In this document: in pieces, positions 1 to 64,000 of the stretch | How positions within the stretch are numbered: position 1 is the stretch's first letter | Layout of the letters: each line of letters opens with the position of its first letter | NCBI RefSeq assembly: GCF_001647085.1 | Contig: NZ_CP015520.1 | Location: forward strand, 1,694,219 to 1,758,218 | Reading direction: 5' to 3' | DNA length: 64,000 nt | Source: Thermococcus piezophilus | GTDB taxonomy: Archaea; Methanobacteriota_B; Thermococci; Thermococcales; Thermococcaceae | The notes under the pieces: model-generated | The model's input: the letters and a program-made list of their open reading frames with translations, nothing else | Databases searched by the model: none | What the model was told of the DNA's origin: nothing | Position numbers and translations under genes: made by a program

Positions 1-787
1 GCTTCATTATGGTGTCGCTGTTGTTCGCGAGTTCTTCAGCCACCTCCATTGCGACTTCTTCGGGCATTCCTCCTTCGATGAGCTTATCCAGGAGTTCCTC
101 CTTTGCCCTCTCAGGGGAAACACGGAAGAGAACCTCCATTCTATCCCTGATGCTCTCGTTCACCTGCCTCTGGGAGCGGACAGAGATGAAGCTACCTATA
201 GCCATCGAGAGAGCTCCAGCAACGCCGACGATGAGACCGCTTATCCCAACGAGCTGGGGATTGTGAGGATAGACAGCTGAAAGGCCAGTGACCGCACCGA
301 GTATCTCAACTAAGCCGTCGTTCATGCCCAAGACGAGGTCGCGGATGTTCTCGACGTGGAAGCGCTGCTTGCTCTCGTAGAAGAACTTCTCGTGCTCAAG
401 CTCATCGAGGATGACCTCCCGTATCTTCCTCATTTCTTCCTCGGAAAAGCGGTCGGCGTAGGTCGTGAGATACTTGAAGTACTTCTGTATCGCGCTGTTC
501 TCGCCCATCTCAAGGAGGGAAGCACTCGAACCGGGACCGAGGAGCTTCCTTAGGAGCTTGGTGCTCCAGATGGTGAGCCTCCTAATGCTCGGCTTCGGGA
601 CTTCTCCACCGTGCATCACTATGAAATCGTGCCAGAACTTGGCGTGCTTCGACTCTATATTGGAGAGCCTCAGAAACTCTCTCTTGATTTCTTCATCCTT
701 CTCCATTTTGGCCAGCTGGGCATAAAGCACCGAATCTGCATACTCGTCCTTGTAGAACTCCCTAGCGAGTTTGAGCATCTCGTCCAT
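1..787 (-). CDS. Rubrerythrin-VIT1 fusion protein (partial, 3' end outside window)
   Basis: Read on the minus strand, the N-terminal part is a ferritin-like/rubrerythrin helix bundle with Glu and ExxH-type iron ligands (EFYKDEYADSV, ESKHAKFW, ELEHEKFFYE). The C-terminal part starts with LVLGMNDGLVEILGAVTGL, the first membrane helix signature of the VIT1/CCC1 iron or manganese transporter family, followed by a glycine-rich helix and RSQRQVNESI. Such fusions bind Fe/Mn at the membrane and probably move or store it. The start ATG at 787 follows GGAGGTGGGCAG. An internal methionine three codons on is possible. The C-terminus lies beyond base 1. The gene stands alone, upstream of and in the same direction as nothing else visible; the next gene (trm1) is also on the minus strand, 85 bases away. 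Family assignment is by recognised motifs only. Confidence 0.85.
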   Translation of the reverse strand, partial: MDEMLKLAREFYKDEYADSVLYAQLAKMEKDEEIKREFLRLSNIESKHAKFWHDFIVMHGGEVPKPSIRRLTIWSTKLLRKLLGPGSSASLLEMGENSAIQKYFKYLTTYADRFSEEEMRKIREVILDELEHEKFFYESKQRFHVENIRDLVLGMNDGLVEILGAVTGLSAVYPHNPQLVGISGLIVGVAGALSMAIGSFISVRSQRQVNESIRDRMEVLFRVSPERAKEELLDKLIEGGMPEEVAMEVAEELANNSDTIMK

Positions 788-872
788 CTGCCCACCTCCC
801 ATAAGAAATCCGAAGAAAGGTTAAAATGCCTATCGGAAGATTAAGGAATTTCGACTTCCTGTCAATACGAAA

Positions 873-2009
873 TCACTGAAGCTCCCTCAAAGCCTCGAGC
901 ACTTCCTCAAAGGGTGCGTCCGTTTTAAGAGCCGTCGGCGAGAAGTGCGTCCTCGTTGCCTTGTAGCCCTTCTCGCGGAGTATCTCGATGACTCCGGCCA
1001 GCTTCCTGACCTCGAGGCCGTGCCTTCTGGTTAAAGCGTGGGTGTCGTAGTGGAACGGAATGTCCAGCTCGTCTCTGAGTAGCCCCAGGAACTCGGGGGT
1101 TTTCTTCGCGTTGCCGAGCGGGGAGTCCCTGCTCAGCTTATAGAGCTCCTCAACGAACTCCTGGCTCTTCAACGGACCGAGCCAGAGCGGGCCGTATGCT
1201 TTGACTTTTGACGGCAGAAAGGCCCTCTCATAGTCAAACCTCCCGCTCGGCTCCTGATACAGATAGCCGAGCTGCTTCATACTCTCGTCGGCCTTCTTTG
1301 CACCGCTCCTGAGCCTGAGGAAGGTCCTGAAGTAGTGGTCCCTGTAATAAGCCAGCAGAACTTCAACGCCGAGGTCATACTTCGCCGCGTACCTGACGAG
1401 GGTCCCGGTGAGGATCCTAAGACCTGCCTCGTGGCAGAGCTCACCCCTTATGGGCTCTGCAAGGTATTTGCGCAGGCAGGCGTTCCTGTATGCCCCGCAG
1501 AGGACTCCGGTGTCGGTCGCGGTGATGGCCAAAACGCCGCGCCTCTTCACGGCTCTAAGGGCCGAATCAAGGAATTCCATCGGCGAGCCGAAGGGGTCTA
1601 AGTCAACGAAGTCGAAGTACCTAAACTGCTCGTTCATCAGCCTGTTGGCATCTGCGTTCATTGCCACGAGGGTCTTGTCTCCTCTAAGAACCACTTTCTT
1701 CTCGCGGAACTCAGGCTCCCCTGAAAAGTTCAGCTTCAGATTCTCGACTATCAGCCTAAAAGCGTCGGGGTTTATGTCATTGAGCCACACCTCCTCAGCT
1801 GACGTTTCGAGGGCGTATCGAATACCCCTTATCCCCGTTGCCGAAAGGGCATCGAGAACGCGCTTTGAACCAAGAACCTTCAGAGCAAGAACGCTTATGT
1901 CCCTGTTCAACGCCATGACGGGGTTATAGAAGACAGGGGCATCGTAAATGCGCTCTGCCTTTGGAACGAGAATCCCCACGAGACTTTCGTGAACTTCAAC
2001 CAGCTTCAT
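873..2009 (-). CDS. trm1: tRNA (guanine26-N2)-dimethyltransferase Trm1
   Basis: 378 aa, the normal length for archaeal Trm1, which makes m2G/m2,2G at position 26 of tRNA from S-adenosylmethionine. The SAM-binding motif [10 protein letters not shown] is at about residues 53-62 and the catalytic/base-binding motif DLDPFGSP at 136-143. The C-terminal domain ends in [13 protein letters not shown], as in the family. It is followed on the same strand, in the direction of transcription, by the VIT1 gene; the L35Ae gene lies 32 bases upstream, so the two translation genes may be cotranscribed. Start ATG at 2009 follows GGTGAGAGA-type purines. No oddities seen. Confidence 0.95.
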
Positions 2010-2041
2010 TCTCTCACCGAGGAAAGAAAAGGTTGAAACGT

Positions 2042-2305
2042 TTAAAGGATTTCGACGTAGTCGCCGAGGGCTTGTCCGGGAAGGCCGGGCTTGAAGTAGG
2101 CCTTGACCTCTCCCTTGTTGCCGTGGGGCTTGAGAATCTTTCCGAACATCTTCCTGCCGGTTGGGGTTTTCCAGACGACCTTCCTGCCGATGAGCTGGGC
2201 CGCCTGCTCCCTGCCCTCAACCCCCAGGAGCTTGAGAATCATGTGGTAGTTGTCCTGGTGCTCCTTGGTTCCGGCGTAGGTAAGGACGATGGCCTTCCTC
2301 TTCAT
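2042..2305 (-). CDS. rpl35ae: 50S ribosomal protein L35Ae
   Basis: 87 aa from ATG 2305, which sits 4 bases after a strong GGAGGTGAGGGCG ribosome binding site; a longer GTG start at 2320 would lie inside that site and is unlikely. The protein matches the eukaryote/archaeal L35Ae (eL33) family: [16 protein letters not shown] near the N-terminus, then [15 protein letters not shown] and the C-terminal [17 protein letters not shown]. It is a basic, compact large-subunit protein. It lies directly upstream of trm1 on the same strand. Confidence 0.95.
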
Positions 2306-2411
2306 CGCCCTCACCTCCACTCGGAATGATTCAAGAACTGGGTCTTTTAAGTTTTACTTTACCCCCATGGAAGAATCCTGAGAGTGGACCGGAGCGTCGT
2401 TTGAAGGGAGA

Positions 2412-3065
2412 CTACAGAAACTCCGTTAGGCTTTTATCTATGTCAAGAAGCTCCCTGAGGCCCTTGATCTTAATGAAGTTCTGCCTCTCGAAGAGAAGAG
2501 CAACATCCTGTTTGTAGGGTGAGGCCTTTTGGATGAGGAGGGTGTTCTCATCGGTAACGAAGGTGAACCGGCTCGGACTGTCGTCAACCCAGACGAAAGG
2601 CTCATCTGGATAAAGCTCCCTGAGGGTCTCAAACTTTTGGAGCATGTCCTTTGTTCCCTTGAAGGTTATGACCTCGTCGAACTCATCGTACCAGTTAGTC
2701 TTCTTCATGAAAATGGCCTTCCCACCTGGATAGGTGTGTTCGCCGGAGAAGGAGATTACGTATCTTCCTCGCTCTCTAAGGGTTCTCACGACGTCGCGGG
2801 CAAATGGAAAGTCTTTGATGTACTTGGGCATGAGTTGATAGTACTCGTGTATCGTTCCCTGAGCGACGAGCTCGTGGATGACACCGAGGTACTGGTAGGT
2901 GAGCTTGCCCTTGATGAAGAGAAAAAGCGCCTTATAATAGTCATCATAAAGGTCGCTCTCTATAACAGCCGGAATCGTCTTCTCGATGGCTATCCTCAGG
3001 GCCTTCTCGACGGCCTGCCTGCTGTCAACAAGCGTTCCATCGAAGTCGAATAAGTAAACCACCAT
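2412..3065 (-). CDS. HAD-superfamily hydrolase
   Basis: 217 aa from ATG 3065 (an in-frame upstream ATG at 3080 would add MIHPT). Motif I is DFDGTLVDS at residues 7-15, with the two catalytic aspartates. The downstream part has SFSGEH (motif II Ser/Thr position) and FVWVDDSPSRF (motif IV acidic pair). The cap region is rich in Lys/Glu/Tyr. Substrate cannot be predicted; most relatives are small-molecule phosphatases. It is transcribed away from pepQ, with which it shares a short divergent promoter region (3066-3153). Confidence 0.8.
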   Translation of the reverse strand: MVVYLFDFDGTLVDSRQAVEKALRIAIEKTIPAVIESDLYDDYYKALFLFIKGKLTYQYLGVIHELVAQGTIHEYYQLMPKYIKDFPFARDVVRTLRERGRYVISFSGEHTYPGGKAIFMKKTNWYDEFDEVITFKGTKDMLQKFETLRELYPDEPFVWVDDSPSRFTFVTDENTLLIQKASPYKQDVALLFERQNFIKIKGLRELLDIDKSLTEFL

Positions 3066-3153
3066 AGTTGGATGTATCACGGGTTGAGTTATAATCCTTT
3101 TCCTCCCGAAAGGATTTTATTCATAAAACCCATCATCAGGTTTGGTGATTACG

Positions 3154-4200
3154 ATGAGAATCGAAAGGCTCCAGAAGTACATCTTTGAGAAAGGCCTTGA
3201 TGCTGCTCTAATAAAGAGGAGAGAGAATCTCTTCTACTTCACGGGAAGCTCACCCGTCCTCGGTGGGTATCTAGTCGTCACTCCAGACGAGAGCGTTTTT
3301 CTTGTCCCGGAGCTGGAATATGAAGAAGCTAATGAGACCTCCAAAGTCCCAGTGGAGAAGTTCAAAACCTCGATGGAGCTGTTTGACAAGCTCAAATCGT
3401 TCAAAATTGAGAACCTCGGAATCGAGGAGAGCGCCAGCTTCGGCTTCGTCAACTCGCTCCGGGAGAAGGTGGGAGTTAAGAACTTCGAATCCATCGATGA
3501 GATTATCAGAGAGATGAGGATAATCAAGACGAGGGAAGAAATAGATGTCATCAAGGCCGCATGCAAAATAGCCGATATGGCTATGATGGTGGCCGTTGAG
3601 GAGATAAGCGAGGGCAAGCGCGAGAGGGAAATAGCCGCCAAGATGGAATACGCTATGAAGATTAACGGGGCAGAAAAGCCTGCCTTTGACACTATAGTGG
3701 CCAGCGGCTGGCGTTCGGCACTCCCCCACGGTGTCGCAAGCGACAAGAGAATTGAAAAGGGGGATTTAGTCGTCATCGACGAAGGGGCTCTCTACAAACA
3801 CTACCACTCAGATATAACGAGGACAATAGTCGTCGGAAACCCGAACCCGAAGCAGAGGGAAATCTATGAGATAACTCTTGAGGCCCAGAAGAAGGCTGTT
3901 GAAGCGGCAAAACCGGGCATGACTGCCAAAGGACTGGATAGTGTTGCGAGAAGCGTCATAGAAGAATATGGCTACGGCGACTATTTCATCCACTCAACGG
4001 GCCACGGCGTCGGCCTCGAAATCCACGAGTGGCCACGCGTCAGCCAGCAGGACGACACCGAGCTCAAGCCCGGGATGGTGATAACCATCGAGCCAGGCAT
4101 TTACATCCCCAAGTTCGGGGGGGTCCGTATAGAGGACACCGTGCTGATAACAGAGAACGGGGCAAAGAGGCTCACCAAGACGGAGAGGGAGCTCATCTAA
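3154..4200 (+). CDS. pepQ: Xaa-Pro dipeptidase
   Basis: 348 aa from ATG 3154, preceded by GGTGATTAC; the TTG and GTG codons at 3142 and 3145 overlap this site and are rejected as starts. It is a pita-bread fold M24B peptidase cleaving X-Pro dipeptides. The five metal ligands are present in order: D in VVIDEGALY, D in HYHSDITRT, H in HSTGHGVGLEIHEW, E in TIEPGIYIP and E in VRIEDTVLI. The N-terminal creatinase-like domain spans about residues 1-120. Length matches the Pyrococcus prolidase. Cytosolic; recycles proline peptides in a peptide-fermenting organism. Confidence 0.95.
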   Translation: MRIERLQKYIFEKGLDAALIKRRENLFYFTGSSPVLGGYLVVTPDESVFLVPELEYEEANETSKVPVEKFKTSMELFDKLKSFKIENLGIEESASFGFVNSLREKVGVKNFESIDEIIREMRIIKTREEIDVIKAACKIADMAMMVAVEEISEGKREREIAAKMEYAMKINGAEKPAFDTIVASGWRSALPHGVASDKRIEKGDLVVIDEGALYKHYHSDITRTIVVGNPNPKQREIYEITLEAQKKAVEAAKPGMTAKGLDSVARSVIEEYGYGDYFIHSTGHGVGLEIHEWPRVSQQDDTELKPGMVITIEPGIYIPKFGGVRIEDTVLITENGAKRLTKTERELI

Positions 4201-4258
4201 CTCCTTCTTTCACAACTTTTTAAAGTTTCTAGGCAAATTCTTCTAGGGAGGTGAGGAG

Positions 4259-5332
4259 ATGCAAATACTGCACGAGGACCCAAAGGAGGGCAAGGTGAAG
4301 ATTAAGGCAGAAACCCTCGATGACCTCTGGCACCTCTACCACATCATCGATGAGGGAGATGTAGTCTACGCGAAGACCCTGAGGAAGCAGAGCCAGCGTG
4401 CCGACTCTCTCAGGGCAGAAAAAGTCGAGGTCATCCCTGTCTTTCTCGGCGTCAAAGCCGAGAAGATTAACTTTCACAAGTTTGCCAACCAGGTGCGCGT
4501 TACTGGACCGATAGTCTACGCTAGCAGGGAAGACGTTCCCCTCGGCAAGTACCACACCATAGCAATTGAAGAGGGGACGGTCGTTACAATTCGGAAGCCC
4601 CGTTGGAGGGAGCACCACATCGGGCGCCTTCGCGAGGCCGTCGAGGCTTCCAAGAGGGCTCGCGTGATGATTGTGGTCATTGACGACGGAGAGGCTGACA
4701 TGGCGCTGGTGAGAGAATACGGCGTCGAGATACTAAGCAGCATAAGGTACAACCTCGGCGGGAAGAGGTACAACACCGACAGGGAGGCCGAAGAAAAGCG
4801 GTTCTTCCATGACGTTGCGAAGACGATGGAGGAGATAATGGGCAGGGAGAGGGTAGAAAAAGCTATCGTTGCGGGTCCCGGCTTCGTGAAGGAGGACTTC
4901 TACAAGTTCCTCAGGGAAAACTATCCAGGGCTGGCCAAGAAGGTAGTCATAGAGGACACAAGCGTAACGGGCAGGACGGGCATATACGAGGTCATAAAGC
5001 GCGGAACCGTTGACAGGGTTTACCACGAGAACCGCGTTGCCAAGGAAGTTCAGCTGGTAGAGAAGGTTCTGGAGAACATAGCGAGGAACAACGGCTTAGT
5101 AGCCTACGGCCTCAGGGAGGTAGAAGAGGCCGTGAATTACGGGGCTGTCGAGACCCTCTTGGTCCTCGACGAGCTGCTCAAGGGAGAGATGAGGGAAAAA
5201 ATAGAAGAGCTCATGGATTCGGTCAGGTACTCCCGCGGCGAAGTCATTATCGTCAGCTCGGAACACGAGGGCGGTGAGAAGCTTAAGGCATTGGGCGGTC
5301 TCGTGGCCCTGCTGAGGTTCAGGGTGAAGTGA
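4259..5332 (+). CDS. pelA: mRNA surveillance protein pelota
   Basis: 357 aa, full length for archaeal pelota (aPelota/Dom34), which with aEF1A or aABCE1 rescues stalled ribosomes and fills the release-factor-1 role in archaea. The N-terminal Sm-like domain (MQILHEDPKEGKVKIKAE) is followed by the central domain (VVIDDGEADMALV, LGGKRYNTD) and the C-terminal eRF1 domain 3-like part (YGLREVEEAVNYGAVETLL). ATG 4259 follows GGGAGGTGAGG. It stands downstream of pepQ by 58 bases in the same direction. Confidence 0.95.
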   Translation: MQILHEDPKEGKVKIKAETLDDLWHLYHIIDEGDVVYAKTLRKQSQRADSLRAEKVEVIPVFLGVKAEKINFHKFANQVRVTGPIVYASREDVPLGKYHTIAIEEGTVVTIRKPRWREHHIGRLREAVEASKRARVMIVVIDDGEADMALVREYGVEILSSIRYNLGGKRYNTDREAEEKRFFHDVAKTMEEIMGRERVEKAIVAGPGFVKEDFYKFLRENYPGLAKKVVIEDTSVTGRTGIYEVIKRGTVDRVYHENRVAKEVQLVEKVLENIARNNGLVAYGLREVEEAVNYGAVETLLVLDELLKGEMREKIEELMDSVRYSRGEVIIVSSEHEGGEKLKALGGLVALLRFRVK

Positions 5333-5345
5333 GATTTCTACGGGT

Positions 5346-6343
5346 TTATCCCTTTCCGTAAAGCTCCACGTAGGGGTCGCCATCGAAGGTTGGGAAGGGT
5401 CTCTCGTCATTCCCCTCCACTAAAATCTTCCCTTTCTCCTCCGTAAACTCGCCGAGCTCGAATGACACAATTCCATTTTTATATAATTCTGCAATTAAAG
5501 TATCGGCTTTATCTGGAGGCGTTATCGCTATTAGAGTCCCAGTTGAAGAGACGTTCCAGGGTTCAAGGCCATAGAAGTCGAGAACCCTTCTGACGAGCGG
5601 GTCGAGGTAGAGCCTATCTGCGTAGACCCTGAACCCAACCCCCGAGTTCTCGGCTATCTCGTGGAGGGCCGTTAGGCGCCCTCCGTCGCGTCGTGCATGC
5701 CCCTGACGAAAGGCTTGGCAATTAGGGCATCAGGAAGGGTGGTCTCAAATGCGAAAAGCCTCTTAAGCCTCTCAATCTCTTTGAAGGTCATGAACTTTCT
5801 CAGCCCCTCCTCCAAGAAATATGCGGCAGAAACGGCAAACTCAAGGCCGATCTTGGCGGTGACGATTATTTTATCGCCTGGCTCCGCCAGCGGGAGCTTT
5901 AGTTCGTCTTTCCTTACCACACCCATAGCGGTCGTTGTAGCGGTGGGCTCAGTTATAGAGGGGTAGACCCCTGTGTGGCCACCAATTATGGAGCTTCCAT
6001 ACTTGTGGCACTCGGTGTTTAGACTTCTCATGACGTTTTCAAGGAAACTTCTTTCGGTTCTTGGCGGAAAGAGCAGATCAACTATCAGCCACCTGGGTCT
6101 GGCACCAAAAACAGCAACGTCACTCGCCGCAAAGTGGTAGGTGAAGAATCCGAAGGTTTCTTCAGGCACACCAAGTGCCGGGTCTGTAGCGACGATTAAG
6201 TAGTGCTCGTGGTCGTATTCGAGGACGGCCGAGTCGAACCCCTCCCTCGGCCCGTAACCTATCCCGGGGTCTTCGATGCCGAGATTGGGAAAGACCACCT
6301 CCCTCAGGAGGTCGTTGCGAAGCTTGCCGAGCGGGAGTTTCAT
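5346..6343 (-). pseudogene. AIR synthase-related (PurM/HypE-like) protein, single frameshift
   Basis: The first frame (6343 to 5672, 223 codons) carries the PurM-like N-terminal domain: PREGFDSAVLEYD, VATDPALGVPEETFG, HFAASDVAVFGARPRW and GGHTGVYPS, an ATP-binding fold shared by PurM, HypE, ThiL and SelD. It stops just after GMHDATEGA. The second frame resumes at once with LTALHEIAENSGVGFRVYAD and runs to a stop at 5346, giving a normal 332-residue protein if one base (probably a G in the GGCGGCC run near 5677) is restored. So the gene is intact apart from one missing base: either a recent mutation or a sequence error. It overlaps the upstream PP-loop gene by 4 bases (ATGA), so the two are translationally coupled. 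Exact reaction unknown. Confidence 0.8.
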
Positions 6344-7134
6344 CTTCCCTCCTCCCCGAAGGTCTCCACGAGCTCCTGAGCTTCCCTCAGCGTTTCCTCA
6401 TCACAGTCCCAACACATTATCTCAAAGCTCGGGACGCGGACGCTCATACGAACTTTCTTCCTCCTCGCGAGCTTGCTTATCTCGTAGTTCGCCCTGTAAG
6501 CTAAATCAATGAGTTCGGGCGTTACAATCTCCCCACGATCTATGTACTGCAAAGGACAGCCTTCGCGCCACTGCCTCCTCCTAGCGTGCTCGTACATGCG
6601 GTAGGGCCTTATACCAGCCTCTTCCGCAAGGGCTTCAACTTCCTCGGCGGTGTATTTAATCAGAGGTCTGAAGAAGGGAACGCCTATCTTTGGAATGTTG
6701 CAAAGCCGTATGTCAGATTTACACTGGTCGAGGAGGGCACCGATGATTTTGTCATTGGCGTTGTCGCCCTTGGCTAAGATGTCGAAGCCGTTGTTGAGGG
6801 CAAACCACTTGGCGTTCCAGAGCATGACTTTCTTGCAGTTGATGCATATCGGCCCCTTCCTTCCAGCAGCCTCCCTGAGAAGGCCCTTAGTAACATCAAC
6901 GAGATAATGCTCGACCCCGAGTTTCCTGGTAAACTTCATCGCCCAGTTCAGCGTTTCCCTCCAGCTCCAGCGGTGGAGGAAGGTTAAAGCCGACACTTCC
7001 AAGCCGGCTTCCTTGAGCAGGTAAAGGGCTAGACTGCTATCTTTCCCGCCGGAAAACATGAGGAGAATCCTCTTTTCGTAAAGTCCGTTTCTATCGGAGA
7101 AGTTCACTATGCCTTCCACAACGTGCCCAATCAT
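6340..7134 (-). CDS. PP-loop ATP pyrophosphatase (N-type), possible tRNA/cofactor thiolation enzyme
   Basis: 264 aa. The PP-loop SGGKDSS is at residues 28-34. A CxxC pair (CINC, residues 97-100) and a second one near the C-terminus (CWDC) could hold a metal or an Fe-S cluster. Proteins of this kind adenylate a carbonyl oxygen before sulfur or nitrogen transfer, as in tRNA thiolation. The 4-base overlap with a PurM/HypE-like gene suggests that the two act together, an arrangement that recalls ATP-dependent activation of a sulfur, selenium or carbamoyl donor. That role is inference. No substrate can be named. Confidence 0.75.
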   Translation of the reverse strand: MIGHVVEGIVNFSDRNGLYEKRILLMFSGGKDSSLALYLLKEAGLEVSALTFLHRWSWRETLNWAMKFTRKLGVEHYLVDVTKGLLREAAGRKGPICINCKKVMLWNAKWFALNNGFDILAKGDNANDKIIGALLDQCKSDIRLCNIPKIGVPFFRPLIKYTAEEVEALAEEAGIRPYRMYEHARRRQWREGCPLQYIDRGEIVTPELIDLAYRANYEISKLARRKKVRMSVRVPSFEIMCWDCDEETLREAQELVETFGEEGR

Positions 7135-7171
7135 GGGAAAAAATATAATAGGGGGCTTAAAAACCTAAGCC

Positions 7172-7570
7172 TCAGACATTCACTTTACCGACCCACTTCT
7201 CGGCGAGGTCGCCAAAGATTGGAAACTTGTAGTACTCGCCCTGGTAGGCCTTGATCATTCCGAGTACCCAGAAAATCAGACCCACAAGGTTCACGAGCAT
7301 GATAAAGATCCCAATGAGAGCCGCAAGTGGGCCGAAGACTGCTCCAAGGATCACACTTATCATCCACAGAACTATCTGAATAATGTTGATCCCGAGGAAT
7401 GTAATCGTTGACTGCATAGCGTGGAAACGGACGAAATCGCTTTTCTTTTCGAGTACTATAAAGATTATACCGGTGAGCCACATAAGTACATAGGCCAACA
7501 GAGCCTCGATGTTCTCGTCTATGCCGAGGGAAGTTTTCTTCTTGGGTTCTTCGGGGGAGATCTCCTCCAT
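7172..7570 (-). CDS. DUF4870-type small membrane protein
   Basis: 132 aa from ATG 7570, 8 bases after GGAGGTG; the longer reading from 7594 would start within the ribosome binding site region. After an acidic, lysine-rich cytoplasmic tail (EEISPEEPKKKTS) there are three to four membrane segments (about residues 21-40, 52-75, 78-110), with the family-typical FVRFHAMQS between the first two. The C-terminus ends in FPIFGDLAEKWVG. Function of the family is unknown. It is separated from the PP-loop gene by 37 bases. Confidence 0.75.
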   Translation of the reverse strand: MEEISPEEPKKKTSLGIDENIEALLAYVLMWLTGIIFIVLEKKSDFVRFHAMQSTITFLGINIIQIVLWMISVILGAVFGPLAALIGIFIMLVNLVGLIFWVLGMIKAYQGEYYKFPIFGDLAEKWVGKVNV

Positions 7571-7716
7571 AAATAACACACCTCCAGAGTTCAATTAGTT
7601 ATATTTTCTCTCATCCTTTAAATATCTTTCCAAGTTCCAGAATTTTAATATAAGTTTTAACCTGCAGATTTCGAGTGTGCCTACGTTGGAACCTGAGATT
7701 TTCTGATTTCGAACCA

Positions 7717-7733
7717 TTAGGCTTTGTTAGGCT
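7717..7733. repeat. Direct repeats TTAGGCT upstream of feoAB
   Basis: Two copies of TTAGGCT begin 10 bases apart (7717 and 7727), one helical turn, just upstream of the feoA TATA box. They resemble half-sites of the downstream TTAGG/CCTAA palindrome and could be additional contact sites for the same regulator. Confidence 0.45.
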
Positions 7734-7742
7734 CACCAAAGC

Positions 7743-7788
7743 TTTTTAAGGTTCTCTATGTATTCAGAACAGAATTAGGATAACCTAA
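7743..7788 (+). promoter_or_regulatory. feoA promoter with probable DtxR/MntR-type operator
   Basis: A TATA-like TTTTTAAG lies at 7743-7750, which predicts transcription start near 7770-7775. A perfect inverted repeat TTAGG-ATAA-CCTAA spans 7775-7788, right at that start point and before the GGTGAT ribosome binding site. The half-sites match the TTAGG...CCTAA core of operators bound by DtxR/IdeR/MntR metalloregulators. Placement at the start site fits iron-dependent repression of ferrous iron uptake. Confidence 0.65.
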
Positions 7789-7799
7789 CGGTGATGCAC

Positions 7800-8027
7800 A
7801 TGATTGTACCTTTAAGCGCCCTGGGGCCGGGAGAAAAGGGAATCGTGGTGAACATAGCAGGTGGGCACTACGCGAGGCAGAGGTTGGTTTCCATGGGGCT
7901 TAGTCCCGGGGCGATGGTTCAGGTCATCGAATCACACTCGATGGGGCCAATAATATTCTCCGTTGGAGGGTCAAGGTTCGCAATAGGCAGGGGACTGGCG
8001 AGCAAGGTCATGGTAAGAAAGCTCTAA
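7800..8027 (+). CDS. feoA: Ferrous iron transport protein A
   Basis: 75 aa from ATG 7800, five bases after GGTGAT; GTG 7791 and ATG 7794 overlap that site. It is an SH3-like FeoA domain: LSALGPGEKGIVVNI, then ARQRLVSMGLSPGAMV, the family hallmark, and GGSRFAIGRGLASKVMVRKL. FeoA is a small cytosolic partner needed for FeoB-mediated Fe(II) uptake. feoB starts 11 bases downstream. Confidence 0.95.
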   Translation: MIVPLSALGPGEKGIVVNIAGGHYARQRLVSMGLSPGAMVQVIESHSMGPIIFSVGGSRFAIGRGLASKVMVRKL

Positions 8028-8037
8028 GGTGTCTGCC

Positions 8038-10014
8038 ATGATGAAGATTGTTGCCTTGGCCGGAAACCCAAACGTCGGAAAGACCACGATTTTCAATTCA
8101 CTGACTGGAATGCGGCAGCACGTCGGCAACTGGCCCGGCGTGACCGTCGAGAAAAAGGAAGGAATCCTTGAATACCGTGGGCAGAGATTTTTAGTAGTAG
8201 ATCTGCCTGGAACGTACTCCCTGACTGCCCATTCCGTCGATGAACTTGTCGCGAGAGATTTTTTGCTCAAGAGGAGTGCGGATGTTGTAGTCCACGTCCT
8301 CGATGCAACCGCCCTCATGAGGAACCTCTTTCTTACCATGGAAATACTTGAGATAGGCCTTGACAACGTTATCGTAGCCATCAACAAGATAGACCTCGCG
8401 GAAAAGAGAGGCATTGAGATAAACGTCAAAAAGATGGAGGAAGTCCTTGGAGTTCCGGTGGTTTTCCTCAGTGCTAAGGAGGGCATCGGCATCGAGGAAC
8501 TCAAGGGAAAGATATACCGAATGGCGAACGGAGAGCTGGAGGCCAAGCCTGTTGTTCCAACCTACGATCCAGAGGTTGAGAGGGAGATCCGGCACATAAC
8601 CGAGGTTCTCAGCGGGACTTCCCTGGCAGAGAAGTACAACCTCCGCTGGCTTGCCATCAAACTCCTGCAGAGGGATGAGGAGGTAATAAAGCTCGTTCTG
8701 AGGCACCTTGGCAGTGAAAAGCTTGACGAGATAATGACCCATATAAGCGAGGTCGAAGAGCGCTACAAGCGTGCAATGGATCTGATCATCGCCAGTCAGA
8801 AGTACGAGTTCATCGACGGTCTGATGCATAACTTCGTCAGGTACTCCCATGAGCAGAGTGAGACCTTCAGCGACCAGCTCGACCGGGTTTTGACTCATCC
8901 GATTTATGGCCTCATTGCCCTCTTTGGAGTATTCTATCTAATGTTCAAGTTCGTGTTTGCCTTTGGAATGCCCCTCCAGGGACTGCTCGAGGAGTCCTTC
9001 TCGAGCTTTGGCGTGTGGCTCGCGCCCCACATAGCGAACGAAACCCTACGCGCCCTTCTGGTCGATGGAGTGATAGCAGGAGTTGGCTCGGTGCTTAGCT
9101 TCTTCCCGCTGGTGTTCCTCCTGTTCCTTGCCATGTCCTTGCTCGAGGACATCGGCTACATGGCGAGGGCTGCGGTGGTTATGGAGAGGATTATGCGCAA
9201 GTTCGGGCTTTCCGGGAAAAGCTTCATACCCCTCGTCCTTGCCTTTGGCTGCAACGTTCCTGCGGTGATGGCCACGAGAACCCTAGACGACGAAAGGGAC
9301 AGACTGCTGACCATGCTCGTCAATCCGCTCATCCCGTGCAGTGCTAGGCTGAGCGTTATAAGTTTCCTAGCCGGGGCCTTCTTCGCGGAGCGTCAGGCCC
9401 TCGTGGCGGTAAGCATATACGCCACCTCCATACTCCTCGCGCTCTTGATGGCCTGGGTCATCAGCAGGTTTGTGATAAAAGGGGAGGAGAGTCCCTTCAT
9501 AATAGAGCTGCCCGAGTACCTCGTCCCCTCCTGGAAAACCCTCCTGCTCCACTCCTGGGAAAGGAGTAAGGAGTTTATCAAGAAGGCCGGGACGATAATA
9601 CTCCTCGGTTCAATAGCCATCTGGTACTTGAGCACCTACCCCGCACCGATCGGAACCGGAGGTAGCTACGCAGAAAGACTCGGCAGGTTTTTCGAGCCAT
9701 ATACAAGACTGATGGGCCTGGACTGGAAAGCCGCTGTCAGCCTGCTATTTGGGATAATCGCCAAGGAGAACGTTATATCCACCTACGGGATAATCTACGG
9801 AAGCGAGGAAGCGATAGTCGGCATCATGAGGCCCCTTCAGGCCTACGTGCTCGCCCTCGTAACGACTCTCTACGTTCCGTGCATAGCCACCATCGGCGCG
9901 ATAAGGGCCGAGAGCAGCTGGAAGTGGGCCGCCTTTACGGTGTTCTACATGATAGCCCTTGCCTCATTTGTTGGGATAGTTGTCTGGCACATCGGCATTG
10001 TCCTGGGTTTTTGA
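8038..10014 (+). CDS. feoB: Ferrous iron transporter FeoB
   Basis: About 658 aa from ATG 8038 (ATG 8041 is also possible), after AAGGTGT. The N-terminal G domain has G1 GNPNVGKTT at about residues 9-17, the switch region GNWPGVTVEKKEG, G3 DLPGTYSL, and NKID. It is followed by the Gate/core membrane domain with roughly eight to ten helices; PCSARLSV and YVPCIATIGA contain the conserved Pro-Cys pairs that line the Fe(II) path. Full length for the family. It imports Fe2+ across the cell membrane. Cotranscribed with feoA and the small gene downstream (9 bases). Confidence 0.95.
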   Translation: MMKIVALAGNPNVGKTTIFNSLTGMRQHVGNWPGVTVEKKEGILEYRGQRFLVVDLPGTYSLTAHSVDELVARDFLLKRSADVVVHVLDATALMRNLFLTMEILEIGLDNVIVAINKIDLAEKRGIEINVKKMEEVLGVPVVFLSAKEGIGIEELKGKIYRMANGELEAKPVVPTYDPEVEREIRHITEVLSGTSLAEKYNLRWLAIKLLQRDEEVIKLVLRHLGSEKLDEIMTHISEVEERYKRAMDLIIASQKYEFIDGLMHNFVRYSHEQSETFSDQLDRVLTHPIYGLIALFGVFYLMFKFVFAFGMPLQGLLEESFSSFGVWLAPHIANETLRALLVDGVIAGVGSVLSFFPLVFLLFLAMSLLEDIGYMARAAVVMERIMRKFGLSGKSFIPLVLAFGCNVPAVMATRTLDDERDRLLTMLVNPLIPCSARLSVISFLAGAFFAERQALVAVSIYATSILLALLMAWVISRFVIKGEESPFIIELPEYLVPSWKTLLLHSWERSKEFIKKAGTIILLGSIAIWYLSTYPAPIGTGGSYAERLGRFFEPYTRLMGLDWKAAVSLLFGIIAKENVISTYGIIYGSEEAIVGIMRPLQAYVLALVTTLYVPCIATIGAIRAESSWKWAAFTVFYMIALASFVGIVVWHIGIVLGF

Positions 10015-10023
10015 GGTGAAACC

Positions 10024-10278
10024 ATGCTGGAGCGCATCCTTGAGCTGATAAGGAACGGTAAAGGCATAGAAGAAATCGCCGAGGAGCTCTCCCTTCCACG
10101 GGAAGGAGTTGAGGGAGCGCTGAAGGTCCTGGAGAGCTTGGGCTACGTGGAGAAGGTCGAACTCGGAAGCTCTACCTGTGAAACGTGTCCGCTTAAAAGT
10201 ATCTGCCCTGGCTCTTGCTTCCGATTCAAAGGGGAAGTCTACACCATCACCGAGTTCAAACTCAAAGAACAAAAATGA
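10024..10278 (+). CDS. FeoC-like winged-helix protein with four cysteines
   Basis: 84 aa. The N-terminal 45 residues form a predicted winged helix (IEEIAEELSLPREGVEGALK). The second half has C52, C55, C61 and C65 in a CxxCx5CxxxC pattern, like bacterial FeoC, which binds an Fe-S cluster and modulates FeoB. It directly follows feoB (ATG 9 bases after the stop, behind GAGGTGAAACC). Role as an iron or redox sensing partner of FeoB is inferred from this position and pattern. Confidence 0.75.
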   Translation: MLERILELIRNGKGIEEIAEELSLPREGVEGALKVLESLGYVEKVELGSSTCETCPLKSICPGSCFRFKGEVYTITEFKLKEQK

Positions 10279-10323
10279 ACATCACATCCTTCTCGTTCAC
10301 CGTGGGGCATATTTAACAGCCGT

Positions 10324-10335
10324 AAAATATATAAG
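10324..10335 (+). promoter_or_regulatory. TATA box for NDP-sugar synthase gene
   Basis: AAAATATATAAG lies about 35 bases before ATG 10366, a canonical archaeal box A position, with the ribosome binding site GGTGAT between. The iron operon upstream ends at 10278, so this marks a new transcription unit. Confidence 0.6.
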
Positions 10336-10365
10336 TTTTCCGTCCGAGTGTTAAACGGTGATACC

Positions 10366-11607
10366 ATGAAAGCCGTTATTCTTGCTGGCGGTTTTGGAAC
10401 GAGGCTCAGGCCACTTTCATCGACCAGACCAAAACCAATGGTGCCAGTTCTCGGCAAGCCCAACCTTCAGTACCTTCTGGAGAGTCTGGAAAAAATACCC
10501 AAAATCGATGAGATTATCTTATCGGTTCATTACATGAGGGGAGAGATAAGGGAGTTCATCCACGAGAAGATGAGCGACTATCCTAAGACCATTCGCTTCG
10601 TCAACGACCCTATGCCACTGGAAACTGGCGGAGCACTCAAGAACGTTGAGGACTACGTGAGCGAGGATTTCCTCGTCATCTACGGTGACATCTTCACCAA
10701 CTTCAACTTTGAGGAGCTTATAGAGGCTCACAAAGAAAAAGATGGCCTTATCACCGTTGCAGTTACTAAAGTCTATGACCCAGAGAAGTACGGTGTCGTC
10801 GAGGTTGACGAGGAGGGCAAGATCGTTCACTTTGAAGAGAAGCCCAAGAGGCCAAAGACTAACCTTGTCGATGCCGGAATATACATGGTGAACAAGAAGG
10901 TTCTCGAGACCATTCCAAAGAACAAGGAGGTCTACTTTGAGAGAGAAATCCTTCCAAAGTTTGTCGCCCAGGGAGAGGTTTACGCCCACCAGATATCCCG
11001 TGAGTACTACTGGATCGACCTCGGAACGTCAGACGATATCTTCTACGCCCACCAGATAGCAATGGACGAGATAACGAAGCAGAATGGCTACTATACCATA
11101 AGAGAGGGTGCAGAGGTTCCAGAGGACGTTGAGATCCAGGGGCCTGTCTACATCGATGAGGGGGTCAAGATAGGCCACGGCGTCAAGATAAAGGCCTACA
11201 CCTACATCGGCCCGAACAGCATCATTGAGGACAAGGCATACCTCAAGAGGGCCATCCTGATAGGCAGCGACATCGTCAAGGAGAGGGCCGAGATAAAGGA
11301 GTCCATACTCGGAGAAGGCGTCGTCGTTGGCAAGAACGTCCTCCTAAAGGAGAATGCCGTCGTCGGCGACTACGCCAAGATATACGACAACCTCGTCATC
11401 TACGGCGCGAAGGTACTTCCATGGAAGAAGGTCGAGGAATACGAAGCGTATATCAAAATAAAGCTTGACCCAACCAAGGTCAGGCCGGGTGTTACGCCAG
11501 AGCGCTGCCCGCTAGGACTGGTCGAGTGCATCTACACCAAGTTCAAGGCCATAGCCGGCGAAAAGCCGCCCTGTGATGAGTGTATCGAAAACCAGTGGCT
11601 TTTCTGA
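10366..11607 (+). CDS. Sugar-1-phosphate nucleotidyltransferase (NDP-sugar synthase) with left-handed beta-helix
   Basis: 413 aa from ATG 10366, behind GGTGAT. The N-terminal nucleotidyltransferase domain begins MKAVILAGGFGTRLRPL, with the signature GGxGTRLxPLT and KPMVPVLGKPNLQYLLE; later EEKPKRPKTN binds the sugar. From about residue 250 come hexapeptide repeats of a left-handed beta-helix (VEIQGPVYIDEG, KIGHGVKI, YTYIGPNS). Likely makes GDP-mannose or dTDP/UDP-sugars. Odd: the last 40 residues hold four cysteines (ERCPLGLVECIYTKF, PPCDECIENQWLF), which are not part of the catalytic fold and could bind zinc. Substrate unassigned. Confidence 0.85.
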   Translation: MKAVILAGGFGTRLRPLSSTRPKPMVPVLGKPNLQYLLESLEKIPKIDEIILSVHYMRGEIREFIHEKMSDYPKTIRFVNDPMPLETGGALKNVEDYVSEDFLVIYGDIFTNFNFEELIEAHKEKDGLITVAVTKVYDPEKYGVVEVDEEGKIVHFEEKPKRPKTNLVDAGIYMVNKKVLETIPKNKEVYFEREILPKFVAQGEVYAHQISREYYWIDLGTSDDIFYAHQIAMDEITKQNGYYTIREGAEVPEDVEIQGPVYIDEGVKIGHGVKIKAYTYIGPNSIIEDKAYLKRAILIGSDIVKERAEIKESILGEGVVVGKNVLLKENAVVGDYAKIYDNLVIYGAKVLPWKKVEEYEAYIKIKLDPTKVRPGVTPERCPLGLVECIYTKFKAIAGEKPPCDECIENQWLF

Positions 11608-11610
11608 GTC

Positions 11611-11895
11611 TCTTCTCTTTTTGAGCCTTAGGGCACGCTTTGAAGGCTCGCGAAAAGAATGGAACCTCCGTAAGATAACAGATTGAAATGTGAATCCTAT
11701 GATATTTGGAGCCTTAAAACGCAAGTTCAACGTTTTTAGACGCCTGAAGGGCGTCGAAAGAGAAGAACTCAAGTTAAACTGCCGATTGAAGAGGAAATCC
11801 ACTGTAAACAAGCCCCCTCATAGTATAATGCAGCCCCAAATTTAGTCCGTTAAAAGTCAAAAACTTTTGATGAAAATTTGCGCCAGCAATTTCCT
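11611..11895. other. Intergenic region between two convergent genes, with one hairpin
   Basis: About 285 bases without a supported gene. It opens with a T-rich tract (11611-11625) that could end the NDP-sugar synthase transcript. A GC-rich inverted repeat, GACGCC-TGAAG-GGCGTC, lies at 11739-11755 behind TTTTTA. Antisense reading frames here show no family features. An unmodelled small RNA cannot be excluded. Confidence 0.4.
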
Positions 11896-12699
11896 TCAGT
11901 ACCTAATTCTTGGGTTGTACTCAAGGAGCATCAGACCGTTCTTGAAGATTCTTATCGTGCCGCTCTCGGAGAGACTTATGGAGACTGCCTTTGTGAGTTT
12001 GGTTATCCCTGCGGCCGCTATGTGCCTGCTTCCCAGTCCGGGTGGGAGCATTAGATCAATCGCCTTGGGATCAACCTCTATATACCTCCCACCCGCAATG
12101 ATTCTGCCCGTGTTGCTTATGACGAAGGCCCCGTCAAGCTGGGCAAACTCCTTAATGATTTCCTTACTGTCTCTGTCGAGGACGTTTATCTTGTGGCCCT
12201 TAAAGGGGTTGGGTATCATCTGGTGGGAGTGCTTGAGCACGTTCCTCGTGTCGCCGATGACGAAGAGCGTCCCGACTGGAGTACCCTCTCGTCCCTCGAT
12301 GCTCAGCTCAATGGCTATCTCGAGGAGCCGCTGGAGGACGTTCTGGTTCTGGGCAAAGAACCCGCGCATCGCGGAGAGGTTCTTCTTGACCGTTTTGACT
12401 CCAATCAGCTCACTGGTGACGTAAATGAAAGAATCCCCTTCCTTGACTATATCGTGCTCGAGGAGAAAAGCAGAGATAAGGTTGAGGATGTTATTTATAT
12501 CGAGGTTCTGAGGAATGGAGACTCGTTTGATCCTGTCGTTCTCCACATCGAAGGAAGAGCTTAGTATCACAACCGTAACGTCTATATCCGGGATCGTGTT
12601 TGGATCAACATCCTCTAAAACAACTAATGCCTTTCCACCCAGTTCTTTCACAACCGTAATCGCGCTCCTTATCATTATCTCTGGGATCCTCTTGGTCAT
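11896..12699 (-). CDS. dacZ: Diadenylate cyclase (c-di-AMP synthase), DisA_N domain
   Basis: 267 aa. The C-terminal half is a DAC (DisA_N) domain: the adenylate-binding motif DGAFV at residues 189-193 and the second motif GLGSRHIAA at 221-229 (RHR in bacteria, RHI here) are both present, with SESGTIRIFKNG closing the domain. The N-terminal half (PDIDVTVVILSSS, ITSE-like VTSELIGVKTVKKN) is the archaeal extension seen in DacZ and is of pyruvate-kinase-like alpha/beta type. It makes cyclic di-AMP from two ATP. The gene stands alone and is convergent with the NDP-sugar synthase gene and divergent from ubiX. Confidence 0.88.
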   Translation of the reverse strand: MTKRIPEIMIRSAITVVKELGGKALVVLEDVDPNTIPDIDVTVVILSSSFDVENDRIKRVSIPQNLDINNILNLISAFLLEHDIVKEGDSFIYVTSELIGVKTVKKNLSAMRGFFAQNQNVLQRLLEIAIELSIEGREGTPVGTLFVIGDTRNVLKHSHQMIPNPFKGHKINVLDRDSKEIIKEFAQLDGAFVISNTGRIIAGGRYIEVDPKAIDLMLPPGLGSRHIAAAGITKLTKAVSISLSESGTIRIFKNGLMLLEYNPRIRY

Positions 12700-12799
12700 G
12701 TCAACCAGCCGTTAATAAACTAACTTCGGGATGTATAAAAACCTACCGTCCTCAGAAAACGTTAAAACTAAGCGTGCCATAGGGCATTTGGTGTGAAAC

Positions 12800-13333
12800 A
12801 TGAGAATAGTGGTTGCAATAACAGGGGCGAGTGGAGTAATCTATGGTGTGAGATTGATTGAGGTTTTACGTGATATGGGGCACGAGGTTGTGACGGTTGC
12901 TTCCAAAACCGGCCTGGTTGTCATAAAGCACGAACTTGGCATTGACTTCAAGCCCGACTACACCGAGGACAACCTTTTCGCCCCAATCGCCTCCGGTTCC
13001 CATAGGTTCGACGCCATGGTAATTGCCCCATGCTCGATGAAGACTCTCTCTGCTATAGCCAATGGCTACGCCGATAACTTAATAACCAGGGCCTCGGACG
13101 TTGCTTTAAAAGAACGCAGAAAACTTATACTACTTATCAGGGAGACGCCACTAAACTTGATACATATCCAAAATATGGTGAAGGTGACTCAAGCTGGCGC
13201 TATTGTGATGCCAGCTTCTCCAGGATTTTACACAAAACCCAAAACTTTGGACGAAATGATAAACTTTATAATTGGAAAAATCTTAGATGTTCTTGGACTC
13301 GAAAACGAGGTATACCCTCGATGGGGGAGTTAG
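12800..13333 (+). CDS. ubiX: UbiX-family flavin prenyltransferase
   Basis: 177 aa. Flavoprotein fold with [15 protein letters not shown] at the N-terminus (FMN binding), [20 protein letters not shown], and the C-terminal [13 protein letters not shown] and [17 protein letters not shown], all family signatures. It makes prenylated FMN for UbiD-type decarboxylases. No UbiD gene is in the window. It heads a tight run with the Lrp-type regulator (1 base apart) and the CYTH gene. GTGTGAAAC precedes the ATG. Confidence 0.92.
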
Positions 13334-13334
13334 T

Positions 13335-13817
13335 ATGATTCAGCTTGATGACCTCGATAGGGCAATACTTCGCCTCCTGAAAGAGGACGCAAGATTAACA
13401 ATATCAGAAATAGCCGGGAGGCTTGGTAGGCCCGAATCTACAGTTCATTTTAGAATTAAAAAGCTCCAAGAGCAGAACGTCATTGATAAATATACCATAG
13501 TTCTTGGCGAGAGGCTCCAGCCCAAGAGCCTTGCCATAGTTTACATACAGGCCGAAACCCCGATCATAGAGGACTTCCTCGAGAGGTACATCCTGTACCT
13601 AATGAAAACTCTTTCCATGTTCCCCAATGTCTTGGCTGTTGCAAGGAGTGGAAAGGCCGGGATTATAGCCCTAATAGGTGAAGAGAACCGCGAAAAGCTC
13701 AATCGCTTTGTAGATGAAACCATAAGGGCACTCCCAACTCTCAAGAAGGTTGAAGTGTTTCCAATAGATAGCTTCACCAAGGGCAAGGAGATTGTTGGCT
13801 TCTTAGTGGGGGTCTAA
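13335..13817 (+). CDS. Lrp/AsnC-family transcriptional regulator
   Basis: 160 aa from ATG 13335, just after the ubiX stop and behind GGGGGAGT. The N-terminal winged helix is clear (LDDLDRAILRLLKEDARLTISEIA, GRPESTVHFRIKKLQEQNVI). The C-terminal RAM/effector domain covers residues 65-155 but is divergent. Its target is unknown; position suggests control of its own ubiX-CYTH transcription unit. Confidence 0.88.
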   Translation: MIQLDDLDRAILRLLKEDARLTISEIAGRLGRPESTVHFRIKKLQEQNVIDKYTIVLGERLQPKSLAIVYIQAETPIIEDFLERYILYLMKTLSMFPNVLAVARSGKAGIIALIGEENREKLNRFVDETIRALPTLKKVEVFPIDSFTKGKEIVGFLVGV

Positions 13818-14333
13818 ATGGAGATAGAGATCAAGTTCCGAGTTGAATTCAATAAGACCAAGGCGGCAATAGAGTCTCTTGGCGCTGTATTTGTGGGGGA
13901 AGAAATTCAGGAGGACCTATATTTTTCCCTTTCTCTTCCAGAGCTCCTCCGAATAAGGAGGATAGTCAATTTGGGGCGCGCTTTTCTGACTTACAAACGG
14001 ATTGAAGATTCTGGAAAGAACGAGGAGTTCGATGAGATAGAGGTGGAAATCTCGGACTTCGAAAAGATGCGGGAGATACTGAAGAGGCTCGGCTTCGAGG
14101 AGGACATCTGGGTCAGGAAAAGGCGTTTAGTTTACCGGCTCAATGACGTGACATTCGAACTAAGTGAAGTGGAAAGGCTAGGGGCCTTTCTTGACATCGA
14201 GGTAATGAGCGACGATGTGAGCTATGCCAAAAAACGGATATGGGACATCTCAAGAAGGATTGGGTTGAGAAAAGAAGACGTCGAACCCAGGCTTTACCAA
14301 GAGCTCCTTCACGAACTCGAAGATAAAACGTAA
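13818..14333 (+). CDS. CYTH domain protein (class IV adenylyl cyclase/thiamine triphosphatase fold)
   Basis: 171 aa. The defining ExExK motif is at the start (EIEIKF, residues 2-7), followed by the alternating basic and acidic strand motifs RIRR, LTYKRI, DEIEVEI, RKRRLVYRL and FLDIEVM. Members hydrolyse inorganic triphosphates or make cAMP; in archaea most are probably triphosphatases. ATG directly follows the Lrp gene stop (TAAATG), so expression is coupled. Confidence 0.88.
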   Translation: MEIEIKFRVEFNKTKAAIESLGAVFVGEEIQEDLYFSLSLPELLRIRRIVNLGRAFLTYKRIEDSGKNEEFDEIEVEISDFEKMREILKRLGFEEDIWVRKRRLVYRLNDVTFELSEVERLGAFLDIEVMSDDVSYAKKRIWDISRRIGLRKEDVEPRLYQELLHELEDKT

Positions 14334-14363
14334 ATATATTTACCCTCCAATGTATTAGAGGGG

Positions 14364-14791
14364 ATGCGTATGGACTCCCGCAAAGGCCAAGTTCCCTCGA
14401 ATATCTCTTTATGATAGCGGCCACGTTGGTGGTAATCCTCTTAGTAATCCGCGCAATAGGCGCAATATCGGCACCGTACTCAACAGCACTCACCGTGGTC
14501 CTTGGAAGTATGCCAAATCAAGTGGAGGATCAGGGAAACTTTAAATTAGAAGTCTGGCTGGAGGACAACGGAGACGGTACATACAAGGTTAACTACCGCA
14601 TATGGGCTGTTAAGGACTCGATAAACGGTGCCAAAGTCCAGCTGGTCTGCTTCGGTCCTGTAAAAAATGTTGCCGGGCTTGACCCCATAGAGCACGAAGG
14701 CATCCTTAAGCCTGTAAACTACTGGACACCTGTGCCAGAGAGGGCCTTCCCATCTCAAGTTCAGTTCACCGTTTGGAAGCGGGGCCTGTGA
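14364..14791 (+). pseudogene. Class III signal-peptide (archaellin/pilin-like) protein, frameshifted in signal peptide
   Basis: ATG 14364 or 14370 begins MRMDSRKGQV. With one T restored in GTTT near 14392 the next residues are SLEYLFMIAATLVVILLV, the type III signal peptide QxSxEYL followed by a hydrophobic helix, the hallmark of archaeal pilin-like proteins in Methanococcales/Thermococcales. As given, the frame ends at a TGA at 14413 while the rest (MIAATL... to 14791) stays open. The mature part is about 120 residues, beta-rich. The stop overlaps the ATG of the next gene (TGATG). Confidence 0.75.
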
Positions 14792-15819
14792 TGGGCCCTC
14801 TTTTACTGATTTTACTTGGCATGTTGAGCCTATCATTTCCTGTATCCGCAAGTTTTGCGGTTTACTATGGCCCCTTTGGTCCGGACGAAACTGCTCAGCT
14901 CGATAAGTTTAACATCCTAATTCTTCCGCCCACCATCGACCCGACCTATGTTTCCTGCCTTTCTGCCAACCACACCGTCGCCGGCTACGTCAGCCTTTCG
15001 ACCGTTGGCGGCTGGGAACCATGGGCGGAAGACGTTCCCCAGTGGCTCTTCATAGACAAGAACAAGAACTGGAACGAGGAGGTGGTTGACTTTGCTTCGC
15101 CGGAATGGGAGCGTATAATCCTCGATGAGGCCGTTCCGTACATTCTCTCAAGGGGTTTTAATGGAGTTTTTCTCGACAATCTTGACTACGTTGATTTGTA
15201 CCCCTCTAAGAGAGCGGCCGTGGTCGAGCTTGTAAAGGCTATAAGGGAGCGCTATCCCAACATAACGATAATCGCCAATAGGGGCTTTTCGATAGCGAAG
15301 GAGATAGCTCCCTACGTTGATTACGTTCTCTTCGAGGACTTTGTGAGCTACTACAACTTCACGAGCGGCCGCTACGAAATCTTTGGCGAAAACGAGCTCG
15401 AGTGGGAGTTCGGGCATATAGAGAAGCTCAAAGGCTTAAACGTTTCAGTACTCGCGCTGAGCTACGCCAACCTGAGCGATGAATCGCAGGTGGAGGAGTT
15501 CCCGGCTTTAATCTGCGAATACGCCAAAGAATGGAGGATTAAAGACGTTTATCTCACCGACGTGGCTCTTCAGCGGATTGGGGTTGACCCATGCGTAGAG
15601 GCGTCAAACCAAAGTCCTGCTGGTACTACCACGACCACATCATATAGGGAATACAACAAAGACACTCTGACTCCAAGCGGTGAAAGTTCACCCAAAAGTT
15701 CACCCAAAGAAGCCACAGAAAATGGCGAAAATGGAAGCGAACCCAGGGTTATCTGCGGACCCGCGTTAATAGTGACCCTTCTGCTCCTCGCGCTCACCTC
15801 GCGGTGGCGACGATTTTGA
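14791..15819 (+). CDS. Secreted GH114-like (endo-alpha-1,4-polygalactosaminidase-like) protein with CGP-CTERM anchor
   Basis: 342 aa from ATG 14791, overlapping the preceding stop. Signal peptide at residues 1-22 (LLLILLGMLSLSFPVSAS). The body is a TIM-barrel-like domain with YYGPFGPDE, AGYVSLSTVGGWEPW, FNGVFLDNLDYVD and YVDYVLFEDFVSYY, as in TM1410/GH114-type proteins. A Ser/Thr-rich stalk (about residues 270-315) leads to [21 protein letters not shown]-like tail: CGP motif, hydrophobic helix and basic end, the CGP-CTERM sorting signal of Thermococcales. Surface-anchored; sugar target unknown. Pairs with the pilin-like gene upstream. Confidence 0.8.
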   Translation: MGPLLLILLGMLSLSFPVSASFAVYYGPFGPDETAQLDKFNILILPPTIDPTYVSCLSANHTVAGYVSLSTVGGWEPWAEDVPQWLFIDKNKNWNEEVVDFASPEWERIILDEAVPYILSRGFNGVFLDNLDYVDLYPSKRAAVVELVKAIRERYPNITIIANRGFSIAKEIAPYVDYVLFEDFVSYYNFTSGRYEIFGENELEWEFGHIEKLKGLNVSVLALSYANLSDESQVEEFPALICEYAKEWRIKDVYLTDVALQRIGVDPCVEASNQSPAGTTTTTSYREYNKDTLTPSGESSPKSSPKEATENGENGSEPRVICGPALIVTLLLLALTSRWRRF

Positions 15820-16987
15820 TTATGTCATTGAACTGGAGCTCGTAGTCCTCTCCGACGCGCCTGTGTGTTTTGGCATTAACAGCGTAGATGAAGGTCTTCC
15901 CCAGATCGGTGTGAACCTTGTAGGCCAGATCCCTTGGCGTCGAGCCCTTGGGGAGTAGGTGGACGTGCGGCAGAACGTTGCCGAACTGGTCCGTGAGCTT
16001 GTGCTCGTCCTCCACAGGATAGACCGGGATCAGCTGGAGGAGCTCGAAAATGGCCCTGTTGATGACCTCCTGGACGCCCGTGGAGCCGAAGCGGTCGAGA
16101 ACCCTCTCCTTTATCAGCTGCAGTGCTTTTTCCTGCTTGGTGCTCATCGGCTTCAGGATTTTGAAATCACTCGAACCAGGAACGTAGTCTATGAAGCCCG
16201 CCTTGGCCGCTTTTCTAAGGGTCAGCTCCGCGGCGGCACTCGTTGGGACAACTATGTAGCCCCTCTTCTCCCCTTCCCGCTTGAGCCTTTCAAGCTGCTC
16301 ATCGCTTGCTGCATCAGCCTTGTTGGCGGCTATTATTATCGGCTTGTTCACTTTCCTCAGCTCTCTCACGAAGGCGAGCAGGTCTTTGTCGCTCCACTTC
16401 GTCGGGTCGCTGTCCAGACCGAGTCTGTGTATGGCCTCAAAGGCGTCTTCCTCGCTGACGCCTATTCCCGTCAGCTGGTCGGCTATAGCCTGCGCCAACT
16501 TGAGGTGCTGGAGCTTTATCCTCTTGGCGAACTTCTCCCAGTTTTTCCTGAGTATGCTGTATATCCAGTAGTCTATCTCCCTCTCGAGGAACTCAATGTC
16601 TTCAACAGGGTCGTGATAATCAGTTGGCCGGCCCTCAGCGTCTGTTTTACCAGTAGCATCAACGACGTGGATTAACGCCGAAGCCATCCTCAGGTCGTCG
16701 AGGAACTTGTTGCCCAGGCCGCGACCCTCGTGGGCCCCTGGGACGAGGCCGGCGACGTCTATCATCTTTAGGGGGAGGAGTGCAAGGCCGTCCTTGTATT
16801 CGTAGTTCTGGGGGTTTGGATTACAGCCGAGCTCCTTGCAGGGGTGCTCCGCTACCGCGTAGGTAACGCCGACGTTGGCATCTATCGTTGTGAATGGGTA
16901 ATTGGCAATTTGAACGTCAACAAGGGTCGCGGCCGAGAAGAAGGTGGACTTCCCGACGTTCGGCTTTCCTACAACTCCTATCTCCAT
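15794..16987 (-). CDS. ychF: YchF/OLA1-type redox-regulated ATPase
   Basis: 397 aa from ATG 16987, behind GGTGGTGAGC. G1 is GKPNVGKST at residues 7-15, then [19 protein letters not shown] (G3 region) and ANKAD (G4, NxxE-type substitution allows ATP). The C-terminal TGS domain ends with [15 protein letters not shown]. It interacts with ribosomes. Its end overlaps the GH114-like gene by 26 bases, convergent. Its promoter region (16988-17043) is where the composite transposon inserted. Confidence 0.93.
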
Positions 16988-17036
16988 GCTCACCACCGAG
17001 GTAAATTGGAGGAGGGGTTTTAAAGGCCTGCGGTTT

Positions 17037-17043
17037 GGTAGCG
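17037..17043. repeat. Left 7-bp target repeat of composite transposon (GGTAGCG)
   Basis: GGTAGCG directly abuts the left terminal inverted repeat at 17044. The same seven bases directly abut the outer right end at 24044-24050. Read as a target site duplication. Confidence 0.7.
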
Positions 17044-17748
17044 GGGACTGTCGGGATAATTGTTAAAGTGTTGGTGTGGGTTGTTTTGATTATGGTTGTA
17101 CTGGAATTACTGGTTGAGGAAGTTAAAGTCAGAAAAATCTTCAAGCGAAACAAGAAAGATGTCAGACTAAAAGTCCTGGCCGCAATCCTGTACTACCTCG
17201 GAATCTCCCTCAGAAAAACAAGCAGTTTCATGACAGTATTCCAGACAATGAGTCATGAGGCAGTGAGAGCTTACTGTCACAGGCTGAAGAATGTCATTCA
17301 ACCGCCGCAGAAAAAGAAGCGCAGGCTCATCGCAGTTGATGGGACGAAACTGAAAATCGAGGAGCTGCAAGTTTTTGTTTGGATTGCTGTTGATGTGGAT
17401 ACTCGGGAGGTCTTATCTGTTCAGCTCTCCCGGGGGGGAGTAGTCTGGACGCTTACTTGTTCCTGCGCGGGGTTCTCAAGTACTGTGAGAATAAGCCTGA
17501 GTTTGTGGTTGATAAGGGCCCGTGGTATCCGTGGGCTTTTCAGAGGTTGGGGTTGCGGTTTAGACAGGAGAGATTTGGTGAGCGGAGTGTTGTTGAATCT
17601 GTTTTCTCTTTACTGAAGAGGAGGACTGAGAGGTTTTGAAACAGGTTTCCCTACAAGTCTTCCTTTACTTCAGTTCAAAGCTGGTTGGAAAGCTTCTTTG
17701 CGGTTCATAATTTTCTAGAGGTAATGCCCAGCTTATCCTGACAGTCTC
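17044..17748 (+). mobile_element. IS6-like insertion sequence, left copy, degenerate
   Basis: About 705 bases with near-perfect terminal inverted repeats: GGGACTGTCGGGATAA at the left, TTATCCTGACAGTCTC at the right. It encodes one transposase reading frame along almost its full length, now broken. The length is close to the usual 0.7-0.8 kb of IS6 family elements. Confidence 0.8.
17095..17742 (+). pseudogene. IS6-family transposase, broken
   Basis: The first frame gives KIFKRNKKDVRLKVLAAI, SHEAVRAYCHRLK and the first catalytic aspartate in IAVDGTKLK. A frameshift in the G run near 17433-17440 moves the rest to another frame: VVDKGPWYPWAF (second Asp), FGERSVVESVFSLLKRR (catalytic Glu). A TGA at about 17637 replaces the Trp codon expected in RFWNRFP. 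The last codons (EVMPSLS) run into the right terminal repeat. Not functional on its own; intact copies elsewhere could act on its ends. Confidence 0.8.
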
Positions 17749-17789
17749 CAACTTGCAAAGAGAAAGGGTTATATCTGTGAACTGGTAAT

Positions 17790-18842
17790 TTATTGTCTTG
17801 AGCAAAACTATTTATACTAAAAACAACAACTAAATGCATGGGGAGAAAACGTGTTTATGAAGTCATAAAGCATCTACCAGCAGAAGAACTCGATAGAAAA
17901 ACCAGAAAGCTCGAAAAAGACACAAGAGTCCTTAAAAAGACTTCATAAGACATCTCTACAGAGGAGCGTTAGGGGGCAGCAGACCTGGTAGGAGTTACTA
18001 AAGCCACATTCATGGCTAAAAAGATGGAACTCTAAAGGATACGAAGGCTTAATTCCGAAGTTTGGTGGAGGTAGACCTTCTAAACTCACAGAAGAGCAGA
18101 AAGAGGAACTTAAGGAGATTCTAAAAGAAAAAGATCCCTGGACGACGAAAGAAGTTCAGGAACTCATCAAGGAGGAATTTGGGGTTACATATTCTTCGTG
18201 GCAGGTCAGGAGAATCTTAAAATTTGGAATGAAATACGCCAAACCCTACCAGAAAGACAGGAAACCGGATGATGCTGAAGGGACTTTAAAAACCTGGCAG
18301 AAGCTGAAATCGGCGATACAGTGGGATTCGTCGATGAGATGGCAGTTGAAGCGAGTGCAAACACGGCGAGATTCTGGAGTTCTGGCAGGCCTGTTAAAAG
18401 AGCTGCCACCTACGTTAAAGCCAGAGTTGCAGGGTTCTACTGTATAAACGGAGAGAGTGTAGTAGAGTTTCCAGAAAGTAACAGGACTGAAAACTTTATA
18501 GCGTTTCTCAGGAAGATAAGAGAAGCTAATCCTGAGAAAAGAATTGTTATCATCCTGGATAACTTTAAAACTCATCGTGCAAAGAAGGTGAGAGAGGAGG
18601 CTGAAAAGCTGAATCTTGTGCTGGTTTACCTCCCTCCCTACTCTCCAGATTTAAATCCGATTGAAAATATCTAGAAGAGTGTTAAAAGATACGTTTCCGA
18701 GAAATCTCCGTTGAATGTAGAAGAGCTGAAGGAAACAATCGCTAAAGCTTTTAAAAAGTTAACAGAGTCTATATCTTTTGCAAAGAGCTGGATTGAGAAG
18801 TTTTTAGGAAATAAGTTTAAGATGTTATGCACTCAACCATAA
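17790..18842 (+). mobile_element. IS630-like insertion sequence, degenerate
   Basis: Boundaries are approximate. The left end TTATTGTCTTGAGCAAAAC (17790) and the right end, read in reverse, TTATGGTTGAGTGCATAAC (18842) are imperfect inverted repeats beside TA dinucleotides, as usual for IS630. It lies 41 bases from the IS6-like element and ends just before the AMMECR1 gene, so it was inserted within the cargo. Confidence 0.65.
17838..18840 (+). pseudogene. IS630-family transposase, broken
   Basis: Starts MGRKRVYEVIKHLPAEEL at 17838. Several lesions follow: a TAA near 17946 with frameshift, a TAG/TAA pair near 17990-18035, a frameshift near 18300 and a TAG at 18672. Pieces recognised: helix-turn-helix region GYEGLIPKFGGGRPSKLTEE, WTTKEVQELIKEEFGVTYS, then the DDE parts FVDEMAV, IILDNFKTHRA and PPYSPDLNPIENI, and the C-terminal SWIEKFLGNKFK. 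The catalytic triad residues are all still readable, so decay is fairly recent. Confidence 0.8.
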
Positions 18843-18876
18843 TACCTAGAGACCTTAAGAAAATGTGGTGAGAAAC

Positions 18877-19503
18877 GTGCCCAGGATCAAGGACGAATTA
18901 GGAGAGTTCCTTGTTAGGCTTGCAAGGAAGGCAATCGAGGAGTATTTAAACTCAGGAAGAGTCATTAAGCCACCAGAGGACACTCCAGAAGAGCTTTGGG
19001 AAAAGATGGGAGTTTTTGTCACTCTCAACCGCCATGGTGTCCCAAAACAATCAGCGCTCAGGGGGTGTATCGGGTTTCCCTTGCCAATTTATCCGCTCGT
19101 TGAAGCCACAATAAAAGCGGCTATATATGCCGCTGTTGAAGATCCTCGCTTTCCACCTGTAACGCTTGATGAGATGGACAACATAACCGTTGAGGTGAGT
19201 GTTCTAACTCCTCCCGAGTTAGTTGAGGGGCCTCCAGAAGAGAGACCGAAGAAAATTAAAGTTGGAAGGGATGGGCTGATAGTTGAGAAGGGCATTCATT
19301 CGGGACTTTTGCTGCCTCAAGTCCCTATTGAATGGGGCTGGGATGAGGAAGAATTTTTGGCAGAAACCTGCTGGAAAGCTGGCTTACCTCCAGACTGCTG
19401 GCTCGATGAGGATACAAAGGTTTACAAGTTTACGGCGGAGATATTTGGGGAGGAATACCCAAGAGGCCCCGTGAAGAGGAAGCCGTTAGTTCCAGAAGAG
19501 TGA
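18877..19503 (+). CDS. AMMECR1 domain protein
   Basis: 208 aa from GTG 18877, five bases behind GGTGAG; the longer reading from 18865 starts inside that site. Family signatures are clear: [21 protein letters not shown] (LRGCIG is the AMMECR1 core), [58 protein letters not shown]. Recent work ties AMMECR1/MEMO/radical-SAM sets to biosynthetic chemistry, but here it stands without MEMO or radical SAM partners. It is cargo of the composite element and AT-richer than backbone genes. Its own upstream region is replaced by the IS630 relic. Confidence 0.88.
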
Positions 19504-19504
19504 C

Positions 19505-20860
19505 TTATTCTTTTCTCAATTTTGCAATGAAAAAGCTGTTACAGTCGTGCAGATGAGTCCAGGCCCTAAAAACTTTATCTCCAATCTCCGTGAATCCCTT
19601 CTCGCCCCAGCTGAAGGGGTAATCAACCAGCTCAAAACCCACCTTGTTTATTGCATATCTAACATTCTCTTCGTTTTCATCAATCCTGATTGAGCAGGTT
19701 GAATATGTCATGTCCCCACCGGCTTTCAAGTTGCGATAGGCATTCCTCAGCATCGCCTTCTGCACTTGAATAACCCTTTGAATTTTCCTTTCATCAAAGC
19801 GCCACTTCACCTCAGGGAACTGCCTGTAGGTGCCCGAACTTGAGCATGGAGCATCAAGAATAATTCTATCAAACTCTTCTTTGTCTTTAAACTTCATCCC
19901 ATCAGCATGGACAAGCTTAACATTTGTAACTCCCAGAGCCTTCATCTTCTCACGCATTTTGTTGAGCCTTTCCATAGAATAATCAACAGCTATTATCTCC
20001 CCCGTGTTTTCCATCAGGTGAGCAACGTGGAATGTTTTGCTGCCCGGAGCAGCTGCCAAATCAAGAATTCTCTCGTCCTTTTCTGGGCTTAAAACATGGG
20101 CAACATAAGCTGAAGCCAAGTCTTGAATGACAAAGTGGCCTTGCTTGTACCATTCAAGCCTCGTAATTGGAGTCTCGTATTCTAAAATCTTGAGCACGTC
20201 ATCAACTAGAGTTCTAGCAACCCTAACATTGTGCTCCTCCAAATAATCAGCTAAGCTGTCAATGTCCGTTTTTAGAGGATTCACCCGCACATAGTAGCGC
20301 TGAGCTCTATTATTGCTTAGCATAAGCCTTACCGCACCCCCATAACCAAGTAACTCAATTGCATATTCAACGTACCATCTTGGATGGGAGAACTTAACAC
20401 TTAAATACTCAATTCTATCCTTCTCTTTCAGCTTTTTTAAAGCTTTTTCAAGGTTGAAACCCTCAACCTCCCTAAGCAGGGCATTCACAAACCTGGCCTT
20501 TGATTGATCATATCTCTCCTTAACAACCCGGACAACGGAATCGGTGGCAATGGCAGGATTAACTCCCTTGAACTTCATTTCAAAAACGCCGATTCTGATT
20601 AAATTGGCCAAATAAAGATCCAAATCCTCAATTTTTGAGCCCTTGAGGACGGAGTTCACCATGAAGTCGATTTTCTTCCTCCATTTTTCAATTTCGAATA
20701 CATAAGCATGAGCCAACCCACGGGCTTTTTCTCTGTCTCTTCCACTAACTCGCTTAAAAACTCTCTCAAGGGCATTTTTTGAAGAGAGCTCACGCTCATC
20801 AATTAATGTTAATATGTCAGCTATGAGCTCGTGAAGAGTTATGCGATAAAACAGCTCCAT
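19505..20860 (-). CDS. RsmB/NSUN-type tRNA/rRNA cytosine-C5 methyltransferase
   Basis: 451 aa. Residues 1-140 form a NusB-like RNA-binding domain (ELFYRITLHELIADIL, VKERYDQSKARFVNALLREVEGF). The catalytic part has the SAM motif DLAAAPGSKTFHVA, the Cys motif LDAPCSSSGTYRQFPEVKWRF and the second Cys motif TYSTCSIRIDENEENV, both cysteines needed for m5C formation. Full length and intact. It is convergent with the AMMECR1 gene (1 base between stops), part of the AT-rich cargo, and probably came with it; a second NSUN gene elsewhere in the chromosome would be expected. Confidence 0.88.
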   Translation of the reverse strand: MELFYRITLHELIADILTLIDERELSSKNALERVFKRVSGRDREKARGLAHAYVFEIEKWRKKIDFMVNSVLKGSKIEDLDLYLANLIRIGVFEMKFKGVNPAIATDSVVRVVKERYDQSKARFVNALLREVEGFNLEKALKKLKEKDRIEYLSVKFSHPRWYVEYAIELLGYGGAVRLMLSNNRAQRYYVRVNPLKTDIDSLADYLEEHNVRVARTLVDDVLKILEYETPITRLEWYKQGHFVIQDLASAYVAHVLSPEKDERILDLAAAPGSKTFHVAHLMENTGEIIAVDYSMERLNKMREKMKALGVTNVKLVHADGMKFKDKEEFDRIILDAPCSSSGTYRQFPEVKWRFDERKIQRVIQVQKAMLRNAYRNLKAGGDMTYSTCSIRIDENEENVRYAINKVGFELVDYPFSWGEKGFTEIGDKVFRAWTHLHDCNSFFIAKLRKE

Positions 20861-21076
20861 GCTCTTAGCTTCGATGGAGAGTTTAAAAATTTGGCGACGT
20901 TGAGAGCTGTTTCGTAGTTATAGTAATTAAGAACCCTCAATTCAGTAGCTCCGAAAGATAGCAATGATTGTTTCCTGAGGGTCAACAAGGGCAGAAACTC
21001 AAACTGGTCACTACATACCTATAAAAACAAAAGTTACAGACAAGTAATGGTTAATTGAGTTATCCGCTCAGCTGGT
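20861..21076. other. Intergenic region in transposon cargo
   Basis: 216 bases between the RsmB-type gene start and the ABC ATPase stop. The only structure noted is a perfect 7-base inverted repeat, ACCCTCA (20933) and TGAGGGT (20976), with a 36-base loop. No gene seen. Confidence 0.3.
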
Positions 21077-21715
21077 CTATTGCCCCTCAGCTATTTTAGG
21101 TAAGACTTTGCTATATTTAGTTGCATTAATTATTTTTGCTTTATTTGCAAGTAACTCTTTTAAATAGTTAGTTCTCGTCGATATAATAACTATTTTGTCT
21201 TTATTCATTAAGTATTCCACAAACCACGGAATTAGAGCTTCGACACTGTAATCATCAAGACCAACAGTTGGGTCATCGATAAGAAAGAGCTCTGCACTTT
21301 CAGCAGCTAGTATACTTGCCAATTGGAGTCTTCTCTGTTGGCCTTGAGATAAATGGGAGATTAAGACATTTGGATGAACTCCCACATATTTAAGAAGTTT
21401 TGAATAATTAGAATAATGTCCATAGAGGGCTCCTACAACCTTTAAATACTCTATTGCTTTCAAGCTACCTGGAAGGGTTACCCTCTCATCAAGGAGAAAT
21501 ATTTTCCTCTTGAGCTTTGGAATTGGTTTTCCATTTAATTTTACACTTCCCTCTAAAGGTTTTAGGAATGATGCTATAGTTCTTAGAAGTGTTGTTTTTC
21601 CAACCCCATTAGGACCCCAAAGAATTACGACTTCCCCTTTTTCCACTTGAAGGTTTATTGGGCCTATAATTGGAATCTTGCCATAACCAGCCACGAGATT
21701 TTGAAGTTCCAGCAT
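21077..21715 (-). CDS. ABC transporter ATP-binding protein (peptide-export type cassette)
   Basis: 212 aa, short single nucleotide-binding domain. Walker A GPNGVGKTT at residues 34-42, signature LSQGQQRRL at 122-130, Walker B LFLIDDP at 143-149. The residue after the Walker B aspartate is Asp (DDP) where most ABC ATPases have the catalytic Glu, so hydrolysis may be slow or differently tuned. The start lies one base after the stop of the membrane HExxH gene. Together with the permease and the Cys-rich protein it forms one operon; by analogy with bacterial peptide-bacteriocin loci it likely powers peptide export or self-protection. That is inference. Confidence 0.8.
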   Translation of the reverse strand: MLELQNLVAGYGKIPIIGPINLQVEKGEVVILWGPNGVGKTTLLRTIASFLKPLEGSVKLNGKPIPKLKRKIFLLDERVTLPGSLKAIEYLKVVGALYGHYSNYSKLLKYVGVHPNVLISHLSQGQQRRLQLASILAAESAELFLIDDPTVGLDDYSVEALIPWFVEYLMNKDKIVIISTRTNYLKELLANKAKIINATKYSKVLPKIAEGQ

Positions 21716-21716
21716 T

Positions 21717-22124
21717 TTACATTACCTCCGTAGCATCTATAAGGCTCATGGCACCAATACCCAACCAAAGAATTATGAAAACCCAGTTTCTGGATATTGC
21801 AGTTAACACGACTGCAACAAGCAACGGCAGTAATGTACTGAGAATAACTGCAGAAGACGGTATTGGCTTAGTTGTTGATATTGTAATACCAATGCCATCT
21901 CTTTTTACTTCTATCTCCCGGTTCCTCAGAGGAATGTAATGTCCAACTTCATGGAGGTATATCATAAGGAACACTGAAATAAAGATTTCCCCATTAAGAG
22001 GGTTCTTGAGGAGACATCCTAAACGGTCTAGATAAGCCGCACCCACGAGGATTACTAAAGCTACACTCAAAAATACCTTTAATAAGTTTCCGGCAACAAT
22101 TCGCGTGAACTCCCAGAATTTCAT
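21717..22124 (-). CDS. Small membrane protein with HExxH metalloprotease motif (M50/DUF3267-like)
   Basis: 135 aa with about four membrane helices (residues 9-30, 48-64, 88-108, 112-130). HEVGH at residues 58-62 sits at the end of the second helix, as in intramembrane site-2 proteases, and a late acidic pair in SLIDATEVM could be the third metal ligand. It lacks the extra domains of full site-2 proteases. It overlaps the permease gene by 4 bases (ATGA) and abuts the ATPase gene. Similar small M50-like proteins accompany ABC transporters in Bacillus epipeptide-type (Yyd) and Skf loci, where they act in peptide maturation. Whether it is active here is unknown. Confidence 0.65.
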   Translation of the reverse strand: MKFWEFTRIVAGNLLKVFLSVALVILVGAAYLDRLGCLLKNPLNGEIFISVFLMIYLHEVGHYIPLRNREIEVKRDGIGITISTTKPIPSSAVILSTLLPLLVAVVLTAISRNWVFIILWLGIGAMSLIDATEVM

Positions 22125-23266
22125 ATTCTTCCCTCCTTATTTAGTTTAAACCATACCAAATATGCAGGGAACGACATAGATATTGCAAGCATAACAACAT
22201 ATTCTTCTGGCACTTGTATCCTTCCGATAATGAAACCCAAAAGCATATACCCAAGTAGGAAATTCCCAAGAGAGTCGTTTCTATCAGGAGAGGGTGCCAG
22301 GGCAGATGATACAAAGAGTGAAAGAGCAAGTACAAGTAGAATACCCTTAAAACTACCAATTCCAAAGAGCATAAGAATGAGAAATGGGAGAGCAATAATT
22401 ACAATTCCGAAGACAGCATTTAAGGAAAACCCCAAGATAAAACTTCTATTTAATAATCCCCTTAAGAGTTTTATATGCCAGATATAGTTGTCTAGATACC
22501 TAAGAGCTGAGACAGAGAGAGGTAGCATAAGGGACAGAAGCATGGATAGTGTAGTGAAGACACCTCCAAGTAATAGTACATAACCTTCCTCACTGAGAGA
22601 TATGTTAGAGAGATACGTTGCACCACCTCCAATAGGAGATGCCCAGAGTTCTGTGTCGTGGACATTTACATAGATAAGCAACATTCCAAGTACTACAAGA
22701 CTCAGAGGCCATAAAATTAATGGGTTAATAATTGTTATAGGAGTTTTGCCTATCCAAAGGAGAGTCACTCTCCTCTTAGGAATTAATTTCAGTGTCACCT
22801 TTGTCAGTAAAACTACCCCAAATACCATGCTGACAAAGAAGTTGAAATTATATGTCAGTGCAAATCCTGGCAAAAGAAGTAGTGGGCTATCGACAATACC
22901 TAGGAAGAGAAAAGCAGAGAGCACAATGTAATAAAGAGGGGGAATTGGACTAAATGTAGAGAGCACTAAAGGAAATGGCAGAAAAGTTAGTAAGTTCATA
23001 ACATTAATCCTCCAATCCGAAGCAGGGAGAGTTTCTATTCCAAGAAGATTCCTTGGATCATGAGTAAGGGAATAAATCCAGCCAACGAGTCCCGTTAGAA
23101 TTATCATGTTAGTAACTAAAAGCTCTTGAGGTATCAAAGTTATTATAAGTGAAAGATCTTTAAATGTATAGAATACCCCGACACTCACCAGCAAAAAGGC
23201 GATATAGCTCCATCTTCTAAGGAGCATCTTGAGCCATATAAAAAACAGACAAAAAAAGGCTTTCAT
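22121..23266 (-). CDS. Polytopic membrane protein, probable ABC permease
   Basis: About 381 aa from ATG 23266, behind GGTGATAAAT; a start at 23275 would overlap that site. Around ten hydrophobic segments, beginning with FFCLFFIWLKMLLRRWSY, whose charged LKMLLRR stretch resembles the N-terminal coupling region of ABC-2 type permeases. No soluble domain. No sequence family can be named with certainty; it is taken as the transport partner of the adjacent ATPase because of the operon (4-base overlap downstream, 39 bases to the Cys-rich gene upstream). Confidence 0.65.
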   Translation of the reverse strand: MKAFFCLFFIWLKMLLRRWSYIAFLLVSVGVFYTFKDLSLIITLIPQELLVTNMIILTGLVGWIYSLTHDPRNLLGIETLPASDWRINVMNLLTFLPFPLVLSTFSPIPPLYYIVLSAFLFLGIVDSPLLLLPGFALTYNFNFFVSMVFGVVLLTKVTLKLIPKRRVTLLWIGKTPITIINPLILWPLSLVVLGMLLIYVNVHDTELWASPIGGGATYLSNISLSEEGYVLLLGGVFTTLSMLLSLMLPLSVSALRYLDNYIWHIKLLRGLLNRSFILGFSLNAVFGIVIIALPFLILMLFGIGSFKGILLVLALSLFVSSALAPSPDRNDSLGNFLLGYMLLGFIIGRIQVPEEYVVMLAISMSFPAYLVWFKLNKEGRI

Positions 23267-23305
23267 ATTTATCACCTTAAAAAGTTAAAAATAATCAAAC
23301 TAAAA

Positions 23306-23758
23306 CTAAACTATACACTTACACACATACTTCACATAGAACCAACCAGTGTCCCAAGTGCACGATTCCATAGCTCCATGACAGGCAAGGCGCGGACAGA
23401 CAACTCCACAAGCTACAATGGAGCCAAAGATTAACACGATAACTGAGATGGCGAGTATAAGTATTATCACTTGTATGTACCTTAGCTCGCCAGATTTTCC
23501 AGCTCTGCTTGCAATATCTATGCTGTATTTGGCTATAATAGTAGCAAGGGCGTAGCTAAGAATCAAGAGGATTGGTGTTGCTCTAAAAAGAGTCTCCCTG
23601 TTGGTAGTTATCTTTTCAATTAAAAATGGGATATTAATTCCCTTGGCAATTGAGAGCAGGGACAACCCTACTACAAATGTCTGAGCTAGTAAAGTTCCAA
23701 GTAGTAGTACTACTCCACTAAATAATATCTTTTCTTTTATTTCTTTTGAAAGATACAT
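23306..23758 (-). CDS. Membrane protein with C-terminal six-cysteine peptide (candidate peptide precursor)
   Basis: 150 aa. Three membrane helices (about residues 11-37, 57-79, 94-116) are followed by a 34-residue tail with cysteines 117, 121, 126, 133, 146 and 148 (VACGVVCPRLAC, ESCTWDTGWF, VCKCIV). It is the first gene of a four-gene operon with a permease, an HExxH membrane protein and an ATPase. A TATA-like ATTAAAAATA at about 23779-23788 (read on the minus strand) gives a nearly leaderless mRNA. The tail would be a fit substrate for cleavage and export, disulfide or other crosslinking; this is inference. No known family recognised. The IS6-derived right end lies 80 bases upstream. Confidence 0.6.
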   Translation of the reverse strand: MYLSKEIKEKILFSGVVLLLGTLLAQTFVVGLSLLSIAKGINIPFLIEKITTNRETLFRATPILLILSYALATIIAKYSIDIASRAGKSGELRYIQVIILILAISVIVLIFGSIVACGVVCPRLACHGAMESCTWDTGWFYVKYVCKCIV

Positions 23759-23838
23759 CTGGATATAACCCCTGAACTATTTTTAATATTGTTGATAGGA
23801 TTATGGTATGATTTATAAATTTTTCTGTAAAGACAAAA

Positions 23839-24043
23839 GGGACTGTCAAGATAACTGTTAAAGTGTTGGCGTGGGTTGTTCTGATTATGGTTGTACTGGA
23901 ATTACTGGTTGAGGAAGTTAAAGTCAGAAAAATCTTCAAGCGAAACAAGAAAGATGTCAGACTAAAAGTCCTGGCTGCAATCCTGTACTACCTCGGAATC
24001 TCCCTCAGAAAAAAGGTGATGCCCAGCTTATCTTGACAGTCTC
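23839..24043 (+). mobile_element. Internally deleted IS6-like element (MITE-like), right copy
   Basis: 205 bases. The first about 175 bases match the left part of the element at 17044 almost base for base, from the terminal repeat GGGACTGTCAAGATAA through the start of the transposase, then jump after CTCAGAAAAA to the last 30 bases (GATGCCCAGCTTATCTTGACAGTCTC). About 500 internal bases are gone. Both terminal repeats survive, so it could still be moved in trans. Confidence 0.85.
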
Positions 24044-24050
24044 GGTAGCG
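24044..24050. repeat. Right 7-bp target repeat of composite transposon (GGTAGCG)
   Basis: GGTAGCG directly follows the right terminal repeat and matches the seven bases before 17044. Confidence 0.7.
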
Positions 24051-24099
24051 TGCCGAAAAAATATAATTCTGGAAATGCACTAATCCCTCTGGTGATCTT

Positions 24100-24901
24100 A
24101 TGAGGATATACACACTCGTGGAGGACTACTCCAGCTATGAGAGTCCCTTTCTGGCACAGCACGGCGTGAGCTTTCTCATCGAGCACGGAAACAAAAGGAT
24201 TCTCTTCGACGTTGGCTAGAGTGCTGGGCCGATACTCCACAACATGAAACTCCTTGAGCTTGAGCCATCAACTACATCTTTCTCTCCCACTGCCACTACG
24301 ACCACACCGGCGGGCTTTTGGAGATGTTAAAGACAATTGGCCGCAGGGTTCCAGTTATAGCTCACCTACCATCTTCGGGCAGCACTTCATTACAAAACCC
24401 TACTTGAGAGACGTCGGCGTTCAATTCTGGGGAAAAAGTTGAGGAGCTCGCAGAGCTCTACCTTACGGCCGAACCAATCGAGATAGTCAAAGGGGTTTAC
24501 TCCACGGGCGAGGTTCACGAGAGGGAGGACTTTGAGCGGACCAGTCTTGAGGTTTACACCATAAAAGACGGGCGCGTTGTAAGGGACGAGCTCCTTGACG
24601 ACATGAGCCTTGCGATAAGAACTCCCAAAGGGCTCGTCGTGGTTAGCGGCTGTTCCCATGCTGGAATCGTGAGCATAGTGAAGCACACCATGAGGCTGAT
24701 CGGCGAGGAGAGGGTGAGGGCCGTCATTGGGGGCTTTCACCTGATAGATGAAAGCACTGAGAGAATAAAGAAGACAGTGAAGGCGTTCCTCGACTTGGGT
24801 GTGGAGGAGGTTTACACCGGCCACTGCACGGGGCTGAGGGCAGAGGCGGCATTCCTGGAGGCCTACGGGGGAACTTCCACAAACTCCATTCCGGGATGTA
24901 G
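24100..24901 (+). pseudogene. MBL-fold metallo-hydrolase, multiply broken
   Basis: ATG 24100 follows GGTGATCTT. Pieces in three frames: MRIYTLVEDYSSYESPFLAQ, FLIEHGNKRILFDVG then TAG (24207), the zinc motif HCHYDHTGG in another frame, then EELAELYLTAEPIEIVKGVY and LRTPKGL-like IRTPKGLVVVSGCSHAG, IGGFHLIDES, YTGHCTGLRAEAAF, and finally FHKLHSGM to a TAG at 24901 in a further frame. Intact relatives (TM0207 type, about 260 aa) bind two metals. At least one nonsense change and three frameshifts make it a true pseudogene. It sits just right of the composite transposon, which replaced part of its upstream region but left the TATA box (AAAAAATATAATTC). Confidence 0.85.
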
Positions 24902-24908
24902 TGGAGTT

Positions 24909-25613
24909 CTAATCGCCGAGCTCCTCCATTCCAAGGGCCAGCCTTACTGCCTTCTCCGCTATGACATCCAGGGGGTCTATCAAGGGAACGCCCAAGTCAT
25001 CTGGCCCAATTGCTACACTCACCTCGGTGCAACCGGCTATTATGCCTTCGCTCCTCTTTTCCAGCCTCCTGGCAACCCGGAGGAGAAGTTCCCTGCCCAG
25101 CTCGAGGTTTCCAGATTTGATCCCCTCGTAAATACCCTTCATGACGAGCTCCTGATCCTTTTTGATGGGCACTGCTATCTGAATCCCCCTATCAAGGAGG
25201 GCACGGTGATAAACAAGGCCCCTAATGGTTCCATCGGTGGCCAAAAGACCGACCTTCTTAAGTCCCATTTCCTCTATTCTCTTCGCGGTTTCTTCCACCA
25301 TACTGATCAGTGGTATGCTTATCTTCCTCTGGATGTTTTCCGCGAAGAAATGAGCTGTATTGCATGGCATTATTATAAAGTCCGCTCCACAGCTCTCGAG
25401 CTTGCGGGCGCCCTCTATGAGCCCTGGCCTTGGATCCTCCCCCTTCCCAAGGACAAAGGCCGTCCTGTCAGAAATTTTAGGGTTGTTGTAGATGATTATT
25501 CGCGGGTGATCCTGATCCCTCTTTGCCGGTGTCTTTTCGATTATCCGCCTGAAGAGTTCTGCGGTGGCTAATGGTCCCATACCGCCGAGGATTCCGATGA
25601 CCCTCTCGGGCAT
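24909..25613 (-). CDS. Aspartate/glutamate racemase family protein
   Basis: 234 aa from ATG 25613, behind GGAGGAGTGACA. The family motif [18 protein letters not shown] is at the N-terminus; the two catalytic cysteines are in MPCNTAHFF and [13 protein letters not shown]-independent racemase; aspartate is the usual substrate in Thermococcales relatives. Its ribosome binding site lies inside the last codons of a cupin gene relic, suggesting that it was once second in a cupin-racemase operon. Confidence 0.9.
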
Positions 25614-25616
25614 TGT

Positions 25617-25685
25617 CACTCCTCCAGCCAGACGGAGTCGTCTCCAAAGTAGTTCAGCTTAACGACAAAGAGCCTAAATGGCTCT
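25617..25685 (-). pseudogene. Cupin gene relic (C-terminal end only)
   Basis: Minus-strand codons read [21 protein letters not shown] then stop, nearly identical to the end of the intact cupin at 28129-28470 ([19 protein letters not shown]). Everything upstream of this is replaced by a Trm10-like fragment. Confidence 0.75.
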
Positions 25686-25830
25686 TCAGCTTGTCCCAGT
25701 GCATTGGGTCAATTATTAAGTAGGGCCACTCCGGAATGCGGGCCTTCAGGTCTTTAGCTTGATTACTGGGATGACCCTTTTCCGTTGAGGACATCCACGG
25801 TCACATCCTGGAGCTTATTCGGATGAATTG
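25686..25830 (-). pseudogene. Trm10-like gene relic with internal deletion
   Basis: Minus-strand fragments read NKLQDVTVDVLNGKG and, in a shifted frame, DLKARIPEWPYLIIDPMHWDK. They align with DRLQDIAIHVLEGYG and DIKKAIPEWPYFIVDLMHWDK of the intact Trm10 gene at 36.4 kb, about 75 residues apart there but adjacent here. So this is a deleted copy or a relative's copy, joined to the cupin relic. Confidence 0.65.
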
Positions 25831-25953
25831 GGATTGTACAGAAGGCTGAATTCAAAAAATAAATTAAATAGTGGCCTTTGGATATCATTAGTGTGAACCT
25901 TTTCCGGAACTCTGGAATTGGCAGTCTTGATATTGATAAAGGGTATTAAAAGT

Positions 25954-26724
25954 TTAAACCTTAAATAAATGCTCGTACACGTCAATACCCACTTCAAGGT
26001 TATACAGCCAGTCAAGGAATTTTTTGACGTTTTCCCCTTCAAATATCGCACCATGCTGCGGGGCTATCATATTGATGTCAAGGTTTCTCACCATCCTTAC
26101 CCATGCCCTGAGTGCTTTGCTTGAGCTCATGTATCTTTTGTGAAAAGCCTCCATAAATTCTGCATGTCTGTCAAAATCCTCAACAAACAGGTACCACTCC
26201 CCCTCCGGAAACGCCGCCGCTCCTATGTCCGAACTGAGGAGTATCTTTGCCTTCATATCATAGAAAACAAAGTTTCCAGGGGAGTGAAGATAGTGCGCAG
26301 GGAGTGCCTTAATTTTTGAGTTTCCCACCGTTATCTCCATCCCTTCATCGGGAATTCCAATCGTCCTTGGACCACTGAGAATTGCCAAATGGGAGATGAA
26401 CCTTATCCAAAGCTTTGAGATCACGATCTTTGCCAATGGAGCGTATTCAAACCAGAGGTTCATTCCCGCTACAACATCGGGATCCTGATGAGAGTATATT
26501 AGATACTTTATTTTGGTTGGGGGTATTTTGGATGAAACGTTTCTTAGAACCCTCTCAAAAACAAAGTATCCTCCGGGCTCAATCAATGCCGCCTCATCAT
26601 TATCGATGATCAGATACTGATTCGTGAGTATTCCCTTCTCATCCTCAGCCTCCTCTACCCCAAGCCAGAAAACTTTATGGTTACCATCATCATAAAGGGG
26701 ATATGATTCAACTTTTTTAATCAC
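25954..26724 (-). CDS. ODP-type metallo-beta-lactamase fold protein (oxygen/redox-sensing-like)
   Basis: About 256 aa from GTG 26724, just after the upstream gene's stop and behind GGAGGTGGTTAAG; the TTG at 26739 lies inside that site. The di-iron ligands of the flavodiiron fold are visible: SHQDPDVVAG (His-x-Asp-x-Asp), HYLHSPGNF (His), SSDIGAA (Asp) and IAPQHGA (His). No flavodoxin or rubredoxin domain follows, so this is a stand-alone ODP domain, a class that binds O2 or NO in sensing. Last gene of a three-gene operon. Partner function unknown. Confidence 0.8.
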   Translation of the reverse strand: MIKKVESYPLYDDGNHKVFWLGVEEAEDEKGILTNQYLIIDNDEAALIEPGGYFVFERVLRNVSSKIPPTKIKYLIYSHQDPDVVAGMNLWFEYAPLAKIVISKLWIRFISHLAILSGPRTIGIPDEGMEITVGNSKIKALPAHYLHSPGNFVFYDMKAKILLSSDIGAAAFPEGEWYLFVEDFDRHAEFMEAFHKRYMSSSKALRAWVRMVRNLDINMIAPQHGAIFEGENVKKFLDWLYNLEVGIDVYEHLFKV

Positions 26725-26725
26725 C

Positions 26726-27523
26726 TTAACCACCTCCAACTGGAACCCAGATATTTATCATATAAACCCCTTCAATCTTTTCGGCAATCTGAAATGCTTT
26801 TATAGCCTCATCCTGATTGTTTCCCATGACCTTTACACTTTCAGTCCCGGTGCTGTCTCTGTATTGAATGGCAGTGATTCTTCCCTGATCAAGGAGGACT
26901 TTAAATGACTTGGTGCCGTCTTGGTTGATCCCCGATATGTAAAATGTCTCTTCTCTATAATTTGAGATTATTTTCATTAGGGATTCAAAGAGCTGTCCTT
27001 TTTGAATCGTGTGCAGACCTGTATAAACCATTTTAGCTCTGGAGAGAAAACCTGCCAAGCTCATTGGATCATCAAAGTCAATATCTAAGGTCGTTTTTGG
27101 ACTTTTGATGGATGTGTCTTTAAGGGATTCTGCCATGACCCTAAGTGTCTCCCCAATGCCCCTTGCAAGCTCTTCAATGGTCTTTCCAAGTAAGAACTCC
27201 CTTTTACCGGAATACCTAACCTCAACTGTAGCATTGGTCGTTGCTTTCTTCGGTGATTCAAGCAAAATCATGATAGTTATTTTGCTTTGTTTACCTTTTC
27301 CATCATAAACATAAGTGTTTTTATCTTCGCTAATTGAAAAAGCATACTCATCCTCAAACGAGAAAATAAACCTAGGCAGTCTAATCCGGGCAATGATCCC
27401 CTTTAATTTTCTAATTTTCACAACGTATGGCCAGTTCAGTATAAATTCCTCAGCGTTTTCCAGAACCTTTTTTACATTATCCGGGGAAGCGTTTATACTC
27501 ACAATATAAATTTTTCGTTTCAT
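26726..27523 (-). CDS. Uncharacterised two-domain protein (SRPBCC-like N-terminus)
   Basis: 265 aa, ATG 27523 behind GGTGAACTCC. Residues 1-140 begin KRKIYIVSINASPDNVKKVLENAEEFI, a pattern typical of START/SRPBCC ligand-binding folds. Residues 160-262 (KGQLFESLMKIISNYREETF, then a beta-rich KVLLDQGRITAIQYRDSTG) faintly recall DUF4388/PatA-like sensory domains. Both are tentative fold guesses. It ends in GGG and its stop is 2 bases into the next start region, so it is coupled to the ODP gene. Confidence 0.6.
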   Translation of the reverse strand: MKRKIYIVSINASPDNVKKVLENAEEFILNWPYVVKIRKLKGIIARIRLPRFIFSFEDEYAFSISEDKNTYVYDGKGKQSKITIMILLESPKKATTNATVEVRYSGKREFLLGKTIEELARGIGETLRVMAESLKDTSIKSPKTTLDIDFDDPMSLAGFLSRAKMVYTGLHTIQKGQLFESLMKIISNYREETFYISGINQDGTKSFKVLLDQGRITAIQYRDSTGTESVKVMGNNQDEAIKAFQIAEKIEGVYMINIWVPVGGG

Positions 27524-27529
27524 TGGAGT

Positions 27530-27838
27530 TCACCTAAGGATTGATAGCAGCTTCAGATACAGACCTTCAACTCCCGAGGTAACCTCAACAGGAAACATGA
27601 AGTAAACCATGTCATCTTCCACTATAACAAGCTCATCGGGGTTTTCCTTTAATACAACGTCCATCCTGATATCGGTAATGGTCTTAGCTTGAATTTTCAT
27701 CTCCCCAACTACGTGTGGAATTGAATTGAACTTCGTCGCTTCCATTATCTCAGGCCACAACTGATAAATCCGCTCCAGTGGGTTGTCCATCCATACAAAG
27801 GTGCTCCTATGAGCATTATATTCAAGACTGGTAGTCAC
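27530..27838 (-). CDS. Uncharacterised small protein, first gene of ODP operon
   Basis: 102 aa from GTG 27838, 6 bases behind GGAGGGAT; a TTG at 27874 is also in frame but has no such site. No membrane segment. The pattern WMDNPLERIYQLWPEIMEAT and the alternating strands of VVGEMKIQAKTITDIRMDVV suggest a START-like fold, like its neighbour. A TATA-like TTTTTAAAC lies about 55 bases upstream. Function unknown. Confidence 0.6.
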   Translation of the reverse strand: MTTSLEYNAHRSTFVWMDNPLERIYQLWPEIMEATKFNSIPHVVGEMKIQAKTITDIRMDVVLKENPDELVIVEDDMVYFMFPVEVTSGVEGLYLKLLSILR

Positions 27839-27874
27839 CTTATATCCCTCCAATATTTTTATCTCTCTTGTCAA

Positions 27875-28128
27875 TGTCTATATAGGTTAGGTTTTTAAAC
27901 ATTGCTATTCAAAACTAAAACCTTTAAGTAACGAGATCAGAATTAAAATTTTAAGGATTTTAAATTACGTTCAAAGATGTTCAGCTTTTATGTTATAATC
28001 AAAGGTTAGATTCCTATAGATAGTTTTAATTATTTTCAATACAATTTGATCCAGAAATGAGGGATAGATATTGAGATAGTACTCAACCAAACAGTATAAA
28101 AACGTTCAGACGCTAAAAGATTTTGAAA
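27875..28128. other. AT-rich intergenic region
   Basis: About 250 bases, strongly AT-rich, between the ODP operon and the cupin stop. It contains the TATA region of the ODP operon (27885-27897). No gene or RNA seen. Confidence 0.4.
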
Positions 28129-28470
28129 TCATTCAAGCCAGATGCTATCGTCTCCAAAGTAGTTCAGCTTAACGACAAAGAGCCTAAACGGCTCTTCCCC
28201 TTCATTGACAACCCAGTGAAGGGTTTTGGGCTTGACCAGGAATATATCTCCCGGCTTTGCATCGTATTCCTTTTCCCCGATACCGAGTTTTGCCACTCCG
28301 CTAATTATGTAGAACAGCTCGTACTGCCTTTCGTGATAGTGCTTTTTAACCGTCTGTCCCGGCTTCACCTCAACTATCTGGGCGTAGCTTCCCTCCGGCA
28401 ATTCCCCCTCAAAGAGAGGAAGCTTTCTGTATGTCCCACGATCGATGAGGTTTTTGATCTCGGCCTTCAT
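28129..28470 (-). CDS. Single-domain cupin
   Basis: 113 aa. Cupin motif 1 is KHYHERQYELFYIISG (metal ligands His, His, Glu), motif 2 is PGDIFLVKPKTLHWV (His). Such small cupins bind a metal and a sugar, amino acid or other small ligand; function is open. It is the last gene of the minus-strand run that starts at 30.8 kb, and a relic of a near-identical second copy lies at 25617-25685. Confidence 0.85.
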   Translation of the reverse strand: MKAEIKNLIDRGTYRKLPLFEGELPEGSYAQIVEVKPGQTVKKHYHERQYELFYIISGVAKLGIGEKEYDAKPGDIFLVKPKTLHWVVNEGEEPFRLFVVKLNYFGDDSIWLE

Positions 28471-28504
28471 GGTTGTGGATTTGTATGGAGAAATAAAAAT
28501 GTTG

Positions 28505-28672
28505 CTAACTACTCAGGGTTTCCCTGTGAAGCTGGAGGACATCAAGGAACACAACGAAGAGACCTGGGAGAACTATCGTCCAGGGGCTGATATTCCAGCC
28601 GAGGGCTATTGGGGCCAGTCCAAGGAGAATATACGTTGTAACGGCTATCAGGCCTGATTTAGGAGTATCCAT
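28505..28672 (-). CDS. Small two-helix membrane protein
   Basis: 55 aa from ATG 28672 (TTG 28690 is possible): MDTPKSGLIAVTTYILL, then two hydrophobic segments at about residues 8-25 and 30-48. It lies 34 bases upstream of the cupin on the same strand. No family recognised; it may be part of the small membrane gene run. Confidence 0.45.
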   Translation of the reverse strand: MDTPKSGLIAVTTYILLGLAPIALGWNISPWTIVLPGLFVVFLDVLQLHRETLSS

Positions 28673-28748
28673 TCGTTTTTTGGAGTACAAATAAATAAGA
28701 AAAGGGATGCCGAGAACTATACCTGTCCCAACTCACGCATTCACTTTT

Positions 28749-29147
28749 TCACATCCCTACACTCTTTTTATTGAAGATAAGATCAACAATAATAAGCATA
28801 AGGCCGAATCCAACCCCTTCAAGCAAATGTCTCATGAGATAATAAATCTTTTCGTCCAACAGGTATCCTATGATATCAAGCACAAAAACTGCAAACGCTG
28901 GGATGAGCACGTCCAATACTGCTATGGCGTAAGCGGATGTTTCTTCTCCACTAATTTCAAGTACTTTTTGACATGTATAGAACTAGAAGCGAAGATAAAA
29001 AGCACTAGAGAATAAATAAAATACTTAGGATTAAATAAAATACTTAGGATTATGATTTTTAAAATATAAAAAGGAAATCAACAGAAGGACGAGAAATGTG
29101 GACCAGATGAAAATTTTCTCAGGTTTATTTGTGTTTCTAATCGTCAT
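28749..29147 (-). pseudogene. Membrane protein, broken by 19-bp tandem duplication and frameshift
   Basis: ATG 29147 starts MTIRNTNKPEKIFIWSTFLVLLLISFLYF and stops in the duplicated segment. After removing one repeat the frame continues YFIYSLVLFIFASSS; a second shift near 28975 leads to CQKVLEISGEETSAYAIAVL and IPAFAVFVLDIIGYLLDEK, LLEGVGFGLMLIIVDLIFNKK, stop at 28749. Reconstructed, about 125 residues with four helices, one of a family of small membrane proteins in this run. Confidence 0.6.
29013..29050. repeat. Perfect 19-bp tandem duplication
   Basis: TAAATAAAATACTTAGGAT occurs twice head to tail (29013-29031, 29032-29050). Being 19 bases it shifts the reading frame of the membrane gene it lies in. 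Confidence 0.95.
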
Positions 29148-29161
29148 GGCATACCACTCCC

Positions 29162-29547
29162 CTAAGGTAAAGTGCCTTTTTGTTTGAATGGCAATATGAT
29201 CGCATACTCAACTGACAGTACGACCAAGATTGTGCCTAATATTGCTGCTATAGCAAAGACTTTCCATTCTTCATAACAAGCCTTTAATAGGTATGCCCAC
29301 CCAAATTCGACAAGGCAAGCAAAGACACCACCAAATAACAATCCACGCACTATCTCATATCTCCTGAGAAATAGCACGACAATGAGACAGGGTATACCAA
29401 AATTGCCGACGTGACCAAGAGTCCAAGAATAATAGCATTTGAAAGACTAGTCTTTTCATATGTTGACAGGATATTCCCAGCCAAGAAAATAATAAAAAAG
29501 ACTAAAAAGTGGACCCAAGTTTTTTCCTAATTTCAAAAGCTTTCCAT
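29162..29547 (-). pseudogene. Four-helix membrane protein, frameshifted
   Basis: ATG 29547 follows GGGGGATATA right behind the Cys-rich gene stop. After early compensating lesions near 29530 the frame reads WVHFLVFFIIFLAGNILSTYEK; a shift near 29430 leads to HVGNFGIPCLIVVLFLRRYE, IVRGLLFGGVFACLVEFGWA and VFAIAAILGTILVVLSVEYA, ending at 29162. About 128 residues if repaired. Position right after a candidate peptide precursor fits an immunity or export role, which is inference. Confidence 0.6.
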
Positions 29548-29557
29548 TATATCCCCC

Positions 29558-30302
29558 TCATGGGGGTATGGAACTTACCCACGTTGTGCCATGTTCCAAA
29601 CAGCAGTTGCTATCTGCACTTATACACCATGCACAATTTGCAACTACGCACGCAATGCACACATATGGAGTAACCCAAATTGTGATGGCACAGGCTGGAC
29701 CACAATGTCCCGCACTTGTACAACAGTCTATGGCACATATCCAATTCATAGTACAGCAGTATTCACTACAACTCGAAAACAATCCGCAGTCACTATCAGA
29801 GGTACATTCATGTGTGCAGCTACTAGTGGAAGTATATTCTCCGTTAGTAGTTAATACAATAGTCTTAATTGCAGGAGTAGATTGTTGGCTTTTTTGAGTG
29901 TTATCACCATCATAGAAGGAGAGATCTCACCGTTACTCCCTGCACAGGCTTTGAAAACTCGTACAGCGCTATCACGTGCTTCTTGTCCTTTAGCGGGATT
30001 CCCATAGCTAGCATGGTTATCTTTTCCCCGTTATATTCAATCGTATGCTTGACGATTTTAACTTGAGAGTTGTCAACGTCCCACGGCTTTGTCAGCTTCC
30101 AGAAGTCCCTTGTAGTTGCTAGCTTGAAGGATATATGTGCTTTAGACCAGTTCTTCTGGACCATGTCAATGGGCTTTGTAACTGCGAAGGGATTCACGTA
30201 CCCTTTCAATTCTGGATACTTCGGGTAGCTGACTACATAGGCTCCGTATGCTCCAACGAGGAGCAAGACCACAAATATGGCCAGCAGTGCACGTTTTCTC
30301 AT
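29558..30302 (-). pseudogene. Secreted protein with 17-cysteine C-terminal domain, one frameshift (halocin C8-like layout)
   Basis: ATG 30302 (MRKRALLAIFVVLLLVGAYG, a signal peptide or anchor) lies 18 or so bases after the predicted transcription start; ATG 30338 is in frame but too near the TATA box. Residues to about 130 form a beta-rich domain (MLAMGIPLKDKKHVIALYEF). The frame then stops at 29910, while the next frame is open from VTGDLSFYDGDNTQKS-like codons, given one base less near 29930, through a Ser/Thr linker into a domain with 17 cysteines in about 80 residues (SCSEYCCTMNWICAIDCC, CGPACAITIWVTPYVC, ANCAWC, SNCCLEHG), stop 29558. Full product about 247 aa. Signal, middle domain and Cys-rich C-terminal peptide mirror halocin C8 precursors. 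Confidence 0.6.
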
Positions 30303-30341
30303 CGACCCCCAACGGGTTTTTGCGTTAAATTTTTTCATTTT

Positions 30342-30351
30342 ATTATATATA
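30342..30351 (-). promoter_or_regulatory. TATA box for the Cys-rich precursor gene
   Basis: On the minus strand the sequence reads ATATATAATA about 40 bases before ATG 30302, a canonical box A. It starts the transcription unit running from 30302 down to about 28129. Confidence 0.55.
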
Positions 30352-30506
30352 ACACTTTCGTTTGAACTGAGCCCGGTTTATATTATGAATTACAAAAATT
30401 ACCACGAACTAATCTAAGTTATTTCCCTTTGCATTCCCTTTAACACTAATGTTAGGCTGGGGTTTTTCATCAAGCTACCTCTCGAGCTTTCCGAAAAGGT
30501 CATGCT

Positions 30507-30830
30507 TCATTGTAACTCCGAACAGGAAATCCAAGAAACGCCCCCAAAGATTGTTGGCCTAGCCGAATCAAAAGGCTGGTGAGTAACTACTGTCATCACC
30601 AAAACAGAAACGGCAACCGTTCCATACCATATGAGGGCCTCTACAAGCTCGATTTGGGCTTCAGAATGAAAGCCAGAACCGTGGGTATTAAGAAGAATCC
30701 AAGAAAACCCCCCACTGCCGATGACAATACCAAGACTTAAATCGTTCTCGTTCACTCTAACTGCTGAACTAAGGCCAAAAAGAACAGCGAATGCAATAAA
30801 TGCACTTTTTAAATTGAGGCGAGGGTTCAC
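30507..30830 (-). CDS. Small membrane protein, three helices
   Basis: 107 aa from GTG 30830, behind GGGTGTT. Helices at about residues 8-26, 33-50 and 62-84. The end (FGGVSWISCSELQ) may be altered by a frameshift because hydrophobic coding potential ends abruptly. It lies upstream of the Cys-rich gene with its own position in the run. No family recognised. Confidence 0.5.
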   Translation of the reverse strand: MNPRLNLKSAFIAFAVLFGLSSAVRVNENDLSLGIVIGSGGFSWILLNTHGSGFHSEAQIELVEALIWYGTVAVSVLVMTVVTHQPFDSARPTIFGGVSWISCSELQ

Positions 30831-30957
30831 AACACCCTATCATAAATTTTTTGCCTATTGGGTTTGAATCTCTCTTTTCGACCTTCATCTAAACACTCAA
30901 AAGGCTTTTATAGTTCGCTTTCCATACCCCCCTGGACAAACGTAAACGGTGATGACC

Positions 30958-32325
30958 ATGGAGGCACTTGAGAAGGCCCTCAGATGGGCTGAGGACAACC
31001 TGAAGGCGGACTACATAGAGCTGCGCTATGAAAGCCTGAAGAAGACGACTCTCGGACTCAAAGACGGTGTTTTTACGAGCTTCACTGGAAAGCTCCAGCA
31101 GGGTGTCGCAATAAGGGTTTTCGCCTATGGTGCTTGGGGTTTCTCTTCAACGAACAGGCTGGAGAACCTTGAGAGGGCCATTGAAGAGGCTTACAAACTT
31201 GCAAAAGCCGCCTCCCAGACCAAGAAGGAGAAGATAGAACTGGCTGAGATAAAGCCCGTCCAGGACTTCGTGAAGAGCAAGATGAAAATCAAACCAGCCG
31301 AGATAGACGTCGAGGAGAAGGTGACGCACCTCCTTGAGCTTGAAAGGCTTCTCAAGGAGGACGAAGCCGTTAAGTCCGTTCAGATTCGTTACGAGGACGG
31401 TAGTGGAGAAAAGGTTCTCCTCACGAACGAGGGGACTCACATTACCTGGGACTACAACTATCTCTTCCAAGGAACCTATATTACCGGAAAGAAAGACGGA
31501 AAGCTCGCCATGGCGAGGGACAGCATCGGAGCGGTGGACTACGGCTGGGAGCTCATGACTGAACATGAATCCAACGAGAAGGTAACTGAGAGGCTCCTCA
31601 GGAAGATGCACTCTCAGCTGGACGGTATCGCTCCAAAGCGCGGCGAGTTCCCGATAGTTGCTGGCCCAATAGTCGTCGGCATCATCGCCCACGAGGCTTT
31701 GGGCCACTTGGCCGAGGCTGACCTGACCATAAACTCGCCCTTCAAGGACCTCATTGGAAAGCAAATTGCTCCTGAATACGTGACCATGAGCGAGCGTTAC
31801 GTTGAGGGAGGTTTTGGCAACGACAAGTACGACGACGAAGGCGTCCCCGTTAAGGACATCCACATCATCGAGAACGGAATCCTGAAAGAGATAATGTTCA
31901 ACCGCGAGTATGCGGCAAAGTGGAACATGGAGCCGAACGGACACGCGAGGGCTCAGGATTACACCTATCCACCTATAATCAGAATGCGCAACACCGTTTT
32001 TGAGCCTGGAGATTGCTCCTTCGAAGAGCTAATAGAGGACATCAAGTTCGGCTACTATGTGGTAGACTTCCGCGGTGGCCAGGCCCAGCTGAACAGCGCA
32101 TTCCAAGTCGGAATCCAGGAGGGCTACGTTATCAGGAATGGCGAAATAGCCGAGCCGATAAGGGACACCTCTATCACCGGCGTGGCAATAGAGGCTCTCA
32201 AGAGGATAAGCGCGATCGGCAAGGACTTTGGCCTTGAGGTCGGCTTCTGCGGCAAGGGACAGACGGCCTTCGTAAGCTCTGGCGGGCCGCACATGCGCTT
32301 CGACGGGGGAATACTCATCGGGTGA
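30958..32325 (+). CDS. tldD: TldD-family metallopeptidase
   Basis: 455 aa from ATG 30958 after GGTGATGACC. The zinc motif HEALGHLAEAD (HExxxH) is at about residue 245. N-terminal WAEDNLKADYIELRYE and FGLEVGFCGKGQTAFVSSGGPHMRF at the C-terminus are family signatures. TldD with TldE forms a heterodimeric protease that trims peptides, including microcin B17 in bacteria. tldE starts 10 bases downstream. TATA-like CTTTTATAG precedes by about 50 bases. Confidence 0.95.
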   Translation: MEALEKALRWAEDNLKADYIELRYESLKKTTLGLKDGVFTSFTGKLQQGVAIRVFAYGAWGFSSTNRLENLERAIEEAYKLAKAASQTKKEKIELAEIKPVQDFVKSKMKIKPAEIDVEEKVTHLLELERLLKEDEAVKSVQIRYEDGSGEKVLLTNEGTHITWDYNYLFQGTYITGKKDGKLAMARDSIGAVDYGWELMTEHESNEKVTERLLRKMHSQLDGIAPKRGEFPIVAGPIVVGIIAHEALGHLAEADLTINSPFKDLIGKQIAPEYVTMSERYVEGGFGNDKYDDEGVPVKDIHIIENGILKEIMFNREYAAKWNMEPNGHARAQDYTYPPIIRMRNTVFEPGDCSFEELIEDIKFGYYVVDFRGGQAQLNSAFQVGIQEGYVIRNGEIAEPIRDTSITGVAIEALKRISAIGKDFGLEVGFCGKGQTAFVSSGGPHMRFDGGILIG

Positions 32326-32335
32326 GGTGGTGGAA

Positions 32336-33661
32336 ATGAAAGAACTCATACGCTTTGGCGAGAGATTTTTTGACGAGCTCGAGATTGCCATCTACAGAAC
32401 GAGGGGCGTTAGCGCCAGCATCGAGCTCAACGAGATTTCAATGGCCAGCGTTAAGAGCAGGGCGATCACGATAATCCGTGGAATAAATGAGAAGCGCCTC
32501 GGTTTAGCTATAATAGACAGCGAGGAGCCCGAGCGGATTAAGGAAGCTATAGAGACTGCTGCAAAGATGGCGAGGCTCAACAGCAGGGATGGAAAGTGGG
32601 ACTCCCTCCCAGAGCCGGGCAAATACCGCGAGCCACTCAAGCCGAACAAGGAGCTCAAGGAGGCCTCCCCCGACCAGCTCGTCGAGATGGTCATCAGGGG
32701 TATAAAGCTCGCCCGCGAGAAAGACCCAAATGCCGTTGTTGCTGGAGGTGAAGGCGGCGTAATTTGGGAGGAGAAGCACATCGTCAACTCCCGCGGGGTA
32801 GATGTCTTCCAGGAGGGAGGGATGGCCTACATCTTCTTCGAGCTCGTGGGAAGAAAAGGCGGCGTGGTGACGCCGGGCATATTCGACTTCGACGCGCGCA
32901 GAGATTTGAACCTCGACGTTGAAGGGGTAGTCGAGAGGGTCGTCAGGAAGGTCGACTGGGCCTACGACGTCAAGGCCAGCAAGAACGAGGAGATTCCCAT
33001 AATCCTCGGTCCATGGGCCATAGCCGGACTCCTGAGCTATGCCCTATTCCCTGCCTTCAGCGGTGAGAGGCTCGTCAAGGAAACCACGCCCCTCGCTGGG
33101 AAGGTTGGGGAAGCTGTAGCGAGCGAAGTGCTGACTATTTACGACGACCCGTTCCACAAACTGAGCATTGAGCCAGTCATAGCGGACGGCGAGGGTGTTC
33201 CAACGAGGAAGAACATCCTCATCGAAAAGGGCACCTTTAAGGGCTTCGTCTGGGACAACTACTGGGCTAAGGTTTACGGGACGGAGAGCACTGGTAACGG
33301 AAAAAGGGACCTGAGAAGCGGAGGAATAAACATAGGCTTCCACAACGTCGTAATCGAGAACGGAAAGAAGAGCTTCGAGGACATGATAGGCGAGATAAAG
33401 CACGGCTACTTCGTGGACGGCTTCCAGGGTGCCCACTCAAGCAACCCCGACAACGGAAACTTCGCGGTGACGGCGAATCCAGCGTACCTCATCGAGGATG
33501 GCGAGGTAGTAGGCTCGAGCGTGTTCCTAATTGCTGGAAACATCTACGAGTTGCTCAAGCAAGCCAGCGAGGTCAGCAAGGAAGTCACGGTAATGCCCTT
33601 CATGACGGCCGTAACTACGCCCTTCATAAGGTTCGAGGACGTGAAGATAGCGGGGAAGTGA
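32336..33661 (+). CDS. tldE: TldE (PmbA)-family protein
   Basis: 441 aa from ATG 32336 behind GGTGGTGGAA; GTG 32327 lies within the site. It has the TldE fold without HExxxH: RGVSASIELNEISMASVKSR, VAGGEGGVIWEEKHIVNSRG, SVFLIAGNIYELL. It is the inactive partner that shapes the TldD active site. It is cotranscribed with tldD. A T-rich tract (33664-33694) follows and may end transcription. Confidence 0.95.
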   Translation: MKELIRFGERFFDELEIAIYRTRGVSASIELNEISMASVKSRAITIIRGINEKRLGLAIIDSEEPERIKEAIETAAKMARLNSRDGKWDSLPEPGKYREPLKPNKELKEASPDQLVEMVIRGIKLAREKDPNAVVAGGEGGVIWEEKHIVNSRGVDVFQEGGMAYIFFELVGRKGGVVTPGIFDFDARRDLNLDVEGVVERVVRKVDWAYDVKASKNEEIPIILGPWAIAGLLSYALFPAFSGERLVKETTPLAGKVGEAVASEVLTIYDDPFHKLSIEPVIADGEGVPTRKNILIEKGTFKGFVWDNYWAKVYGTESTGNGKRDLRSGGINIGFHNVVIENGKKSFEDMIGEIKHGYFVDGFQGAHSSNPDNGNFAVTANPAYLIEDGEVVGSSVFLIAGNIYELLKQASEVSKEVTVMPFMTAVTTPFIRFEDVKIAGK

Positions 33662-33663
33662 GG

Positions 33664-33754
33664 CTTTCTTTTCCCCGTTTTGCATCTCTTTTTGCACGTG
33701 GATCAATGAAGCAACCGGCCACTCACAGCCGGGATGTTCTACACTCAGAACATC
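33664..33754. terminator. Convergent terminator region: T-tracts and two hairpins
   Basis: After the tldE stop come T-runs (CTTTCTTTTCCCCGTTTTGC, CTCTTTTTGC). Then two perfect stems: CCGGC/GCCGG (33715-33732) and GATGTTCT/AGAACATC (33733-33754), the second overlapping the trm5 stop codon. Archaeal termination needs mainly the T-runs; the hairpins may protect 3' ends. Confidence 0.5.
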
Positions 33755-34748
33755 ACTTCAGCACCCGGAAGTCTATGGCTATGTTGAACTGTCTCGGCGC
33801 GTAGGGGCGGACCTTTCGTCCCTCTAAGAACTCCACGTGGAAGCCGAGCTCTCTGGCAACTCCCGTTATCTTTGCCTCGTGCTCCGAGAAGAGGTCTTCT
33901 TCAGGGCCGAAGCCGTAGTAGTGAACTACCCCACCGTTTTTAACGCTCAACATGGCCTCCCTCAAAAAGCGGTCAGCGAACTTGGGGAGATTCATTAGTA
34001 CCCTATCGGCCTCAATTTTTCCAGCGATTCTCCTCACGTCGCCGAGGACTGGAAGAACATTGGGGGTCTTGTTGAGGAGTCTGTTCTCTTCAAGGTATCC
34101 CACCGCCCGGGGGTTGATGTCGCAGGCGAAGACGAGCTTTGCTTTCTTCGCGAGGAGGACTGAGTAGGGCCCAACCCCCGCGAACATATCGAAGATTATC
34201 TCTCCAGGCCGGGTTTTCTCAAAAATCCTCATTCTCTCCGTTGCTAGGCGGGGCGAGAAGTAGACCTTCGCAACGTCGAGCTTCAGCCTTATTCCGTTCT
34301 CCTTATGGACAGTCTCGGTTCTCCTCTCACCAGCGAGGTGAATAAGCTCCCTGACGCGGTATTCTCCCTCGACTTTGCTCCCCTTAGCGAAGACGGCCTT
34401 TATGTGGCGGTGAACCTTGAGGATGGCCTCTCCAATGACTCTTCCATAGGACATGAGCTCCTCCGGGAGCTCGATTATTGCGATGTCGCCGATAATGTCG
34501 AAGGAACTCGGAAGAAAGGGCCTGACATCCTCGGGAACCTCTACAACCTCGCGGTAGCTGTGGGGCCTCTTTTCGGTTCGCTCGAATTCATCATCGATTA
34601 ACTCGAAACCCTCGACTGGCCTCGTGATGGGAAAAAGGACGTAATCCCCCTCGCGCTTCACAGAGTAGCCCTTAGCCAAAACGCCGAGCTCCAAAAGCCT
34701 TCTCCTAACCCTTTCGGCCTCGCGTTTGTGAACCTTAACGGCGAGCAT
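33753..34748 (-). CDS. trm5: tRNA (guanine37-N1)-methyltransferase Trm5
   Basis: 331 aa from ATG 34748 (LAVKVHKREAERVRRRLLELG). D1 domain, then D2/D3: FDIIGDIAIIELPEEL, the SAM motif DMFAGVGPYSVLLAKKA, CDINPRA, and MNLPKFADRFL (NLPK replaces NPPY, as in Trm5). It makes m1G37, preventing frameshifts. It is divergent from the LigB-like gene, with starts about 68 bases apart. Confidence 0.93.
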   Translation of the reverse strand: MLAVKVHKREAERVRRRLLELGVLAKGYSVKREGDYVLFPITRPVEGFELIDDEFERTEKRPHSYREVVEVPEDVRPFLPSSFDIIGDIAIIELPEELMSYGRVIGEAILKVHRHIKAVFAKGSKVEGEYRVRELIHLAGERRTETVHKENGIRLKLDVAKVYFSPRLATERMRIFEKTRPGEIIFDMFAGVGPYSVLLAKKAKLVFACDINPRAVGYLEENRLLNKTPNVLPVLGDVRRIAGKIEADRVLMNLPKFADRFLREAMLSVKNGGVVHYYGFGPEEDLFSEHEAKITGVARELGFHVEFLEGRKVRPYAPRQFNIAIDFRVLK

Positions 34749-34815
34749 CGGTGGGAGTAACTTTTTGCCTTCAAAAGGTTTATCATCGCGGCGAGAACCA
34801 TCAACGGTGGTGCCA

Positions 34816-35602
34816 ATGCTTGCTGGAATAGCTATGATGCCCCACGGCAACGATGTCCTTGCTCCAAAGGACGAGGAAACAAAAAGGCTTGCTGAACTTC
34901 TGAGATGGATAGAGAAGGAGTTCAGCGGTTTGGATGCCTACGTCCTCGTAACGCCCCACAACCTCAGAATGAGCGATCACATTGGGGTTGTCTTTGCCTA
35001 GCACTTCATCTCGTGGCTAGGGTTTGATGGCGCCGAGCTCCCAGGGAAGTACGAGACCGATAGAGAGCTCGCGGGGAGGATATACACCACCGCAAAGAAC
35101 GCCAAGATTCTTGTAGTTGACATCAACTTCGGGGCTTTGAGTGGAGAGTACTCCAGCTTCCAGCTGGGCTGGGGCGAGCTGATACCGCTCCACTTCCTCG
35201 AGAAAAGGCCCCTCGTAGTGGTAACACCAGCGAGGAAAGTGCCGAGGGAAACGCTCATCCGCTTCGGTGAGATTTTAGCTAAAGCCCTCGAGGGTTACTA
35301 CAAAAAGGTCGGCCTCATAATCAGCGCCGATCACGGACACGCTCACAACCCCCAACGGCCCCTACGGCTACACGCCAGAGTCCAAAGAATACGACGAGCT
35401 CGTGATGGAGCTAATAAACGAGAACAGACTTGAAGGGCTCCTGAATCTCAGCGAAGAGTTCATAGAGCGGGCTAAACCCTACAGCTATTGGCAGTTGCTG
35501 ATTATGCACAGAGCATTAAGGGTTATTCCAATGGAGCTGAAGGCAAGCGCCTACGCCTGTCCAAGCTACTTTGGAATGGCGGTAGCGTACTACACAAAGT
35601 AA
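34816..35602 (+). pseudogene. Class III extradiol dioxygenase-like (LigB superfamily) gene, one nonsense and one frameshift
   Basis: ATG 34816 after GGTGGTGCCA. AGIAMMPHGNDVLAP and VTPHNLRMSDHIG hold candidate metal histidines. A TAG at 34999 interrupts VVFA-HFISWLGFDG. The frame then stays open through DHGHAHNP at about 35350, where a run of five C shifts it (GPYGYTPESKEYDELVMEL reads in the next frame), and ends at 35602 with AYACPSYFGMAVAYYTK. With CCCC and one sense codon it would be 261 aa. The enzyme class oxidises or binds aromatic or other ligands with Fe; actual function of this archaeal subgroup is unknown. Confidence 0.75.
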
Positions 35603-35677
35603 TTTCCGTTGGTGCTTTTTAAAATAGGGAGCCTCAGGCGAAAGATTTTTAAGCGTTCATAAGTCCTTAACTATCGA

Positions 35678-35755
35678 GCCCCGGTGGTGTAGCCCGGTCA
35701 AACATGCGGGCCTTTCGAGCCCGCGCCCCGGGTTCAAATCCCGGCCGGGGCACCA
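35678..35755 (+). tRNA. tRNA-Glu (anticodon TTC)
   Basis: Cloverleaf with acceptor GCCCCGG/CCGGGGC, anticodon stem CGGGC/GCCCG around loop CTTTCGA (anticodon TTC), T arm with GGTTCAAATCC, and encoded CCA at 35753-35755. A TATA-like TTTTTAAG lies about 30 bases upstream. No intron. Confidence 0.95.
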
Positions 35756-36016
35756 AAACCGCATTCCTACCATTCTCCTGCCAGTTTTCGCTTGAGAGCC
35801 ACGCTATAACCACATCCTCAATAAAACGAGATATATTATAATTCACCTTACCCAGAAGTGTTTTGCAGAGCATTCTCGGCTGTCTTTTGGCCATTCGCAG
35901 GCTATCCTCTCTCGCAGTTCTGAATGTATTTATTTCTCAGTAATTTTTCGTTGAAGACCTGCACTTCTTTGAATTTTGTTATTTATAAGATCCTATCACG
36001 AATTCGGAAACAGACC
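35756..36016. other. Intergenic region after tRNA-Glu, with TATA box of next gene
   Basis: About 260 bases. The only clear element is TTTATAAG at 35982-35989, about 28 bases before ATG 36017. No integrase or attachment-site repeat of the tRNA 3' end was seen in the window. Confidence 0.4.
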
Positions 36017-36301
36017 ATGAACAACCTAATAAGGGCATCACTTGCGAGCTTTGAGAAAGCGGCAATAAGGGAAAATAAGTTTAGTATTGTCACAGTCTCC
36101 ATCTTGAACAGAAATGCTGTTCCCGATTATGTAACGGCGTGGATCTATAGTCTTAGCGACCAACTCATAGAGGTTATTTCCAGCACTGACAACATGGGTC
36201 TGGAAGAAACTATACTGGTGCCCAACTCTCCTGTCCAAGAGTTCAAACCGAGGCACTACACCGTAAGACTCTCAAAAGAGCACAGAATCCAGATCTTTTG
36301 A
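36017..36301 (+). CDS. Uncharacterised small protein with near-leaderless start
   Basis: 94 aa. The TATA box at 35982-35989 predicts transcription start near 36010, giving a 5'-leader of only a few bases and no ribosome binding site, as in many leaderless archaeal genes. The protein has a helical start (MNNLIRASLASFEKAAIREN) followed by strands (FSIVTVSILNRNAVPDYVTAWIYS, EETILVPNSPVQEF, HYTVRLSKEHRIQIF), a beta-sandwich-like pattern. Nothing recognised. Its strong promoter supports that it is real. Confidence 0.6.
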   Translation: MNNLIRASLASFEKAAIRENKFSIVTVSILNRNAVPDYVTAWIYSLSDQLIEVISSTDNMGLEETILVPNSPVQEFKPRHYTVRLSKEHRIQIF

Positions 36302-36408
36302 TATCTTATTGTTTTCTTTTTGAATACGGTTTTTCTTTATTCTTTAACCTTAGCTAAATTCAGATGGAAAGGCTTTTAACTCCTCACCCGTTTCCCCGCC
36401 CGATGACC

Positions 36409-37527
36409 ATGGAGAAGCTCAGCGACGTCTTCAGGAAGCTATTAGTTAGCAGGGGCATAGACAAGGTCGGCACGCTATCGAAGAGAGTGCCAAAGAGGGA
36501 CACTAAAGACAGACTGCAGGATATAGCAATCCACGTGCTCGAGGGTTACGGCTACATCGGTAAGGTTGAGAAGCCGACGGCGATAGCCTGGGACTTGGAG
36601 AACGGGACGACGAAGGATGCGATCTACGCATTCATTCCGAAGAACCTCGCCCACCGCTTCAAGGCGGTCATAATGGCTGAGGACATCAAGAAGGCCATCC
36701 CAGAGTGGCCATACTTCATCGTTGACCTAATGCACTGGGACAAGCACACCCAGAAGGAGAAGGGCAAAGTCTGCCTCCAATTAGCGCAGTGCTACGGCCT
36801 GCTGAGGGACTACTTCATGGGCGACCGCTTAGCTGTTACGTGGGCGAACGAAGAGTTCAGGGAAATGGCCAACATGCCCCTCGACAAAGTCACTCTCCAC
36901 GAGGGCCCGACCACAGAGTTTCTGAAGAGCGAAGGCATCGATGAGGTCGTTCTGCTCGATCCCTGGGCTGGCGAGGTCTTAAGCGAAGAGGATTTTGGCG
37001 TTAGGGCCTTTATCATCGGTGGAATAGTTGATACAGGGGGTACAAAGAAGAAAACCACTCCAAAAATCGGAGAGGAGCTTGAGACAGCGGGGATAAAAGT
37101 TCGGCGCAGGAAGATAGTCCTCAGGGGCGACATCGTTGGCGTTCCAGACAGGATAAACCACATACTCGAGATTCTGCTCGGGATGATGGTTGAGGGCAAA
37201 GATATGGATGAGGCGGTCTATGACGTCCAGTCACCACTCCACGCCCGCTGGCGCCTGAGGAAGGAGCTTCCAAAGCATGCAACGCGCTATATGATTAACG
37301 GGAAAGTTTACCGCGTTGTCGAGAAGGAGCTGTTTGACGAGTACTCCAATTGGCTCAAGATACGCTGGGAGGACTTCGTCAAGGTTCTGCGTGAGTTAAA
37401 TCTCGTCGCGCTCGAGAGGAAGCGGATGCACCACCTCAACAAGATTTCCAACCCCAGGATAATCAACGGCAAGGCTTACAGGGTCATACTCCTCAAGAAG
37501 GCCGCGATGCTGTGCTACAACTGCTGA
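36409..37527 (+). CDS. trm10: tRNA m1A9/m1G9 methyltransferase Trm10
   Basis: 372 aa from ATG 36409 (ATG 36403 also possible). SPOUT-fold core: IPEWPYFIVDLMHWDKHTQKEK, ADRLAVTW-like GDRLAVTWANEEF, VVLLDPWAGEVLSEED, and the knot region FIIGGIVDTGGTKKKTTPKI, as in the dual-specific T. kodakarensis enzyme. The N-terminal RNA-binding part starts KLSDVFRKLLVSRGIDKVGT. Methylates N1 of purine 9 in tRNA. A deleted relic of a related gene lies near 25.7 kb. Confidence 0.9.
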   Translation: MEKLSDVFRKLLVSRGIDKVGTLSKRVPKRDTKDRLQDIAIHVLEGYGYIGKVEKPTAIAWDLENGTTKDAIYAFIPKNLAHRFKAVIMAEDIKKAIPEWPYFIVDLMHWDKHTQKEKGKVCLQLAQCYGLLRDYFMGDRLAVTWANEEFREMANMPLDKVTLHEGPTTEFLKSEGIDEVVLLDPWAGEVLSEEDFGVRAFIIGGIVDTGGTKKKTTPKIGEELETAGIKVRRRKIVLRGDIVGVPDRINHILEILLGMMVEGKDMDEAVYDVQSPLHARWRLRKELPKHATRYMINGKVYRVVEKELFDEYSNWLKIRWEDFVKVLRELNLVALERKRMHHLNKISNPRIINGKAYRVILLKKAAMLCYNC

Positions 37528-37571
37528 ACGTTCCTCTTTCTCGTTCTCCGACAAATTAGAGAAAGAAAAGT

Positions 37572-40226
37572 TCAGAAGAACAGGATTACCGCATCGTCAA
37601 CAACCGCGGTTTCCACCTCTTCGCCCTCGCTGAAAACCGCCTTCCTCAGCACGATGTCGTCCTTGCTGAGCTCAATCTTCTGCCCTTCAATCTCGAACTC
37701 TACTTTTCCGCTCTCCTTGAGGGCTTTGGCAACTACTTCAGCATTCTGCTTGAGGTATGCAACAATCTTTGGAACGAGCTTGCCGTAGCGCGGCCCTACA
37801 GTTCTGAAGTTTGGCTTAATCTCGACGATTCTTTCCTCAAGCTCCGGCTCGCCCTTGATTATCTCAAGCCTCTCGATGTTCATAGTTCCAGCGATGTCCT
37901 TTTCGATGGCCTTCAGCATCTCATAGGAGTCGGTAGCGTAGATCGCCACGTACTTGAGCTTGGCGTTTAACGCCAAGCCGTGGCTGTTCTTGTAGCGCCT
38001 CATGACACCTACTAGCTCCCTGGCCAGCTCGCCGAGCTTCTCGGCGTTCTCGTCAATCCTCGCCTCATTGTAAGCAGGCCACTCTAAGAGGTGGATGCTC
38101 TTTGCTCCGATCTTGTCCTTAAAGACCTCTTGGTAGAGCTCCTCCGTTATATGTGGCACAAATGGTGCGAGCAGTAGGAGGATGTTGTAGAGCAACTCAT
38201 ACAGTGCTACTCTTGCCTTCAGCTTGCTCTCTTCGTCGTCGCCGTAGAGGCGGTACTTTATCATCTCGATGTAATCATCCGCAACTTCGTGCCAGACAAA
38301 TGTTATCAGCTCCCTCGTGAGCAGGTTGAAGCGGTACTTCTCCATTTCCTCCGTGGCGAACTTGATTAAGCGGTGAAGCCTTGAGAGTATCCAGCGGTCA
38401 AGGGGCTCAAGCTCAATATCTTTGTTTGCATTATAGTCCAAATCTTTGATGTGCCTCTCTGCAAAGCGGTAGATGTTCCAGACCTTCTGAAGGAAGCGGT
38501 AGTTGTAGTCAACAGTTTCCCACTTGAACGGGTGGTCTTCTCCCGGTGGGGCTAAGGCTGTCCAGAGTCTTAAAGCATCAGCACCGTACTTCGGGATCAC
38601 CTCATCCGGTGCAACGACGTTGCCGTAGCTCTTGCTCATCTTCCTGCCATCAGGTCCAGCCACCATTCCGTTGATGAGGATGTCATGCCACGGCTTTTCC
38701 CCGGTAAGAATGTAGGTTCTGAAGATTGTGTAGAACGCCCACGTCCTGATGATGTCGGTTCCTTGGGGTCTCAAAGCTGCGGGGAAGTTGTGCTTGAACC
38801 ACTTCTCGTCCTTGCCCCACTTGGTGATGATGAGCGGTGTAATGCTCGAATCCACCCAGCAGTCAAGGACGTCAGTTACAGGCTCGAGCTCGGCACCGCA
38901 GACCGGGCACTTCTCCACTGGAGGTTTGTCGAAACGCGGGTCAACGGGCAGGTCTTCCTCTCTGGCAGGAATCACATGGCCGTTCTTGCAGACCCAGAAT
39001 GGAATTGGGGTTCCAAAGACACGCTGCCTGCTTATAACCCAGTCCCAGTCCATTGACTCAGCCCAGTCCTTGAGGCGGAGGAACATATCGCTCGGATACC
39101 AGTTGATTTTCTCTGCCACTTTCACAATCTCGTCCGTAAAGTCCTTCACCTTTATGAACCACTGCTTCTTCGGCAGGAGCTCGATCGGGGCCATACAGCT
39201 GCTACGCTCAGTGTGCCTCAGGACGCGGTGGGTTATCTTCTCCTTCTTGTAGAGAAGGCCCATCTTTTCGAGATCCTCGGCGATGGCCTTCCTCGCCTCT
39301 TCGGTCTTCATGCCGGCGTACTTGCCGGCGTTTTCGTTCATGGTGCCGTCCTCGTTGATGGCTATGATGACCGGCAGGTTGTAGCGCTTCTGCCACACGA
39401 CGTCCTGCTCATCGCCGTAGGTACAGTTGTAAACGGCACCGGTTCCAAAGGTCGGATCGACGTCTTCGTCGGCTATAACCGGCACTTCACGCTCGAATAT
39501 CGGGAGCTTCACCTTTTTGCCGACAACGTCCTTATACCTCTCATCGTCAGGGTGGACAAATACCGCAACACAGGCCGGCATGAGCTCCGGTCTCGTTGTC
39601 GCTATCGGGACGTAACCGCTACCATCAGCAAGTGGGAGCTTTATGTAATAGAGGAAGCCGTCCTCTTCCACGTAACCTACTTCAGCCTTGGCAAGGCTCG
39701 TCCTACATCTCGGACACCAGTAAACCGGGTGCTCTGCTTGATAAAGCAGGCCTTTCTTGTAGAACTCCAGCAGGGACTTCTGCACTAAAGCCCTGTATTC
39801 GTCATCCATCGTGTGATACTCCAAATCCCAGTCAGCAGAATAACCAATTCTGATAAACTGGTTTCTCATTGCTTCAATAGCCTGCCAGGTCCACTCGATA
39901 CACTTCTGCAGAAACTTTTCTGGTTCATCCTTGCTGATTCCAAACTCCTTCTCCACCTTCAGCTCGGTCGGAAGGCCGTGGTTGTCGAAGCCCTGTGGGA
40001 AGAGCACGTTATAGCCAGTCATGCGCTTATAACGGGCCACAATGTCAATCCAGGTGTGGCTGAGCACATGACCAAGGTGGAGCGTTCCGCTTGTGAACGG
40101 GGGTGGAGTGTCGATCGCGTAGCGTGGCCTCTTCTCGTCGAGCTCATATTTGTAGATTTTTTCATCCAGCCAGAACTTCTGCCACTTGGGCTCAATCTCG
40201 TTCGGGTCGTAGGTTTTGGGAAGCAT
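37572..40226 (-). CDS. valS: Valyl-tRNA synthetase
   Basis: 884 aa from ATG 40226, behind GGAGGATGATACG. Class I motifs: PPPFTSGTLHLGH (HIGH) at about 41-53 and KMSKSYGNVV. The editing CP1 domain has ATTRPELMPACVAVFVHPDD, and a zinc-like KCPVCGAELEPVTDVLDCW. C-terminal anticodon-binding domain present; full length for archaea. It starts 4 bases after the MFS gene stop, so the two are cotranscribed. Confidence 0.96.
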   Translation of the reverse strand: MLPKTYDPNEIEPKWQKFWLDEKIYKYELDEKRPRYAIDTPPPFTSGTLHLGHVLSHTWIDIVARYKRMTGYNVLFPQGFDNHGLPTELKVEKEFGISKDEPEKFLQKCIEWTWQAIEAMRNQFIRIGYSADWDLEYHTMDDEYRALVQKSLLEFYKKGLLYQAEHPVYWCPRCRTSLAKAEVGYVEEDGFLYYIKLPLADGSGYVPIATTRPELMPACVAVFVHPDDERYKDVVGKKVKLPIFEREVPVIADEDVDPTFGTGAVYNCTYGDEQDVVWQKRYNLPVIIAINEDGTMNENAGKYAGMKTEEARKAIAEDLEKMGLLYKKEKITHRVLRHTERSSCMAPIELLPKKQWFIKVKDFTDEIVKVAEKINWYPSDMFLRLKDWAESMDWDWVISRQRVFGTPIPFWVCKNGHVIPAREEDLPVDPRFDKPPVEKCPVCGAELEPVTDVLDCWVDSSITPLIITKWGKDEKWFKHNFPAALRPQGTDIIRTWAFYTIFRTYILTGEKPWHDILINGMVAGPDGRKMSKSYGNVVAPDEVIPKYGADALRLWTALAPPGEDHPFKWETVDYNYRFLQKVWNIYRFAERHIKDLDYNANKDIELEPLDRWILSRLHRLIKFATEEMEKYRFNLLTRELITFVWHEVADDYIEMIKYRLYGDDEESKLKARVALYELLYNILLLLAPFVPHITEELYQEVFKDKIGAKSIHLLEWPAYNEARIDENAEKLGELARELVGVMRRYKNSHGLALNAKLKYVAIYATDSYEMLKAIEKDIAGTMNIERLEIIKGEPELEERIVEIKPNFRTVGPRYGKLVPKIVAYLKQNAEVVAKALKESGKVEFEIEGQKIELSKDDIVLRKAVFSEGEEVETAVVDDAVILFF

Positions 40227-40230
40227 CGTA

Positions 40231-41466
40231 TCATCCTCCATCGGGTTTTTCAGTGATGTTACCCCCTTCAGCGGGAGCGCTTAAAAAGGTTAATCCCCAA
40301 AGAGGAAGCGCCGCGAGGACTCCGAGGGAGCCGGCCATGACGTAGGCAGACCCGAGGCCCAGCTTTTCCGCGAGTGCCCCAACGGCCACATTGGCGATGG
40401 CGGTGAAGCCGCTCCCGGTTGTGCTCATCGCTGAGTTCACTGTCGAGCGAACCTCGCCGGGTATAAAGTCGTTCCTGAGCACCGCCATCACTGGAAATCT
40501 GGCACCGAGCGTTACCTCTACGGCAAAGAGCATAGCGAGGTTAATCATCAGGTTTTCGGTGAAGCCAAGCAGTACCATCTCCGCACCGAGCAGTGCGGTG
40601 AGCAGGGCGGCTGTCCTTGGAGCGGGCCCAAGATTCCTGGCAATGAGTGCACCTGCCGATGTGGAGAGCACCAGCAGGGCAAACAGTGCGCTAAGATACT
40701 CAGCGGGAAAGCCGCGCCCGGCCAGCAGGAGCATCTGGAAAGTAAAAAATGCTCTTGCAGTAAAGCCCAGCAGGAGCAAAGAGGCTAACAACAGGTGGAG
40801 GGCTCTGTTTGTCCGTATCTCCTTAAGGCCCTTTTTGAGTACTTCAAAGTAGTTAGCTTTCCTGTCCCAGTAGTTGTCCGGAAGCAATATTAATGCCATA
40901 AGTGCCGAAGCTATTGAAAGTGTTCCTGCAATTAGCACGGACAAGTTTGGAGCCAATGTAGCTAGGTAACCGCCGATAAATCCACCAGCAAACCTCACCG
41001 GCCCGGATAGTGCCTTGACCTTTCCCAAGACGGATTTAACCGCCGTCCTATCTCTAATGGCATCGTAGAGCCACGGAATCATCGTCCCGCTGATGAGGGC
41101 CGCTCCGAAGCCTGCGAGGGTTGCACCCATCAGAACCGCCGGCATTCTCTTCGCGAGCGCTATGACAATAAGTCCGAGCCCGAAAACCGAGCTCCCTGCC
41201 GCATAGGTTTTTACCCTGCCATACCTGTTGGCCATGCCTCCCGTTGGAAAGTCAGTGAGAAGCTGCGCGACCTCAGAAACGCTCTGAACTAAACCAATCT
41301 CAGAAAGGCCCAGGCCAATTCCTTTAAGCCATAGGCTCAGATACGGGCCGAGCGTTGCTGAGCTCAGCGAGCTCAGTAGGGCCGTCGCTATGTAGCGCCC
41401 CTCCAATCGGGGCCATTTCCGACCACTCTCCTCTCTTCCGATGGACGATAGGCACCACCGGTGCAC
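40231..41466 (-). CDS. MFS transporter
   Basis: Up to 411 aa, about twelve membrane helices in two halves; motif A-like FPTGGMANRYGRVKTYAAGS lies between helices 2 and 3. No substrate signature. The start is uncertain: GTG 41466 lies in the predicted operator and close to the transcription start; TTG 41406 is in frame; and an ATG at 41416 (MARLEGRYIA) would be in frame if the CCCC run after it lost one C. It leads the valS operon and is divergent from a methyltransferase gene; an inverted repeat sits between. Confidence 0.8.
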   Translation of the reverse strand: MHRWCLSSIGREESGRKWPRLEGRYIATALLSSLSSATLGPYLSLWLKGIGLGLSEIGLVQSVSEVAQLLTDFPTGGMANRYGRVKTYAAGSSVFGLGLIVIALAKRMPAVLMGATLAGFGAALISGTMIPWLYDAIRDRTAVKSVLGKVKALSGPVRFAGGFIGGYLATLAPNLSVLIAGTLSIASALMALILLPDNYWDRKANYFEVLKKGLKEIRTNRALHLLLASLLLLGFTARAFFTFQMLLLAGRGFPAEYLSALFALLVLSTSAGALIARNLGPAPRTAALLTALLGAEMVLLGFTENLMINLAMLFAVEVTLGARFPVMAVLRNDFIPGEVRSTVNSAMSTTGSGFTAIANVAVGALAEKLGLGSAYVMAGSLGVLAALPLWGLTFLSAPAEGGNITEKPDGG

Positions 41467-41477
41467 CTAATGGTGCA
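41462..41477. promoter_or_regulatory. Palindromic operator candidate TGCACC-TAAT-GGTGCA
   Basis: Perfect 6-base arms. It lies between a bidirectional TATA-like AGTTTTAAAAGG (about 41480-41491) and the MFS gene, covering the expected MFS transcription start. A regulator bound here would block the MFS-valS unit. Confidence 0.5.
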
Positions 41478-41534
41478 TAGTTTTAAAAGGTTTTCGTGGC
41501 AACATTTGAAGGAAAGCTCAGATGAGGTGATTCC

Positions 41535-42161
41535 ACGGGTGAGCTCTACAGGAGCCTCGCGCGCTACTATGATGTTATCTATCGAGTGCGGCTGGAGAGG
41601 ATCTCCCAGGAAATTGACTTCGTCGAAAGAATCTTCAGGAACGACGCGAGGCGGGAAGTTAGGCACGTTCTCGACATAGCTTGCGGAACCGGTGCGCCAA
41701 CCCTTGAGCTTGTCCGGCGGGGCTATGAGGTTGTGGGTCTCGATATCAACGAGGAGATGCTGACTGTGGCCAGAGAGAAGGCCCGGAGAGAGGAGTTGAG
41801 CGTGGAATTCATGTTGGGAGATGCCGCGGCACTCGACTTCCGAGAGGAGTTCGATGCGGTGACGATGTTCTTCTCGAGCATCCTCTACCTCAATGAGGAC
41901 AGAATTAACGAATTATTTAATTCTGTAATTAAAGCTCTACGGCCTGGAGGAGTCTTCGTCGCAGACTGGTCGAATTTGCTTTTCTACCGTGATAGAGCCT
42001 TTTTCACTCACGAGAACCTGAACGTTTACACCGCCCGGGAAATGCGCCTGCTTGCTGAGAAGCACTTCGACGAGGTTATAATTTATGGTGACTTTCAGAG
42101 AGAGCTTCCGGCGAATGCGTGGAGACTCTGGCTCGTTGGAATCAAAGGCCAAGCTCCCTGA
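41535..42161 (+). CDS. SAM-dependent methyltransferase with non-standard ACG start
   Basis: 208 aa if read from ACG 41535, which is spaced ideally (5 bases) after GAGGTGA. From there GELYRSLARYYDVIYRVRLERI leads into the class I fold with no further frame change; the next ordinary start (GTG 41586) would delete this conserved N-terminal helix. SAM motif I is HVLDIACGTGAPTLELVRRGYEV, motif II VGLDINEEML, motif IV AVTMFFSSILYL. Small-molecule methyltransferase type; substrate unknown. Either ATG became ACG, or ACG initiates, or one base is misread. Confidence 0.75.
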   Translation, partial: TGELYRSLARYYDVIYRVRLERISQEIDFVERIFRNDARREVRHVLDIACGTGAPTLELVRRGYEVVGLDINEEMLTVAREKARREELSVEFMLGDAAALDFREEFDAVTMFFSSILYLNEDRINELFNSVIKALRPGGVFVADWSNLLFYRDRAFFTHENLNVYTAREMRLLAEKHFDEVIIYGDFQRELPANAWRLWLVGIKGQAP

Positions 42162-43107
42162 ATGCCTTAATAAGCCTCTCGTTCTCCTTCCTCTTTCTCA
42201 CGCTGAAGCGGACGTACTGAGGCAAACCAAAGCTCGTGCAGTCCCTTACGAGGATTCCCCTCTCTTTCAGCCGTTCGACGGTTCCCCTCGCATCGCCGAC
42301 ATTTTTTATGAAGAAGTTGGCATCGCTTTTGACCTCCATGGCCTTTTCCATCCGCTTCTTCTCGCGCCAGATTAGAGGCATCGTTTTCTTGAGATGCTCG
42401 AAGCCGTCCTCGAGGAGGAACTCCAAAAAGGCGTAGCCGAGCGAGCCTATACCCCATGGCATGCGGACGCTTTTAAAGGCCTCCTCAAAGCCGATGACGT
42501 AGCCCACCCTTATCCCGGGCAGCCCGTAGCTCTTGGTGAAGGTCCTGAGCTTCACGAGGTTTTCCCCTTCGGGACTTTTCGCTCCTTTGACGAAGTCTAT
42601 GAATGCCTCATCAAGTATAAGGAGTGCGCCTTTGTCTTCGACGGCATCGAGAAGAGGCCTGAGCCCCTTTGGCGAGTAGAACTTGCCGTCGGGGTTGTTG
42701 GGGTTGCAGAAAAAAACGATACTCTCATTCTCCACGAGTTCGGCAAGCTTCTCTGGATCGTTTGGGCCGTTAATGACTTTTGCACCGAAAATCTTCGCTA
42801 CTCTCTCATACTCCTCGTAGGTGTGACGCGGGATTATTACCTTGTGCTTTTCCCTCATCGCGAGGATGCCGATTAGATAGAGCGCCTCAGTGATTCCGGC
42901 CGTCACCGTCAGGGGTTCACCAACTAACTCAGAAAGCTCTTCTTCGAGCTTTTCCCAATACAGGTAACGGCCGCTCAGCTCTTTTGCTCGGTTAAACATA
43001 TCATCTAGCCATTCGGGGATATAGGGGTTCAGAGATGCCGAGAAGTCGAGCAAACCTTCTTCCCTCGCACCGCCGTGGTGGGCCTTGAAGCTTACAGGTT
43101 TGAGCAT
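42142..43107 (-). CDS. cobD: L-threonine-O-3-phosphate decarboxylase-type aminotransferase (cobamide synthesis)
   Basis: 321 aa from ATG 43107 behind GGAGGTGTGTCT. Fold-type I PLP enzyme: [35 protein letters not shown], and the PLP lysine in [18 protein letters not shown]. It makes (R)-1-amino-2-propanol phosphate for the cobamide side chain. Annotation as CobD rather than HisC rests on the neighbouring cbiB, with which it overlaps by 16 bases. It overlaps the methyltransferase gene end by 20 bases, convergent. Confidence 0.88.
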
Positions 43108-43973
43108 AGACACACCTCCAGGACGAGTAGAAGCATACATATTAAAACCCACTCTCCTACAACAATCCGATAAACCCTAAGGGCCCTCTTAATGTCATCA
43201 AGCATCGGCTCCCTGCCTTCAAAGCGATAAACCCCTTCTTTCTCAAGCCAGACACCGAGGACTGCGCTCATCGCTGCTATGGGCTTGTCGGCGTTTATCT
43301 TAAACTTCGCCTTCCCCCAGTATTCGAGAACCTTTCTCGGACTGAGCGGCAGGAAGAGCAGAACGGTAATACGGGCTGGGATGAAGTTGAGAACGTCATC
43401 GAGCCTTGCCGCAAACTTGCCGAAATACTCGTGCCTTTCATCGCGGTAGCCTATCATGGCGTCCATAGTATTCACAGCACGGTAAGCAAGAGCTCCTGGC
43501 AGGCCAAAGAGGAGGTAGTAGAAGAGCGGAGCAACGATGCTGTCTGTAATATTCTCGGCGAGGCTCTCTATGGCCGCTGAATTGAGATGAGTCCTGTCGA
43601 GCTTTGAGACGTCCCTGCTGACTATCCAGCCCACGTACTTCCTCTGCTCTTCTATGTCGTCCTTCACCGTGTTCTCCACGTGCTGGGCGAGGCTTTTAAT
43701 CGCGAAGGAGCTTTTTAGAAGGTAAACGCCTAGGGCGAAACCCAGCCACTCTGGCAGAAGCTCCGGAAGCATGGAGAGGGCGAAGGCGAAGGTGATGACA
43801 AAGAGAGAAGCAGAGGTTCCGGCGAGAAAGTCCAAAATCGAGCTTCTTCTGTACATCCCATCAAAGAGACCGATTAGCCTGCCGAACCAGACAGTGGGAT
43901 GGACTAATGCTGGCGGTTCGCCGAGGAGGAAATCCCAGAGGAGCGCAACCACAAAAATCATCAAGGCTTCCAT
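43092..43973 (-). CDS. cbiB: Adenosylcobinamide-phosphate synthase CbiB
   Basis: 293 aa membrane protein. Family signatures: [21 protein letters not shown] at the N-terminus, [50 protein letters not shown] and [10 protein letters not shown]. Around five membrane helices. It attaches aminopropanol phosphate to adenosylcobyric acid. Between the UDG-family gene (13-base overlap) and cobD. Confidence 0.95.
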
Positions 43974-44707
43974 TCCTCGAAGACCTCCTTTACCGGGGTG
44001 TATTCATCGAGCATCTCCTTGTTGGGTTCCCTCAAGCCCCTGCGCACGTACCAGGCGGGATGTCTTAAGTAGGTTGCATCAAAGCCAAGTCTTTCTAGGG
44101 CCTTCTCCGCAGTTCTGCCGATGGCAAAAATTGATTTAGGTCTCAAAATTTCAAGCTCCCTCTCCAGAAGGCCGAGCTCCCGTTTGTCGAAGCCCTTAAG
44201 CTTGTTCCCCGGCGGATTGCATTTCACGACGTTGGTGATGTAAACAAAGTCGGGGTTAAGCCCCAGGGAAAAGAGGGCCTTCCTGAGCAGCATTCCCGAG
44301 GCGTCGCGATAGAAGCATATTCCCGTTAACCCACACCCTTTCCTTCCAGGCGCTTCGCCTACAAGGACAACGCCCGAACCGACCCAGCCGTTGGCGAAGG
44401 GCAGGCCTTTAAAAGTCCCGATTTTAAGCTGATAGCTGTAATACTCCTCGTGGCAGAAGCGGAGCGGCTCGTTCAGGAACTCGCGGTAGAGCGCCTCAAG
44501 CTCCCCCGCTACTTTTTCGTCTTTCTCTTTGAGGACCATAAAACGCTGCTCCGGATTGTAAATCGTCCTCGCGTAGAGGCCGTAAACCTTCTCCTCGAGG
44601 CTGAGAAAGTCCCGCCAGTCCCTGAGGAAGAGGGGCTTAGTCTTAAGGTTTCTTGGATTTACATAGACCTTTCCAACCTGCTCCAGCTCGTCAAGCTTCA
44701 GCAGCAT
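43961..44707 (-). CDS. Uracil-DNA glycosylase superfamily protein
   Basis: 248 aa. The UDG fold core is in the C-terminal 160 residues: [21 protein letters not shown] (motif 1), [36 protein letters not shown] and [11 protein letters not shown] (motif 2 His). Family 4/5 enzymes have four Fe-S cysteines; here C at GKGCG-like GRKGCG, VVKC and FCHEE are possible but the set is not clear. The first 85 residues are an extra domain. It overlaps cbiB by 13 bases, so DNA repair and cobamide genes are cotranscribed. Confidence 0.8.
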
Positions 44708-44750
44708 AAAGGATAAAACATCCCAAGGCGTTTATAATTCTGGTGGTGAC

Positions 44751-44999
44751 ATGGAGACGAGAAAGTGTCCCTTCTGCGGAGGGACTATGGTGCCAAGCAA
44801 AACTGACCTCCTTGGGCACGCCCGGTACTTCTGGGTCCCGCCCTGGAAGAGCAGACTGACGGACCTCCTGAAGCCGGGAGTAAAGGGCAGGCCTTGGCTC
44901 TGCATCGACTGCGGCGCGGTTGTTGCGTACGTTGATGAGAAGAAGCTTTCACTCATCCGTGAAGAGTACGAGCAGAAGAAACTGGAGGGTTCAATTTGA
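44751..44999 (+). CDS. Small zinc-ribbon protein
   Basis: 82 aa. Two knuckles, KCPFCGGTMVPSK near the start and LCIDCGAVVAYVDE near residue 50, form one zinc ribbon around a basic, aromatic middle (HARYFWVPPWKSRL). It begins the plus-strand cobamide run; the next gene's TTG start overlaps its stop. GGTGGTGAC precedes the ATG. Function unknown. Confidence 0.7.
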   Translation: METRKCPFCGGTMVPSKTDLLGHARYFWVPPWKSRLTDLLKPGVKGRPWLCIDCGAVVAYVDEKKLSLIREEYEQKKLEGSI

Positions 45000-45557
45000 G
45001 GGGCATCGCCTTCTTCTCGGGCGTCAAGGACGGGCTTTATGCAACTTATTTGGCCCAGAAAAGAGGCATAAGTATCACGTATTTCCTCGTCCTGAAGGCC
45101 ACCATCGGAGTCTCGTCGCACTACGAGAACATAAGCGAACTGGAAAAGCTCGCTGAGGCTATGGGAAAGGAGCCTTTGATATACTGCTCGAAGACCACTT
45201 GGAGTGGATCGAACGGCTGGCCGAAGGAGCGGGCGTTAAAGTCTTGGAGCCCCTCTGGGGCAGGGACACGCTTGAGCTCGCGAGAGAGGTAATCGAGGCG
45301 GGATTTGAATACGCGATAATCGCGTCAACAAGGGGAAACTCTACAAAGAATGGCTCGGCTACACCTTCCACTCGGTTGAGGATTTGGAGCGCTTCCTCGA
45401 TGCAAACCCCGGCATCGACCCCCTTGGCGAGTTCGCTGAGTTCCACACGGTGGTCGTAAAATGCCCGCTGTTTGGGGAGAGTTTTGAGCTGAAGCTGCTG
45501 GAGATAGAGGAGAGCGAGACCTACTGCTGGCTGAAGTTCAGGTTGGTGAGAGAATGA
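44996..45557 (+). pseudogene. PP-loop ATPase of the diphthamide-ligase type, decayed
   Basis: TTG 44996 starts RGIAFFSGVKDGLYATYLAQK, where the PP-loop SGGKDG has Val for the second Gly. The frame then breaks near 45175, with an apparent deletion of 30 or more codons, resuming as FDILLEDHLEWIERLAEGAG, LEPLWGRDTLELAREVIEAG, and breaks again near 45330 to KGKLYKEWLGYTFHSVEDLE, ending at 45557. Substitution, deletion and two shifts make it a real pseudogene. Its stop overlaps the next start (ATGA). Confidence 0.75.
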
Positions 45558-45964
45558 GAGGCGGAGATATCCTCGGGAAACTTGAATCAAAGGGCATAAC
45601 CCTTGAAAAGATGCTCGATACCGCGATGGAGCTCTACATCGGCGAAAATGCCGGAGACGTTAGAGAACTGCTGGAAGAGACGATGCTCCGCTATCTTGAC
45701 GACATCAACGTTCAGTCCCTTCTCATGGCGGCGCTCCTCCTCGAGGAGAATTTTGACGTTGAAGGTGACCCGGTGAACTTAGTCGCCGACGAGCTCATCG
45801 GGATAAGCATAGCAGAATACATAGGCGGTAAAATGGCTCTCTTCAACTTCTTCTACTATGACACGAGAAAGCCCAGAATACTGAAGGAGCTGCCGCCCTT
45901 TCTGGACGACGCAGTAGGCGGCTTCATAGCGGGCTGCATGACGAAGCTCCTTTCGGAGGACTGA
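45554..45964 (+). CDS. cobZ: Alpha-ribazole-phosphate phosphatase CobZ (PgpA-related)
   Basis: 136 aa, helical PgpA-like fold: LESKGITLEKMLDTAMELYIG, LMAALLLEENFDVEG, EYIGGKMALFNFFYYDTRKP, LDDAVGGFIAGCMTKLL. In Methanosarcina CobZ removes phosphate from alpha-ribazole-5'-phosphate. Assignment as CobZ rather than phosphatidylglycerophosphatase follows from family pattern and from being 3 bases before cobS. Confidence 0.85.
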   Translation: MRGGDILGKLESKGITLEKMLDTAMELYIGENAGDVRELLEETMLRYLDDINVQSLLMAALLLEENFDVEGDPVNLVADELIGISIAEYIGGKMALFNFFYYDTRKPRILKELPPFLDDAVGGFIAGCMTKLLSED

Positions 45965-45967
45965 GTC

Positions 45968-46663
45968 ATGAGAAACGTCCTGCCATTCCTGACACGGGTG
46001 CCAATCAAGGGCGACTTCAAGAAAGCTCGCGAGGAGCTCTGGGCCTTTCCACTTGTTGCTTTAGTAAGTTCAGCGCTCCCGACGCTCATCCTTTACTTAA
46101 AACTTCCCCTCTCGAACGTCCTGGCGGTCTTGGCGCTCTACTTTACCATCGGTCTTCTTCACCTCGATGGCTTAGCTGATTTCGCTGATGGTGTGATGGT
46201 TAAAGGCGACCGCGAGAGAAAGATAAAAGCAATGAAAGACCTGAACACCGGAATAGCGGGCCTCTTCGCGGTGGTCATGGTTCTGTTCCTCCAGGTCTAT
46301 TCCCTCCAGCTCGTTCCTTTCTACGCCCTCTTCCTGGCGGAGCTAAACTCAAAGCTCGCCATGCTCCTCGCGCTGGCAACCAGGAAACCGCTCGGCCAAG
46401 GGATTGGGGCCTACTTCATGGAGAGGATGAACAGCGGCCAGCTCCTCGGTGGGTTCATCTTCTACTCCATTCTCCTCGTCCCAGTAGTTGTTTACGAGCA
46501 AGATGCCCTGGTCTCGCTCCTTGGTCTGGCCTTCGGAGGTTACACCATCAAAGTTGCCCTCGACAACTTCGGCGGAATAAACGGCGACTGCATAGGTGCA
46601 ATAGCGGAGATAACGAGGGTTGGGACGCTTTTGGTTGTGGCTTTCGTTTGGTGGTATACATGA
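45968..46663 (+). CDS. cobS: Cobalamin synthase CobS
   Basis: 231 aa, about six membrane helices. The metal-binding stretch [28 protein letters not shown] and [10 protein letters not shown] are hallmark CobS motifs, followed by the C-terminal [16 protein letters not shown]. Joins adenosyl-GDP-cobinamide to alpha-ribazole at the membrane. Its stop overlaps the cobY start (ATGA). Confidence 0.95.
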
Positions 46664-47199
46664 TAATCATCCTCGCCGGAGGCAAATCAACCCGCATGGG
46701 GCAGGAAAAGCCCATCCTGAAGGTAGCCGATAAACAGATGCTCCTGCGCGTTTACGTGGAGACCGAAAAAGTTGGGGAAGTGCTCGTTGCCATCTCCAAG
46801 AACACGCCGAAGACGAGGGAGCTTTGCATCAGGGAAGGGATTTCCTTCATTGAGACGCCGGGAAAAGGCTACGTCCAGGACATCCAGTGGCTTTTGCATG
46901 AGCTTGGCCCATTTGTAAGCGTCTCCGCAGATATACCCTTTGTGAAGGCCTCGGATTTTTGGCTTATCGAGAAAGCCTTCAACGGGAGGACGAGCCTGAC
47001 GGGGGTCCTTCCGCTGAAGCTCGTTCCGAAGGACTTGCATCCCGTCGTTTACAGGGGCTACGCGATAGTCGGCCTCAACGCCGTCGGAACTGAGGAGGAG
47101 GAGTTCTTAGAGCTGAGCAACCCGCTGTTGGCTCTCAACGTGAACACGCCGGAAGATTTAAAGCTCGCCGAGAGGATAGCGAGATTGGTGGAAAGATGA
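46660..47199 (+). CDS. cobY: Adenosylcobinamide-phosphate guanylyltransferase CobY
   Basis: 179 aa from ATG 46660. Nucleotidyltransferase start [20 protein letters not shown]; later [14 protein letters not shown] and [14 protein letters not shown]. It is the archaeal non-orthologous replacement of CobU, making GDP-cobinamide. Coupled to cobS by a 4-base overlap and to the next gene by another. Confidence 0.92.
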
Positions 47200-47411
47200 G
47201 GGACGAGGAGCTCAAAGGTGCGTTAGCCTTCATCGGAATTTCAATCCTCGCGGGGCTGTTCCTCTTCGGCTTCCTGATTGTGACAGTGATTCTAATCCTC
47301 CTCGGTCTGCTCCTTTTCCTCGGCTTCTACCTCTACGTCCGCCTGAAGCCCTGGCGGGAAAAGAGACACCCGCCCAAGGAGCTTGAAAGCCAGGAGGATT
47401 ATTGGAGGTGA
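47196..47411 (+). CDS. Small membrane protein next to cobY
   Basis: 71 aa. One long or two short hydrophobic segments at residues 8-50 (LAFIGISILAGLFLFGFL, LILLGLLLFLGFYLYV), then a basic and acidic tail (KRHPPKELESQEDYWR). ATG overlaps the cobY stop by 4 bases. No family recognised. Confidence 0.6.
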   Translation: MRDEELKGALAFIGISILAGLFLFGFLIVTVILILLGLLLFLGFYLYVRLKPWREKRHPPKELESQEDYWR

Positions 47412-47433
47412 GCAAATTGCGGAGATTGCTTGG

Positions 47434-48355
47434 TTGAAGACATTAAGCATTAATAACGTTTTTTCAAGGGAGGAGGAGTTTAGCGATTGGCTTGTTGAAA
47501 ACATTGAAGTCCTCGGGGAAAAAATAGGCATTGAACTTGAGGACATTAAGAGAGAATATCAGATTGGAAACTACTTCGTTGACATACTCGCGAGGGACAC
47601 AAACAGTGGTGCGAGGGTTATAATCGAGAACCAATTTGGGAAGACAAACCATGATCACCTTGGAAAAATACTCACATATGCCTCTGGAGCGAATGCAAAA
47701 ATTATGGTCTGGATAGCAGAGAAGTTTTCTGATGAGCACAAACAAGCGTTAAACTGGTTGAACGAAAACACCAGACAGGACATAGGATTCTTCGGGCTCG
47801 AGGTCAAGGCTGTCAGAATTGGAAGTTCCCCCTATGCGATGGATTTCGACGTTGTCGTCATGCCAAATCAATGGCAAAAAAATTAGCAGAGACATGGTCA
47901 CTAGATTAAGCCCCATACAGGAGCTTTATTTGGACATCTGGAGAAGAGTTCTTGAGATGTACGGTAAAAACCTAAGACCTCAACCTGGATATAGGATGGT
48001 GTTTGGAAGTGGAGTTTCTGACGTTCCATATGAATGGCACATATGGGAAGACAAGTTTTCCATTGGTATCTACATAGGCAAGCCCTCACCCAAGGAAAAC
48101 GAACGGGTACAAAGGTGTCTTATGGAACACATTGATGAAATAGCACAAGCACTGGATATATCCTCCACCGATATCAAATGGGAAGAGCCTCCCGGGACCA
48201 CAAGAGGCTCAAAGAGAATGAGCATACATTACTCCCTTTCAACATCACCTTTTGAAATGGGCGAGAAAGAGCGGAATGAATTGGCCAAAAGGCTTGCATC
48301 GGAAATGAGAAAATTGGAGAAGGTTACAAAGAAGATACTCCAAAGATGCCATTAA
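47434..48355 (+). pseudogene. PD-(D/E)XK-nuclease-like DUF4268 protein, one frameshift
   Basis: The first frame reads WLKTLSINNVFSREEEFSDW, YFVDILARDTNSGARVIIENQFG (the D-x(n)-IEN-Q nuclease-like core) and KILTYASGANAKIMVWIAE, and stops at 47886 right after a run of seven A. The next frame continues ISRDMVTRLSPIQELYLDIW, PYEWHIWEDKFSIGIYIGK and ends at 48355. With one base changed in the A-run it is one protein of about 306 aa. Start unclear: TTG 47434 or TTG 47383; the GGAGGTGAGCAA at about 47404 has no start codon at the right distance in frame. Possibly an anti-phage or repair nuclease; inference. Confidence 0.65.
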
Positions 48356-49803
48356 ATCCCCAGCTCCCCTAAAATCCTCTCAACGTCAAGGTTCTTCTTG
48401 ACAACCCTAGCAAAGCGCTCTATCTCCTCCTCAATGCTCCATCCATCAACGCTTATCGGCTCGAGACCTTTTTCCGCCCGCAGAAAGTTGAGAAGACGCT
48501 CCGTAAAGGCGAAGTTATGGAAGATGCCGTGTAAATAGGTCCCGAAGGTTCTCTCACCAAGGGCTCCCTCCGGCTCAAAGGCCTTAGCACCGTTTATCTC
48601 GCGTATTATCGAGAAGGGCCTCTCTGAGGTTGAGCGGCCCATCCTTATCTCATAGCCCTCAACGCTCATTCTCTTAGCTGGCTCCCAAAGGATTTCGGCC
48701 TTCAGGTGATTTGTCCGTTTAACGGGCGTGAAGATTGTTTTAGCGGGCAACAGTCCAATACCCTTGACCTCACCGCGCTTCGATTCTACGTTGTCGATTA
48801 TCTTCTCCCCGAGCATTTGAAAGCCGCCGCAGATTCCAACGACGAAAGAACCTTCGTGGTGAGCCTGAATTATCGCGTCCTCTATTCCATTCTCGCGCAT
48901 CCAGAGCAAGTCCTCGACGGTGTTCTTGCTCCCGGGGATTATTATCAAATCACCTTCGATTTCCTCCGCTTTTGTAACGTAGTCCACCCCATTGGCCCAG
49001 TGAAGGGGCTCAAAGTCGGTAGAGTTGCTTATGTGAGGAAGCTTGACTACCTGGATGTGAAGTCCGCCCTTAACCCTCGGAAAGCTAGTCAGAGAGTCCT
49101 CTTCTGGCAACTTGTGCTCGACGTAGGGAACGACTCCGAGGGTAAGCTTCCCATAGCGCTTCTCTAGATATTCAAAGCCTGGCTCCAGCAGGGAGGCATC
49201 GCCGCGGAACTTATTGAATACGAAGCCAAGGATCAAGTTTCGCTCCTCCTTGCTCAAGAGCTCCATCGTACCCACTATAGAAGCGAAGCTCCCACCTCGG
49301 TCGATGTCGGTAACGAGGATGGTCTTCGCTTTGGCGTGCCTCGCAACGCGCATGTTGGCTATGTCATAGTCCTTGAGGTTAATCTCAACGGGCGAGCCTG
49401 CGCCTTCGATTATCACAATCTCGTGTTCCACAATAAGTTCATCCAGAACCTTCATGGCCTTCCGAAAGAGCTCCTCCTTCCGGGAGAGCATGTATTCCCT
49501 AGCTGAAACGCTTCCTATTGGCTTTCCCATAAACACAACTTGGCTCCTCATGTTCCCCTCAGGCTTGAGGAGTATTGGATTGAACCTCACCGACGGCTTT
49601 TTTCTGCAGGCTACCGCCTGAAGGTACTGGGCGCGACTTATTTCGCCGCCTTCTATGCTCGGTGCGGAGTTCAGGCTCATGTTCTGGCTTTTAAACGGAA
49701 CAACGTCATACCCTAAGTTCGAAAAGATCCTGCACAAAGCCATGACGAGGAGGGATTTCCCAGCTCCGGAGGAAGTTCCCTGAACCATTAGGGCTTTTCC
49801 CAT
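48352..49803 (-). CDS. cobQ: Cobyric acid synthase CobQ/CbiP
   Basis: 483 aa. N-terminal P-loop-like synthetase domain [20 protein letters not shown] (residues 7-26), [20 protein letters not shown]-terminal glutamine amidotransferase with the Cys nucleophile in [15 protein letters not shown] and the His in [12 protein letters not shown]. Amidates adenosylcobyrinic acid diamide; in salvage it can also reuse cobyric acid made by CbiZ. Overlaps the nuclease gene end by 4 bases, convergent. Confidence 0.95.
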
Positions 49804-49871
49804 TCACACCCCCACTGGAAGTGGACGAAGGATATATAAACCTGTTGGATAAAACCTCCATCGGTGATACT

Positions 49872-50879
49872 ATGAAAAGCCTCATGCTGATTGTCCTCGG
49901 AAACACAGAGATAAGCACCGTGCCAGGAATAAGCGTTGCTGGAGCAACGCCAGAGCTCACAAAGCTTACTCCACCAGCCGATGCTGAATACCTGTTCTAC
50001 GAGAAGCCGAAAATCATAGACGTGATTCCCGTTACCCCCAATGGACATCCCACGCCAGCCATAATCACCAAGGCCGCAAGGGAGCTTGCCAACTTCCCGT
50101 TGATGATAGTCCGCGGTGGAACTTACTTGGCTCCCCTCGTGCCTCACGTCCACATCAGCGACTACGTTGGCAGGGACTTCAGGAAGGGACCGGCTTTACA
50201 AGAGGCCGAGGAGATAATCGCGAGAGCGAGACTCTTCGGCGAAGAGCTCAGCAATACCTCAATCGAAGAGCTCGTCATCGGCGAGTCCACTCCAGGGGGA
50301 ACGACAACAGCTCAGGCTGTCCTCTGGGCGCTCGGCTATGAAGCCAGAACTTCTTCGGCGGCCCCAAACAACCCCCAGAGCCTAAAGGAGGAAGTTATAA
50401 AAGCAGGCTTTGAAAGGGCCGGAATAAAGCCTGGAAACTTCAAAGAGAAGCCCCTTGAAGCACTCAAGCAGTTCGGGGACCCCATGATGGCAGCGGTAGT
50501 CGGGATAGCACTCGGTTTCAAAGGCAAAGTCGTTCTTGCTGGTGGAACCCAGATGCTCGCCGTTGCAGCTCTGCTGAAGGTCCTCGGAGAAGACATGAGC
50601 AGGTTTATGATAGCGACAACCAAATGGGTTGTAAATGATAGAAGCGCCACATTCATCGACACCGCAAAGGAGATAGGGATAATCACTTATGCCGCTGATC
50701 TGGACTTCTCTAAGAACGAATTCAAAGGCCTCAGGGACTACGAGAATGGCTACGTTAAGGAGGGCGTTGGGGCTGGTGGTGCCACCTGGCTGGCGGTTAA
50801 GGCTGGATTCTCCCCCGAAGACGTCAGCAGAAAGGTGGACGAGCTTTACAGAAGGCTGATGAAGCTGGAGGCTACCTAA
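49872..50879 (+). CDS. cobT: CobT-family nicotinate-nucleotide:base phosphoribosyltransferase
   Basis: 335 aa from ATG 49872 behind GGTGATACT. Archaeal CobT type: [53 protein letters not shown] and [15 protein letters not shown]. Activates the lower-ligand base. Divergent from cobQ, with 68 bases between starts, and convergent with cbiZ (4-base overlap). Confidence 0.9.
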
Positions 50880-51463
50880 CCTCTTATTCTCTCCCACTTC
50901 CTTACACTCTCTTCGAGAGCCTCCCTGACGGTTTTTCCAATGTTTATTCCTAGCTCTGTTGCTGTTCCGGCCCACTCTTTCTCCCCGAGATATGCAAAAA
51001 CCCCTATACCGTCGCTTGTCGTTCCGGTGGCCTTGTAGCCGAGCTTTAAGAGGGTGTATGTCTTAGCCTCAGTCGCTGTCATTATCGCGTTGGCCATAGC
51101 CCCAACGGTTAGCCCCTTGTTTATCACGATTGCCATATTTATTGTACCTGGCTTCCATGGTGGTGGGACGTCGCCGGCTATTGCAGGATTGGTTATCCCT
51201 GCAGTGACATAGGCGGTAACGCTTCCATGTCTTGAAACAGCTAGAACTCTGCGGATATCCGCTGCCGTCATGAAGCCTACAAAGTTCTCAAGGCCATTCT
51301 CTCGCTCGAAGATGAGACAGTCAGCTTTGTAGTCTCCAGAATAGTCCTTGTGCACTTTCATGAAAAAGAAGCCGTTGGCGTTAACAAGACCTCCTCTGTG
51401 AGGCGCGTTGCTGAGGGCCATCATAGGTTCATTGAATGATTTTATGAAATGTCTGGACTCCAT
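50876..51463 (-). CDS. cbiZ: Adenosylcobinamide amidohydrolase CbiZ
   Basis: 195 aa. Family features: [47 protein letters not shown], and [28 protein letters not shown]. It removes the aminopropanol side chain from cobinamide, allowing salvage and remodelling of foreign cobamides. Combined with cobD, cbiB, cobQ, cobY, cobS and cobT this makes a full remodelling route. Confidence 0.92.
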
Positions 51464-51575
51464 GGGAAACTCTACGAGGATGACATATTAACGCTTTACG
51501 CTTTTTCTGTTAAATGCTTCCGCTTATCACTGAAAAGGTTATTAACTTCCTCGCAAAGATTTTTTGGGTGATAGC

Positions 51576-52091
51576 ATGGGAGTGGAAGAACATAGGAAAA
51601 AAGCGCCGAAGAAGTTTAAGTTTGCAGTTATAACGGTCAGCGATACCGCAAGCAGAGGAGAGAAAGAGGACGCCAGCGGAAAGTTTCTTGTGGAGGCTCT
51701 GAAAGAGAGTGGAAACGAGAATGTCCATTACACTATCGTGCCGGACGAAAAGCTGGCAATAATCAAAGCAGTCATTGAGTCTATCGAAAAAGGTGCCGAT
51801 GTGATCGTTACCACAGGCGGAACGGGAATAACTAGCAGGGATGTCACGATAGAGAGCATAAGAACGCTTTTCGATAAGGAGCTGGTTGGCTTTGGCGAGG
51901 TCTTCAGGCTGAGGAGCTATGAAGAGATTGGAACAGCCGTCGTTCTCACCAGGGCAACCGCTGGAATCATTAGGAACGATGGCAGGGCCATAGTTGTCTT
52001 CTGCCTGCCGGGAAGCCTGAACGCAGTCAAGACCGGAGTGGAGATAATAAAAAGGGAAGCCTATCATATACTCAAGCACGCGAGGGAGTGA
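51576..52091 (+). CDS. moaB: Molybdopterin/tungstopterin adenylyltransferase MoaB
   Basis: 171 aa from ATG 51576 behind GGGTGATAGC. FAVITVSDTASRGEKEDASG, VTTGGTGITSRDVTIE (the TGGTG substrate loop) and FCLPGSLNAVKTGVEII. Adenylates the pterin before metal insertion; in Thermococcales the metal is mostly tungsten. moeA starts 2 bases after its stop. Confidence 0.93.
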   Translation: MGVEEHRKKAPKKFKFAVITVSDTASRGEKEDASGKFLVEALKESGNENVHYTIVPDEKLAIIKAVIESIEKGADVIVTTGGTGITSRDVTIESIRTLFDKELVGFGEVFRLRSYEEIGTAVVLTRATAGIIRNDGRAIVVFCLPGSLNAVKTGVEIIKREAYHILKHARE

Positions 52092-52093
52092 CT

Positions 52094-53284
52094 ATGAGGG
52101 AGTTCAAACGCCTGACTCCATACAAGGAAGCCTTTGAGCTGATGCTCAATGACCTGAGGGAAATAGGTGGGGTTGAAGAAGTACCACTCGACGAGGCCTA
52201 TGGCAGGGTCTTAGCTGAGGACGTTGTTTCTCCCATAGACAGTCCTCCCTTTGACCGTTCGGCTGTCGATGGCTACGCAGTTAGAGCAGAGGACACATTC
52301 CAGGCGAGGGAGTACCATCCTATAGGGCTTGAGGTCATAGACGAGATAACCGCCGGCATGGAGAGCGGGAAAGAGGTCACCAGCGGAAAGGCTGTGAAGC
52401 TGATGACGGGCAACAAAATGCCCAAAGGCGCGAATGCAGTAATAATGCAGGAGATGGTGAAGCGCGAGGGAGACAGGATTTATGTCCTTAGACCGGTAGC
52501 CCCAGGCCAGAACGTGGCCTCCGCCGGTGAGGACGTGAAGAAGGGTGAGGTCGTCCTGAGAAAGGGACAGATTCTCAGGCCACAAGAGGTCAGTCTGCTC
52601 AAGAGCATCGGGTTTAAGAGCGTTAAGGTCAAAAGAAAGCCCCGCGTTGGGATAATCATAACTGGAGATGAGCTTATCGAGGAGTTCGACGAGGAAGCCC
52701 TTAAAGCCGGCAAGATACTCGAGAGCAACTCCGCCCTGCTCAAGGGATTAGTGAGGCAGTACTTCGGGGAGCCAGTCTTCTACGGCGTCATCCCAGACAA
52801 CGAGGAGAAAATTAAAGCAGCAATAGAAAAGGCCAAGGCCGAGAACGACCTCGTTCTCGTCACTGGCGGAAGCGCCTTTGGTGACAAGGACTTCGCCCAC
52901 CGCTTCGTCAGGCTCCTCTTCCACGGAACGACGATAAAGCCAGGAAGGCCAATAGGCTACGGTGAGAGGGTCTTCATTATGAGTGGCTATCCCGTTGCAG
53001 TCTTCGTGCAGTTCTACCTCTATGTCAAGCATGCTTTAGCGAAACTCGTCGGAGCTAAAAACTATGAGATCAGAGTTTACGCAAAGCTGGCCGAGAGGGT
53101 TTCGAGTCAGCTTGGGAGGCATGAGTTCATCAAGGTCTGGTACGAAAACGGTGTTGCAAGACCGATTAAGAAAAAGGGCAGCGGGATAATAAGCTCACTC
53201 GTTAAGAGCAATGGCTACATCGTGATTCCAGAGGACAGTGAGGGTTATTTAAAAGGGGAAACCGTAGAGGTCGTGCTTTATTAA
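52094..53284 (+). CDS. moeA: Molybdopterin molybdenumtransferase MoeA
   Basis: 396 aa from ATG 52094, behind GGGAGTGACT. Domains in order: LDEAYGRVLAEDV, SPPFDRSAVDGYAVRAEDT, MTGNKMPKGANAVIMQE, then the MoaB-like domain with GIIITGDELIEE and LVTGGSAFGDKDFAHR, and a C-terminal beta domain. Inserts Mo or W into adenylated pterin. Operon with moaB. Confidence 0.95.
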   Translation: MREFKRLTPYKEAFELMLNDLREIGGVEEVPLDEAYGRVLAEDVVSPIDSPPFDRSAVDGYAVRAEDTFQAREYHPIGLEVIDEITAGMESGKEVTSGKAVKLMTGNKMPKGANAVIMQEMVKREGDRIYVLRPVAPGQNVASAGEDVKKGEVVLRKGQILRPQEVSLLKSIGFKSVKVKRKPRVGIIITGDELIEEFDEEALKAGKILESNSALLKGLVRQYFGEPVFYGVIPDNEEKIKAAIEKAKAENDLVLVTGGSAFGDKDFAHRFVRLLFHGTTIKPGRPIGYGERVFIMSGYPVAVFVQFYLYVKHALAKLVGAKNYEIRVYAKLAERVSSQLGRHEFIKVWYENGVARPIKKKGSGIISSLVKSNGYIVIPEDSEGYLKGETVEVVLY

Positions 53285-53359
53285 GAACTCCTCAAGACCT
53301 CATAAAAGTCCATGAACTAATAACATACACTAAGAACCAAGAATCATAGAAAAGAACAT

Positions 53360-53580
53360 TCACTCCTCCATCAGCTCTTCTTTTTTCGGCTTCTTAACGA
53401 GGAGTTTAACTTCACTGGGAAGCTCTCCATGGTCAGCAAGGTCCTCCACGATCTCGATGACTTCGAATTTCTCCCGTTCTTTCTCGCCCATAACCTCTGT
53501 CAGCGGTTTGGTCTTGCCCACGGGATTATCTCCTGTATCTTGCGGTCAAAGTCTTCCGGCTGGGTATTCAGACCTTGCAT
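53360..53580 (-). pseudogene. Small acidic protein gene with one frameshift
   Basis: ATG 53580 (or ATG 53622) starts MQGLNTQPEDFDRKIQEIIP and runs off frame near 53517; the next frame continues KTKPLTEVMGEKEREKFEVI, EIVEDLADHGELPSEVKLLV to a stop at 53360. One restored base gives a 73-residue, highly charged soluble protein. The second part alone (ATG 53491, 43 aa) is also possible. Family not recognised. It lies downstream of the GC-rich structured region and may be its transcript partner. Confidence 0.5.
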
Positions 53581-53624
53581 GTTTCTCACATTTGTTAATT
53601 TGCAAAGAACACAAATGTTCATGC

Positions 53625-53835
53625 TATGGCCCGCCCGTAACTCCCACCCCCATCGATGCCTGACGGCGGACTCGGGCGGGCTAACCCAGGCGGCCTTCGC
53701 TGTGCTCGGCCTGGGTTTCCCACGGTCATTGCGCTCCGTAACGCGGAAGGCTCCCGGGGGGACCTCGCTGAGGCCGAGCTGTAGCCCCCGCATCGCCCCC
53801 CGGTTCATTATCCCCGGGGTCCTCGCGCAGGGGCA
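53625..53835 (-). ncRNA. Candidate structured RNA, GC-rich with long perfect stems
   Basis: The segment is much GC-richer than its surroundings. It has two perfect 9-base stems: GCCCGCCCG (53629-53637) with CGGGCGGGC (53673-53681), and AACCCAGGC (53683-53691) with GCCTGGGTT (53709-53717), plus smaller ones (ACGG/CCGT, CCCCGGGG). A TATA-like CTTATATACC on the minus strand (53857-53866) would start it near 53835. Such GC islands mark stable RNAs in hyperthermophiles. I could not match it to RNase P or SRP RNA. An antisense or sense peptide (open frame 53500-53808 minus) is the other reading. Confidence 0.45.
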
Positions 53836-53872
53836 TTATTGGGATTAAAAAAGAGGTATATAAGGTTACCTT

Positions 53873-54967
53873 TTACTCAACAAGCTTTCTGAGCTGGGCA
53901 TAGAACCGAGAGTCTAGGCTCTCCTTCTCCAAAACGATGATGAGAGTGCCGTTATTGACGATGACGAAGTCCCTGAGTTTGGACAGAAACTTCATGAGGC
54001 TTTCCCAGGAGTTGTAGACTGTGAGGTATTCCAAACAGTCAATTACAATTATTCCATGCTTTCCTGACCGTGAAAACTCCTCCAGATACCTGTAGGAAAT
54101 CTCGGTTATCCTCACTAGGTCTGTTGGGTATATGGTATTCTTAAACTTGCCCTTGAAGGGGATAGTGGTGACAAAGTAGTATATCCATTTGTCCGAAACG
54201 TCCAGTACGTCTCTGATAAAAGCGAGCACTGGTGCAGTGTTTAGTAGTTTCTTGATCTTCTGGTATTCTTGCCAATCTAGAACAAGAACTCCGGGCTTGA
54301 TGTCCGCGGGATTCCCATTTTCTTTCGCTGGGGGTCTGAAGGACTCTGACGATACGAGCCTCAACATCGCAATTACCATGCTAACTATCAGTACGGTTGA
54401 AATGGTGAATCCTATAGGCCGGTACCAGTCGTTGAGTCCAAAGAGCGCAGCAGGTACCAGGTGTAGCCCGAAGAGTATAATGCTCAAGTAAAGGTACTTA
54501 ATAGCGCTTTTGTATATTTCCTCGGTCTCTCTGAGCAAGAGCCCACCAGCGATGACAAATATCCCGCTTATGCCCAAGGTAGCAGCGCTTGTTGCTGTCC
54601 ACATGGGGTCTTGAGTATATATGTTAGCACCAAGCATATACAACATAAAGAGTACCGGCATCGGAACGAGCATCACGAGGGTTCTGTGCTGCACGCATAT
54701 TGATTCCTCTTCAAGAAATTCTATGGCCCCGTAGAATATAAGCGATGAAAACACCGGGAGGGATATCGAACCGAGCAACTGAAGAACCGGATCGCTGAGA
54801 GACGTGAGAAATATGGCAATGAAATCAAAGATCCACGCCATTGAGAACGCGAGAGCAGACCGTCTCTTATTATGGAGGTATATACGGAAGATCAATCCTG
54901 CAGCAATTAAATCTGCTGCCATTACGATGATTGCCTCAACGAAGACAAGCGCTTGGATACTATCCAA
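53873..54967 (-). CDS. Seven-helix membrane protein with C-terminal DUF835 domain
   Basis: 364 aa. Seven membrane helices between residues 5 and 205, then a cytoplasmic DUF835 domain: PGVLVLDWQEYQKIKKLLNT, DVSDKWIYYFVTTIPFKGKF, GIIVIDCLEYLTVYNSWESL, IIVLEKESLDSRFYAQLRKL. DUF835 proteins of Thermococcales are thought to be membrane receptors or regulators, resembling RecA-type ATPase remnants without the P-loop. It starts 6 bases after the acyl-adenylate-like gene ends, so it is in that operon. Confidence 0.8.
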   Translation of the reverse strand: MDSIQALVFVEAIIVMAADLIAAGLIFRIYLHNKRRSALAFSMAWIFDFIAIFLTSLSDPVLQLLGSISLPVFSSLIFYGAIEFLEEESICVQHRTLVMLVPMPVLFMLYMLGANIYTQDPMWTATSAATLGISGIFVIAGGLLLRETEEIYKSAIKYLYLSIILFGLHLVPAALFGLNDWYRPIGFTISTVLIVSMVIAMLRLVSSESFRPPAKENGNPADIKPGVLVLDWQEYQKIKKLLNTAPVLAFIRDVLDVSDKWIYYFVTTIPFKGKFKNTIYPTDLVRITEISYRYLEEFSRSGKHGIIVIDCLEYLTVYNSWESLMKFLSKLRDFVIVNNGTLIIVLEKESLDSRFYAQLRKLVE

Positions 54968-54973
54968 TTCATT

Positions 54974-56029
54974 TCACCCCACCCTTCTTTTAGGGTCTCC
55001 AAATCCATCCCATCTAAACGGTCCATCAGCGGGAGTTCTGATGGCAGTTTCATCCTCAAGCTTAACTATTAAAACCTCCGGCCTAGCAATTATCATCCCT
55101 ACCTGTCCTCTTTCACCGTGTTTCACTATCTTGTATCCGTCTTCCTGCTTCAGAGGGAAGATTATCGTGAATGGATAGTTTGGATAATACCAGAAGCTTC
55201 TTCCTTTCTGGATACCAACTAGATCCCCAAAGGCATAGTAACCGTAGAGGGGTATCAGAGTGGCGTTCTCAAACTTTTCGGAAAGGTGTTGGAAGAACTC
55301 GTAGTTGATCCCAACACCGCTTATTATGGTAGTCTCAATGTTCTCATGGTATGGTTCAAAGAGAGCCATCAAGGGGGGTGCTGATCTTACAGTGTTTATC
55401 GTATCCTTCTCCATCACGCGCTTTGTGTACCTCACGAGGGGATCGAGGATTTTAAGGACGGCCTCAAGGCCCTGCTTCGCGTAGACCTTCTTCAGTCCAT
55501 CTGTCTCCATCCCTATAAAGTACAAAACGCCCCCGTAACTCCATACAAGCTCGCTTATTTCGTCTTGATACCAACCGTAGGGGCCATGGGCCAGTGCCTT
55601 CATCTGGTGTTCTTCATTATAAATCTCCGCCAGGCTGTAGATTTCATCGAGAGATTCCCTAAGGTACATGTGGAGTGCTTTCAGATAATCCCTATCCCAG
55701 TGACCAATTGCCCTTTCTCTCGTGGTTCCAGAAGACTGGTAAAAGCGGATTCTACCTGAATAGTTGTTAGGGATGAACTCCAGCCAATTATGGCGCAGAT
55801 ATTCCTCGTCGACGGCCAGACCTGAGTTGAAGATTCTTTCGAAGACCTCCTCCAAAGTGCCCTGGAAAAGCTCATCTAAATCCAGACGCGCGGCAGAGAT
55901 AACCCTCTTCCAGTATGGAGTATTGGTCATGTGAAACTCAAAAACTTCTCTAAGGTACTCCTTCGTTTCAGTTTTCCCAGCATTCAAAGGATTTACATGG
56001 AGTTTATCCAGCACCCTCTGATAATCCAT
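54974..56029 (-). CDS. Adenylate-forming-enzyme-like protein (divergent PaaK relative)
   Basis: 351 aa. IRFYQSSGTTRERAIGHWDR resembles the ATP-binding loop SSGTTGxP of acyl-adenylating enzymes, with the usual Gly-Lys part altered. LIPLYGYYAFGDLVGIQKG would take the place of the adenine motif. The C-terminal lid domain is missing: the protein ends soon after GPFRWDGFGDPKRR, where such enzymes have the GDLG/R hinge. So it may bind but not complete adenylation. Divergent from a full-length relative at 56151, with a palindrome between. Confidence 0.65.
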   Translation of the reverse strand: MDYQRVLDKLHVNPLNAGKTETKEYLREVFEFHMTNTPYWKRVISAARLDLDELFQGTLEEVFERIFNSGLAVDEEYLRHNWLEFIPNNYSGRIRFYQSSGTTRERAIGHWDRDYLKALHMYLRESLDEIYSLAEIYNEEHQMKALAHGPYGWYQDEISELVWSYGGVLYFIGMETDGLKKVYAKQGLEAVLKILDPLVRYTKRVMEKDTINTVRSAPPLMALFEPYHENIETTIISGVGINYEFFQHLSEKFENATLIPLYGYYAFGDLVGIQKGRSFWYYPNYPFTIIFPLKQEDGYKIVKHGERGQVGMIIARPEVLIVKLEDETAIRTPADGPFRWDGFGDPKRRVG

Positions 56030-56103
56030 GGTAGGTGTTCTAACTGGGGGAGTATAAAAACCTTTCCCAATGGATTCTTCTGCGAATTTGATTGGATAAA
56101 CCC

Positions 56104-56122
56104 TAACAATTAAATATTGTTA
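56104..56122. promoter_or_regulatory. Inverted repeat TAACAAT-TAAAT-ATTGTTA between divergent genes
   Basis: Perfect 7-base arms with a 5-base AT spacer. It overlaps the likely TATA region of the plus-strand gene (start GTG 56151) and lies 75 bases from the minus-strand start, so one dimeric regulator could control both. Confidence 0.55.
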
Positions 56123-56150
56123 ACTCAAACTATTGACTAGGTGAACTCCT

Positions 56151-57434
56151 GTGAGCCTGATTTTAGGGAGGCTTGATAAAAATGGGATTGAAGATTTCAG
56201 GTACACAGTTGAGAAAGCCATAGAGACCACTGAGCTCTGGAAGGAGAAGTTCTCGGAGCTTAACTCAGAGGAAATTAAACTAGAGGACATAGCCTCTCTG
56301 ACCGAGAGGATAAACATAACTCCCCATGATCTCTATAAAATAGACGAAGTGTGGCCCCGCTACATCAAAGAAGGCAGGGTTTTCTACACCGTCATGAGGA
56401 CGAGCGGAACGACCGGCAGGCCAAAGAGGATACCCTACACCAAGGACGACCGCTTTAGGACGGGCAGGCAGATAGAACCATGGGTAAGAGAATACATGGA
56501 TAAAGGCGACAGGATTGCATCATTCTTCCCGCCGCTGCCCTCATCCTCCGGAATGTTCGCTTTCGGCGGCTTTGAAGCCCTCAACGCCAAGGTGGCCTAT
56601 TACCAAGTGCCAATCCAGTACCTCATGGATAGGAACCTCCTTTTAAAGGAGCTCAGGGACATAAAACCAACCGCCCTCTTCTGTCTCACAGCCACAGCAT
56701 ACAACCTCGGACTGATCCTCCCGGAGGACATAAAGAAGGACATTCAGACGATAGTGGTCGGAGGAGAGACACTGACAAAGGAACTCGCCATGGCGACGCT
56801 TGAGCTGTTTGAGAATGCCGTGATAATTGACAACTTCGGCTCGACTGAGGACGCTATAACTAGCTACCGTGTAATAACAAAGAAGAAGATGAGTGAGTTC
56901 CATTTTACCGAATCTATCGTCGTGTTGAAGGATAATGGTGATAACTACAGTGAATACAAGCGCGTGTACATCACCAAGGTGATGAGGGACGGCGAGCTGA
57001 CTGGCCTTCCGCTCTTCAACTACGACATAGGGGACCTTGCAAGGGTCGTCGACGGTAAGGTCAAAAACATAATCCGCATCAAGGACGTTGTGAGCCTCGC
57101 CGGGGCTAAGCTCCACATCGACCAGATTATGGAGATAGTTTACGACCATCCCGACCTCCTCGACTTCGTGATAATTTACCACCCGCTCTCTCCCGAGAAT
57201 CCAAAGCCAAAGGCCATCATTCGGGTCGCCTACAGCGGAAATAAGCCGGCGGGAATAGAGGACGAAGTCAGAGAGCTCATCTACGAGGCGAACAACCCGG
57301 TAAGGTATGAAGTTGAGGAATCAAAGCAGGCTGGGTTGATCATCGAGGCAGTGCCACTGGTGAAACTTAGAGAAGGCCTCCCAAAGAAACCAGGAAAGAC
57401 GAAGAGAATTTACATAGTCGGAAAAGATCTATGA
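56151..57434 (+). CDS. Phenylacetate-CoA ligase-like adenylate-forming enzyme
   Basis: 427 aa from GTG 56151 behind GGTGAACTCCT. ATP loop RTSGTTGRPKRIPYT at about residue 85, adenine motif DNFGSTEDAI, hinge YDIGDLARVV, and a C-terminal lid with GKTKRIYIVG containing the usual catalytic-lysine region. PaaK/coenzyme F390 synthetase-like. It activates a carboxylic acid with ATP; acceptor unknown. Divergent partner of the gene at 54974-56029. Confidence 0.82.
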   Translation: MSLILGRLDKNGIEDFRYTVEKAIETTELWKEKFSELNSEEIKLEDIASLTERINITPHDLYKIDEVWPRYIKEGRVFYTVMRTSGTTGRPKRIPYTKDDRFRTGRQIEPWVREYMDKGDRIASFFPPLPSSSGMFAFGGFEALNAKVAYYQVPIQYLMDRNLLLKELRDIKPTALFCLTATAYNLGLILPEDIKKDIQTIVVGGETLTKELAMATLELFENAVIIDNFGSTEDAITSYRVITKKKMSEFHFTESIVVLKDNGDNYSEYKRVYITKVMRDGELTGLPLFNYDIGDLARVVDGKVKNIIRIKDVVSLAGAKLHIDQIMEIVYDHPDLLDFVIIYHPLSPENPKPKAIIRVAYSGNKPAGIEDEVRELIYEANNPVRYEVEESKQAGLIIEAVPLVKLREGLPKKPGKTKRIYIVGKDL

Positions 57435-57516
57435 TTCTGCCGTTCTTCCCCTTTCAATTTTGTCACAATACCAAAAACTTATTTAAGAATATTCTCAAAC
57501 TTCCAGCGGTGGTAGG

Positions 57517-58767
57517 ATGAGTGGGAAGATTATTCACGACGGCATTCATGGTAGCATGAAGCTTACCGGCTTGATCCTCGATCTCGTCAAGACTCCCGAA
57601 TTTCAGAGGCTTAGGAACATAAGGCAGCTCGGTCTGGCTTACCTCGTCTACCCAGGTGCCAACCACTCCCGCTTTGAGCACTCTCTCGGAGCGTGGAACA
57701 TAGCGAGAAGGCTCTCAATGGAGGTTGGTCTGAGCGAAGATGAGAGCATGCTCCTCCAGGTTGGTGCACTTCTCCACGATATCGGCCACGGCCCCTTCAG
57801 CCACACTTTTGAGAGCATCTACAAGCACTACGTCAAGGAGCACGACCACATGCGCCTCGGGCAGGATATAGTCCTGGGGAGGATAAACATAACTGAAAGC
57901 GAGAACGGCGGCAGTATTCCCGAGAGAATAGAGAGCTACGACTACGACTTCACCCCAAAGGACGTCGCCGACCTCATCCTCGGAAAGCATGAGAAGCGCT
58001 ACCTCGGCCAGATGCTGCACGGGGATGTTGACGTCGACCAGCTTGACTACCTCATAAGGGACGCCCACTACACGGGGGTTGCACACGGCATAATCGACCT
58101 CGAGAGACTTACGAAGGTCCTGAAGGTGCACGAAGGCGAGCTCGTGGTGGACGAGAAGGGAATCGAGGCCGTCGAGGGCATGATGGTCGCCCGTTCGCTG
58201 ATGTATTCGAGTGTCTACTTCCACCACACGGTGAAGATAGCCGAGGGGATGCTTACAAGGGCTCTGGAGTTTGCCCTCGAGGAGGGCCACCTGTGGGACT
58301 TCTGGAAAATGATAGACTGCAGGGTCCTCGTGGAGCTGGAGGACTTGGAGGGATACCCTGCTGAGATAGTCAGGCGCATAAAGTACCGCGAGCTCTACAA
58401 AGCGGCTGTCCTCGCGAGTGCCGATGAGCTGACTGGTGAAGAGAAGAGGGAGCTTCTTACCGCCTACAGGAACGTGAAGAGGAGGCAGGAGATAGAGAGG
58501 GCACTGGCCGATGTGGTGGGAGCAAAGGAAGGGGAAGTCATCCTCGAGTTCAGCATAGCCGACCTGATGCTCAGCGAACCCAGGCTGAAGTCAACGGAGA
58601 TAAACGTGCTCCTCGGAAGCGGAGAAGTTCAGCCGCTGACCAAGGTTACTCCGCTGGCGAATGCACTCAAGAGACGCCAGACCCCCAGGTGGGCCGTACT
58701 CATAGCCTCACCGAAGGAGTACATTGAGAAAGTGAGGGAAGTTTGGAAGAGGGTTATTTTCAGCTGA
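57517..58767 (+). CDS. HD-superfamily phosphohydrolase (dNTPase-like)
   Basis: 416 aa, GTG-less start ATG 57517 behind GGTGGTAGG. Metal-binding H...HD...D motif: NHSRFEHSLGAWNIARRL, GALLHDIGHGPFSHTFE, GDVDVDQLDYLIRDAHYTG. Related to SAMHD1-like and YdhJ proteins, which cut dNTPs or nucleotides. The end overlaps the HTH regulator gene by 8 bases, convergent. TATA-like CTTATTTAAG lies about 40 bases upstream. Confidence 0.88.
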   Translation: MSGKIIHDGIHGSMKLTGLILDLVKTPEFQRLRNIRQLGLAYLVYPGANHSRFEHSLGAWNIARRLSMEVGLSEDESMLLQVGALLHDIGHGPFSHTFESIYKHYVKEHDHMRLGQDIVLGRINITESENGGSIPERIESYDYDFTPKDVADLILGKHEKRYLGQMLHGDVDVDQLDYLIRDAHYTGVAHGIIDLERLTKVLKVHEGELVVDEKGIEAVEGMMVARSLMYSSVYFHHTVKIAEGMLTRALEFALEEGHLWDFWKMIDCRVLVELEDLEGYPAEIVRRIKYRELYKAAVLASADELTGEEKRELLTAYRNVKRRQEIERALADVVGAKEGEVILEFSIADLMLSEPRLKSTEINVLLGSGEVQPLTKVTPLANALKRRQTPRWAVLIASPKEYIEKVREVWKRVIFS

Positions 58768-59719
58768 AGAGCCGCTTCTTTATCTCCTTTTTCAGCTCTT
58801 CAATCATCTCTATGAGCTCATCGGCATCCTTAACTTCCTGGAGGCTGTCCTTGGGAATCAGCGGCACTTCCTTAACTACTTCGGTTTTGGCCTTCTCAAG
58901 GATAAAGATGCCGTCGCTGTTGATTATCCTGCTTACCTCCGCCACTATCTCGGCACGCTTGACCGTCGAGCGGGTCTTCTTCTCGTCTATGCCCGTGAGT
59001 ATCTTGAACTCCTCCTCCTTCGAGACCGCGTTGAAGGGGGCTTTTCTGACCTTGACCACGCCAAGGCCCAGAAACTTGAGGCGCTCGAATACCTCCCTCT
59101 CGAGTGGAGTCTCGGGCGTAACGTCGAGGTTGGCTTCAACCGTTGAGTTAAGTATGTCTATTGGTTCGGCCAGCGGTTCGTCAAACATCTCCTCAAGGCG
59201 GATTGCAACGTCAAGGGAAACCGCCTGCTCCCCTCGCTCATAGTTGAGGAGGCTCTTCCTGGAGACTCCAATGAGCTCGGCCAACTCGTTCGTGCTGTAG
59301 CCGTGCTTCTCGCGAAGGTGCCTCAGGAGCTTCCCGTTTATCCTGACGTAGAAGCCGCCGCGCTCGGCAAAGATGGCTGGAAGCTCGTTCTCGACAAGGA
59401 CATCGTAGAGGGTTTCTGGCCTCAAGGCATAGATGCCAAAGCGCTCGTAAACTACTCCCTCTTCTAGCTCGGCATTCTTGGTCTTCAGCCCAACGATGAG
59501 AGGGGAGGCCTTAAAGAACTTGGAGAGCCTTTTTAGGTCCTCGGCCTGCTCTTCCGTAACGGTGTCTATGTTGGTTGCCACTTTAATGAAGAGCAACAGG
59601 AGTAACCTGCTCGCCACTATGTCGAAGCACGAGCCTTTGAAGTCCATCCTGGCGGTTTTGTAGCCCGTGCCCCTGAGTATCGCCTCGACGGCTCTTATAA
59701 GTCTTTCCCTGTCCATCAT
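58760..59719 (-). CDS. HTH-type transcriptional regulator (Cro/C1 family, archaeal long type)
   Basis: 319 aa. The xre-type HTH is in the middle: LRHLREKHGYSTNELAELIGVSRKSLLNYERGEQAV (about residues 130-165). The N-terminal RecB-like part (ILRGTGYKTARMDFKGSCFDIVASR, KSNRS-type LLLFIKVATNIDTV) resembles a nuclease fold sensor. The family is conserved in Euryarchaeota as a putative regulator; targets unknown. Starts ATG 59719 or 59716; TATA-like TTTAAATA is just upstream. Confidence 0.85.
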   Translation of the reverse strand: MMDRERLIRAVEAILRGTGYKTARMDFKGSCFDIVASRLLLLLFIKVATNIDTVTEEQAEDLKRLSKFFKASPLIVGLKTKNAELEEGVVYERFGIYALRPETLYDVLVENELPAIFAERGGFYVRINGKLLRHLREKHGYSTNELAELIGVSRKSLLNYERGEQAVSLDVAIRLEEMFDEPLAEPIDILNSTVEANLDVTPETPLEREVFERLKFLGLGVVKVRKAPFNAVSKEEEFKILTGIDEKKTRSTVKRAEIVAEVSRIINSDGIFILEKAKTEVVKEVPLIPKDSLQEVKDADELIEMIEELKKEIKKRLFS

Positions 59720-59761
59720 TTTTAAATAGGCAATTGGCCTTAATAAAGTTAAGGTGTTTGC

Positions 59762-60295
59762 ATGAGGCCGATAATCTTCAGAGGAAACTTGGTTTCCCTC
59801 GGAGTCCTCCTGCGGGAGGATCTCAGCCAGGTCTGGATGTGGTACAACGACAGGGACGTAAAGCGCTACCTCTCCTTTCCGGAGGAGATATTCTTCTACG
59901 AGGACGAGCTGGAGTGGTACGAGGCCCTAAGGAGAGAGAAGAAACACGAGAAGGTTTTCGCGATAATCGAGAACTCCTCGCGCTCACTCGTTGGACTCGT
60001 GGGACTTCACAAAATCGACTTCCATAACGGACACGCCGAACTAGGCTACTTCATCGGGAAAGAGTACTGGAACCGCGGCTACGCGAGTGAGGCTGTTTCT
60101 CTGGCGGTTCGCTATGCCCTTGAGTGGCTCAACCTGAGGAAGGTTTATGCCCGTGTCTACGAGAGCAACGGAGCTTCAATAAGAATTCTCGAAAAGAACG
60201 GCTTCAAATTGGCCGGCCGCTGGAGGAAGCATCAGTACGTCCCAGGGAAAGGCTTCGTTGATGTGCTCTGCTACGAGCTCTTCCGCGAGCCTTAG
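59762..60295 (+). CDS. GNAT-family N-acetyltransferase
   Basis: 177 aa. RimJ/RimL-like: [55 protein letters not shown] (acetyl-CoA loop) and [23 protein letters not shown]. Acetylates N-terminal or side-chain amines; target unknown. ATG after GGTGTTTGC. Divergent from the HTH gene, 42 bases. Confidence 0.88.
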
Positions 60296-60326
60296 CTTTT
60301 TAAACCCCTCCCATTTTCTTCCAACC

Positions 60327-61598
60327 ATGAGGCTCCACATCGGCATCGACGACACTGACTCACCAAACGGCATGTGCACTACCTACCTCGGTGCCATCCT
60401 CTACCGCGAGCTGTCCCGGATAGCGGAGCCCATAGACCTTCCCCGCTTGATCAGGCTCAACCCGAACATTCCCTACAAGACCCGCGGCAATGGAGCGGTG
60501 GCGATGACCTTTGAGGTCGATGAGGATCTTATAACCGAGGTTAAAAACACCGTCCACTTCTACGTGGACCGATTAGCTGACTTCGAGCACGAGAACACAA
60601 ATCCAGGAGTGGTATTCGTCGAGGGAGAAATTCCTAAAGAGCTCGTAGAGTTCGCAATGAAGGCCCTCCACGAGCACATCACTATAGAAGAGGCAGAGAA
60701 AGCTGCGAGAAACGCTGGAGTAGAATATTTCAAGTTCAAGGTCGGGAGGGGTATAATCGGCGCGCTCGCGGCGGTTGCTTACCCTCTGGAGAGGTTCAGC
60801 TACGAGCTGTTAGCTTACAGAGAGCCCGACAACTGGGGGACGCCGAGGAGAGTGGACAAGGAGAGTGTCTTTCTGGCCGATAGCTGGAGCTATCCCTTCA
60901 CCTACGACAACGTTGACCCCTACAAGAGGAGCGTCCTCATAACACCCCACGGCAAGGATCCCGTTCTGGTTGGCATCAGGGGAATTGACAGGGGAAAGGT
61001 TCTCCAGACCTTTGAGATGGTTCGCTTTGAGGAGCCCGTGACATTTTACCAGCTCTACAAGACGAACCAGAACACCGATGATCATCTTACATACAAAAAA
61101 ATCGGCGAGCTGAAGCTCTACGACAGCGCGGTGGTTAGAGGAACGGTGGTTAAGCCCTACTGGGAGCGCGGGAGGCACGTATTCTTTGAGCTTGAGGATG
61201 AAACGGGAAGGATTCGCATTGCTGCCTTCGAGCCGACCAAGAAGTTCAGGAACTACGTGAGGAAGCTCCTCCCTGGAGACGAGATAATAGCCGCTGGAGG
61301 CGTTAAAGAGCACGAGGGCGTTCTGACGCTCAACCTTGAGAAGTTCTATCCTGTGAAGCTCGTGCCTAAATTCGAGTACCGGAAGCCCAAGTGCCCGCGG
61401 TGTGGGGTGACGATGAAGAGCAAGGGCAACTATTTGAAGTGCAAGCACTGCGGCTATAAGATGCCGAAGAAGCTCATTCCGGTTGAAGTTCCGCGCGAGC
61501 TGGAGAGGAAAATCTATGAAGTGCCGCCCGACGCGAGGAAGCACCTATCGAGGCCGCTGGTGCTGCCGGGTGGTGAAGAGAGGATTTTGGAGTGTTAA
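60327..61598 (+). CDS. tiaS: tRNA(Ile2) 2-agmatinylcytidine synthetase TiaS
   Basis: 423 aa from ATG 60327; earlier starts would overlap the acetyltransferase gene, and TTTTTAAAC at about 60296 is the probable TATA box. N-terminal [19 protein letters not shown], kinase-like core, an OB fold ([29 protein letters not shown]) and a zinc ribbon ([21 protein letters not shown]). It puts agmatine on C34 of tRNA-Ile(CAU) so it reads AUA. Essential in archaea; full length. Confidence 0.95.
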
Positions 61599-61634
61599 AA
61601 ACGCTCTAAGCCCCTATTCTTATCTTGATGGAAA

Positions 61635-61907
61635 TCAAAGACTACTGGAACAACAGATATAATTAACGGGCAAGAATAAGCCTTGCACCGAACCTGGAAC
61701 CGAAAGCACCATTCCAGGTTCTAAGACACGGATGGTTTGTCCGAATAGTAGCAAGCGAGTTGGGTCTGAAATTCCCGAAGCGTCAAGGAACAACTTGGCC
61801 ATCACCCCGAAGAACATAAGGACAGCAACCATCATACTCAACCACATGATGTATACCATAAAGTACACTACAAGAAGATTATTCTCAACAACTTTTCTCT
61901 GATGCAC
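61635..61907 (-). CDS. Small single-helix membrane protein
   Basis: 90 aa from GTG 61907 (TTG 61922 also possible). One membrane segment, LLVVYFMVYIMWLSMMVAVLMFFGVMAKL-type, near the N-terminus, then a mixed tail ending CCSSS. A TATA-like AATTTATACTC at about 61940 supports transcription. No family recognised. Confidence 0.45.
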   Translation of the reverse strand: MHQRKVVENNLLVVYFMVYIMWLSMMVAVLMFFGVMAKLFLDASGISDPTRLLLFGQTIRVLEPGMVLSVPGSVQGLFLPVNYICCSSSL

Positions 61908-61985
61908 CCCGTGTCCCCACAATTTAGTTAGGCTTCAGAGAGTATAAATTTTTGGAAAATAACTAAACAAACTCAAATGGAAGCC

Positions 61986-64000
<2,015 letters not shown>

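Follow-up and report, generated by a model that had tools for sequence, protein, structure and literature searches.

A four-gene cassette in Thermococcus piezophilus, with relatives at 11 other loci, appears to represent a family of secreted peptides, weapons or signals, that has yet to be described, to judge from its gene content and pattern of conservation. It lies on the minus strand of a 64,000-nucleotide stretch of DNA (the window), running from 23758 to 21077, and its co-oriented genes code for a 150-aa protein, a 384-aa protein, a 135-aa protein with an HEVGH motif, and an ABC ATPase. Because the identical gene order recurs at the 11 other loci, the gene set is more than a chance association. 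Most of what is known of peptide antagonism in archaea comes from haloarchaea and Sulfolobus, and archaeal peptide systems were reportedly predicted by Makarova et al. in 2019 (mBio). Among the papers searched, none described a Thermococcales peptide weapon or signal; some of the cassette genes may have been mentioned earlier. The features of the cassette are as follows.

23812 to 23824, minus strand: TATA-like promoter element AAAAATTTATAAA, called from its sequence, 54 to 66 bases upstream of the first ATG
23306 to 23758, minus strand: gene 1, putative 150-aa precursor with three transmembrane (TM) helices and a six-Cys C-terminal tail (ORF, homologues, model)
23504 to 23758, minus strand: residues 1 to 85 of gene 1, a two-TM module whose counterpart by position and architecture is a separate two-TM gene in subtype II
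23309 to 23416, minus strand: residues 115 to 150 of gene 1, the Cys-rich tail and predicted product (invariant Cys, conservation, model)
22121 to 23275, minus strand: gene 2, 384-aa polytopic membrane protein, probable ABC permease (likely start ATG 23266)
21717 to 22124, minus strand: gene 3, 135-aa membrane protein, M50/DUF3267-like zincin (sub-threshold Pfam similarity)
21939 to 21953, minus strand: HEVGH motif, residues 58 to 62 of gene 3 (HExGH is invariant in subtype I-A)
21735 to 21737, minus strand: Asp130 of gene 3, which may be the third zinc ligand (invariant in subtype I-A)
21077 to 21715, minus strand: gene 4, 212-aa ABC ATPase (Pfam ABC_tran, E = 2e-21; PDB 1sgw)
20956 to 23825, minus strand: segment common to the window and a T. 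paralvinellae MAG (locus L005) by blastn, from the promoter to ∼120 bases past gene 4

An earlier, sequence-only reading of this DNA described four genes on one strand, with a 39-base gap, then a 4-base overlap, then a 1-base gap between them, and the ORFs fit this layout given a permease start at ATG 23266, which is preceded by GGTGAT. The other four subtype I-A loci have a related A/T-rich block at an equal distance upstream of gene 1. In line with the three helices and six-Cys tail of that reading, the gene 1 protein has three hydrophobic stretches and a tail with cysteines at C117, C121, C126, C133, C146, and C148, and AlphaFold2 (mean pLDDT 75) predicts helices at residues 2 to 39, 62 to 85, and 90 to 125, followed by a beta hairpin at 130 to 148; the model is compact, with hairpins in both the TM1-TM2 loop and the tail. 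All six tail cysteines are invariant across the five homologous I-A loci. The Lys-rich N terminus and a Lys/Arg loop at residues 86 to 95 would put the tail outside the cell, in agreement with the AlphaFold2 model. The protein has no family match in Pfam or NCBIfam, the tails have none in Pfam, and a fold search with the precursor model gave nothing better than E 0.87. A similarity to Na+/H+ antiporter subunit E (E 0.24) was dismissed as noise. Matches to a common Na+ or drug efflux system, raised at the outset as another identity for the set, were sought and none was found; the ATPase groups with those of the sister cassettes.

The gene 2 protein has no match in Pfam, NCBIfam, or PDB, and its structure model (mean pLDDT 46) is too poor for a fold search, but the hydrophobicity and position of the protein agree with its earlier designation as a permease, and its homologues occupy the matching position at the 11 other loci; it is thus a probable ABC permease. 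Gene 4, by comparison, is the ABC ATPase that it was said to be, with a Walker A motif (GPNGVGKTT), a signature (LSQGQ), and a Walker B motif (LFLIDD) all present. The closest solved structure to the ATPase profile is PDB 1sgw (E 2e-42, far above other solved ATPases), a "putative ABC transporter" ATPase that matches the subtype II ATPase profile with E 1.2e-112 and is almost identical to the subtype II ATPase of genome G123 (L111 5067-5693). For 1sgw, whose structure was solved without an assigned function, the cassette family would supply one. In the ATPase tree, a branch with 100/98 support sets the 12 cassette ATPases apart from two outgroup ATPases, and each subtype separates with one change. 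PADLOC matches of the ATPase were put down to generic ATP-binding similarity.

The 12 cassette loci, some of them damaged, fall into three subtypes and are all in the heat-loving Thermococcaceae, in 10 of the 115 genomes of the phylum; among the 396 genomes sampled, no permease match lay outside the phylum, and scans of viral contigs and protein searches of plasmids found no relatives. Sampling was of one genome per species, and the I-A set includes two incomplete MAGs. Subtype I-A is present as a whole cassette, with its order unchanged, in four Thermococcaceae genomes beyond the window (G061, G065, the T. paralvinellae MAG [L005 = G139], and the Thermococcales archaeon 44_46 MAG [L006 = G133]). 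Profile searches yielded seven paralogous cassettes, with the ATPase profile recovering 1sgw and five further loci, all paralogous cassettes, and the permease profile adding two cassettes and one broken copy. Subtype I-B (G012, G002, and G019) has the same fused architecture as I-A, with the tail GACGYCKKVVCSPNPVKECG...SWTLFEIKCVC. Subtype II (G061, G126 twice, and G123) is organized with a signal-peptide-like Cys peptide, a separate two-TM protein, the permease, an HExxQ protein, and the ATPase, in that order. Several subtype II loci carry damage: the G123 peptide lacks its Cys core and the HExxQ protein there is truncated, one G126 copy has a frameshifted ATPase, and the other has lost the first cysteines of the peptide. 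G061 holds both a I-A cassette (L013) and a subtype II cassette (L110), the latter between nadC and AMMECR1. Downstream of a subtype II cassette, L109 5721-9097 holds a further ABC permease/ATPase set along with genes for putatively secreted proteins.

The subtypes are linked by profile comparisons, in which the I-A permease and protease profiles match those of I-B and II with P values of about 1e-4 to 3e-4, compared with 0.37 to 0.68 for four unrelated membrane proteins against the I-A permease profile; the permease comparison of I-B with II is weak alone (P 0.06). The subtype II two-TM protein and the N-terminal part of the precursor also match weakly (hhalign P 0.003), and the reading of gene 1 as a fusion thus rests mainly on position and architecture. 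Homologues of gene 1 that lack the tail or lie apart from the transporter genes were sought, but each of the eight intact fused homologues has the six-Cys tail and adjoins transporter and HExxH genes, and the only tail-less relatives are decayed N-terminal precursor fragments in G070 and G123.

The gene 3 protein is a 135-residue membrane protein with HEVGH, again as first described, and its similarity to Pfam DUF3267 (23.1 bits against a cutoff of 27.1) and M50 (16.9 against 27.2) is sub-threshold, as it is in all five I-A members. The I-B counterpart has HEFLH and an invariant D124 equivalent to Asp130, whereas the subtype II counterpart has HExxQ and lacks the conserved Asp, such that an intact HExxH and Asp are confined to loci with a fused precursor. 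The simplest reading of this pattern, which comes from a single evolutionary split, would be that the zincin cuts the fused precursor. Because subtype II has HExxQ, release of the peptide by the protease can hold for the fused subtypes at most, and the retention of a protease-like gene in subtype II despite its HExxQ may point to another role. The proposal of an archaeal peptide system with a cut-off tail is thus strengthened as to the peptide, which subtype II encodes as a gene of its own, and narrowed as to the cutting.

The tails are the best-conserved part in each of the fused subtypes. In I-B they are 89 to 92% identical (dN 0.036 to 0.049), compared with 38 to 52% for the permeases (dN 0.39 to 0.63), and because tail dS is 0.7 or saturated, this identity reflects selection and not recent copying. 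In I-A without L005, the 34-residue stretch that is most conserved in the cassette is formed by the tail with the last part of TM3; with L005 included, it is level with the ATPase signature region. Between the window and L005, the closest pair, the precursor is the most changed protein (24% of residues versus 9 to 11%; P = 7e-6, Fisher test on residues), and the tail has 11 residue changes versus synonymous change in 2 codons (P = 0.04 compared with genes 2 to 4). Between subtypes, little is kept in the tails besides the Cys frame, in which the spacings resemble each other (3,4,6,12,1 in I-A, 2,4,7,14,1 in I-B, and 2 or 6,3,9,14,1 in II). Aligned with each other, tails of I-A and I-B do better than shuffled versions that preserve the cysteines (P 0.001 to 0.05), and II tails match those of I weakly past the cysteines (P 0.04 to 0.2).

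Intact I-A copies occupy at least three insertion sites. The window and L005 copies share one end, which in the window precedes RsmB/NSUN; in L005 polB is on the other side of the cassette, and in G016 polB adjoins NSUN with the cassette absent, representing an empty site. Rearrangement has apparently affected the polB side in the window. The G065 and L006 cassettes adjoin a glycyl-tRNA synthetase gene, and the G061 I-A cassette adjoins a peroxiredoxin gene. There are several other features of note in these neighborhoods. A metallo-beta-lactamase-fold gene adjoining the cassette (window 24103-24600) looks broken, with an in-frame TAG after 39 codons and SHCHYDHTGG downstream. The AMMECR1 and RsmB/NSUN methyltransferase gene pair has two copies in the genome, one beside the cassette (window 18865-20860) and one at G000:C1:1086443-1087792. 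Inteins appear to be present in a DNA polymerase B beside one cassette (L005 3-2309) and in a ribonucleotide reductase near another (L127 6539-9970).

The best explanation, held with middling confidence from these comparisons, is that the cassette is for peptide production and self-protection, with an archaeocin-like product that is possibly a signal. The 150-aa protein would be a membrane protein whose six-Cys tail faces the outside of the cell and probably carries disulphides between its cysteines; the M50/DUF3267-like protease would cut in or near TM3, and the freed tail would be the active, possibly toxic, product. The ABC ATPase and permease would expel or exclude the peptide from the producer's membrane, and the two-TM module probably goes with the transporter or with immunity. 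Because the charges would already place the tail outside, no ABC exporter is needed for it, which favors protection as the task of the transporter. In subtype II, the peptide would depend on its own signal-peptide-like start, leaving the protease unneeded and its active site to decay to HExxQ.

Several lines support a peptide cassette: the 12 loci with one gene order, the six-Cys frame kept though the tails differ, tail conservation in both fused subtypes despite diverged synonymous sites, the restriction of HExxH and the conserved Asp to loci with fused precursors, and the precedents of Yyd/Epe (PMC7026026) and halocin C8 (PMC11509114). It is strengthened by the subtype II Cys peptide being a separate gene with a signal-peptide-like start, and the scattered occurrence, with multiple insertion sites, an empty site, and degraded remnants, is as expected of conflict genes. 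Against it, the modelled tail hairpin could belong stably to the membrane protein, tail conservation this high is unusual in an arms-race toxin, and the protease role draws on an active-site correlation from one split and on a gene 3 protein under the Pfam gathering score. A pure resistance module is less likely because the tail is so conserved.

It is possible, if on the unlikely side, that the 150-aa protein is a permanent ABC subunit whose Cys-rich domain, on the outside of the cell, senses or binds a foreign peptide, lipid, or metal for resistance or uptake, with the HExxH protein regulating turnover of the complex. Strong purifying selection on the tail would fit a fixed ligand, the compact model with its two hairpins is also in its favor, and the cassette genes are always together, but the Cys peptide of subtype II is separately encoded with a signal-peptide-like start, and because the permease and ATPase genes are intact where its Cys core is deleted (G123) or shortened (one G126 copy), the transporter does not obviously need this core. 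That the released tail is a pheromone and no toxin, with the subtypes as signalling groups, is quite unlikely: the discrete, internally conserved tail types resemble such groups, and the raised change in the precursor of the window and L005 pair is in keeping with them, but the cassettes have no receptor or regulator gene, and Yyd-type peptides kill through membrane damage (PMC7026026). Metal or haem handling, with the ABC pair moving a cofactor bound by the tail, draws on the C-x4-C-H of the I-A tail and on CcmA as the best NCBIfam model of the ATPase (below cutoff), but it is highly improbable given the far better fit of the ATPase profile to 1sgw than to any other solved ATPase and the absence of cofactor genes nearby, and it was ruled out as the main reading because the His is missing from I-B and II tails.

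With peptide production and self-protection as the preferred reading, the three subtypes, the fused or split precursor, and the fused-only active site open the maturation of such peptides to tests in organisms that are genetically tractable. The tails also recall CS-alpha-beta (defensin-type) peptides in having three cysteines, then one, then C-x-C, and a predicted helix followed by a beta hairpin; the C-x3-C spacing fits I-A and one II type (C-x3-C-x9-C) and is lost in I-B, the disulphides are predicted, the tails have no Pfam match, and a PDB search with one subtype II peptide returned CS-alpha-beta chains as its sole matches, at a nonsignificant E of 0.35. It is a speculative and rather improbable extension that Thermococcaceae make defensin-like, disulphide-rich killer peptides that an intramembrane zincin releases from a precursor with three TM helices, and that in a sister lineage the precursor gene was split, the peptide acquired a signal peptide, and the zincin was left as an inactive partner.

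The gene 3 proteins are like M50/DUF3267 zincins in having HExxH in a membrane helix and, in I-A and I-B, a conserved Asp, although they score below Pfam gathering and subtype II has HExxQ without the Asp. Halocin C8 derives from an archaeal precursor (ProC8) with a C-terminal peptide behind another domain (PMC11509114), an arrangement shared here, but the size differs and the cassette adds protease and ABC genes; the halocin C8 family model does not match the precursor (Pfam and NCBIfam) or the tails (Pfam), and the gene 1 N terminus, MYLSKEIKEK, is without the twin Arg of a Tat signal. The Yyd/Epe locus of Bacillus subtilis (yydFGHIJ, epeXEPAB) has a peptide gene, a membrane protease, and an ABC ATPase/permease in one operon, the ABC pair having a proposed self-protection role (PMC7026026), in line with its citation as a precedent by the sequence-only reading. 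The Yyd precursor is a short soluble pre-pro-peptide, whereas the cassette precursor has three TM helices and a six-Cys tail in 150 aa, or is split between genes; no sequence match is established, and no radical SAM gene, the epimerase of Yyd/Epe, is present among the cassette or scanned flanking genes, as had been noted. The cassette is thus no member of the Yyd/Epe or halocin C8 families, but Yyd/Epe is its nearest working analogue, since both combine a membrane protease with an ABC pair of ATPase and permease (the permease here a probable one).
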